In this document: positions 1-64,000 of the stretch, in pieces | Layout: each line of letters starts with the position of its first letter | How positions within the stretch are numbered: position 1 is the stretch's first letter | NCBI RefSeq assembly: GCF_964019385.1 | Contig: NC_088646.1 | Coordinates: forward strand, 12,198,234 to 12,262,233 | Direction of reading: 5' to 3' | Origin: Sycon ciliatum | Lineage: Eukaryota; Porifera; Calcarea; Leucosolenida; Sycettidae | DNA length: 64,000 nucleotides | Program-made: the position numbers and the translations under genes | The notes under the pieces: generated by a model | What the model was told of the DNA's origin: nothing | The model's input: only the letters and a program-made list of their open reading frames with translations | Database searches by the model: none

Positions 1-39
1 TTGGTGTTATTATCGTACGGTTGAAATGACTAGACTCAC

Positions 40-1068
40 CACTGGTACGGCTTGTTTAGAACGCGACGAAGACGCAGATGAAGACTTATGTTTCTTCTTC
101 ACGCCAGCCTGGCACAAGGACACCACAAGAAAATCCAATACACAGTCAAGCAACTATGTCCAGGATACCCGAGATAGTCGGAGATACACAACAGCAATAA
201 ATAGAATTATAGAACTAACTCTGCCGTCATCACCATGCATCAACGAAGTCAAATGTTTTCCAGAATCGATTTGACTTCGTTGCTGCATGGTGATGACAGC
301 AGAGTTAGTTCTATTTATTGCTTTATTAAAATTGTTGTCTCCGCGTCGTTTATTCATACACACATCTGTTACATAAATCATTCTCTCATTCTCTTTTCAA
401 ACGCAAAGGGCATACATGTACTACGATAAAGTACGACAAGACCGAAATAGATGAGTCAGCAGATCAGCAAGGCTGACATGAAGACCAACTACACGTAGCA
501 AGCACAAAATGTCACCCGACCAGAAATAGCCAACGGTCATTGAATGAGGTCTCCTCGTAATTATAATACACCCGCCGGTATGACCAGGTACACAGCAATG
601 TGAAATACTATATACACTCACACCTCGTTTATCCGGGCGGTCAGGGACCGAGCACTGCCCGTAACTTTGAAATGTCCGTAACTCCGAATCACAGACGTTT
701 TGATGGGAAAGACCAGAGATATGGCATACGACGTCGCTATTCCCACAAGTGACAAAAGAGTAGTAACATTGCCACTAATACTCGCCCAAGGGTGCGCCCG
801 GTTGACCGATGTAACTGTAACTTTGGTGTCCGGATAGCTGAGGTGTGAGAGTATACATGCACCGGCCTACATATGACCAGCAATAGAGGAACTAACCGTA
901 CACATTCGTGGCCGCAGTCTACAGCCCCCCCCCCCCCCACATACACCATGTACCATGTATACGCCCGTCGCAAGAGAAGCACGCAAATCTACAAATGCAC
1001 TGGATGTGCACCCACAGATTTTCTCTATAGCAACGATAGCGGATCTGATTCTTAATGAAACAGATCTA

Positions 1069-1158
<90 letters not shown>

Positions 1159-2638
1159 TCAGTCCTTTGAGTTAAGATACGATAGCTGTCATTAACGCAC
1201 CCCGCTACTTGCAACTTCTTCATGCTGTGTCTTCTTCTTTTTCTTTTTCTTCTTGTGCTCAGTGCTGACTCCAGTAGGCAGCGTCAGGCGTGGAATTGGT
1301 GGCACTGGTGGTTCGGGGAGAGCAGGTAGCGTTACTGGAATCGGAGGAGGCGCCGGAGTAGGTACCTTCAGCACCAGCTTCAATGGCTTGTCCACTCGCT
1401 CTACAAAGAAGAAACATGGAAACACAAGCAAACATTGTTACTACTACTGCTACTGCTACTTCTTTGAAGTACTTACTAGTAACTTGTGATGTGGACACTC
1501 GACCTTCACTGCAACTACCCACTCATCCACTGCCTGACTTACACAGAAACAGAACACACCCACTGGTATTGGTGAAAGCTCAAGAAGCTCTAAAGGGACA
1601 AACCACCCAACAAAAGAATAGGGTTTCATCACAGGCTAACACCACACCGAGTCAAAATCCAAAAGGAGCTCGCTCTCCGTTGACTAAAACCTGCAGTTTA
1701 GGGTGTGCTAGCCTGTTGAGATGCCCTGTTGATGACACTACTAGGGCAGTGCTTCTACACGGAAACTCCCTCCCTGTATGTGTGCATGACAAACACGAAA
1801 CACTTTTCCACACCAAAACGGACAGAGCAACGTTCCATAAGCTCAAAGAAACACGTCCATTGCGATTTGTGATGAAAGAAGGCATTGGTTTGCCACAGGC
1901 TGGACTCTGTGTTGATAGTGCACAGAACCTGTATACAGGCCCTGGCCTGTTGATAACTAATATTGATATCATCAACAGGACCAGACCACCTCAGCAGGGC
2001 TGTATCCTAAAACTGCAGACTCCCCTTCGACAGGGAACAAAAGCCTTTCAGACTCTGGCTTAGGGTGGTGATGGCCACTGGTGAACCGCTAGAGTAGTGC
2101 ACTTCGCTCTAGGTGGCTTTACAAACACTACATCGGTATACATAGCAAAACGAAAGTGCAAGGTCACCATCATGCCTGATTTCCTCGGCATTGTGCCATT
2201 AGCTTCCCAAAATGCAATTATACTGATTTATGCGCACAGTATATTGTAGTACACTGTAGTATTTTCCAACTTCTATTCTGACACACTTCAGCCACATTGG
2301 CATTGTAATTTCATCGTTATGGCAAGGCGTTCTTGTAGAACTACGAAATGAGATTACAACGGACTGTTCAAATCAGCTAATCAGTATTACAGTACGGTAT
2401 TAAAATAGGCAACAGCTGCCCAAATTGGTATGCATGTACTACACACGACACACGTCTGCTTTCTTTTGGAGCTCTCGTCTGCTACAGTACGTTGTTTTAT
2501 TGGATTGCGTGGGAACTCCTGCAAGTACTTTAGAATTCCTTTAGAAGCAGGGACAATGAATTTGCATTGATTCAGTAAAGACATACCTCCCTCGTGAGCA
2601 CGACGGTGATGCTTTTCCTTCTTGTGTTTCTTTCCCAT
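40..2638 (-). CDS. BRD7/BRD9-like bromodomain protein, first three exons (partial)
   Basis: Three minus-strand exons join in frame: 2638-2587 (ATG at 2638-2636, donor GTATGT), 1400-1201 (acceptor TTCTTTGTAG, donor GTGCGT) and 108-40 (acceptor CTTGTGCCAG, donor GTGAGT). The phases fit: 52 nt, then 200 nt, then phase 0. The product opens with MGKKHKKEKHHRRAHEGE and continues with VDKPLKLVLKV, the signature of the BRD7/BRD9 N-terminus. A proline-rich stretch and a run of eight lysines follow, then a basic serine-rich segment. In other animals these proteins are subunits of PBAF or non-canonical BAF chromatin remodelling complexes and carry one bromodomain. Here the bromodomain would lie beyond the left edge, so BRD7 cannot be told from BRD9. 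The family call comes from the two N-terminal motifs and the exon logic. Confidence 0.85.
193..324. repeat. Foldback (MITE-like) in BRD7/9-like intron region
   Basis: Two arms of about 55 bp (near 193-253 and 271-324) are reverse complements with few mismatches and a short loop. Both outer ends read CAATAAATAG or its complement. Superfamily not assigned. Confidence 0.7.
615..851. mobile_element. Pogo-like MITE with TA flanks, copy 1
   Basis: The left end CACTCACACCTCGTTTATCC is mirrored by a right end in GAGGTGTGAGAGTA, and TA lies on both sides. It is clearly related to the copy at 4895-5118: internal stretches such as GTAGTAACATTGCCACT are shared. No coding capacity. Confidence 0.75.
1071..1156. 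repeat. (CA)n microsatellite
   Basis: CA dinucleotides with one interruption. On the minus (sense) strand of the BRD7/9-like gene this is a (TG)n run starting about 45 nt after the exon 2 donor. Confidence 0.95.
1401..2586. other. Intron 1 of the BRD7/9-like gene
   Basis: Bounded by a GTATGT donor at 2586 and a TAG acceptor at 1401 on the minus strand. A 226-codon plus-strand open frame (1383-2063) crosses it but shows no domain or splice context, so I treat it as chance. Confidence 0.7.
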
Positions 2639-2996
2639 GCTGCACTGACGCGAAATCACTGTTCGTTATCACTTCGCATACAGCTAGAGTCAGAGTAAGT
2701 TTGACATACGAAACACATTTGGCAACATCGACACACTGTGCTGTTCAGTTCAAAACTCGAGTCTTGACAAAAGCAAAATGTTAGAGCTGCAAAGCAATTA
2801 TTTTTTTGTGGCTGGAAACGCGCCATCTGGATCATTTTGATTTCCTTGATTTTTATTCATTCTAGCAATGACGTAATGATCAAAATAAAACTGTCTCTGC
2901 ATAATTATAATACAATCATGTAAAAGGAATTGTGTAATCTGATTATTGAAAACGTGTATTGTTAACTGTTGGTTATTGATGAAGATGTAGGTAGAA
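2639..2996. promoter_or_regulatory. Probable bidirectional promoter between BRD7/9-like and TruB-like genes
   Basis: The two start codons are divergent and 358 bp apart (2638 minus, 2997 plus). No TATA box or other core motif stands out. The role is inferred only from the head-to-head layout. Confidence 0.45.
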
Positions 2997-3584
2997 ATGA
3001 CGGCTCCATTCAACAGGGTGGTGACCCACCCTTTCCGACTGCGAACATGGACAGGAGTGCTTGCGCTGGCCAAGCCCAGCAGGGTCAGGCCACGTGCACA
3101 ACTCAGCCGATTGGAACAGGCTATAATGTTTCATGAAACAGAGTAAGAAATGATTTATTATCACTCTTCTTATTCTCTACCTGACTGCCCCTTTTTTGTT
3201 GTTGTGGTTTGTTTGCCAAGGAGGCATATTGGAGACTCCCTTGATTTAGGTTATGGCCTGTGGAGAATCCATAAATAGTACAAAATATACAATACAATAC
3301 ACAATACAATAATTATTCTTTCGTTCTCTGAATATAACTCATGGCTGTCAATTAGCTGGCAGCATGCCAACCTAGCCTTCATTTATTGGTTCATAGTGTT
3401 TTATAAACAACTACACTGCTTGGATAGAGGTACTGCTAGAGATAGTTTTGAGGAACGAGAACAAATCATGCTCAAACAGATGAGGAATTTCTGGGTGTAT
3501 CTTGTGAGATGCTGGGTGTTGACGGCATAAGCCAGTATTGTGTCTGCATGAACAGAACTGTAGGAGGTGCGTGCGTGCATGTGC

Positions 3585-3636
<52 letters not shown>

Positions 3637-3815
3637 TGATACATAGGCATATCCAGCGACATTCGTCCCACTTCCACCTGTCAAGGGCAACACAAGTCCA
3701 GGGCACCATATGGCATATATGCACTTTTTTGGTCGGATTTCACCCGGCACAACCGTGCATGCATTTCCCTACCACAGTAGCCTTACTTGTATTACAATAG
3801 ATGTGTATGATACTA

Positions 3816-3847
<32 letters not shown>

Positions 3848-4551
3848 GTGTGCGTGTGTGTGCATGTTCGTGTGTGTGTGCGTGTGGGTGTATTATTCCA
3901 GACTACCAAAGCCACCTTCAACACTGGCGGTGGATTATATAGACGCAACAGATCGTTTCCACGATGGTGTACTGAGTAAGATTGCCTGTATAACTGTTCT
4001 CACTGTATGATTGTTCTCTCTGTACGACTGTTCTCATTGATCACGCTACTCTCAGCATAGTGACACTTCAGGTCAGGGCTCGGCACACTAGGGCATACGC
4101 CTATCACAACAGTTCTGCACTTTACAAGTATAGGCAAAGTGCACCATGCTGAAGGTCTAGTGACCAGGATAGTGCATGTATGATCCTGGAAAATCGTACG
4201 CTGTAGCCGGTAGATGGGTGTTGTGGAATGTTATATCCAATAGGGGTGAAGCAAGTACATTGTTCAGCTGCCAAGCAGCCCTGGCCAACACTACATGAGC
4301 TATGGAGTGCTCCAAAAAGGAACACTACCTTTCACATCAACGCTCAATTGTTTTGTGTTCAATGTTCACTGTACTTGGTAAAGCGCAGGTGTCTCCTTGG
4401 CAGAGAGCACCACCCGTGCACTCCCCCACACACACACAACAACAACACGTCAAGGTAATATGAGACTCACAGACAACGGGTAAGGTCATGTCAACGCGAT
4501 GCACTTGTTTCCGGGGTTCTCTATTCTGAAAATTGTCGCTGCAGTGTCGTG

Positions 4552-4618
<67 letters not shown>

Positions 4619-6066
4619 ACCACCACCACCACCACCACCACCCTGCTGCCCATCTTATGCCACAACCTTGGGTTAGTATGCTTCACTTTGCTCTGGGAAA
4701 TGCAGTGAACAACTCCTATCGACAGTAATGTATGTTGAATTGAAACAGGCTGCTTTGTATGTACAGTAAAATTCCCCTAATCCAGTCACGTCTACCAGGC
4801 ACCTTTCTGACCCATCTAGAGTCACAAATATGGCTTTTCAACGAAAAATGGACCCCAGAACTTGGTTGGCATGGAAATGATTTAATATATAATACACTCA
4901 TACCTCGTTTATCCGGGCGGTCCAGGACCGGGCACTGCCCGTAACTCCGAATCACACACATTTTGATGGGGAAAGGCCATAGATATGGCATGTGACGTCA
5001 CTATTTCCACAAAAAGTGACGGAAAGAGTAGTAACATTGCCACTGAAACTCTCCCAAAGGATGCCCAGCAGACCGAAGTGCCCGTAACTTCGGGGTCCGG
5101 ATAAACGAGGTGTGAGTGTACTTGCATTCAGTAAGTACGTTTGTCCTGAATTCCGGGCTATTCTTAGTTCCGGGCAGTGCTCGGTCCCAACCTGCCCGCA
5201 TTAGGGGATTTTTTCTGTAATACTTTGTAAGTCTGGACTTCCTGGGCATTTTGACTACTAGTATTCTTTGTTTACACGGTTCAATGGCATTGTTATGATT
5301 TTCTGCAGTTGTTGGCCTGGGTACTGGAGTTGATGCCTTCCCGCAGCTGAAGGGAATGATGAGAGTAAGTAATACTGTGTACATACATGTCATGCACAGC
5401 GCTGCTCGGCTGAAGTGCGACCGTGTGCGTCCAGATAGCACTTTGCATGGGCTGCACAGCGCGCAGTGTTCTGGCCGTGGGCTGCACAGCCCGCAGTGTT
5501 CTGGCCATGGGCTGCACAGCCCGCAGTGTTCTGGCCATGGGCTGCACAGCGCCTTGACTCGCACGATTGGACTTCATTGAGCAGCACTGTACGCGTACGT
5601 CCATTGTTTTGATGAGTAGTTGCATTGCCATTCTTGTTTCTGGCTGCTGGGCGGTTTGGACGGATCGCTGAAATACCTATTACTTCATGTTTGCTGTACG
5701 TGAATGGATGTGTGGTGATTTAGAATACACGTACCATCGTTCATACACGTTCTTGCTGTTGTTTCTCCAGCACTATACTATCGAAGGGTGTCTGGGAAGA
5801 GCAACGGACACATTTACTTCAGAGGGCTCGACTATTGAGGACCGCAGCACCGGTAGGATGGATCTTTCCTTGGTGTTGTTCTTGTCATGCTGCACGTATG
5901 AACCTTTTGCCACACTAGTACATCATCTCTTGGCTGTTTACTCTTATGCAGAGTAGTGGGGAAAGTCAGACTGACTGCTGCTTGACAGTTAAGTGCGTCG
6001 TAAATCTAATGTACGGCTGTGTACCGTGTAGTCATAACCTATTGCATGGCTGTGTACTGCATAGTA

Positions 6067-6141
<75 letters not shown>

Positions 6142-9100
6142 GGTGGGTGGGTGTGTGTGTGTGTGTGTGTATGTGTGTGTGTGTGTGTGTCAATGATGTT
6201 GATGACGATGTTGGCAGGCCCGCTGGACATGGACATCATGACTAGTGTACTGGAAGAAAAGTTCCGTGGAGAAGTGATCCTTCCGTTGCCGCCGTAAGTC
6301 TGTGACTGCTGTCGTGAGCCATGGCGCTGACTTGAGTACTCTTGTAAGGCATGCAGGCAAACTCAATCAGCCTTCATCTACGAAATGTGTACAAGTTAAC
6401 CTGATCATGACAGTGGCTGGCTATGGGGCCGACTTGTATCTGTCTTTGTACAACACAGGTGGTCTCTGAAACCAGGGTCATCCCTGCACGCTCAGCATGT
6501 TCGGTGCCAAAGAAAACTGGGTCGTACAGAGCGAGTTCAATGTGCCCAACAGTACTACTTCGAAGTACATGTACACTGTAGTCGGCATGTATGAGTAAGC
6601 TTCGCTTATGCACCTGCTTGCTGCATTGTACTTTGTGTGTTCAATGTGGAACTCCGGTCTTACCTCTGATCCCCGCATTTGCCAGGGTCAAACTTCTCGA
6701 CGAGCGGCCAAAAATGGACCGTCAAGCATTGCGCTACTTCAGGAGAGAACAGGAGGCGCCGGCTGTCATATCACACTTTGACTTGGTGCGCAAGCCATAC
6801 CTTATCAAAGAAATCTACTGCTCAGCATTTAACCTGCCCAACTTCACTGTGGGTGAGTACTGGGTAGTGTTCTTGGTTCATCTTGGGTTACATGCTACGT
6901 GTGCTAGCACAGTCATGTACAGTCAGACCTCTCTGAACCGCACACATCCGTTTTACACAAAAACATCCGGATAGGCGAGGGAACCGGATAATCGAACACA
7001 CATACTGTATGTATGCATGGCATATGCCGTAAATCGGTAACCAACGATTTTCCTCCGGATGGTGAGGGATGCGGATAAAAGAGGACGGGATAAGCGAGGT
7101 CTGACTGTAGTTGCATGGTGGACTCATGTCCTGTCACAGTAGTGGCAAGAGTACATAATCGCCCAACAGTATGCAACTCTGCATTTGGGGTCTCCGACGG
7201 CAAAACCTCACATCCCGTGTTCCAAGTACAATTTTACGACGGCCAGCGGGTTGCGCAGTCCGCATATCTGCTATGGTCATGCTGATGACTCAGTGGGTTT
7301 CTGGCGAGGAGTTCTGTTTTTTTATTACTGCACTGCTTGCTAAAACCGGACTGGGTATGTGCATGTAGAACGGGCACACTACACCACGTGATGTGAGCTT
7401 TCGCCGTCGGTGGACCCCATAGAAAGAGTGTCCAGAGTTGCGCACTCTTGGCAGCTTATACTCTTGGTACAGGTGGAACCCTGATAAATTCGAACTCCAA
7501 ATTGCCTGGGGAAAAACTTCTTCTTATCCGGACATTCCAATTATCCAAACATGGACCCACAACGCATCACGTATGTCAAAATGCTCGCATTTTCTCGCAG
7601 AGTTGCGCCATGCACCTTAGACACCGATTTCATGGACACTGAACTGGACAGCACAGTCTGCTCATGCACACTGAACTGGACAGCACAGTCTGCTCATGCA
7701 CAATGAACTGGACAGCACAGTCTGCTCATGCACACTGAACTGACTTGTATAATAATGTACAATAAATTTCAAATTATGCTTTGCTAACTTCGAATTATCA
7801 GCACAGATTCCACACACTTTCTGTGCAAGTGGTTTCCATGGGACTTCTAATTAACCGGATATGCCCAGTTCGAGGTTCGAATTATCAGACATTGTTACTA
7901 GTGTGTGAGAATCGTATTGATAGAAATTGATCCTGGACGAAACCTTTAAGTTTACGTATGTTCGAATTAAGCCATATTCGAATTATCAGGATTCCCCTGT
8001 AGTTTGTATGGAGCCGGTTCTGTTGTAGGCACATGGTCCTGCGCCCAAAAATGGGATAGCATTGATAAATTATGGTATTACACTCAAACGTCTCTTATCC
8101 GAATGCCTCAGATACGGGCACATCTCTCTACCGGACACCTTCAGCTTGAGTTCCTATAGCACAAATGCTTCGAATTTGGGGTTTTTGAACTTTTTCCGTA
8201 TTCGGAAGTGCTTATTTTTCACTGCCAACCTACATGTATGTAATCAATTCATTTTTATCAATGGTTTCCTTTTGTATCCTGAACATGTGCAATACATTCC
8301 AAATTAACTTCTTCAAAAAATGATAATTATGATACATGGTAGATGAGTTATCCTGAGATACGGGCAAATCTGAGATACGGGCAGTGCCCGGTCCCAAGGT
8401 GCCCGGATAAGAGACGTCCGAGTGTACCCCGTTTTGAAAGGATCAGTCGGGGAAGCGAACTGCCTGAAAAGAGAAAAAATGCCAACCTCACCAGGACTCA
8501 AACCCGGGACCTTGCTTGTCATGAGCAATTCTCTAACCATCTGAGCTATGGGATCAGGCCAAACCTAGACAAGTTCTTCACTCCTAACTTCAAAGGCAGG
8601 TCAATTATTTGAAGTTCTCCCAATCCTTTAAAAATACCCCATTTGCGGTATTACAGGGTTATGGGCCGTTACACGCCCGATTGGTTGAGAGACTAACCTC
8701 CTCTCCCCTGACTCACTTGTGAGGTCTGCATTCGTCACTAAGGTTAACAGGCATAGTGGTGGCCTGCGGATGCGAAGGCTAGTTTGTGTGTTTCTGAACA
8801 TTCAAGCGATGCCGACGCGGATCCCGCGAATATTATATTATTATTATTATTTGCGGTATTTTCCGGCTGCCCGTTTTTACGTATAAATGATTTTTGTGGG
8901 GTTGGGTGTGATGCGTGGGGTAAGGCCCCATGATTGTACCCATTATTTATTAAATAATGACTTTGGATGATATCATGGATAACTGGAAAACTATCATTGA
9001 GAAGTTGTGTGTGTGTGTGTGCGTGCGTGCGTGTGCATTGTGTAGAGGTGCTGACGTCTGGAAACATCAATCCTTACGGACTTGTTTACGCCATAGCGCA

Positions 9101-9596
9101 TGGTGAGTCTGTAGCTTGGGCAGAGCGTGAAGTACACCGCGAACCAACGATCTGACGACTTGCTGAACCCTAGCTGGACACTTGCTGAACAGTGCGCGCG
9201 AGAGAGAGAGAGAGAGAAAAAGTGGCATGGGAGCTAGTCTCATATTTGCAGTATTCACATCAAGAACTCCGACGACATAGCACCACTGGCCGTGTCTGCA
9301 GTGATGCACGCTTTTGCTATGGTTACGACGACGATGATGATGATGATGAAAACTGTACTGACTGTAAGGGGAGTCTCGGTCTCCAGGTGGCTGACCTATT
9401 CAAACATGCTCTGCTTCCTCTGCCGCAAGTGTAACTTCAAGGTTCACCAAATTCCGGGTGTTACCCATCGTCAGGGTGAAGCAGTAAGAACGACCGTGTA
9501 GGAGTCGTAGGAGTGCTTGGATCGAGAAAAGCAATATGTAAATGGCTGCAATGGAGTTTGCAAACCCTTAGAAACCTATTTAAAGAAATTTCTAAC

Positions 9597-9627
<31 letters not shown>

Positions 9628-10488
9628 TGTGTGTGTGTGTGTGCACTTGTGCGTATGTAATTCTCGTTGTTTGCAGAGCTTGGAACTTGCGGGCATGCAA
9701 CACGTTCACACATTGGAAAGATTGGCCGCTTCTCGGTGTCCGAATGCTTATCTGATGAGATGCTGGACGATCCTCGTTGTATTTACAATGCATTATGCAG
9801 TAGCTGGGGTCTGTGGGACACCAGGTTTGTCAGCAAGAAGTTCAAACGAGCACGGGCGGATAGCAACCGAGAAAGTATAGAACGAGAGAAGTTGCTTGAG
9901 AGGATCGATGGCGATCCACGCAAGCGCGTGGCCATAGAAAAGTTGTCACCGCTAATGGCCAAGGGAGCCCTAGCACGTGAAGACTGTCCTCCTGAAGCTG
10001 GTCCGCTGAGAGAGAAGCTGATTGGGGGCAAAGGCCACCGGCATCTTCAGAAGGTTGTGTCTGAGATTGGGTCCGAGTTCCATGCTACAGATGTGCACCG
10101 AGCACCAGAAGTCTTATCCACAGATGCTGCTGTGGAGGATGAACTGTCCGATGCTGACGGTGATGGTTTAGAACTGGAGCCACTGAATGCAAAGAAGGCT
10201 CGCCGATCACCCGGTATCTCCTCCGATCCGAATGAGTTTGCTGCCTATCGAGGCGGAAAGCCCATTGATGATGTGGCGGCACGGACGAGACGCGAGCTTG
10301 ACGGCCCAGGACAGCATGGCAGGTCGACACTGCGCGGCCTGAAAACCAGCCGTGACAGCAGTCGACAAGTCAATGACGTGCTCTCGCGCTTTTCCAGTGT
10401 GAAGGACCGCTTGAAGGAAATGCATGACGCGAAACGCCAGCGCCACGAAGGTGGTGGCGTAAACTGGAAATCAAAGTACGGTGTTTAG
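2997..10488 (+). CDS. TruB-family tRNA pseudouridine synthase (TRUB1/TRUB2-like), nine exons
   Basis: Exons 2997-3142, 3902-3975, 5309-5364, 5771-5852, 6218-6293, 6496-6594, 6686-6852, 9046-9102 and 9677-10488 splice without a frame break into a 522-residue protein; all donors are GT and all acceptors AG. TruB enzymes convert a uridine of tRNA to pseudouridine. Family marks in order: [11 protein letters not shown] (the usual G-[IV]-[FL]-A-[VL]-x-KP start), then [16 protein letters not shown], where the Asp aligns with the catalytic Asp of the usual LD..SGVLVLG motif, then [19 protein letters not shown], then FNLPNFTVE and [19 protein letters not shown] near the end of the catalytic fold. A basic, charged extension of about 220 residues follows. 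The exon at 6496 keeps the frame whether included or skipped and has no clear TruB counterpart, so it may be alternative. A stop lies directly upstream of the ATG in frame. TRUB1 versus TRUB2 is undecided. Confidence 0.85.
3587..3635. repeat. (GT)n microsatellite, TruB-like intron 1
   Basis: About 24 GT units on the sense strand. Confidence 0.95.
3818..3890. repeat. (GT)n tract just upstream of a splice acceptor
   Basis: Interrupted GT/GC run ending about 12 nt before the acceptor of the exon at 3902. Confidence 0.95.
4558..4642. repeat. (CA)n followed by (CAC)n
   Basis: CA units to about 4616, then about eight CAC units. It lies inside TruB-like intron 2 and is the one tract here that is antisense. 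Confidence 0.95.
4764..5217. mobile_element. Pogo-like MITE carrying a nested second MITE
   Basis: Ends CAGTAAAATTCCCCTAATCC and, inverted, CAGAAAAAATCCCCTAATGC, flanked by TA at 4762-4763 and 5218-5219. The middle is occupied by the element at 4895-5118, so this is the older insertion. Confidence 0.8.
4895..5118. mobile_element. Pogo-like MITE, copy 2 (nested)
   Basis: Terminal repeats CACTCATACCTCGTTTATCC and its complement, with TA at 4893-4894 and 5119-5120. Same family as 615-851. Confidence 0.85.
5447..5553. repeat. 30-bp minisatellite, about 3.5 copies
   Basis: Unit begins GGGCTGCACAGC and contains CGCAGTGTTCTGGCC. It lies in the TruB-like intron after exon 3. Confidence 0.95.
6067..6190. 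repeat. (GT)n tract with GGGT interruption
   Basis: Long sense-strand GT run ending 27 nt before the acceptor of the exon at 6218. Confidence 0.95.
6920..7107. mobile_element. Pogo-like MITE, third subfamily
   Basis: CAGTCAGACCTCTCTGAACC at the left and GGGATAAGCGAGGTCTGACTG at the right form the inverted ends. TA flanks at 6918-6919 and 7108-7109. Lies in the 2.2-kb TruB-like intron 7. Confidence 0.8.
7470..7999. mobile_element. Pogo-like MITE with internal minisatellite
   Basis: Ends CAGGTGGAACCCTGATAAAT and, inverted, CAGGGGAATCCTGATAATTC. TA at 7468-7469 and 8000-8001. Confidence 0.75.
7637..7744. repeat. 32-bp minisatellite, 3.4 copies
   Basis: Unit contains CTGAACTGGACAGCACAG then TCTGCTCATGCAC. 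It lies inside the MITE at 7470-7999. Confidence 0.95.
8081..8424. mobile_element. Pogo-like MITE, ends related to copies 1 and 2
   Basis: CACTCAAACGTCTCTTATCC at the left is mirrored by GGATAAGAGACGTCCGAGTG at the right, with TA at 8079-8080 and 8425-8426. Confidence 0.8.
8484..8560 (-). other. tRNA-like sequence, probably SINE head or tRNA pseudogene
   Basis: On the minus strand an A box (TAGCTCAGATGGTTAGAG), a five-pair anticodon stem (TTGCT/AGCAA) and a B box (GGTTTGAGTCC) within CCGGG..CCTGG are in order. The acceptor stem pairs imperfectly, so a working tRNA is unlikely. It lies in a TruB-like intron. Confidence 0.6.
9006..9034. repeat. (GT)n/(GC) tract before acceptor
   Basis: Short sense-strand GT run ending about 11 nt before the acceptor of the exon at 9046. 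Confidence 0.9.
9597..9652. repeat. (GT)n tract before last TruB-like exon
   Basis: Sense-strand GT run ending about 24 nt before the TTTGCAG acceptor of the terminal exon at 9677. Confidence 0.95.
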
Positions 10489-11460
10489 ATAGATTTGCTC
10501 TAGGATCAAGGATCCCTCAAACTTTTACCAGTACAACTAGCGTGAACTTTATAGGTGCTGGTTTGCCTGTCGTTGCACTGATACCATGGATGCGTGGGTT
10601 AGTAGTGCTGGTACGCGTGTGCTGCCTTCTTCTAAACTCTCTCTCTCTCTCGTTCTATGCAATAGCAACACCTTCTACACAATATGTTGAGGCAGGCATA
10701 GCATCTTGAACACGTACACTAACTTACAATGTAGTACAAGTAGGTATTATCAGCAGCATGTGCCTTGTGGTGTGTTGCACATACTGCCTAGTTCTTGTGG
10801 CTGGCCATGAGAATTCTTGCCTGTGTTCTTTCAGAGTTTACATAGTTTCTTTGAGATCTTTGAAAATAGGACTCGAAGCATAATTCACAAAATGTCTACT
10901 AGCACCAATGTGTTTTGTTCTTTTTGCAGCGTGCAAAGGAGCAGTTCGAATTTGTTTGCGCGCACACTGAGGTAGCTTGTCATTATTCTTGTTTGAAAAG
11001 CTACCATTGACTCATGGCCGACTCATCCTCTTTTTTTCCTTTATTTTTACTAAGAACACAGCCCTACCACGAGACATGTGGAGACAAACGCAAAACAAGC
11101 TAGCTAGACACAGGGGATGTAAGGACGACGTGCCGATGTACAGGGAGCAACTCGACCGACCAGAGGTCTCGGCGTTGGCGTTGCAACCTGGCATCGAAAG
11201 GGGGGGGGGGCGTCTCAAGTAGCAAAAATAATAATTTGGTGCGAAAAGGGGTGCTAATATTGCACCAAATAATATAAAATAAAATAGTAAAAACACGTAC
11301 CGGTAATAACTAAACCGGAAGGGAAAAGAAAAAGAGAACAAGAATCATAACAAGCGAAGTACTACTTCAAGCAATAGAATGGTAAATGAGATGTAGAAAG
11401 TTAAATGGGTCTCAATTATCATTGTCACGGGTACTGTGTGGACCACTGCCATCTCTTTCG
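10489..11460. other. 3' flank of the TruB-like gene, no gene seen
   Basis: AT-rich, with a short CT run near 10637 and a G9 run near 11200. No coding-like exon on either strand. Confidence 0.6.
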
Positions 11461-11462
11461 GA

Positions 11463-11830
11463 TTAGATCTTATGTACGTTGAATTTGAAGGTTTGGGGGT
11501 GGCTTGAATGAGGTGAGTGAAGCAGGAGGTCTGCAGGCAGGTTGTTCCAGGGTGTGATGGCGAAGAAGGGGAAGGATCGCAAGAAGTAGTCAGGGGCTGT
11601 GCGAGGGGGTATCCACTGCATGCAGCTGGGGAAGTTGTTGCCGTGTGCGCAAGCTAGCTACGGCAGGGGGCTTGATTGGTGGCAGCATGGCCTTGACCTG
11701 GGGAGGCCCCGGCATGTAGTGCAGCCTGTACAAATATGACAGAGCTGCCACCATCCGGCGCTCTCTACTGTCCTGTAGCTTACCGGCCTTCTTGTTAGAT
11801 GGGTCAAATCGGACAGTGGTTCCCGGAAAT
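11463..11830 (-). pseudogene. Non-LTR retrotransposon reverse-transcriptase C-terminal relic
   Basis: On the minus strand, conceptual pieces RRMVAALSYLYRLHYMPG and, after a frame shift, APDYFLRSFPFFAITPWNNL resemble the C-terminal tail of CR1/L2/jockey-type ORF2 proteins (the R-x-DYF..SFFP....WNNLP pattern). The frame is broken and the catalytic domain is absent, so this is a truncated old copy. Its clade cannot be fixed. Confidence 0.65.
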
Positions 11831-12233
11831 TCACCTGTCTAGATGATCTGCCTTCATTGCTGGGTTGAGTGTTTCACCCAGCACTGCAGCAGCTTGTCAA
11901 AAGAGCAGTCTGTCCAACTTTGCCAAAAGCAATGGTCTCCCATGTAAATGTACACACATGTTTTGGTCCAAAGGGCTTGAAAGTGATGACGTCAAAAACG
12001 GCCTGGGAGTAGTAAATTGACATCAGATTTCTATTTTGGATCCACTAAGGTGTGACTTTGCTATTGCCTCAGTATGTGGGTGCATAGCAACCCACTCATG
12101 TCGTATGCAGGTGCAACTTTTACTTCGCCACCAGTTGTCACCCCGCCCCCACTAGCCAAATCAGTCAGTTTCACTGGCAACATCACCTTGCTGTGAGTGA
12201 GACCGCTTGAAATGTGCTTGGATCCATACAAAA

Positions 12234-12261
12234 ACTGGATCCAGGTGGATCCAGTTTTCGA
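12234..12261. repeat. Short perfect palindrome
   Basis: 13-bp arms AAAACTGGATCCA around two bases. No flanking duplication seen. Confidence 0.7.
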
Positions 12262-12649
12262 ATTTTTCAAACTGTTGCTATGCCATTGCTATGGAGTGAC
12301 GTAGCACTTTCAAGCCCTAATGCTCAAACCGGGGCGGCCGGACAGCCTGAGGAAGGCCTCCATGATTGGGTGGTGGTGGTGGGTACCAGGGAGGCATAAA
12401 ATACGTATTTTTACCCGATGAACCGCCCCTCAGAGGCTGGTACCCACCGGTAATTCATGTCTCCTGAATCAGGCTGCATGGTCCACATCCAAAGTAGGAA
12501 TCACGGTGATAATTGTGCACTCCTTCCACAGTCAGATTGACATTATCGTCTTGACTCTTGAGCACTTAATCTAAGTTCCTCGATCATGAGTGTGGCAAGT
12601 CCAATACTATGTCACGTGAGTAGTCGAAGATTCCCAGTCAGCCTGTGAA

Positions 12650-12835
12650 GTATTACAAGTTTGTAGTTTGGATTGGACGGTCAGTTTTCACTGATTTCGT
12701 CTTGGTACGATCTTCCTCACAGCACCAATTTTTTCATCATTTTGTAAGGGCCTCGATACTTCTCAGTAGTGACAATTGGAAACTTTGTTGTGATCTGCAA
12801 TGCCTCGTCTTTGTCCAGGTCAACGGTTGTCGATT
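12650..12835 (-). pseudogene. Inverted, decayed fragment of the PAN-GHL15 gene family (exon 1)
   Basis: Read on the minus strand this DNA aligns with exon 1 of genes A-D: EALQITTKFPIVTTEKYRG matches their QALQIMAKFPIVTIEKYQG, and nucleotides matching GTGAGGAAGATCG and CACAGG..TGGGAATC follow in the same order. Stops and indels break it. It lies about 800 bp upstream of gene A in opposite orientation and is much more diverged than A-D are from one another in this block. Confidence 0.7.
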
Positions 12836-12839
12836 AGAC

Positions 12840-13637
12840 AAAGCCTTGGATGCATTGTGGGAAGAAACTTGAACGGCCATGAATGGGAAACTTCATGGAT
12901 GCTGCTGTTTGACACCGTTTGGCACAGTCCTGCAAAAAGAGTCCTTTTCTCCCTTTGGGATACCCTCGCCGTCCGCCTTGGTATCATCCAGGGTAACGAT
13001 CTACATCGTCATGTAAATAATATCCACTAGTAGATCCACTAGTACTTGTAGATCTACTAGTAGATCTACTATAATAAATAGTTTATAGTGACTACGGACG
13101 GCACCATGAGCCTACCAGCATTCAACCTTGGACAAACGATTTTCCAACTCGCCTGCATGTAGATCGACACTCTTCTTCTGAGCACTGACTGTGGTCAAAA
13201 GTTAGGAAAGATTGGATTGAAGACCTTGTTGCACATTCGATTGATCACGAGATCGATAGCTTACAACAATCATGTAAATCTCAGGCCACATACATGATCA
13301 GCTGATAATATTGATAAGCCCAGCACTCGCGAGTCAGAGAGAATTATAATTATAGAGACTACAAGTACAAGGTTGACATCCGGATATTTACAAGTAAGAG
13401 TTCTGCAAACACTGCTATTCTTTTCTTGGTTGCCCGACCTGGTTCCAACAGCAGTCGTGGACCAGAACTACTCGTCGAAGAAGAGCGAGTCGAAAGGGAA
13501 GGCTCGGATCAGCGATCGCTGGCCGCAGCGACTAGCTCGAGGCTTCAAGAAGAACTGTTTGAGTCCGTACGACTCGTACTAACAAACGGTGAAAGACAGG
13601 GTCCTGAGTCAGAGACTGAGGAAGGTCCGCAGGGGTC
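12840..13637. other. Upstream region of gene A, no gene seen
   Basis: Contains a short array of ATCCACTAGTAG-like repeats near 13020-13080. The open frame at 13373-13674 is probably 5' UTR of gene A. Confidence 0.5.
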
Positions 13638-16600
13638 ATGGCTGCCAAATCATCAGTCATTCAGCTGGCTGTAGTAGTGCTGTTGATAACTTTGGGAGTC
13701 GGTGGGCCTGTGGGAAGCCAACCAGCCTGCCTTGACGAGTTCGTGCTCCGCGGAAACAATCTGTACCCTGTAAGCAAAGCTGATGGTGAGCGTGTTGTAT
13801 CGCTAGGACCGAAAGACACTTGGCAAGATTGCCAGACGGCTTGCTCAAGTAGCAGCAAAGTCTGCAAGTCCTGGACATACTTTTTCGCAAATGCCAGCAA
13901 AGCACTGCGACAGAGCTGCTTTGGACGTACAGATGAGCACTGGGATCCTCAGCTCTCGGATTCAACAGTAGCCAGTGGCGTGAACTGCAAATCTCCACCA
14001 GCTACTGCTCTGCCTAATGCACCACCACCTAATGTTCAGTTCAGCTGGGACCACGTTCCTGTGTTCATTCATACATCGAACACAACTGGACCATTCAACG
14101 ACCAGGCATTGCAGATCATGGCCAAGTTTCCAATTGTCACAATTGAGAAGTATCAAGGTCCCAACAGTGGATATCATTATCCTGCTGAGAAATGGGTGTG
14201 CTGTGAGGAAGATCGCATTGTGGATACGTTGAAATCTGTGAAAAAGATCAACCCAAACATCACAGGAATCTTCTACTACAACATGGTTCTGGACTTTCCA
14301 CAGTATCGATTGCACGAGAACTTTGCCAAGAACGAGAGCTGGTGGCTTCATGACCAACACGGCAATGTAGTACGCGTTGCAGTAAGTACACAACTTCACA
14401 ACTGTTGTAGAGGGATGGTGCAACTCGGGGGGGGGGGGGGGGGGACTTCGCCAAACAACAAGGTACAACTTCCACAATGTTAGTTTGTTGCAACCCGGGG
14501 AGGTGAGGGGGGGGGGGGGGATGACTTCGCCAAACAACAAGGTACAACTTCCACAATGTTAGTTTGTTGCAACCCGGGGAGGTGAGGGGGGGGGGGGGGG
14601 GTAGAGGGATGATATGACTATGAATAAGACATGTATAACTGTTAGCAGACCGACATCAGTCCGATTGCCTTTATGTGAAGTTCCAAAATCATAAATCATC
14701 CGCACTGATGCTAGCATTGCAGGATAGACATTTGATGGGCACACACACCTCTATACCACAGAGAAGTAATGTGCTAGTCCCTGGGCCATAGCGCGTCATG
14801 TAAGTAAAGAAGCATCCATGTATCTCTAATATAAGCGCAGTCTCTTGTAGAAACCCAGTCTCTGTTATAAGCGCACTCCAAGAGGGCTTCGAAGATATAC
14901 AAGCGCAATCTCCAATATAAGCGCAGGGCCTATAATGGAGAAGTGTATGGCGGATCATGTCATGCATGTTTGACGACCACAGTATCACATACACACATGT
15001 TATGGCGCAGGTCTGTGATCCCCGAGATAAAAATGTACAGACTCAGTATACCAGGAAGTGCAACACTGCATTCAGGGTACCCGGTGGGAAATTTTGTGCT
15101 ACTGGTACTTCAAAGTATAAGAAAAAATAATTGTACAAGATGGTTGACACAATCATAAACCCAGTCTCTAGTAGAAGCCCAGTCTCCAATATAAGCCCAG
15201 GGTCAGGACTGGTTGAAAAATGATACACCGTATTATCTCTAATATAAGCACGGTCCTTTATTTTTTCAATTCACCTCCGGCCCGTGCTATTAATGGAGAC
15301 GTTCCTTTATTGGAGACTGTTCCATTATTATTTCAACCTCATTTCAGACGCATGTTGCCATGCCAAATTTATATGTCAGACACACACATTTCAGGGTTTT
15401 TTCCGCCGGTACAGATAATGAATTTACACAGTGTGCTTATAATGGAGACTGAGCACTTTATTTTTTGAATGCCGCCCCAAGGTGTTCTATTATTGGAGAC
15501 TGTGCTTATATTAGAGATAATACGGTAAGCCCAGGGCTTATAATGGAGATAATACGGTAGTCTTTTGGTTTGCATCAGGGCGTCGTAACATGATCTAGGG
15601 AGACTGCATGAGAGCCCTTATTCCATAACAGTTAGCACACGGACATACAGGTACTCAATCTGCGGACAGAACTGTTTCGTCCTTTGTGGACTCATCAGCG
15701 CAGCACAGAGAAAATGAGGCCGAACCTGATAGCAATGAAAAATAAAATTTCCAAAGCCAGATTTAAACCAGGCCCGAAAAATCCTTGCCAGAGTGCTCAA
15801 ACCGAAAAGTCAGTGAGCTCTGCGTAACGCAAACAGCAAAGGCACTGCCCCGCATGAGCGTGCTCAACTGCTACAAGAGCAGGAGCGAAATACTCATACA
15901 GTAAAACCCGGTTTAAGCGACCTCCCCCCCCTCCCCCCCCCCCTCCCCCCTCCCCCCCCACGGGGCAAGCAAAAGCGGTCGTTAAAGCCAGGTGGTGTTT
16001 AGAACCAGGCCCCACTGTGTGTGTGTGTAGAACTGTTCGTGCATGGAAAAACGGTCGTTAAGAGCAGGTGGTCGCTAAACCCAGAGGCCGCTTACACCAG
16101 GTTTTACTGTACAGGTGTAAATGTGAGCTTCGATCCCAGATTTGGAAGTAAGTTTAGGTCAAGTGATCCATGGTGAATGCAAGCTAGTAGTAGTAGTATT
16201 TATTATTTGACTAGGGGAGTCCCAACAGGCATGGCCTTGTTGCAGGGAACCCTAGGTAAGCTAGACTTGACCGTGATTACACTTCACAGCAGTAATCTGC
16301 TGACCCAATTGCCAAGTGCAGCTCATGGCCAGCCATGTCATACGGCACCAGCGTGTATATTAGTACACCGGCCTAGCTCCAGCCAGGGGCGACTAGAAGG
16401 AGCAGTCTGGGACCTCAACCCACCAAATCATCCACATTACACTGAGTCTTGTAGGGTTAGCGTAGCATCGGGATTTCAGGTTGTCCAGCCCAATGGAATG
16501 CTTGACCGGACATGAGTCATATTGACGAATTGCCCTGTCGTGCTCAAATTGGGCGAGTCCGCCGTTTCAAAAATAAGGTCCTGCGGTCATGTCTGTGCCT

Positions 16601-17393
16601 GAAGGAACCAGTGTTTGTTGTTGCTTGAGGACATGTCTGTACACAATGGCAGTGATTGCCGCTCACTACTGACGTGTCCGGTCTGGTTGTCTGTGTGTTT
16701 GTTCATGTGCCCGGCATGCGATGTGCGTGTGATTGTCAGGGAGGTGGCCACGGCCATGCAGATTTGCTTGTTTACGACACCAGGCAGAAAACTGTGGCCG
16801 ATCTGTTCATGAATGCGTGCTTGGATCTTGTTCCCACTGGCGCAGTGGATGGGTGCTTTGTAGACCGACCCGTGGATGGCATACCGGACACGGACACACC
16901 TGAAAAGTACCTCGACCTGATCACGTCGCACATTACCACCCTGCAAGAGTTTCAAAATCGTCTTGGCAACGGTCCACTTGTGGCTAACCATGGTTACAGC
17001 ATGCCCGGGGTCAATGCTGTCATGATTGAGGGGTTCGCGGCCTCGGAGGAAAGCATTGAGACCCTTCAATGGAGTGCCAAGCGAGGCAAGCTCGTCGAAG
17101 CACACATGTCCGGAGGAGATTGTGACAGTGACGAGGGCATTCACAACCATCTCGCCGCGTTTCTCATCGGCGCCGGAGAGTATTCGTATTTCGGATGTGG
17201 CCCCTGGTTCAGGACAAACGAGTCATCCATCGCCACGCAATGGAAGGCCTCCTACGATAAGCCACTGGGTGCACCACTGGGACCAGCGGTCAAGACGGGC
17301 CAGGTCTACACGCGGAAATTTGCCAGTGGCACAGCTGTCCAGTTTGACTGCTCAAGCAAGAAGGGCGAGATCCACTGGAGCCCTGAGTCTTAA
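13638..17393 (+). CDS. Gene A: secreted PAN/Apple plus GHL15-like putative glycosidase
   Basis: Two exons, 13638-14381 and 16740-17393, join in phase 0 (GTAAGT donor, ATTGTCAG acceptor) into 465 residues. Residues 1-29 form a hydrophobic signal peptide. Residues 31-117 carry six cysteines (31, 65, 69, 76, 94, 117) in a PAN/Apple-like layout with TWQDCQTAC and CKSWTY. After a proline linker comes a domain like Pfam 'hypothetical glycosyl hydrolase family 15': HVPVFIHTSNTTGPFND, FPIVTIEKYQG, then in exon 2 DGCFVDRPVDG, VANHGYSMPGVNAVMIEGF and GKLVEAHM. In that family acidic residues at strand ends are thought to be catalytic; Asp and Glu here are candidates only. N-glycosylation sequons fit secretion. 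The substrate is unknown. B, C and D are paralogs. Confidence 0.85.
14390..14610. repeat. Tandem repeat with long G runs in the gene A intron
   Basis: Two to three units of about 75 bp containing ACTTCGCCAAACAACAAGGT, each followed by a run of 13-16 G. The G runs could form quadruplexes on the sense strand. Confidence 0.85.
14810..15560. repeat. Cluster of ATAAGCGCAGTCTCC-type interspersed repeats
   Basis: Short direct and inverted copies of (C)TCTAATATAAGC(G)CAGTC occur at least eight times. A bounded element within it is listed at 15228-15525. Confidence 0.6.
15228..15525. mobile_element. TIR element, CCGTATTATCTC ends
   Basis: The left end CCGTATTATCTCTAATATAA is mirrored exactly at the right (TTATATTAGAGATAATACGG). 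Non-coding, about 298 bp, in the gene A intron. Confidence 0.75.
15899..16109. mobile_element. Pogo-like MITE with C-rich core
   Basis: Ends CAGTAAAACCCGGTTTAAGC and, inverted, CAGTAAAACCTGGTGTAAGC. TA at 15897-15898 and 16110-16111. Core holds C7-C9 runs. Confidence 0.8.
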
Positions 17394-17640
17394 GCTGCTG
17401 CTGCTGCCAGCGTCTGCCTGGGCTAGGGCAGTGACTTATCTACGAGCACACACCGTGTAAAGTTATTCATAAGTGAATGTACTGAGTTGTGTGTAGATGG
17501 CCATCCTTTATGCAGTTGTGCTACTGCGTACAGTTCACCAGACTTAAACCTAGCGTATAACGATAACTCAGGAATACATGTAACAACTCTACCCTCAGAC
17601 CTACATGTAGTTACACTGCTATGGGCTCATCAACTGCTAG
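17394..17640. other. 3' flank of gene A
   Basis: No coding exon or clear polyadenylation cluster identified before the minisatellite. Confidence 0.5.
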
Positions 17641-18050
17641 GGCTCATACACCGTAATGGGCTCATACACTGTAATGGGTCAATACACTGTAATGGGTTCA
17701 TACGCAGTAAAGGGTTCATACACTGTAATGACGGCATACACTGTAATGACTTCATACACTGTCATGGATTCATACACCGTAATGGGTTGGTACACTGCAA
17801 TGGGTTCATACACTGTAATGGGTTCATACACTGTAATGACTTCATACACTGTAATGGGTTCGTACACTGCTATGGGTTCACACACTGTAATGACTTCATA
17901 CACTGTAATGACTTCATACACTGTAATGGGATCGTACACTGCAATGGGTTCGTACACTGCAATGGGCTCAAACTTCATAGTACTTCATACACTGTAATGA
18001 CTTCATTCACCGCAATGACTTCATACACTGTAATGACTTTATTCCCGTAG
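17641..18050. repeat. 18-bp minisatellite downstream of gene A
   Basis: About 22 degenerate units of TTCATACACTGTAATGGG, with GGG/GAC variants. Because 18 is a multiple of 3 it gives open frames on both strands; these are not genes. Confidence 0.95.
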
Positions 18051-18091
18051 CTATACTTCAGTAACGTCTGGCGCTAGCCAGGGTCCACCCA

Positions 18092-18650
18092 TCTTTAAAG
18101 GGGAAGTTAAGCCTAAAATCAAATTTTCACCACTTGTAGTCTTCGGGGTGCTGAGTAGAATGGTGTTGGTCCGAGGAAGCTGAGACGCTCCCTTCCTCCT
18201 TTATTCCCAATCGAAATCGCGCACTTCCATCGAAACTGGGTGACTGCGCCCTACTAGATGGGGATCTGTATGCAAAATGTCACTAGAAGCGCCATTTCAT
18301 TCTGATAAAAGCACGGATGACCACAATTGGCCCCTATGTTGTAGTCTTTTGGACGCTGAGTCGACTGGTTTTGGTCCGAAAAGGCTGCGATGAAGCGTTC
18401 GACCATTATTCCCAATCGAACATGGCTGAACAAGGGGTCGCGTGCTCCTGCGTACACCCGTCACCTGGTCACCGTGCCTGCAGGCTACAACTAATATTTT
18501 ATTACTTACAGCATTTTGAGCGAGTTTCTGTCACTCGAGTTGAACCTTGGAACCTTTGAGTTGAACCTTGGTGTTAGTTGTCGCCTGCTGGCGCGGTGAC
18601 CAGGTGACTGGTGTACGCAGGAGCACGTGACCGCTTGTTCAGACAGTTTT
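18092..18650. mobile_element. Partial copy of the TTAA-flanked long foldback element
   Basis: Starts TTAA-AGGGGAAGTTAAGCC and follows the left arm of the full copy at 49947-50810 for about 400 bp. A short inverted piece (GTGACCAGGTGACTGGTG) follows near 18593. Confidence 0.8.
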
Positions 18651-18889
18651 GTCCCAGGGACATCCCTGGACGAAGCAGAGCATCAAGAAAGACTCAATAA
18701 AGCATTCTAATGAAAATGTTTCCTGAAGAGATGTGTGTTAAAAACTCTGCAAAATTGCAAAATCGTATATTTTCTAGGCACCGTATGGCAAGATTTTGCC
18801 CAATTACCCCCCCCCCCCCAGGAATGCTTTTTTTTTCACTCAGTACACATGTAGGAAGGTGTAGAAAAAGTAAAACTGAACAATCTTCC

Positions 18890-19200
18890 CTGGCGCTATC
18901 CCGTACCTGTCCCGTACTGTATACATGTACCATCAAAGACAGCTAGCCACAATCTGAATATTCAAATAGGGCTTTCAAATGCAAGATCACAACGTGAAGC
19001 AACTTGGAAGAATGAGTATGTATGCGAAGTGTATCAGGGGGAATGCATGCAGGGCGATAGTGCGGGTTCGAATCCTAGGTTGTAAACAAAAATAGGAGAA
19101 ATGAAAAATTTGTAACATCCCTATGCTTTTTTTGCCTAGGTCATGAAGGTGGTAGACGGTACCGTATTACCCTCGAATGCTAAGAGAAAGTTTATTTCTT
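18890..19200. repeat. Interspersed repeat, copy 1 (second copy at 58945-59450)
   Basis: Shares GGCGCTATCCCGTACC, CATCAAAGACAGCT, ATTCAAATAGGGCTTTCAAA, a GGGTTCGAATCC motif and CCTATGCT....GCCTAG with the copy near 59 kb. The GGGTTCGAATCC motif is a perfect RNA polymerase III B box, so this may be a SINE. Confidence 0.75.
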
Positions 19201-19205
19201 TCGCT

Positions 19206-19435
19206 CAGGGCCCTACGCCATGCTTTTTTGCCTAGCTCATCATGCATGTTATTCGAACAGATGGAAACTTTTTGCAATACAATGATGTAGCCGATCAGTT
19301 CGTTGTGATATGGCTGGGCATTGTAGCCGTCATGGTTGACGTAAAACACTATAGCCAATCAATGGAAAAAACATTTCCATGAGTTTTAATAACATGCATG
19401 ATGAGCTAGGCAAAAAAGCACAGCGTAGGGCCCTA
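19206..19435. mobile_element. Small TIR element inside the interspersed repeat
   Basis: 47-bp arms at 19206-19252 and 19389-19435 (CAGGGCCCTACGCCATGC inwards) match with one or two differences around a 136-bp core. Only one arm-like end is present in the 59-kb copy. Confidence 0.75.
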
Positions 19436-19689
19436 AGCTTCCAAGCTCTCTTGTACACTGACATGGGTTCGTACACTGCAACGGGTTCCTACACAGTAAT
19501 GAGCAGGAAAGCGACTGGGGAGACATGGACGTTGTATTATGATACGTCTAGGTATAATACTGCCCTATGTTGGTATTGCTGTTGCAGCTGTGCAGCCTTC
19601 GACCCTAAGGGGTTGGTGGACGGCTCTGTGTGGTCTCCCCCCCCCCCCCCCTCGCTCTGTGTGGTCTCCCCCCGCCCCCCCCCCCCCTC

Positions 19690-22230
19690 GCACATAGCCA
19701 CATACCTATGGGAACACTACCGTGGTTCCCTGTCGTTTGCTCAGCGTCGACGGGTGCAGAAACTGTGTCCCCGACCGGACGTGGAAGAAATGAAACGTCC
19801 ACGAGTGGACCCTTTCCTGTCAGATGTCCAGGGCCTGGCCAATGCCAAGAGGGCTGATCGAATGCTGGCCAGCATCCAACAGGTCACGGATAATTTCCGT
19901 CCCCTGACCGCGCTCTGGGCGGCGATTGAGCAGGGCCGGCCGGTCCACGAACTGACAGAGCTCGTCCAGATGGCGATCATTATGACGGGCGACGCCTCTA
20001 ACGTGTTATCTGAGACACGCCGTCAGCGCCTCCTGGCAGCGCTGCCGAAGAGATGCCCAAAGAGCCTACTGCAGGACTTTTTTTTTGAACTTCGTTTTAC
20101 TTCGCAAAATCCAAACGGGAATTTCTTCCCAATGACAAGGTAGCTAAGATCTTAAGAGGGAAGAAAAAAGAGAGAGAGAGAAAAACGGAAAGAAAAAGTG
20201 TGTATGCACTGGAAATGATAGTCAGCTGGAAATCGGATCCATTGTCAAACATGGCATTTGCTACTGTTGCATGTAGTCAACGAGCAATTGCGTAGGGTAC
20301 TGCTGCAGCTTTGAAGGTCTCCAGCGTTGTGCTGGAGCGGACGTCTCCAGGTAATCTTTTTCTTACTTGCATCCTTCCGGTGATCTCCTCTTCGGTGATG
20401 GCTTTTCTCGGGAGTGCAAACGCAAGTGCCAGGAAATGGATGTATTCCAGCCACGGCCTTCTGGGCGGCGCCCGGGAACCGCACAGGACCGGTCGCACCG
20501 TGCCCGTCCTGACCGTTTTCTGGTCGCTCCATGTACCAGTCGGACTCAGTTCGGTTCCACTCTTACGACAGGGCTGGACGAGGCCTCGTCACCCGCCAGC
20601 CTGAGGAGCATTTCCGCCAGCCAGCAAAAAACGGCCAAGGCCAGCCCTTTCGCGGGCGCCCGCTAGGTCGTTGACAACCTCCCCCCATGCGTGGCTGCCT
20701 CACGGAAACCCCTACCCCCAAGGTAGCGGGCTGATTGGAGCATTTTGCGACAGCCTGGTGAGACCTAACGCAGGATGCGTGGGTGTTGAAGACCGTCTCA
20801 GGGTACCGCTTAGACCTCCAAACTGCACCTTGCCAGCGGTCCGCTCCGACAGAGATGCGGTTCCCTCCCAAAAAATGCACCACCGTCCACCAGAAATAAA
20901 GGATTTCTTATCCAAAGGTGCAATTCGACCAGTGAGCCCATTTCCCGGCCAGTTCGTGAGCCTGCTATTCACCGTACCCAAGAAGAGTACCACCGCCGAA
21001 CGTCCCGTAATCAACCTCCGCCACCTGAACGAGCATGTGCGGTACGAACACTTCCAGATGGAGGGTCTCCACCTTGTTCCCCTGTCCGTCCGAGAAGGCA
21101 ACTGGCTAACAAAGCTAGACCTCAAGGACGCGTACTTCACCGTGCCGATCCATCCTCAGCACCGCCGGCTCCTGCGCTTCAGTTGGGAGGGCCAACTCTA
21201 CGAGTTTCAGTGTCCGCCATCCGGCCTGTCCAGCGTCCCCGGGTGTTCGCCAAGTTGATGAAGGTCCCGATCAGTGTTCTTCATCGTCAGGGCATTCGTC
21301 TTATCCTGTATCTCGACGACCTTCTCCTGATTGCCGAGTCACAGCCGGCTGCCGTGCTACAGACGCAGCAGGCCATCCAACTCCTAGAATCTCTGGGTTC
21401 AGTAATCGATCGGAAGAAGTCCATTCCCGAGCCTACGCAACAGATCAGGTTCTTAGGATTTCAGTTGAACTATGTGGCCATGACGACGTCTGTGCCGATC
21501 GACAGGGCGCGGAAACTCCAGCAGGAGTGCCACCGAGCCCTGCCCCAGCCCTATCTGTCCATCCGTTCATTGGCCTCACTCCTGGGCAGGATGGTTGCGC
21601 GCTCCCCAGGCATGTTTCTGGCTCCACTGCAATTCCGCTACCTTCAGCAATTGAAGATTGCAGCCCTTCGTCGCCATCAGAGCTACCTTGCCATGGTACA
21701 CCGGACGCCAGAAGCCAGGATGGAGTTGGCGTGGTGGTCAGCAGATCTAGAGACTTGGAACGGTCGCTTTTTTTTCTCAAACCTCCCACTCAGCTCACCA
21801 TATTCTCCAATGTGTCCCTGCTCGGCTGGGGAGCGGTGTGCGGCACGACGAGTACCGGGGGTCAATTGTCCCCTACCGAGGCCAATCTCCACATCAATGC
21901 AATGGAATTGATCGCTGCCTCATTTGCGGTGAAAGCCTTTCATCACGTACTGGGCCTCGTACCGTCCCCAGCACATCAAGTTGTTGATCGACAACACGAC
22001 AGCCGTCAGCTACATCAACCGCCTAGGCGGCACGCATCCCCGCCTCCTGTCCCAGATCGCTTGCAATCTCTGGAGATGGGCGGTCCAACACAATATAGGT
22101 ATCCAGGCGGAATATGTGCCGAGCGAGGAGAACCTAGTGGACCATCCTTCTCGGGGCTCCCTCTCCGAGTCCGGCGACTGGCGCCTGGACCCTACTGCTG
22201 CTGTTGTTGTTGAAATCATTTCTCCAGTTT
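19690..22230 (+). pseudogene. DIRS-type retrotransposon relic (gag-like, RT, RNase H)
   Basis: Gag-like pieces lie at 19740-20090 (VDPFLSDVQG, DNFRPLTALWAAIEQG) and 20367-20660 (LFGDGFSRECKR). Reverse transcriptase runs 20860-21750 across two frames: PVINLRHLNEHVRYEHFQME, KLDLKDAYFTVPIHPQHRRL, then LILYLDDLLLIAES with an intact YLDD. RNase H follows in shifted frames (SLLGWGAVC, HINAMELIAASFAVKAFHHV, then IDNTTAVSYINRLGG and SEENLVDHPSRG). The first RNase H aspartate appears lost (FSNVS instead of the usual TDAS). No tyrosine recombinase, methylase or terminal repeats were found. At least three frameshifts and an A/G-rich insertion near 20090-20310 break it, so it cannot be active. Confidence 0.85.
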
Positions 22231-22599
22231 TGCTTGGTGGGCTTAGCCTGTTGCATTCTCCTCAATAGAAAGTAATGACTTGAATACAACAGTTACCGGG
22301 CATAACCGCGTGGAGGTGCCACCATCTATGCCCACGTGGAGGGGACGTTATCAGTCATCTTCCAAGGTCACAATGTCCTTTCTTATGCAACAACTCTGCT
22401 TCTTACTAAGTTTTTAGCCGCTGAACAAAAAGAAAAATAACTTTAAACTTCATTTTGTGGGGTGCAGGAAATCTACCCCTTTTGAATGACGTGTTACGTC
22501 CCCTCCAAGGTTTGTTAACGGAGTCTGCTCTCCGGCATTTTGTTGAGCATGCTCTCCGTAGGTCATGCACGAAAAATATGAGAGAGGGAGAGAGAGTGT

Positions 22600-22667
22600 G
22601 TGTGTATGTATGTGTGTGTGTGTATGTGAAAGCATGAGAGAGGGAGAGTGTGTGTGTTTGTATGCGC

Positions 22668-22705
<38 letters not shown>
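22600..22705. repeat. (GT)n/(GA)n microsatellite
   Basis: Mixed GT and GAGAGG runs ending where the MITE at 22707 is inserted. Confidence 0.9.
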
Positions 22706-22706
<1 letters not shown>

Positions 22707-22707
<1 letters not shown>

Positions 22708-22903
22708 AGGGGCGTCGCACACGGTACGGCCACTACGGTATTGACCGTACCACTATTTGACCCAAGTACCCTGTGAATCAATAAAATGCACCGATTTGGG
22801 CTCTAAATTTCCAATTTTTTCGGCTCAGCCACCCCTCCCCCACGAGTAAATTGTACTTCAGATGGCTGACCGTACCGCACTAAAATACCTTCCGACGCCC
22901 CTG
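22707..22903. mobile_element. hAT-like MITE, copy 1
   Basis: Ends CAGGGGCGTCG and CGACGCCCCTG, 197 bp, inserted in GT repeat (flanks TGTGTGCG and GTGTGTGT). Non-coding. Confidence 0.8.
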
Positions 22904-22993
22904 GTGTGTGTGTGGGGGGGGGGGGCACGCATGTGGGGTGTTCAGCTGCTCCATCTGCTACCAGCTGTAATGGGTAGGGGAGTGGTATTTTAA

Positions 22994-24938
22994 AGGAGGA
23001 AAAGCAATCAACACGAATGTTATAAGGAGGCACGCCAATCCGAACATGAATGTTAAGGAGGCAAGTCAATCAACACGAATGTTAAGGAGGCAAGTCAATC
23101 AACACGAATGTTAAGGAGGCAAGTCAATCAACACGAATGTTAAGGAGGCAAGTCAATCAACACGAATGTTAAGGAGGCAAGTCAATCAACACGAATGCTA
23201 AGGAGGCAAGTCAATCAACACGAATGTTAAGGAGGCAAGTCAATCAACACGAATGTTAAGGAGGCAAGTCAATCAACACGAATGCTAAGGAGGCAAGTCA
23301 ATCAACACGAATGTTAAGGAGGCAAGTCAATCAACAGGAGTGTTAAGGAGGCAAGTCAATCAACACGAATGTTAAGGAGGCAAGTCAATCAACGCGAATG
23401 TTAAGGAGGCAAGTCAATCAACACGAATGTTAAGGAGGCAAGTCAATCAACACGAATGTTAAGGAGGCAAGTCAATCAACACGAATGTTAAGGAGACAAG
23501 TCAATCAACATGAATGTTAAGGAGGCAAGTCAATCAACACGAATGTTAAGGAGGCAAGTCAATCAACACGAATGTTAAGGAGGCAAGTCAATCAACGCGA
23601 ATGTTAAGGAGGCAAGTCAATCAACACGAATGTTAAGGAGGCAAGTCAATCAACACGAATGCTAAGGAGGCAAGTCAATCAACACGAATGTTAAGGAGGC
23701 AAGTCAATCAACACGAATGTTAAGGAGGCAAGTCAATCAACACGAATGTTAAGGAGGCAAGTCAATCAACACGAATGTTAAGGAGGCAAGTCAATCAACA
23801 CGAATGTTAAGGAGGCAAGTCAATCAACACGAATGTTAAGGAGGCAAGTCAATCAACACGAATGTTAAGGAGGCAAGTCAATCAACACGAATGTTAAGGA
23901 GACAAGTCAATCAACATGAATGTTAAGGAGGCAAGTCAATCAACACGAATGTTAAGGAGGCAAGTCAATCAACACGAATGTTAAGGAGGCAAGTCAATCA
24001 ACACGAATGTTAAGGAGGCAAGTCAATCAACACGAATGTTAAGGAGGCAAGTCAATCAACACGAATGCTAAGGAGGCAAGTCAATCAACACGAATGTTAA
24101 GGAGGCAAGTCAATCAACACGAATGTTAAGGAGGCAAGTCAATCAACACGAATGTTAAGGAGGCAAGTCAATCAACACGAATGTTAAGGAGGCAAGTCAA
24201 TCAACATGAATGTTAAGGAGGCAAGTCAATCAACACGAATGTTAAGGAGGCAAGTCAATCAACACGAATGTTAAGGAGGCAAGTCAATCAACATGAATGT
24301 TAAGGAGGCAAGTCAATCAACACGAATGTTAAGGAGGCACGTCAATCAACACGAATGTTAAGGAGGCAAGTCAATCAACACGAATGTTAAGGAGGCAAGT
24401 CAATCAACGTGAATGTTAAAGAGGCAAGTCAATCAACACGAATGTTAAGGAGGCAAGTCAATCAACACGAATGTTAAGGAGGCAAGTCAATCAACATGAA
24501 TGTTAAGGAGGCAAGTCAATCAACACGAATGTTAAGGAGGCAAGTCAATCAACACGAGTGTTAAGGAGGCAAGTCAATCAACACGAATGTTAAGGAGGCA
24601 AGTCAATCAACACGAATGTTAAGGAGGCAAGTCAATCAACACGAATGTTAAGGAGGCAAGTCAGTCAACACGAATGTTAAGGAGGCAAGTCAATCAACAC
24701 GAATGTTAAGGAGGCAAGTCAATCAACGCGAATGTTAAAGAGGCAAGTCAATCAACGCGAATGTTAAGGAGGCAAGCCAATCAACACGAATGTTAAGGAG
24801 GCAAGTCAATCAACACGAATGTTAAGGAGGCAAGTCAATCAACACAAATGTTAAGGAGGCAAGTCAATCAACACGAATGTTAAGGAGGCAAGTCAATCAG
24901 CACGAATGTTAAGGAGGCGAGTCAATCAACGCTAATCA
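22994..24938. repeat. 29-bp satellite array, about 67 copies
   Basis: Unit AAGGAGGCAAGTCAATCAAC plus ACGAATGTT. Most units differ at no more than one site; variants such as ACGCGAATG, ACATGAATG and AATGCTAAGG recur along the array. It has no CRISPR-like spacers and is not coding (29 is not a multiple of 3). Confidence 0.98.
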
Positions 24939-25010
24939 GGCATGTATGAACTGTATTCGAACTTTCTCCAGTAATGGTACACACCTGGAGGTTAAAAGGC
25001 AGTTCAGTGA

Positions 25011-25599
25011 CACGGGCGTCGGAAGGTAATTTAGTGTGGCACGGTCAGCCATCTGAAGTACAATTTACTCGTGGGGGAGGGGTAGCTGAGCCAAATATTT
25101 TGGGAAGTAAGGGCCCAAATCAGTGCATTTTATTGATTCACGGGGCACTTGGGTCAAATAGTGGTACGGTCACAGGGATGAATTTATTGTCATATTTTAG
25201 AATAGCACGGTTTCTATACAATATCACAATTGTGTAGCAGTCTTTGATTTTGATTAGCATTTTCCTTTAAAGGTTGGGTGTTTACCACATTGTCCTTCTT
25301 GAGAGTGATGCCTGAAAGCCCATTTGCAAAAAAAACGACTGAATCATAAATGTGCACGCAAATTGACAGTGCCTACACCACATACTTGAAAGAAGTACAC
25401 ACACTGTATGCATGCTACTTGACAGCGCAGGCTAGGCATGGATAGTCTGTATGTATCGCAGTTTTCTGCGAATCACGGTGACTCAGTTTTGAGTAGCAGT
25501 AGATCGATTTTGCATCGCAAACTGCGATGCCACGATACAGGGTAAATTCATCCTTGGACCGTCAATACCGTAGTGACCGTACCGTGTGCGACGCCCCTG
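25011..25599. mobile_element. hAT-like MITE, copy 2, inverted and interrupted
   Basis: Reverse complement of the element at 22707-22903: starts CACGGGCGTCGGAAGG, ends GCGACGCCCCTG. It is interrupted by the element at 25173-25556. Confidence 0.8.
25173..25556. mobile_element. Nested hAT-like element of another subfamily
   Basis: Ends CAGGGATGAATTTA and TAAATTCATCCTTG, 384 bp, flanked by TACGGTCA and GACCGTCA (6 of 8 match). The uninterrupted sequence at 22707-22903 shows the target site without it. Confidence 0.75.
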
Positions 25600-25647
25600 A
25601 GTGAAGGCAAGCGGTGAGCTTACTCCACACGGTATACACCTGGAGGT

Positions 25648-25850
25648 TAGCTGGTGGAACCAACTACGAAGACAACACGTGTACGTGTGACATGATAAGA
25701 TGTAAAAAAAATAGAATAATAGAATGATATTATATTCAGTTCTGTCTGCAGATTGAGTATTATAATTATTATAATATATTTTCTATTTTTACCTCTAATC
25801 ATGTCACATGTACAGTCTTGTTTTCTTCGTAGTTGGTTCCACCAGCTGAT
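25648..25850. mobile_element. Foldback element, about 70-bp arms
   Basis: Arm AGCTGGTGGAACCAACTACG at 25648 is mirrored at 25831-25850 and the match continues inwards with few differences around an AT-rich core. Confidence 0.75.
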
Positions 25851-25857
25851 GTCGTAG

Positions 25858-26954
25858 TCAGCAACAGTTCAGTATAAGCAGGTCAAGCAAGGCAGGGATA
25901 TTACACCAGCTACTTACAATAGCATGATCATGACGATAGAGGGTGGTGGATAGCCCTTTCCCAAAAATGCTCACCCCTTTTTTTGCAACTTTTCGTTGTT
26001 TTAGGAAGAAATTGCAACTTTCGCAACGTTCTTCTTTTTCGCGAACTGTTTCCCAACTTTTCCGCAACCTTGGCCCCATGGCATGGAGTCAAAAGGTCAA
26101 GTCACGGACTACAAGTCGGACAACTTGAATGCATACTCCCTCATTTCTCGCCTGCCTTCAGATTCATTTCAGAGGATCAGTAGTTAAACAGTAGTTACGA
26201 TAATGTGCATTCCCTTTTCCGTGCACTGGAATGATTATAGGATATATGCAACAGGCTACTGGCATTGTGTAAACGGTGGTGGTTCACAGCAGGAAGGGGT
26301 GTACGAGTTTGCTGTTGCTGCACTTCCGCTATTTCTGCTCCTTTTTTGGTGGTTTTTGCACAAGAACTCTCACAGACTCCCACAGACGCAAGTCAAAATT
26401 TGAATTTTTTTAGGTTTAGGGTGTGCTACGAGGTCGTACCTTTGATACAACATCCAGTGCTGGGACCTCCACAGCAAGCCATTTCCACAGCGCTGCTAAC
26501 CGAATCCAGGATACCCTCAAAAATCGGCAAAGACTACCACTCACGTTCCACTACTGCCTACAATGTAGTACTGAATCCTACCTGACTTCTTGACACGACT
26601 CAAACTTGCCAAGTCACTAAATCAACGTCAACTACAATAATCAAGCCACATATCTGCAACGTCACGAGGGTGCTGGCAAAAGTCCTGCCTGCTGCACGGG
26701 CGAAGCCTGCCGTGCAGCCTAATATGTGGCTCAAAAACGTGATTTTTTTGACTTGGAGCAAAATTCTTCACACTTTCACGTGTTTCCATGATACGACAAG
26801 TTGCTCACGGTATGCTCACATTCAAAATTAATACAGTGCTGCCAAAAAATGACAGCGTGCAACAAAAAAATCTTTCCTTGCAAGGGCACATTTTCGGCCA
26901 TAACTCTTGAACGGCGGGTCAGATCGAGACCAAATTTTCAGAGATTTTGCAGCT
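25858..26954. other. No gene recognised
   Basis: Several short open frames on both strands without domain, splice or composition support. Confidence 0.5.
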
Positions 26955-26962
26955 GTTCATAC

Positions 26963-26994
26963 CAGGGAGTCGTCAATTATTTGACGACTCCCTG
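26963..26994. mobile_element. 32-bp hairpin element with perfect 8-bp target duplication
   Basis: CAGGGAGTCGTCAA, four bases, then the exact complement ending CTCCCTG. GTTCATAC stands on both sides (26955-26962 and 26995-27002). CAGGG ends and 8-bp duplications are hAT-like. Confidence 0.8.
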
Positions 26995-27075
26995 GTTCAT
27001 ACTCTTTCAACTGATGTAGCACTCGATATGAATTTACAAATTCGATTTTCAGGGATTTTACGACCAGGCTGCCCC

Positions 27076-27194
27076 CTTAAACTTTAAAGTAGGAAGGGAG
27101 CGTCTCAGCTTCCTCGGACCACGACCATTTGACTCAGCACCCCGAAGACTACAACTGGTGAAAGTTTGATTTTAGCCTTAACTTCCCCTTTAAC
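27076..27194. mobile_element. Right end of the TTAA-flanked foldback family
   Basis: Matches 50690-50810, including GGAAGGGAGCGTCTCAGC, and ends CTTCCCCT-TTAA. Only this end is present. Confidence 0.8.
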
Positions 27195-27542
27195 GGTTTC
27201 TGCAGAAGCGGGAAAACTCGGCCTTTGGCCAAGTCTCACGCGAACCGCGAAATGTGTTTACTTACGATATCACGTAAACAAGACCTTACTTGATAAGCAA
27301 CATAACAGCACGCGGACGTTGAAAATTCTGCGTTCACTTCACGACCACCATCGTTGCGCTGTGCGGCCCACCATGTTCATTCCAAAACAGCAACAAGAGG
27401 TTCCTTCGGAGTTCACCTTCTCTTCTTCTGTCAAGAAAATTGTCCTGTACTCCTACTGACGGTCTAGCAGTATCATCAGTGTGTCGTCCAGAGCGTCTAA
27501 TAAAACTGACTGCGCAGGTATGATACTGCTACTATACATATA

Positions 27543-27753
27543 CTGTTGTGGACATGGAAATCCGGCCACACGTCTAGCGGCCCCAGGGCGCTGCCGCCGT
27601 GGCCAAGCGACACTTACACACATACATTTATGCGCTGCAGCCCGGTGGTCGCATCGGATCAACATGATTGACTTTGTGCACCGCACGCAGCGTTCTGTAC
27701 GCGCTGAGGGCGCCAACCCCAGTCACTTGACTGGATTTCCATGTCCGCTACAG
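27543..27753. mobile_element. Pogo-like MITE
   Basis: CTGTTGTGGACATGGAAATCC and, inverted, CTGTAGCGGACATGGAAATCC. TA at 27541-27542 and 27754-27755. Confidence 0.8.
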
Positions 27754-27962
27754 TAGTTCAAGTACTACTACAATGTCATGTACAAGTAGCAAGAGTAGTC
27801 ACACTCCTGCGAGTACTGAAGCCATGAACTGAAGGTACAAGAGAGGAGCTAGACTAGAGAGAAAACCTTCTGAAAAGGGAAACCAAGCAAGGAGGCGTCC
27901 AGGTAGAAAAGGTACTACTACACACATGTGTACTAGTACAATGTAGTACTACTGTACTATGA

Positions 27963-28317
27963 TATAACCTAACCGTGACTGGTTAAAAACCAGTATTAGA
28001 TAAACCTTGTTATGAGTTCACGAGATTGACAGCATGAAACAAGGTGGAGGACACTGTGTTCGGAAACAGTGACCTTACTACAACCTTCCGCGGTTGGCAG
28101 AGCCCTAACCATGCTAACACCCTAGCATAATGAGGGTCAGAACCGGGTGCGATACCCATATGGTTCAAATCAGGGAGTAGTAAAATACAATTTTACTACT
28201 CCCTGGTTCAAATGGTCCGCAGGGACCGGGGCTCTGCCAACCGCGGAAGGTTGTAGTAAGGTCACTGTTTCCGAACACAGTGTCCTCCACCTTGTTTCAT
28301 GCTGTCAATCTAACAAT
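27963..28317. mobile_element. Foldback element family F, copy 1
   Basis: Arms around GACAGCATGAAACAAGG and ACACTGTGTTCGGAAACAG (28026-28115 and 28217-28315) are reverse complements. The left flank CCTAACCGTGACTGGTTAAAAA is shared with copy 2 at 42986. It contains the 35-bp hairpin insertion. Confidence 0.8.
28171..28205. mobile_element. 35-bp hairpin element with perfect 8-bp target duplication
   Basis: CAGGGAGTAGTAAAAT, ACA, then the exact complement. GTTCAAAT on both sides (28163-28170 and 28206-28213). Copy 2 of family F, read in inverse orientation near 43513-43530, has a single GTTCAAAT and no hairpin, so the insertion is seen directly. Confidence 0.9.
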
Positions 28318-30059
28318 AGTCAAAGAATAGACCAATCCCGAAAAGATTGTCTGGGTTCGTGAAAGGGGGCACGCGTGCAAGCCAGAATGTGTGAAGTGCA
28401 TCGTTTTGTATTCAGTGTGTGTGTGTCAGCTCATGGCGGAGGAGAGAGAGACTTTTGCTCGCCGAGCTGAAGCGAAAGGATTTGATGGAGTCCTGCCAGC
28501 AGCTAGTCAAAGGACCTTCGGTACCTTAGGCAGACCCTGACGGAGTTTGGAGGCCAGCTAGCTCTCGGTGAGGAGAGAAACATTCGCGTGGCGATCGACT
28601 CTCCGTAAAAAATGCAAGCTACATAGCACCGACATACTGCAACAGCTACGATTTCAGCTAACTTCTCGATCTGCTGCTTCACAAAGTTCAACTATTTACA
28701 AGTCCTGACTGTTGTAGTCTGAAGCTGGAGTCTCATCGCCCACCTACAGGTAGCTTTTGGAGCTGATGGATTTCCCGACTTGGACTCCTTCCGCAAACTC
28801 TCGCAACATTACTACAGTGTATGCAGTGTTTCCGCACGCTCGTGTCGACATGTCACCTATACTGTACATGTACCGGGTCGCGGAGCTGGAGCCGGAGGAG
28901 CTTGACGACCTCTGTTGACTCCAGGTTTCCGAAATACTGCCGTCGTCTTCGTTGATGTCGCTGGTGACATTCTCCCCTTGCAGGACGTGCGCATAGTTGT
29001 CGTCCCGGGGGTAAAGACTATGATTGTTGTCTTTCGAAATAGTTCTTCATCACGCGCGAATGATGTTTCTCATCATGAACTCGTTCCGACGGTGTGACAC
29101 GGCGATGGTCTTTGGTGGGGCACTGGCTTGGCGAAAACGATATCTTCTTGTGTAATATAACATTGATCGGCTGCAGATGAGTACAGTCACTTCGTGGTTG
29201 ATCCTATAGGAGGGCAGCGGCCAGGAAAGAGGCAGGACTCATCGAAAACGAAGCGCTCGCAACAGGCAATAGCACTCGAAATATCTCGTAAGATTTAGGG
29301 CCTATCGCTTTGAGCCACAGCGCTCACAGCCTTGCCTACTTCATCAAAGTGAGCTCTACATGTTCGTTGACCTCTTCACACTACCCAGAAGAGCGAAACA
29401 AGGATTATGTCTTAGCATTTCAACTCCAACAGCAGACCCACCAGTGCGAGAGAGAAAACTACAAAGGGCTTTGCTGTCTGTCGCATCGTCTCTTTTGCAT
29501 GCAACTAACGAGAAAACCGTGTACTTACCCTCGCATTCACACGCGAACTATCAAACACGTCTTGTGCCGCATGCTGATCAGGTAGTGCCATGTATGTGTT
29601 GTACAGTGTACTCTCAGGTGACATGCCCCCTTTCGAACCCAGACAGTGATTGCAGATTGGTCTATTGAATGTAGTACTACTAGTAGTACTAGTACTAGTA
29701 GTAGGGATTCCAGGATCTGGCCGACTGGGTTCGAGGACTTTCTCCGCGCGCTACACAGAAAAGTTTGGTCACGCGATGACGTACGGCTCATTCTATTATT
29801 TATAATACATGATTGTATATTTTATTACAATATCTCAAGTCGTCGAGTCAAGACTCGGTGGAAACACCGGGTGATTGCCAACCACGGCGTTAAATAAAAA
29901 TAAGGGGAGGGAAAAAGAAAGAGTAGCAAAATGAACAGCAACAACAACTCCGTAAAGAAAGATAATGTCAAATAAAAACAGTGAAAAACACAGAGACGCA
30001 ACGGACATGTGGATAATGAGCTATTTATGTCGTAGTAAATAAGGGGCGGCACGGATCCT
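28318..30059. other. No gene recognised
   Basis: Small frames exist (for example MAEERETFARRAEAKGFDG from 28434), but none has a domain or a convincing splice context. A GTAGTACTACTAG palindromic run lies at 29670-29703. Confidence 0.5.
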
Positions 30060-30377
30060 AAAAAAGCCATGGCGACGCGACGTGCACGCCACAACTTGCA
30101 CAAGTCACCGATGCACCGTGTAGTACTTACTAGTACTGGTCGGTCCTTCGAAATAATCATTATTTTTGGTTGGGGTAAAAGAAAGGTTGACACTTTTCTG
30201 GACTTCACTACTTTCTAGCGGCTGGCAATCGACGTAGACCAAGGTCCAAGGCTGCAAGGGCACGCTCGAGGAACTGCCTTCTCTTTCAAGTCTTTGACTT
30301 ATCTCCCTCTCTCGCTCTGAGTGAATCACGCCCCCCTCCCTCCTTTGGCAACTGCAACCTCAGTCTCAGCAGCAGTC
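30060..30377 (+). promoter_or_regulatory. Duplicated upstream region of gene B
   Basis: Shares long stretches with 39566-39824 upstream of gene D (AAAGAAAGGTTGACACTTTT, GCGGCTGGCAATCGAC, CAAGGGCACGCTCGAGGAAC). The two genes therefore probably have the same promoter. No core element is recognisable. Confidence 0.5.
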
Positions 30378-32107
30378 ATGACCATCTCAAACTCGAGATG
30401 TATCCAGACAATAGCATTGCTACCTTTGCTAATGCTGTTGACTGATTCTATTGGTGCACGCGGTATGTGTTTCGACGAATTCGTTATCAGCGGGGATAAT
30501 CTTTATCCAAGCAACCAGCCCGACGGAAAGAGAATTGTGCTAGTCCCGGGAAAGACAGAAACGTGGAAGCAATGTCAGAGTGCTTGTGTCAACGGCACCA
30601 CGGCATGCCATTCGTGGACACTCTTCTTCGAGAATGCCACCCAGGGTCTAGCGAACAACTGCTACTTGCGCACGGATGACTACTGGAATCCGCAGTTCGT
30701 TCATGATCAGAAGCTGCTGACCGTGGCAAGTGGCGTGAATTGTAAATCTCCACCAGCTACTGCTCTGCCTAATGCACCGCCACCCAATGTTCAGTTCAGC
30801 TGGGACCACGTTCCTGTGTTCATTCATACATCGAACACAACTGGGCCATTCAACGAACAGGCATTACAGATCATGGCCAAATTTCCTATTGTCACAATTG
30901 AGAAGTATCAAGGTCCCAACAGTGGATATCATTATCCTGCTGAGAAATGGGTGTGCTGTGAGGAAGATCGCATTGTGGATACGTTGAAATCTGTGAAAAA
31001 GATCAATCCAAACATCACAGGAATCTTCTACTACAACATGGTTCTGGACTTTCCACAGTATCGATTGCACGAGAACTTTGCCAAGAACGAGAGCTGGTGG
31101 CTTCATGATCAATTTGGCAATGTCGTCAAAGTTGGGGTGAGTGAGGTCTTCAGCACCTTTCAAGCTGAACCTGTTTATTGCTTTGTAAACGGGAGATCAG
31201 TCATTGATCAGTGCACGTCAAGTACCCATAACTGGATAGGCAAAGTACCCATAACTGGATAGGCATTCATTATCCTTGGCCAGCATACCAGAAATACTGG
31301 GGAGGGGGGGGGGGGATATGGTGGTGTAATTTGACTGTAAGCAGTGTACAATTGCAGGTCAAGGTCAAGTTTTGTAGCTGGCCCAAATCCCATTGTTTCT
31401 TGTTCTGGCATTGCTTCATGTAGGGCGATGGGCACAACACTCAAGACCTGCTAGTGTATGATACGACGCAGGAAGCCGTCTCGGAACTCTTCATGCACGC
31501 CTGCCTCGACCTTGTCCCCAGCGGAGCGGTGGATGGGTGTTTCATCGACCGACCCGTTGACGGACTGCCTCACCAGAACATGACTACTGACATGAGCGTG
31601 AATCTGATGGCGTCACACGTCACCACGCTTCAGGCGTTCCAGGAGCAGCTGAAACGCGGCCCGCTCATTGCCAACCATGCATACGGCATGCCGGGCGTCA
31701 ACGCTGCAATGATCGAGGGCTTCAAACCTACAGAGGAGAACATCATGCTCCTTCAATGGACTGCCGACCGTGGTAAGCTTGTAGAAGCACACATGGCTGG
31801 TGGTGATTGCACAACAGACGAGGGCATACAAGATCATCTTGCCGCCTTTCTTATCGGAGCTGGAAACTACTCCTACTTCGGCTGTGGGCCATGGTTCACT
31901 AGTACGAGTATAGACTCCCAGTGGAAAGCCTCCTATGACAAGCCACTTGGTGCCCCTCTCGGCCGACCTTCGAAGACGAAAAGTGTCTACACACGAAAAT
32001 TTGCCAGTGGCACCACTGTCCATTTTGACTGCTCCACCAACAAGGGTACGATTGACTGGGCAAAATCCCCAGAGATGAAGCAATATGCTGATGATCTTAT
32101 CTACTAG
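30378..32107 (+). CDS. Gene B: secreted PAN/Apple plus GHL15-like putative glycosidase
   Basis: Exons 30378-31136 and 31424-32107 join in phase 0 at the same place as in gene A (after FGNVVKVG) and give 480 residues. I chose the ATG at 30378 because it begins a good signal peptide (SRCIQTIALLPLLMLLTDSI) and is shared with gene D; an upstream in-frame ATG at 30321 would add 19 residues. PAN-like cysteines follow in CFDEF, WKQCQSAC and CHSWT. The GHL15-like part has FPIVTIEKYQG, DGCFIDRPVDG, IANHAYGMPGVNAAMIEGF and GKLVEAHM. Exon 2 opens GDGHNTQDLLVYDT. It is nearly identical to gene D over its whole length including intron ends, so the duplication is recent. Confidence 0.85.
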
Positions 32108-32489
32108 TACTATAAAATTAATGCTCCTGATAAATTTACCCCAAGCTTTTCTGCTATGAAATTGTCTCGCGGCTATAATCAATTTGAGTGCGTGCACTGC
32201 TGCTCCAGTCTTGTTCATTCTCGTTACATTTTTAAATTGGTGTTTTGGGCAGTTCTTTGACAAGAACAGGTGACCCTGGCTTGCCAGATAACCTTGGTTT
32301 TTTCAATGTGTGGAATCTGGCAACAGTACTGATACAAACCTCTGACCTGGCTCAGAAATGAACATGCTGTGGGACATTTGTAGTTGTGCTCGGGCTTGGT
32401 GAAAGAGTGGTGATTGGACTGTGCCTGTATGTTCTTCCCTAATGTCTGATCTGGAGATTCGCTGAATGAAGAATGAAGACCAAGGCATC

Positions 32490-32810
32490 TCTACCATCTC
32501 AGCGTTGTCAGACAGTCAGTTGGTTGTAGACCGTGATAAATAAGGTGATAAATAATGTGATAAATGACACCTCTAGTACTGCCAGACAGTCATTTTGTCA
32601 TTTTGAAGGTAGGGTCTGAAGTAGTGAAGACTGCACTCCCTGTCTGGTTATGGTAGCGCAGAGTTTCATTCATCAGCTCGAAGGCAGAAAATTATTTTGC
32701 TGTTGCTGGTCGTCGCACCTTCACTCAGACAGCGATCAGCCTGAAACTGAGGAAGATTGGAAAAAACATGTTCCGGTTCACCAGAGCAACCCCACTAGCC
32801 CCGGGTCACT
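32490..32810 (+). pseudogene. Truncated copy of the six-hairpin glycosidase gene (5' end only)
   Basis: Matches the 5' flank and first codons of the gene at 44088: CATTCATCAGCTCGAAGGCAG, CAGCGATCAGCCTGAAACTG, then ATG at 32768 and MFRFTRATPLA. The match stops abruptly after GGGTCACT at 32810. About 850 codons are missing. Confidence 0.85.
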
Positions 32811-33161
32811 ATGACTCGTGTATGAGTATGAGTGAGCCAAAGGCAGCGCCAATGCTCATGCGGCTCCTTACCTGCGGCCCTCGGATGGATTGTTGACCGT
32901 GTATCGATATCATGGTGTATGATGCAGTTGAAAAAGAAATGCGGCGCTGCTTTTGACTCGCGGGTCGGCCGGCCACGACTGAACTACCGGTACTGCGGCG
33001 GTAGAAGTGGACTCTACCTTTACTCAGTCTTCGGATCTGGCAATACACAATCACAATCAGTATCCTCCTTTCCTGAACATGTTCTGTAGCTCTACTGTCG
33101 TGGTTGTTGATCAGTCGGTCCCACGCACACGAAGTAACTTTAGTTACTCACTCCAGAAACG

Positions 33162-35942
<2,781 letters not shown>

Positions 35943-36424
35943 TCATGATCTGAAGGACAATACAATGCTGTTCGCTATTGTCGTTGTCATTTGCAACTAT
36001 GCTAAACTGTTGCAATAGTAGCAGCAATACCGTCGAAAACGTCGTGTGAATGTGTGCATTCATGCACGTAGTTTTCTCACTGTGCACGCATTGAAGGGAG
36101 GCCCATGCACACAGTGAGCCTTCTTATTGTATGGGTATCATGGGTATGTACATGCATATGGATGCACTGTTACCAATGTGCTTCACCTTGAGGTCTCTGA
36201 AACCGTCATTCTGTACCAAACTGCAGTTTAAAAAACTCACTGTCACAGCGTTGTTGTGATCGGACAGCTGTGACTTGTGGCAAAGGTGTACTGAGTAGAC
36301 ACACTGACTGAGACACCGACTTTGAAAGAAAGACAGTGTGGGTTAAGCATATTCATGGTGACTGTATTACATGATATTCTTGCATGACTACTCAGGCTAG
36401 TAGCCTGATCTACTAGCACTAGCA

Positions 36425-36587
36425 CAGTAAACCCTGTCGAGGTGACCACCTGTCCCAGAAGACCACTACAACTAGGCCCACGCGCATTTCGAGTCCAATG
36501 ACACTGGATACGGAGACCACCTGTGCACCGCCAGCACATTTTGAATCGTGGCTCCTTGTGCGCTCTCGCCTTAGACAGGTTTCACTG
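36425..36587. mobile_element. Pogo-like MITE (CAGTAAACC type)
   Basis: CAGTAAACCCTGTCGAGGTG at the left and TTAGACAGGTTTCACTG at the right, flanked by CA rather than TA. Related to 61342-61528 (GACCACCTGT, GACCACTACAACTAGG). Confidence 0.7.
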
Positions 36588-36672
36588 CACTATTGACTGA
36601 GGAGTTACTTGTGTTGTTGTGCATGTTGAGTGCTGCAAGTACATGACTTGCACTCTCAGTGTTACAGTCTTC

Positions 36673-36867
36673 TGTCCACAAAGCATGGCATATTTACATT
36701 GTCCACAAAGCATGGCATATTTACATTGTCCACAAAGCATGGCATATTTACATTGTCCACAAAGCATGGCATATTTACATTGTCCACAAAGCATGGCATA
36801 TTTACATTGTCCACAAAGCATGGCATATTTACATTGTCCACAAAGCATGGCATATTTACATTGTCCA
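36673..36867. repeat. 27-bp minisatellite, 7 copies
   Basis: Unit TGTCCACAAAGCATGGCATA plus TTTACAT, essentially identical in all copies. Period 27 gives open frames in every phase; not genes. Confidence 0.98.
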
Positions 36868-36904
36868 AAACAAAAAAGTATGACTTCTGACTTCTGTACA
36901 TAAT

Positions 36905-37321
36905 GTCATGTACATGTATCAGGATCAGATCTAGCTTGGAAGCAGAAGAATTTTTCCAACCGTGATGCTTGCATCACAACAATAAAAACGTTTCCCAAGC
37001 AACATGCACCCGGAGGCATGACGTAGGTCTACGGATGCAACAACTGAACTTCAGCCTTTGGGTAGATTGGCCTCTGATTAGTGGATCTGACCTCCTCCTC
37101 ATCTTCCTCCCGCCTTCGATCTGCATGATAACGCTTGATTATGGAGTAGTGTCTATTTTTTCAATGCTGGTACATTTGCATCATCCAGCATAAAACAAAG
37201 CAAAAAGTTTGTCTTAACCACAATTCCATTGAATTCAGTTATTTGTCCAATAGAGATACGAATAGATTTCTTCTCCAGCGAAAGATTCTAACAGAGCCAA
37301 AGGTGACTGTAAACTATCACC
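36905..37321. other. No gene recognised
   Basis: Short frames only, no bounded element. Confidence 0.5.
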
Positions 37322-38079
37322 AAGAGTTCATAACCCCCAAGAGTGTGCAACGGGCATAGACCCAGCGCTCGGCGAAATTCCTACATTACGTCATGCGCAG
37401 CTTGTCATCCGAGGTAAATTTGGGTTCTTTGCGATTTCTGGAAACTATACCCTGAACCGCTCCTAACTCAAGGCTGTAGCCTCGACTTTTCGAAGCTTTT
37501 TTTGTAGACATTTCGGACGTACAAGTCGTACTTTCTCAAAAACAACTTGAACTCTTTCTCCAAGAATCCATGAACATCGCGACAGGAAGAAGTGAGGACG
37601 CTGTTAAAAAATATTGCATTGCCGCCGAGGACAGTCATTCTGATAGCTGTGCAACTCAGCCGAAAAATGCTCCTGCGACGTATTCTCTCAAGTTCCTCAA
37701 CCATTTGAAATCATCCTCGAGGAAAGCACCGGAAATATGCCGATGGTCTGGGGAAGAAATTGTTCTTGAAGAGACTGACTGCACTGGTGAAAGAAGAAGG
37801 CGATGAAGAGTCACCATTGCATCGAAAAAATAAATAGTTTTGTCTTTAGGATCGGATCGTGTGCTTTGTTTCACTTTTGCTTCTTGAGGCTCAGACTAGA
37901 ATCGCAGTTTTTAGGCAGTTTACCCTGGGGAAGCATCCTGGTTTGACTGTAAATTTTAGAAGAATTCATCGGCGTGACTCATCGCACTGCACCAAAAATG
38001 ACGCAATGAAGGAATTCCGCCGAGCGGGCTTCCATACAGGGACTGATCAGGAGTTGCACACTCTTGGGGGTTATGAACT
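37322..38079. mobile_element. Inverted-repeat element split by the TRIM insertion
   Basis: AGTTCATAACCCCCAAGAGTGTGCAAC at 37325 is matched in reverse at 38052-38079, and the similarity continues inwards (GCTCGGCG.AATTCCT.CATT.CGTC). The outer end of the right arm resumes after the TRIM at 39195. Confidence 0.65.
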
Positions 38080-39194
38080 TTTAGGGTTTTACGTCGGGCC
38101 CTAGACGACGGCTACTTTGGCCAACCGGACAACGAAGAAGTTGTGACCAAAGAGAATGATTTTATTTCTTGCGTATGCGTTTGTAGAATGACGTAATACT
38201 CAGTGAGTAGGTCACTACAGTACTCCCCCGCCAGTGGTGAGGTCGAGAGGAGCGAAGCACGATAAACAAGAAACAAGAAAGAGAAGAGAAAGGAAAGCGC
38301 AGCATGTACAAGGCGGAAAGGCAAAAATATAATAATATGATACATATGTACAAGCGAGAGCGCTGCGTGTGTGAAATTTGTTAAACAACGTGGCACAAAT
38401 GCCGAAACAAAAATCAGAAAAGCAGGAAAGAGAGAAATGCATGACAGAGGCGGGTTAACGTGTCAGAGGTGTGTTAACGTGACAGAGGTGGAGAGCATGT
38501 CAGAGGCAGAAAGAAAGAAAAGAGGAAATGTACGCGTGACAGAGGAGTGTTATCGTGTCAGAGGCGGAAAGAAAGGAAATGTACGCGTGACAGAGGAGTA
38601 TAATCATGTCAGAGGCGGCTGCATGTTGCAGGCTTGGCGGGATACCAGCAGGAGCGCTGCACTGATGCGAGGCATGCGAAGTGAGGCGGGGACAGATGGA
38701 GGCGAGCGCAGCTCCATGGGGTCCGGTGCCGGGCGTGTGCCTGCGTGCGTGCACAGTGAGTGAGCTGGTACGACGGGTGGAGGTGGCCAATTTCCAGCTT
38801 GAGGCCAGGACGAAGACGACTGGACGATGTGCCGTGGCAGGATAGCGGGGTATCCAGGTGGGCCGGGAGGGTGGCAGGGGCCACAGCAGCTCCGAGGCGG
38901 ATCCAGTGACGAGTGGTGGTGAGGCTCAAGTTTTACGTCAACAGCCGGCGATTGACGGGATCCCGAGAGTTGAGGCGAGCAGGAAACTGCGGCGGGCCGA
39001 GCTCAGGGATGGCATGTTCAAAACTCCGAAGAGCGCAGCGTCGGGGGTCACCAATTTAGGGTTTTACGTCGGGCCCTAGACGACGGCTACTTTGGCCAAC
39101 CGGACAACGAAGAAGTTGTGACCAAAGAGAATGATTTTATTTCTTGCGTATGCGTTTGTAGAATGACGTAATACTCAGTGAGTAGGTCACTACA
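38080..39194 (-). mobile_element. TRIM: non-coding LTR retrotransposon with identical 140-bp LTRs
   Basis: LTRs at 38080-38219 and 39055-39194 are the same length and appear identical. AACT stands on both sides (38076-38079 and 39195-39198). On the minus strand the LTR begins TGTAGTGACC; the upstream LTR is followed, after two bases, by TGGTGACCCCCGACGC, which fits a tRNA primer-binding site, and a purine-rich GGCGGGGGAGTAC precedes the other LTR. The 835-bp interior has no gag or pol. The inverted sequence near 37317-37352 shows the target with a single AACT. Confidence 0.88.
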
Positions 39195-39565
39195 AACTCT
39201 TGCTATCACGACTCAACAGAAACGGCAACAAGAACTGCGATTTTGATCCTGAAACCACGAGTGCAATGACATGGTCAAGAACATTACCAAAAGAACAAAC
39301 TAATGTTACTTTCACATGCTCTTGGTTACAAACTGGGGGGGGGGGGGGCACTATTCAAGAGAGGGTTTTATTTTTTCACTGGCTCTAAGGCATGCGGCAC
39401 TGCACTGCACTATTCAAGAGAGGGCTCTAATCGCGCGAGTACGGTACGCGGGCGGTTTTTGGATCCTACTATACTATAATAGTACTAGTAATCATGCAAA
39501 TATTATTTCAATATTTGCATGATTTGCGTCATATTTATACAGTCATGACATTTGAATTGAAAAAA

Positions 39566-39824
39566 GCCATAGCGAAGCGAAGTGCACAAGTCACAGAGTC
39601 TGTCCTTCGAAGGTGAACATTTTGGTTGCGGTAAAAAGAAAGGTTGACACTTTTCTGGATTTCATTACTTCTAGCGGCTGGCAATCGACTTAGACCGAGG
39701 ACAATGTCCAAGGCTGCAAGGGCACGCTCGAGGAACGGTTTTGACTCCCTCTCTCGCTCTCAGTGAATCACGTCCCCCCCCCCCCCATCCTTTTGTTATT
39801 GCAACCACAACGGCAGCAGCAGTC
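39566..39824 (+). promoter_or_regulatory. Duplicated upstream region of gene D
   Basis: Counterpart of 30060-30377, with small deletions. A C13 run lies at about 39774. Confidence 0.5.
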
Positions 39825-41606
39825 ATGACCATCTCAAACTCGAGATGCATCCAGACAATAGCATTGCTTCCTTTGCTAATGCTGTTGACTGATTCTATTG
39901 GTGCACGCGGTATGTGTTTCGACGAATTCGTGATCAGCGGGGATAATCTTTATCCAAGCAACCAGCCCGACGGAAAGAGAATTGTGCTAGTCCCGGGAAA
40001 GACAGAAACGTGGAAGCAATGTCAGAGTGCTTGTGTCAACGGCACCACGAGATGCCATTCGTGGACACTCTTCTTCGAGAATGCCACCCAGGGTCTAGCG
40101 AACAACTGCTACTTGCGCACGGATGACTACTGGAATCCGCAGTTCGTTCACGGTCAGAAGCATCTGACCGTGGCAAGTGGCGTAAATTGTAAATCTCCAC
40201 CAGCTACTGCTCTGCCTAATGCACCGCCACCCAATGTTCAGTTCAGCTGGGACCACGTTCCTGTGTTCATTCATACATCGAACACAACTGGACCATTCAA
40301 CGACCAGGCATTACAGATCATGGCCAAGTTTCCAATTGTCACAATTGAGAAGTATCAAGGTCCCAACAGTGGATATCATTATCCTGCTGAGAAATGGGTG
40401 TGCTGTGAGGAAGATCGCATTGTGGATACGTTGAAATCTGTGAAAAAGATCAACCCAAACATCACAGGAATCTTCTACTACAACATGGTTCTGGACTATC
40501 CACAGTATCGATTGCACGAGAACTTTGCCAAGAACGAGAGCTGGTGGCTTCATGATCAATTTGGCAATGTCGTCAAAGTTGGGGTGAGTGAGGTCTTCAA
40601 CACGTTTCATGCTGAACCTGTTCATTGCTTTGCAACCAAGAGATCAGTCATTGATCAGTGCCACTTTTTGTTCACTGGATAGACACTGAGTATTCTTTGC
40701 CAGCACAGTGCTGGAGAGGGGGTATGGTGGTAGCACAGTGCTGGGGAGGGGGTATGGTGGTAGCACAGTGCTGGGGAGGGGGTATGGTGGTGTAATAATG
40801 ACTGTGAGCAGTGTACATGTACTTCATTTGGAGGTGTCAGGTTTTTTTGTAGCTGGCCCAAATCCCATTGTTTCTTCTTGTGGCATTGTTTCTTGTTATG
40901 GCATTGGTTTGTGTAGATTAATGCTGGCGCCCACAACACGAAAGACCTGCTAGTGTATGATACGACGCAGGAAGCCGTCTCGGAACTCTTCATGCACGCC
41001 TGCCTCGACCTTGTCCCCAGCGGAGCGGTGGATGGGTGTTTCGTCGACCGACCCGTTGACGGACTGCCTCACCAGAACATGACTACTGACATGAGCGTGA
41101 ATCTGATGGCGTCACACGTCACCACGCTTCAGGCGTTCCAGGAGCAGCTGAAACGCGGCCCGCTCATTGCCAACCATGGATACGGTATGCCGGGCGTCAA
41201 TGCTGCAATGATCGAGGTTTTCAGACCTACCGAGGAGGACATCATGCTCCTTCAATGGACTGCCGACCGTGGTAAGCTTGTAGAAGCACACATGGTTGGT
41301 GGTGATTGCACAACGGATGAGGGCATACAAGATCATCTTGCCGCCTTTCTTATCGGAGCTGGAAACTACTCCTACTTCGGCTGTGGGCCATGGTTCACTA
41401 GTACGAGTATAGACTCCCAGTGGAAAGCCTCCTATGACAAGCCACTTGGTGCCCCTCTCGGCCGACCTTCAAAGACGAAAAGTGTCTACACACGTAAATT
41501 TGCCAGTGGCACCACTGTCCATTTTGACTGCTCCACCAATAAGGGTACGATTGACTGGGCAAAATCCCCAGAGATGAAGCAATATGCTGATGATCTTATC
41601 TACTAG
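39825..41606 (+). CDS. Gene D: secreted PAN/Apple plus GHL15-like putative glycosidase
   Basis: Exons 39825-40583 and 40917-41606 give 482 residues. It is almost identical to gene B: first exons have equal length (759 nt) and only scattered changes such as TTRCHSW for TTACHSW. The exon 2 start differs: INAGAHNTKDLLVYDT replaces GDGHNTQDLLVYDT, because the acceptor lies six bases further out. Motifs: FPIVTIEKYQG, DGCFVDRPVDG, IANHGYGMPGVNAAMIEVF, GKLVEAHM. The conserved GHG/GDGH motif at the exon 2 start of A, B and C is altered here, which could matter if it contributes to the active site. Confidence 0.85.
40703..40792. repeat. 30-bp minisatellite, 3 copies, gene D intron
   Basis: Unit GCACAGTGCTGGGGAGGGGG plus TATGGTGGTA. 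Gene B has one related unit at the equivalent site. Confidence 0.95.
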
Positions 41607-41856
41607 TTCTATAAATGCTCCTGATAAATTATACTCCAAGCTTTTTCTGCTATGAAATTGTCTCACGGCTATAATCAATTTGAGTGCGTGCACTGCTGCC
41701 CCAGTCTTGTTCATTCTCGTTACATTTTTAAATTGGTGTTTTGGGCAGTTCTTTGACAAGAACAGGTGACCCTGGCTTGCCAGATAACCTTGGTTCTTTC
41801 AATGTGTGGAATTCGGCAACAGTACTGACACAATCTTCTGACCTGCCTCAGAAATA

Positions 41857-42955
41857 GGCTTTCCCCAATTCGGCTGTTTTTTCGCCTACTGTATTCGGCT
41901 CAGTTTCGCTCGGCTCAAAAGTGCATCAGACTGGGCTGCATAATCAGCTGGTTGTTCGAAAATTGGCTGCAAAATTGGAATATACAAGTTTTGGACAATC
42001 TGCTAAAAGAATCAGTGTTGGCATATTGGCTTCAAAATTGGTGAGATATTGGAAATACAGCTCTGCTAGATGGAGTAGACTGTAACTGTACGTTGTAGTG
42101 TAGTATTTTTATTTACTATAATTAAGTAGTAAAGCTCTTTCTAACGGCTAGTGTTTGTTTGAGAGGAGGTCAAAGGACACGAGTCACACGACCTCAACGC
42201 CCTAGTACTACCGGTACAAGTACTGAAGTAGAAAGCTCGAGCGGTCATGCTTGCAGCAACATCATTCGTTCGTAAACGCACTTTGCAACAACATTTGGTA
42301 GATTTTCGGCGACTCACAAAGGAACCCTCCAAAATCGGCGAAAAGCTTAGCGATTTTTCCACAATGGACTCAGATGGAGAGCTAGCCAAGGATAAATGTA
42401 ATTTATAGAAAAGAAAAAGGACCAAGGAACTACAAGTTACATTTTAGTAATACCCTATAATGTCCATGTAAACCACCAGTCACTAAACAATCAGCTCATG
42501 CGATAACATTGCACGACACTGACCGACGGTACTGACGTTCTACAACTAACTGGTTATCAGCTCTAGCACATCATGGATGCGCACTCCAACAGCCTTCCAA
42601 CTAATTGCTTGGAAGGTTCTAAGTTATAATAAAAATTATTATGATAACATACGAGGGGAAGGTGAGCGTAACCAAAGCAAGCAAGAGCTGAAAGTCTCTA
42701 TTGGAAGGGCCTTAGGATATTTTTCGTTGTCACGCGGCGCATCCAAGATATGCTAGAGCTGATAACCAGTTACTTGAGTAGTTGTAGAACGTCAGTACCG
42801 TGCAATGTTAGAGCATGAGCTGATTGTGTTGTAACTGGTGGTGAAAGTGGGCATTATAGTGAAACTTGTAATTCCTTGCCCTTGGTTCTTTTTCTTTTCA
42901 TAGATTTTTCGATAAGTCTCGGCGAATTTTTCGCCCGGCTGATTTAGGGAAAGCC
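41857..42955. mobile_element. 1.1-kb foldback element with TA flanks
   Basis: Ends GGCTTTCCCCAATTCGGCTG and, inverted, GGCTTTCCCTAAATCAGCCG; TA at 41855-41856 and 42956-42957. Inner arms near 42404-42590 and 42737-42905 are imperfect reverse complements (TGACGTTCTACAACTA, AACTGGTTATCAGCTCTAGC). Non-coding. Absent from the paralogous position after gene B. Confidence 0.8.
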
Positions 42956-42985
42956 TACTATAGTAGTAGATTCTACGTATGATAA

Positions 42986-43745
42986 TTATAACCTAACACT
43001 GGTTAAAAACCAGTATTAGGGCATGTTCGATTGTACGAATCCATCAGCCCCGGACCCGGATTCGCCAAATTTGTGCATGTTCGATTGTACGAATCCGGAT
43101 CCCGAGAGCACGGATTCGGATCCAGTCAACCCACCTCCCAGAGACGGATTCGACGGATTCATTTCGATAGTACGACTTGTATCTACTCAAAACTCGCAAT
43201 ATGCGTACACTAGGTCAAGAGTTTACCACAACGCGTACAGATACTACGGGATGAGCTGTAGCAACGCGGTTGCTAAGGCCTTGAAACGGATTATCGGTTG
43301 TGCACATTCGATTGTATCCGTCCGATCGAAGTGACCTGGTCGGCGGGGATCGGGATCCAGTTTCTACAATCGAATGCAGCCTTAGATAAACCATGTTATA
43401 GTTCACGCAATTGTTAGATTGACAGCATGAAACAAGTTGAGGACACTGTGTTCGGAAACAGTGAATACTACATAAACAACCTTCCGCGGTTGGCAGAGCC
43501 CCGGTCCCTGCGGACCATTTGAACCATATGGGTATCGCACCCGGTTCTGACCCTCATTATGCTAGGGGGTTAGGAGACTACTCCTGATGTCGTCTTGTTT
43601 TCTTCGCTCTTTTCTTTAACTTGTATAAAGACTTCTTTTTCTTTTTCTTTTTCTTCCAACTTCTGCCCACCGCGGAAGATTGTAGTAAGGTCACTGTTTC
43701 CGAACACAGTGTCCTCCACCTTGTTTCATGCTGTCAATCTAACAA
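42986..43745. mobile_element. Foldback element family F, copy 2
   Basis: Same ends and arms as 27963-28317 (ACACTGTGTTCGGAAACAG, CCTTCCGCGGTTGGCAGAGC), with the insertion at 43019-43381 and a CT-rich stretch replacing part of the right arm. Confidence 0.8.
43019..43381. mobile_element. Harbinger-like MITE with TTA target duplication
   Basis: Ends GGGCATGTTCGATTGTACGA and, inverted, GGCTGCATTCGATTGTAGAA. TTA at 43016-43018 and 43382-43384. Copy 1 of the host element has a single TTA at 27996-27998 and no insertion. A 3-bp TTA duplication is typical of PIF/Harbinger. One TIR-like motif recurs internally near 43076. Confidence 0.85.
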
Positions 43746-44087
43746 TTAGACTCTACGTGTATGTCAGTGATATTTGATCTGGAGACTCCTGAATGAAGAA
43801 TAATATAATTATCGAATGAAGACCAAAACAGTCAGTACTTATTCAGCATTGTAGACCGTGATGAAGGAGGGTGTGAAAAATGACACCTACTGCGAGACAG
43901 GCAGTTGTCATTTGAAGGTAGGGTACCCTAGGGTATGCACACCCGGGTAGATCTACCCTCTGACTGGCTACGGTGGCGCTGGGGTTCATTCATCAGCTCG
44001 AAGGCAGAAAATCATTTTGCTGTTCGTCGCACCTTCGGGCTTCACTCAGACAGCGATCAGCCTGAAACTGAGGAAGATTGGAAAAAC

Positions 44088-46676
44088 ATGTTCCGATTCA
44101 CAAGAGCAACCCCGCTAGCCGCGGGTCACTTGCTGATGATTGCGTGCGCCTCGGGACTGGTCCAAGGGTCGGTCCCAACCGTGGATGACCTCGCAGGGGA
44201 TTGGGTCGACCTAAACCAGGAACCATTTCAAGCTAGAGATTTGCCGACCATCAACAATTTCTGGGGTAGTGCTGGTGTATCTCCGGAGAATACTCGACCG
44301 GTCGACCTATTCGCAATCAACGCACTGGAGCTACCGCCCTACGCTGGGTGTGGCGCAAGTGCCGCTACGCCGTACGGCTGCGGACAGCTATTGATAAATG
44401 GCAAGCATATTCCTGCCGAGGAAACGATGTGGAGTGCCTACTCGGCAGGTCGTCGTACGTCGAAGGGTGGCGATGTGCCGGCTGGCTTACACATTCAGAC
44501 CGACACTCGCATGCAGTTCGAGGCCAATGCGGTGCTCTGGAAAATCCAGCTGATGAACAGCATGGCGAGTGCGGCTGTCGAGCCATTCCAGCTTAGCCTG
44601 CACCTGAATGGCATGGTGCGAAAACTATCCACAGTTGGCACGTGGGTATTTCCAACACCTAATCAGTTCTCACAGTTCAACTACACCGTCCTGATAAGGC
44701 CTGGCAGTCGTGGAGTTACAGCGCAGGACATGGCGGCTTCAACACAAACTTCAAAGCCAGCCGCTGCGGCATTTGTGTGCTTGGGCACATCAGCTGATAT
44801 TACTGCGCAAGCTGGAACTGTACCCCAAGCTAACTTTAAAATTCCTGGCATTCCTGTGAATACATCGGTTATTGTACGTGTTGCGTTAGTAGTGGCTGAT
44901 ACCACTTCTGACGCTCTCACACAACTCAACAGCCTGGATGCGAGTGAAGCCGAATTTGATAGTGTGTTTACAGCTGCTGCTGACCGCTGGCAGGACCGAT
45001 GGGAAGCGGTGTTTGACTCGAAACAAGAGCAGTTCAGTGGTAATCTGCCCACACTGAGTATCAGTTCGGAGAGAGGTGCTGATATAGAACGTGTATTCTA
45101 CACGTCTATTCTGACGGTGGTGACACAGGCGCGTACCAATCTGCCCATTGTCTACAAGACCGTGTTTGTCAATGGCCAAGGCAATCTGGGCTGGCCAGAC
45201 CGTGGCATAGGCGGCGCGACCAGCTGGTGGTGGGATGAATCACTCACGTCCATGATGCTGTCGCTACTGGAGCCGGCCGGGCGCACCCCTACGCTGCAGG
45301 CATGGCTTCACTCAGACCCGACGGCCACCGGTTCAAATCATTACGCCATGGACTGCTCGCCACCAGGTACAGTCTCCTGCAAGTTCCCATCACATTCCGA
45401 ACAACCATCGCATGACAAGCGTACAGTGATGTGGCGTGATGGCACGGAGAGCAATGAAGCCAGTCCTGCAAGTCCACCTACTGGGTTTTACTGCTATAAC
45501 CTCTGGGCATTGTTCATGACCATATCAAACCATTTGAGAGTCAACAATGACGAGGCGTTTCTCAAGTCTAAGGCGGGCTCCACGAATATGACCGTGGAGG
45601 AGGCGCTTGCCAACGTCGCAACATTTTGGAAGCAGTACGTCATCGAGGGGACATCTCTGGTCGACTTTGCCTGGCGGATGGACGGCTTCTCTGGTTCGTA
45701 CAAGCACGTGATGCCTGGGTGTAGTCAGGGCAACAATGTCTGGATGATGCGAGAAATGGCCAGACTGTACGACGTGCAGAAGCGTGGTATAGACGCTCAG
45801 TCAATGCGTGACTATGCAAACAGAATGTCAAACGACACCATACAGTACATGTACGAGAAGGGTGGCGGTTACTTCAATCTTGTGTACCCGCCGGAGAAGA
45901 GCGGTGGACCGCTTATCGCCTATGAATACAGGCATCTGGTGGACTTCTTTTCAGTCACGTTTGGACTGTGCGGTGGCGGCCAGAGCGCGTGTGACTTTGA
46001 CGCGTATCCGGGAATGCGAAAAGAGATGGCCGACTGGTTTCGTGACGAGACAGTCACTTGCTGCTGGGCGCGTGCCACCAGCCCCAAAACAAATTGCTCT
46101 CGAACGTGGCCGCTGAGCAGCAGCAGTTGGGATACAGGCAACAGGGCTGCTGCTGCTGCTACTGATGCTGATGAGTGGCCTGGCTATAAGACATGTGATG
46201 CAGGTCGGCCGGATCACGGAACAACCGGCTCCTACCCGAGCTGGCCAGCGTTTGCCCTGGAAGCACTCTGCTATTTGGAGAACTATAATTGCTCCTCGGC
46301 TGCGCAGATCATGGCATCGTTTGTCAGCAATACTCATGAAGGGCCGTTTGGGCAAGCTACTTACGCTCCTCAACAGACCACTCCTCCATATGCACCGCAG
46401 AATGACCTGCCATCGTATAAGCCGACACAAGGGGTGACACGCTATCTTGGAATAGAGGGTGGAAGCTTCTTTGATGCAGTCCTGCGTGGCTTCTTTGGCT
46501 ACCATCCTCCCATGCTGTGGCCCGGCGGGAAACGGCAAGATGTGCTGAACGCAGCACTCGCGGGCAAATCAAAGGCAAGGGGATTCACTGGTACTCTGAC
46601 CAACCTGCGAACGCCATTCGGACTGGCCACGATTTCAGCAGGCCCTACTGGATTGAGTATTGAACTGCAAGAGTGA
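44088..46676 (+). CDS. Secreted six-hairpin glycosidase-like protein, single exon
   Basis: One open exon of 862 codons. I start it at 44088 (MFRFTRATPLAAGHLLMIAC) because this gives a signal peptide; the open frame extends 51 codons further upstream without one. The N-terminal third (to about residue 270) looks beta-rich. The rest resembles the (alpha/alpha)6 barrels of the GH63/GH37/GH78-type superfamily: a SWWWDESLTSMMLSLLEP helix near residue 380, then YNLWALFMTISNHLRVNND, FAWRMDGFSGSYKHVMPGCS, and a C-terminal DHGTTGSYPSWPAFALEALC. An acid in the WWWDE region is a candidate catalytic residue by analogy only. Many Cys and sequons suit secretion. The lack of introns contrasts with the intron-rich genes at both window ends. 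It follows gene D in the same direction. Substrate unknown. Confidence 0.75.
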   Translation: MFRFTRATPLAAGHLLMIACASGLVQGSVPTVDDLAGDWVDLNQEPFQARDLPTINNFWGSAGVSPENTRPVDLFAINALELPPYAGCGASAATPYGCGQLLINGKHIPAEETMWSAYSAGRRTSKGGDVPAGLHIQTDTRMQFEANAVLWKIQLMNSMASAAVEPFQLSLHLNGMVRKLSTVGTWVFPTPNQFSQFNYTVLIRPGSRGVTAQDMAASTQTSKPAAAAFVCLGTSADITAQAGTVPQANFKIPGIPVNTSVIVRVALVVADTTSDALTQLNSLDASEAEFDSVFTAAADRWQDRWEAVFDSKQEQFSGNLPTLSISSERGADIERVFYTSILTVVTQARTNLPIVYKTVFVNGQGNLGWPDRGIGGATSWWWDESLTSMMLSLLEPAGRTPTLQAWLHSDPTATGSNHYAMDCSPPGTVSCKFPSHSEQPSHDKRTVMWRDGTESNEASPASPPTGFYCYNLWALFMTISNHLRVNNDEAFLKSKAGSTNMTVEEALANVATFWKQYVIEGTSLVDFAWRMDGFSGSYKHVMPGCSQGNNVWMMREMARLYDVQKRGIDAQSMRDYANRMSNDTIQYMYEKGGGYFNLVYPPEKSGGPLIAYEYRHLVDFFSVTFGLCGGGQSACDFDAYPGMRKEMADWFRDETVTCCWARATSPKTNCSRTWPLSSSSWDTGNRAAAAATDADEWPGYKTCDAGRPDHGTTGSYPSWPAFALEALCYLENYNCSSAAQIMASFVSNTHEGPFGQATYAPQQTTPPYAPQNDLPSYKPTQGVTRYLGIEGGSFFDAVLRGFFGYHPPMLWPGGKRQDVLNAALAGKSKARGFTGTLTNLRTPFGLATISAGPTGLSIELQE

Positions 46677-48111
46677 AGTCGGCCCAGAGACACACTGTGT
46701 TCCACCATTCAGGTCTTGTCAATATAGTGCATGGTTGCTTCACATTTTTGTCATGTGACTAAATTCGTGTAGACAGTGGAACAAACATGGCCGACATCAT
46801 GTTACCCATAGATGCAGGTGTTGTATCCAACATGGCTGCACTGTGTGGTTATGTGATAGATGCGTAAGAGTGCTACATACACAAATTGCGTTGGACACAG
46901 TCCTTCTGCCTTAAACTCCAGAGAGGCTCTAAGGCTGGTGATGTCTTGTTAGTTACAGAATCTACAGGCATCTATTTTGTTTCATCCACAACCTCCATTG
47001 CTCTAGCCCCGTGGACTCATTTTACTTTCAAGGTTCTTTCTCCAAGGAGTGTTATTTTGTCGTGACCATCACTCTGTCAATGTAGTGTGTTACATTTTAA
47101 AACCATAATTTCGAAACAAGAGCAGCAGAACCACACAGGCTGCAATGGTTCCCGCCTATGACCAGACGACGTTTACCTCGCTCACTACCGTGAAATCATA
47201 CCTGTATGAACTGAATGCAAGTTCCCAGGCGGCTTACACGTAGCCTTGTAGGCTATGGATCATACCACTGACTATTTTGAAGGCAGCGTCAGTGAAGCAC
47301 AGCATGGATCATCTACACGGAGGTGTTGTGTAGTAAATAACTGATTCACTGGAACTGTTGCCATGGTTACCTTCCACCCTAAATCCAACGGTACTCGTAC
47401 CTAGCACCCAAAATACACCCAAATACCGTTGGTTTGGTATCGTTTCGACGATAGAAAGCTCTGTTTAGTGGGAGAATGAAGCCGGTAATATTCCAACTTG
47501 GGTGATATCACAAGTCGATCGTTGTGTCAGAAACCAAAAATGCCAACCATGTCTTGAAAGCACACAAAACTACAGGCCGAGCCGACGATCGAACCATGGT
47601 GAACGGTAAAATGCTATCCATAATGGACCATATCGTGCAAGGACGGTAGGCTGCGCGTAGATCTACGGGGTCCTTGCATTATCGTTTGCACGTGATCATG
47701 GTGATCGTAAAGCAGATGTCGAAGGTTTGGTAGTGCCTAGTGGTGTGATCTGCCTGTCACTAACTTGCCAGTCAATGACCATGCTGACAAAGAGGTGGCA
47801 GTCTGCATGCAGTGAGTTACTGTCAGCCATGTAAACACGCCAATCGAAGATGGGTAGGTCTACAACGTCAACGGATCCGGGTCCCGATTGTGAGATTCTC
47901 GTCGATTGTTGTGATCGATAGCTCAGCGGTTTGCAAGCAGGATTTTAGTAGATCTACGTAGCTAGGTGGTGACGTACAGGCCCACCTTCCTACCGGCACT
48001 GATAACGTTAGCAGAACTGTTTGAGCGCGTCCTGCGACTGGAGAGGATAATTTTCGGAACGATTTGCCATAATCCCTTCGGCTTTGCGTCTCACAAAACA
48101 CGACTGTTAGG
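46677..48111. other. Intergenic, no gene seen
   Basis: No coding exon or bounded element. A short stem (GTGCAAGGAC and GTCCTTGCA) lies near 47635-47680. Confidence 0.55.
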
Positions 48112-48747
48112 ATGGAGGGTGGCAGAACGACATTGACTATTTGTCTTCCGTTTCTGGTCCTGGCTGTTGTTGCCCTTGGGCCACTGCTGAGCAGGGCACA
48201 GCCGCATCCGTATCCAATGGGTTTCTCGGTCTACGCGGAGAGCAACTGCACGGACAGCAGCGGACAAACTGTGGACCTTGGCGAGCAGTCGATGTGCCAC
48301 ATGAAGAGCTTCAACGTTTGTATGGAGCTAATGTATTATCCACAAAAGTGTATGTCCAGGGTGAAGAACACGACTGTGTTGGGAAAGTGTGGACAGCATG
48401 GTATTTACGCTAACTCGACAGTTGTATCGCTCTCACCGGGCAATGATGACCTGCCACAGACAGTATGGGTAGTGAACTTCAACAGCACCAATCCTATGCT
48501 ACCGGTCCTAAAGGATGGACTGGCGTGCTCTGGCTATGTCTGCTCTAAAATAGTAGCAACAACACTGCCCAAGCATGCACTCATGGGTGATGTGGATAGT
48601 GGCATGCAGGATGGTCAGATGGATGATATACAGTGCCAGACAAATATCACCGTGCAGGCGTACGGCTGGGAGCAGTCTCGCAGCGTGCAGCAGCTGCGCG
48701 ACGAATGGGACTGCGACGAGCAGGAGTTGATAAGCAGATGTAACTAG
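48112..48747 (+). CDS. Small secreted cysteine-rich protein, unknown function
   Basis: Single-exon frame of 211 codons. Residues 1-29 form a signal peptide (ICLPFLVLAVVALGPLLSRA). The mature part has about a dozen cysteines (for example SNCTDSS, SMCHMKSFNVCME, QKCMS, GKCGQHG, ACSGYVCSK, IQCQTN, WDCDEQELISRC) and several N-glycosylation sequons. I recognise no family. The layout resembles small extracellular or lysosomal proteins with disulphide-stabilised folds. Start chosen at the only ATG preceding the signal peptide. Confidence 0.65.
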   Translation: MEGGRTTLTICLPFLVLAVVALGPLLSRAQPHPYPMGFSVYAESNCTDSSGQTVDLGEQSMCHMKSFNVCMELMYYPQKCMSRVKNTTVLGKCGQHGIYANSTVVSLSPGNDDLPQTVWVVNFNSTNPMLPVLKDGLACSGYVCSKIVATTLPKHALMGDVDSGMQDGQMDDIQCQTNITVQAYGWEQSRSVQQLRDEWDCDEQELISRCN

Positions 48748-49110
48748 CAGTGTCTGCCATGATGACTGAACTGCATGAACAGCGGCGTATCACCCAGCCC
48801 GGTCTGGTGACGCCGTATCAACACTCTGAAATTTTACACAAGAACTTTCATCGGGTCAGACCCATGCCTTCTCTGTACTGGCTGCAAGATTGAAAGGCAA
48901 GAGGCTTCGGGTATACCGTATTGAACTATTCACTCGCTGGAGCAGAACTGGTCTCTCTCTCTCTCTCTCTCACACCACACACCTTTGTTAGCGCTCATTG
49001 GACACGTGCAAGGACTCAGAATTCTGTCTCAGACACATTTCACAATGATAGATGATTATACTGTACCATATAAAATTGATAACGTGGAAAAATTGGGGCA
49101 CGAGAAATGC

Positions 49111-49404
49111 GTTAGAGTCGGTTAGACGGTCCACCAACTAAACCAGATTTTGAACCGTGAGTCAGACATGCACAATCTAGTACCAAGGAGTACTGATGGC
49201 GCTTACCTTCCCCTCTTTGGAACTATCACAAGTATACATGAACCATCCAAGTTGGAAGGTCGTCGGATAGCGGTAGGTATTGAGCAGTGCTCAAGCGTAC
49301 CGTTCATGCCATGGAATGTCTCAGTACTCCTCGTCAGTCTGGTGCTAAATTGTGCATGTCTGACTGTTCCAAATCTGGTTTACTAGTAGTTGGTGGACTC
49401 TAAC
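49111..49404. mobile_element. TIR element, GTTAGAGTC ends
   Basis: GTTAGAGTC..GGTCCACCAACTA..ACCAGATTT at the left is mirrored at the right. The 78-codon frame inside is not considered a gene. Confidence 0.7.
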
Positions 49405-49544
49405 AATTCCATTTAGCAAACGATGATACAAAGTGACAATATACGTACAGCAGAACGCATCAGTTCAATGACACTCACAGCACAGCACAGCACAGTACAG
49501 CACTGTACTATGCTGTGCTGTACTTTCTACTGTACAGTACAGTA

Positions 49545-49724
49545 CAGTCAACCTCGTGAATAACGACCTTGGGTATGAGAACAACTCACGAATAACGACA
49601 CTATCTTCAGACCTACTAGCTGACCACATACATGCATACTTGCAGCCTCATGGAGAACGACAACTTGCAAATAACTACACTTTCCCCAAGCATGATCGAG
49701 TCGTTACTCGGCAAAAGTTAACTG
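49545..49724. mobile_element. Pogo-like MITE (CAGTCAACCTCG type)
   Basis: CAGTCAACCTCGTGAATAAC and, inverted, CAGTTAACTTTTGCCGAGTAAC. TA on both sides (49543-49544, 49725-49726). Confidence 0.7.
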
Positions 49725-49946
49725 TATCAACATGACTTTCCCTAAAAAAAACGGTTATCTGTGTGTGAGTGTGGGGCCTGGGGGGGGGGGGGGGGGGGGA
49801 TTCTTCGTAGAATTGTACATCATGTACTGTGATGCCATGCTCGTCAGAAACTTACAGAAAGTACATCCAGAGTATGTATTGGAGTTTGGTACATGCCCAG
49901 GAACACATACACGCACCAGGCATACAACGGATGTTTTATGTTTTTT

Positions 49947-50810
49947 AAGGGGAAGTTAAGGCTAAAATCAAAATTTCACCAGTTGTAGTCTTCGGGATGC
50001 TGAGTCGAATGGTCGTGGTCCGAGGAAGCTGAGACGCTCCCTTCCTACTTTAATCCCAATCGAACTCGCGCACTTCCACCGAAACTGGGTGACTGCGCCC
50101 TACTAGATGGGGATTTGTATGCAAAATGTCACTAAAAGCGCCATTTCGTTCTTATAAAGCACGGACGACCGCGATTGGCCCATATGTTGTAGTCTTTTGG
50201 ACGCTGAGTTGACTGGTTTTGGTCCGAGAAAGCTGCGATGCAGCGTTCTTCCTTTATTCCCAATCGAACATGGTTGAACAAGCGGTCACGTGCCCCTGCG
50301 TGCCCAAGTCACCTCGTCATAGCGCCAGCAGGCAACAACTTAAACTTTCACACCAAGGTTCAACTCGAGTGACAGGACTGCACCTAAAAAAGGTCAAAAC
50401 AGGCTGTAAGTTGTACCCTGCAGGCACGGTGACCAGGTGACTGGTGTACGCAGGAGCACGTCAGTGACCGCTTGTTCAAGCATGTTCGATTGGGAATAAG
50501 GGCTGAACGCTGCATCGCAGCCTTTTCGGACCAAAACCAGTCGACTCAGCGTCCAAAAGACTACAACATATGGGCCAATCGCGGTCATCCGTGCTTTTAT
50601 AAGAACGAAATTGCGCTTTTAGTGACATTTTGCATACAAATCCCCATCTAGTAGGGCGCAGTCACCCAGTTTCGGTGGAAGTGCGCGAGTTCGATTAAGA
50701 TTAAAGTAGGAAGGGAACGTCTCAGCTTCCGCGGACCAAGACCATTCGACTCAGCACCCGGAAGACTATAACTGGTGAAATTTTGATTTTAGCCTTAACT
50801 TCCCCTTTAA
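49947..50810. mobile_element. Full-length 865-bp foldback element, TTAA flanks
   Basis: The whole element is a near-palindrome with arms of about 400 bp. Ends GGGGAAGTTAAGGCTAAAAT and complement; TTAA at both borders. Partial relatives at 18092-18650 and 27076-27194 share TTAA-AGGGGAAG ends. TTAA suggests piggyBac-type mobilisation, though the TIR does not prove it. Confidence 0.85.
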
Positions 50811-51344
50811 GCAATCTAGTCGGATTTCTACACCAATGCATCTTACCGACACACCTACTTTCAACAACACATGCCTAGTATTTGTCTAGCACGCGATCAA
50901 GAGAACTGGACCAGTTCACCATGTGCAGAGTGCATGGTACACTCACACATCAATGTGTTTGCTGCCACACAAAACACACTCTGAGTCTCTGCTACCAGCA
51001 CTGAACCAAACTTACAAACCTACAAACCATGTGGTCACGTGAGCTGACCTCAATCACTCTTTTTATTTAAAAAAAATCTTAGATATTCATCATCGTCGGT
51101 TGACATGTCGGCATCATGACTCACAAGTGCCTAATTTATTTTCTCAAAGTACAGAAAATACAAGCATCAGGTTTTGTTCTTTCAAGACATGTCAAGTGCA
51201 TGCACACGGATTGCCTTTTACTCACAATCCAGTTATCCATATTCTCCGCTGCACCTGAAAACGAGAAACTTTACACGTCATCGCACGCCAAAAACGCGGC
51301 AGGCTGCTCCAGATTTCCAAGGAACCTGCACAGGAAATGTTTTG
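50811..51344. other. 3' flank of CFAP206, no gene seen
   Basis: No coding signal. An AT-rich TTTTTATTTAAAAAAAAT stretch lies near 51059. Confidence 0.5.
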
Positions 51345-62912
<11,568 letters not shown>

Positions 62913-64000
62913 CTGAAACAGTTACACCACATACAGTGCAAAACTTGAAATACATGCGACTGACACATGAGATTGACACTGAGATTCGCAGCACTGAATG
63001 ACCTTTGTAGTGTCTCACTAAAGATGGTTCGGTTCAGTTTATGCTACGATCAAAATGCATGGAGACTATACTGTCCATTCGAAACCAAGGACAAAACAAA
63101 CTAAAGGATGCCATGCTGAGATGTGGCCTGCTTTTGGCTAACTCTAGGCTCGAAACCTGATTTTAAATTGGTCAGACATGTTTAGGATTTGCTACTGTAC
63201 ATATTGAGCAGCATAGCACCTCTCTGTGAACTCCCCATGAATGTGCATTTCCTCGTCTTTGGTTTCTCCGCCCCCCCCCCCTCCCCCCAGTGTGTATAGA
63301 GGTTACGCGAGTGACTTCATGGGGCGAGTCAGCGGATTTTCTAATGGGCACTAACTTCCCGCTAAGTATACAGCGTGAGTCGCTAGTGCAAGTGTAGCGC
63401 TGTGCCGTGAGTTCGCGACTTCGCAAAAGCATCTCGACTGCTGATGTAATCGTATACTAGTAACCTCTATAGGAAGCATGGGTTTTCAGAGGCCGATTGT
63501 ACATATAGCAGGGCCTAGATGAGGCGATCAAGGCATGCTAGAACTTCATACTTACTGATCAGGCTTTGATTATCCCATCAAAGCCCGCCCAGGCAGGCTT
63601 TGATTTTACGATCAAAGCCCGCTCCACGAGGGCTTTGATTTACCGAAAAGCTCGCTTGTTTTACTCGAGAAGGCCGAGTCGTGCTTTCAAGTGTGACAGG
63701 GAGATCGAAGTGTGTGTTCATGTCAGAAATCCAATCAAAACAGCCGTGTTCATGTTCCATCAGCCAATCACAGCCCTTCGCGAAGTATTTTATAAGTAAT
63801 TAGTTCGGTATGAGTTTACAAGCTTGGGTGCAGGTCAGATATGTAATCAAAACACTCGTACTCGTGTTCGATCAGCCTACATCACTAGGTGCAATGCGAT
63901 TGGTCATTTCTGTGCCTACAGTCATGTGACATGTCAGTTCGAGGAAGAGCACCGCTTCAACAGTACTGTGTCCTCCGAGGGGAAGATAGAAAGAAATGCA
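62913..64000. other. Right end, no gene assigned
   Basis: The first CFAP206 exon should lie in or beyond this stretch on the minus strand, but I see no matching N-terminal sequence. C9/C6 runs lie near 63272. Confidence 0.5.
63555..63645. repeat. Chain of small hairpins, GGCTTTGAT units
   Basis: GGCTTTGAT and ATCAAAGCC alternate five times over 90 bp, forming overlapping stem-loops. Confidence 0.8.

Follow-up and report, generated by a model that had tools for sequence, protein, structure and literature searches.

The window, meaning the whole 64,000-nt stretch analysed here, carries four related genes in a row (13620-14483, 30321-32107, 33185-35942 and 39675-41606) that have exon sequence in common; in the second, one frame matches the Pfam family GHL15 (hypothetical glycosyl hydrolase; E 1.4e-20). 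A reverse-transcriptase-like frame lies at 20814-21908, its RVT_1 score being below the Pfam cut-off, and a foldback with 87-bp arms, 100% complementary, around a 64-bp spacer occupies 53278-53515. The features relevant to this study are two very short hairpins, each bounded by 8-bp target duplications, and the foldbacks associated with one of them:

26955-26962, no strand assigned: 8-bp target duplication left of hairpin A (GTTCATAC), read from the window sequence
26963-26994, no strand assigned: hairpin A, 32 bp, 14-bp arms, loop TTAT, with arm likeness to the CGTCAAATACC subfamily, from window sequence and scan
26995-27002, no strand assigned: 8-bp target duplication right of hairpin A (GTTCATAC), read from the window sequence
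28023-28311, no strand assigned: foldback with 83-bp perfect arms, its spacer hosting the insertion of hairpin B or of its parent, from the inverted-repeat scan
28163-28170, no strand assigned: 8-bp target duplication left of hairpin B (GTTCAAAT), read from the window sequence
28171-28205, no strand assigned: hairpin B, 35 bp, 16-bp arms, loop ACA, AGTAAAATACC subfamily, from window sequence and scan
28206-28213, no strand assigned: 8-bp target duplication right of hairpin B (GTTCAAAT), read from the window sequence
43517-43524, minus strand: empty target of hairpin B, a single ATTTGAAC in a related foldback, from flank alignment

With both duplications included, element A spans 26955-27002 and element B 28163-28213. 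Re-reading the window bore out the preliminary description of hairpins of 32 and 35 bp with perfect 8-bp duplications, perfect arms of 14 and 16 bp and loops of 3-4 bases, the measured values being 14 bp with TTAT for A and 16 bp with ACA for B. A scan of the window for exact 8-bp duplications around arms of at least 10 bp, up to 1500 bp, returned only hairpins A and B, and the identical scan of five block shuffles returned no match. A second exact copy of hairpin B occurs at one other genome site (C2:22466361). The foldback around hairpin B has perfect 83-bp arms at 28023-28105 and 28229-28311, and a related foldback at about 43409-43747 carries one ATTTGAAC at 43517-43524 without a hairpin at that spot. 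The flanks of hairpin B, once joined, agree with this site at 93 of 94 bases (1 mismatch), the duplication being present there once; the unoccupied homologous site proposed for the second hairpin is thereby located.

The genome searched was a single assembly of 538,412,230 bases (538 Mb). The genome-wide search suggested in the preliminary description, run with the pattern CAGGGAGTNGTN{2,20}ACNACTCCCTG, gave 3372 exact matches per strand at 24-42 bp, while backward-read pattern controls gave 0 matches in the genome; hairpins A and B are members of a very large family of thousands. Longer classes comprised 410 matches at 43-73 bp and 86 at 74-104 bp genome-wide, many of the matches listed in the latter consisting of two adjoining hairpins. 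The looser pattern CAGGGAGTN{0,13}ACTCCCTG recovered 1233 forms of 16-29 bp (backward control, 1), of which the shortest among the matches listed was 22 bp, with 30 exact copies of that 22-mer. One perfect 38-bp palindrome is present in 435 exact genome copies, and the single 19-bp arms CAGGGAGTNGTNNAATACC occur 2267 and 2355 times. With a gap of 2-22, the first pattern (CAGGGAGTNGTN to ACNACTCCCTG) had 0 matches in IMG/VR; across 257 Gb of prokaryote genomes it hit 25 stretches, all of which lacked an 8-bp duplication within 2 mismatches. A search for other tiny families in a 200-kb block (exact duplications, arms of at least 7) returned four members of the present family, a self-palindromic 69-bp hairpin and a tandem repeat. 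At C1:70398015-70398223, tandem 57-bp units consist of the AGTACAATACC 38-mer and a 19-bp spacer, forming a small satellite grown from a hairpin. A 79-bp foldback with CAGGGAGTCGTACTCAAACTAGGGAGG arms was found at C1:71664599 and C2:39925035, the two differing by one base, with relatives of 39-41 bp elsewhere. The titles and excerpts searched in the open-access literature made no mention of the family or of comparably short nuclear hairpins flanked by target duplications, and the listed matches to four arm 11-mers all concerned unrelated subjects.

Target duplications accompany a large share of the family. Across 94 distinct copies, the 8-bp duplication is exact in 43 and within one mismatch in 59, against 0.55 and 1.26 expected from permuted flanks. 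The first-listed 50 distinct elements (24-42 bp) include 23 exact duplications and 33 with at most one mismatch; the corresponding figures are 13 and 17 for 22 elements of 22-28 bp from 20 loci chosen for shortness, and 7 and 10 for 12 hand-chosen from the 50 listed elements of 43-73 bp, one of which was measured as an 80-bp nested form. When the flanks of the first 40 elements were compared 3-10 bases away, 0 of 160 comparisons had one mismatch or fewer. The exact duplications follow the motif nTnnnnAn, with both T at position 2 and A at position 7 in 31 of 43, and at least one of them in all 43. This preference is hAT-like; P-element targets are exemplified by GTCCGGAC, and such a target would also fit. 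Nested copies with duplicated targets occur at C2:43026880, C3:21705097 and L108, the last with 7 extra bases. At L074 two different hairpins have entered one target, in the order GATAAAAC-45 bp-GATAAAAC-24 bp-GATAAAAC; at L074 300-324 and its neighbourhood, as at L081, at least two hairpins lie in the same or near-same 8-bp target, and copies look clustered.

The junction between the two arms was examined in the same material. The first-listed 50 hairpins comprise 36 distinct sequences, and 42 of the 50 can be read as a pair of arms from a single 19-nt subfamily. Among these 42, 10 joints are exact 19|19 fusions, 4 are otherwise blunt (two being one duplicated locus), 4 have overlaps of 3-4 nt, 2 have overlaps of 1-2 nt, and 22 contain filler or point changes, the filler class being inflated by point changes. 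Of all 94 copies, 79 fit in this way; their joints divide into 12 that are fused exactly at 19|19, 4 that are blunt elsewhere, 16 that overlap by 3-4 nt, 6 that overlap by 1-2 nt, and 41 with filler or changes. The commonest single form is exactly 19+19 (10 of 42 fitted in the 50-element sample), and shorter hairpins join at TAC, GTAC or TATA, giving 27, 22 and 24 bp, respectively. Random joins would show microhomology of 3-4 nt in 7.7% of cases. Where length played no part in the choice of sample, 4 of 20 filler-free joints show it, a difference that is only suggestive; the proportion rises to 16 of 38 filler-free joints over all 94 copies, a sample that includes short forms chosen by hand.

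Arm length was scored in 41 elements of 43-73 bp: of the 410, 50 were listed and 48 of these typed, and the 41 are those that lack inner ends. In their 82 arms the match ends at base 18 in 17, at base 19 in 20 and beyond in 6, an arm continuing into parent sequence also being scored as ending at 19. At least two elements have TACCATTATAATTATTAT in common beyond base 19. Chimeras of A and C arms occur at 30 places, compared with 3372 family matches and about 1200 chimeras expected from arm frequencies, a deficit on which the insertion of two separate molecules end by end, followed by their joining, was rejected. One locus, L076, holds a 21-bp insert, CAGGGAGTAGTACAATACC plus TG, corresponding to one full 19-nt tip and two bases of the other within an exact duplication. 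A scan for one-tip forms in 264 kb (a 200-kb block chosen where copies occur, plus the window) returned a low-complexity sequence as the sole candidate versus 5 two-tip forms, permuted-motif controls averaging 2.3 with a maximum of 50.

The genome very probably also contains longer elements bounded by the 19-bp ends of the hairpins, because inward-facing pairs of these ends lie about 2.1-2.6 kb apart. The first 100 listed arms, which cover C1:0-9.77 Mb, form such pairs, spaced 2148-2562 bp, at five places (C1:863610-865757, 897167-899326, 2697668-2699898, 5906592-5909153 and 9737057-9739225), and at 2.0-2.7 kb these arms formed neither outward nor same-strand pairs (0 of each). Below 2 kb there are four further inward pairs (594-1970 bp) and three outward pairs (1182-1931 bp), all of which include the arm of a known hairpin. 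A 56-bp composite, made of 19 bp and a doubled right end of 37 bp, is present at exactly two places, each with an exact but different duplication, and the right arms of the long pair at C1:5906592-5909153 show the same 18-bp offset.

Candidate transposases were sought in the P and hAT superfamilies. The genome contains 44 matches to the P-superfamily transposase family PF21787 (all 56 candidates scored), with reading frames of up to 1101 aa, none of the 44 lying inside the five long intervals; likewise, 0 of 150 listed PF05699 (hAT) places, 150 having been scored of 422 candidates, fall inside them. CAGGG tips are a hAT trait, and the hAT-like features described beforehand, namely these tips and the 8-bp duplications, were retained and extended by the nTnnnnAn targets (31 of 43). 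Four hAT loci were examined in the search for an autonomous element with the hairpin ends; TAGGG candidate ends were seen at three, no ends were identified at the fourth, and CAGGGAGT ends were absent from all four, so that a hAT parent found no support at these loci. Candidate hAT ends with 8-bp duplications were recorded at L130 (TAGGGGTGAAA, 12/16 matching), L132 (TAGGGCTGAAACGATT) and L121 (TAGGGCTGACCCGAAT), with frames of 673, 695 and 476 aa, respectively. hAT excision is not known to leave terminal repeat sequence at the donor site, whereas after P-type excision terminal-repeat tips can remain there.

Our main reading, to which we assign a probability of about 0.5, is that the hairpins are excision scars of a larger DNA transposon whose end tips were left behind. 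An element of about 2.15-2.56 kb with inverted ends CAGGGAGTNGTNNAATACC would insert and create the 8-bp duplication; on excision, one strand would be cut exactly at the terminus and the other about 19 nt further in, and because of this stagger the inverted-repeat tips would stay on the chromosome. The two tips would then be joined by the cell, whether fused directly (19+19, which yields the 38-bp hairpin), annealed where a few bases match, or bridged by filler. The product would be a tip-to-tip hairpin between the two copies of the duplication. The duplications, the empty site, the long-range paired ends and the joint classes on which this reading rests are observed; that each pair of ends delimits one element, that the cut has a 19-nt stagger and the polarity described, and that the transposase is of the P superfamily or P-like, we infer from them. 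As far as sequence can tell, the hairpin joints fit repaired breaks, and a double-strand cut placed 19 bp inside is likewise compatible with the blunt 19|19 joint being frequent. The 8-bp duplication is kept around the putative residual tips, as expected of a P-type footprint. Excision scars also fit the steep fall in counts (3372 at 24-42 bp, then 410 and 86), the pile-up of arm matches at 18-19 nt, where fillers set in, the near-absence of A/C chimeric arms, both arms being almost always of one subfamily, the 56-bp composite and the presence of P-superfamily transposases in the genome. Against them stand the absence of all 44 PF21787 and all 150 listed PF05699 places from the five long intervals, the 264 kb without a convincing one-tip scar, though resected breaks should often lose a tip, the 435 identical 38-mers, which amplification easily explains, the sequence common to at least two elements beyond base 19, and the modest microhomology excess in the sample not chosen by length. 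Excision assays with fly P and zebrafish Pdre2 may also be counted against scars, the available part of that report giving flanking deletions and not describing kept tips (PMC10983969).

A competing, less likely explanation makes the hairpins themselves mobile, as MITE-like units of 22-41 bp formed by two fused inverted repeats, for which a longer element would supply the transposase in trans. Movement might proceed by way of an extruded hairpin or cruciform, because bringing the ends together by looping is difficult in such a short duplex. Identical sequences do occur at unrelated sites with different duplications (at most one mismatch), the 38-mer at 6 sites, a 27-mer at 5, the 22-mer at 3 and a 24-mer at 2, as does the 56-bp composite at two; the 435 exact 38-mers and 30 exact 22-mers point the same way, and one-tip forms are nearly absent from the DNA examined. 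The repeated sequences are, however, those expected from exact 19|19 fusion or short microhomology, whereas other joints vary (36 distinct sequences among 50, partly by point change) and element B is found at only 2 places. Self-mobility also gives no reason for the arm pile-up at 18-19 nt, and the one-tip insert with an exact duplication at L076, which fits excision scars, should not be able to move by itself. Mobile hairpins would moreover be startling, because Hermes requires about 220 bp of each end in cells, according to the excerpt seen of PMC10368747. We nevertheless retain them as a minority explanation because of the scarce one-tip scars, the 435 38-mers, the sequence past base 19 and the P-type excision assays, and hold it equally improbable, at about one chance in four, that hairpins of 22-38 bp have been mobilised at thousands of sites in a nuclear genome, down to 22 bp with 11-bp ends. 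The tiny non-autonomous transposon of the preliminary description is accordingly upheld as regards a transposition-linked family, its duplications and its empty site, and is put in doubt, by the long end pairs and excision-like joints, as regards the hairpin being the mobile unit. Templated replication errors, named there as what could refute it, apply in part, locally copied arm sequence being found in several longer copies.

Somewhat less probable again is collapse in place, in which the interior of long elements was lost by aborted gap repair or hairpin deletion and the end sequences were left. The 79-bp foldback at two places, with 39-41-bp relatives resembling central deletions, and the sequence kept past base 19 in some elements speak for it. 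Gap-repair deletions should nonetheless end anywhere and produce many forms of 50-1000 bp, whereas the family thins out sharply beyond 42 bp and its arm matches are clustered at 18-19; in addition, scanning the 264 kb up to 6 kb for duplications within 2 mismatches returned tiny elements and two false pairs only (a 5556-bp pair without a CAGGGAGT end, and one that coupled hairpin A with hairpin B). The idea that the hairpins arose as palindromes by chance, or serve the host as an immobile regulatory palindrome, has a negligible probability: nothing was found in its favour, and it is refuted by exact duplications in 43 of 94 copies versus 0.55 expected, with the empty site of hairpin B and the zero counts of the backward-pattern controls also against it.

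If the hairpins are scars, they would form a genome-wide record of past excisions, from which the cut geometry of about 19 nt of an uncharacterised transposase and the end-joining habits of the host could be read from sequence alone; hairpins with perfect duplications could be mistaken for minimal MITEs. If they are self-mobile, the hairpins would define how small a transposon can be and rank among the shortest mobile DNAs. Among known systems, hAT MITEs are similar in their CAGGG tips, 8-bp duplications and nTnnnnAn targets (the Hermes motif), but the hairpins measure 22-41 bp, while Hermes, Tol2, Tag1 and Ac need about 100-220 bp per end in the excerpted account (PMC10368747). The GC clusters of yeast mitochondria (GC42) are likewise palindromes of about 40 nt at many sites with putative target duplications (PMC4478555), differing in being mitochondrial and in their 2-base AG target. 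Paramecium IESs are also very short transposon-related inserts, 93% being under 150 bp in the excerpt concerned (PMC3408717), but they undergo programmed excision and show a 10-bp length periodicity. P-element footprints have in common with the hairpins the 8-bp duplication and, if our main reading holds, a staggered cut inside the inverted repeat, which in the P element lies 17 bp inside a 31-bp repeat (PMC7776569); they differ in that the hairpin arms pile up at 18-19 nt rather than 17 bp, in the CAGGGAGT ends, and in the thousands of putative scars in one natural genome. As scars, the hairpins would be a genome-scale version of this already known footprint type.
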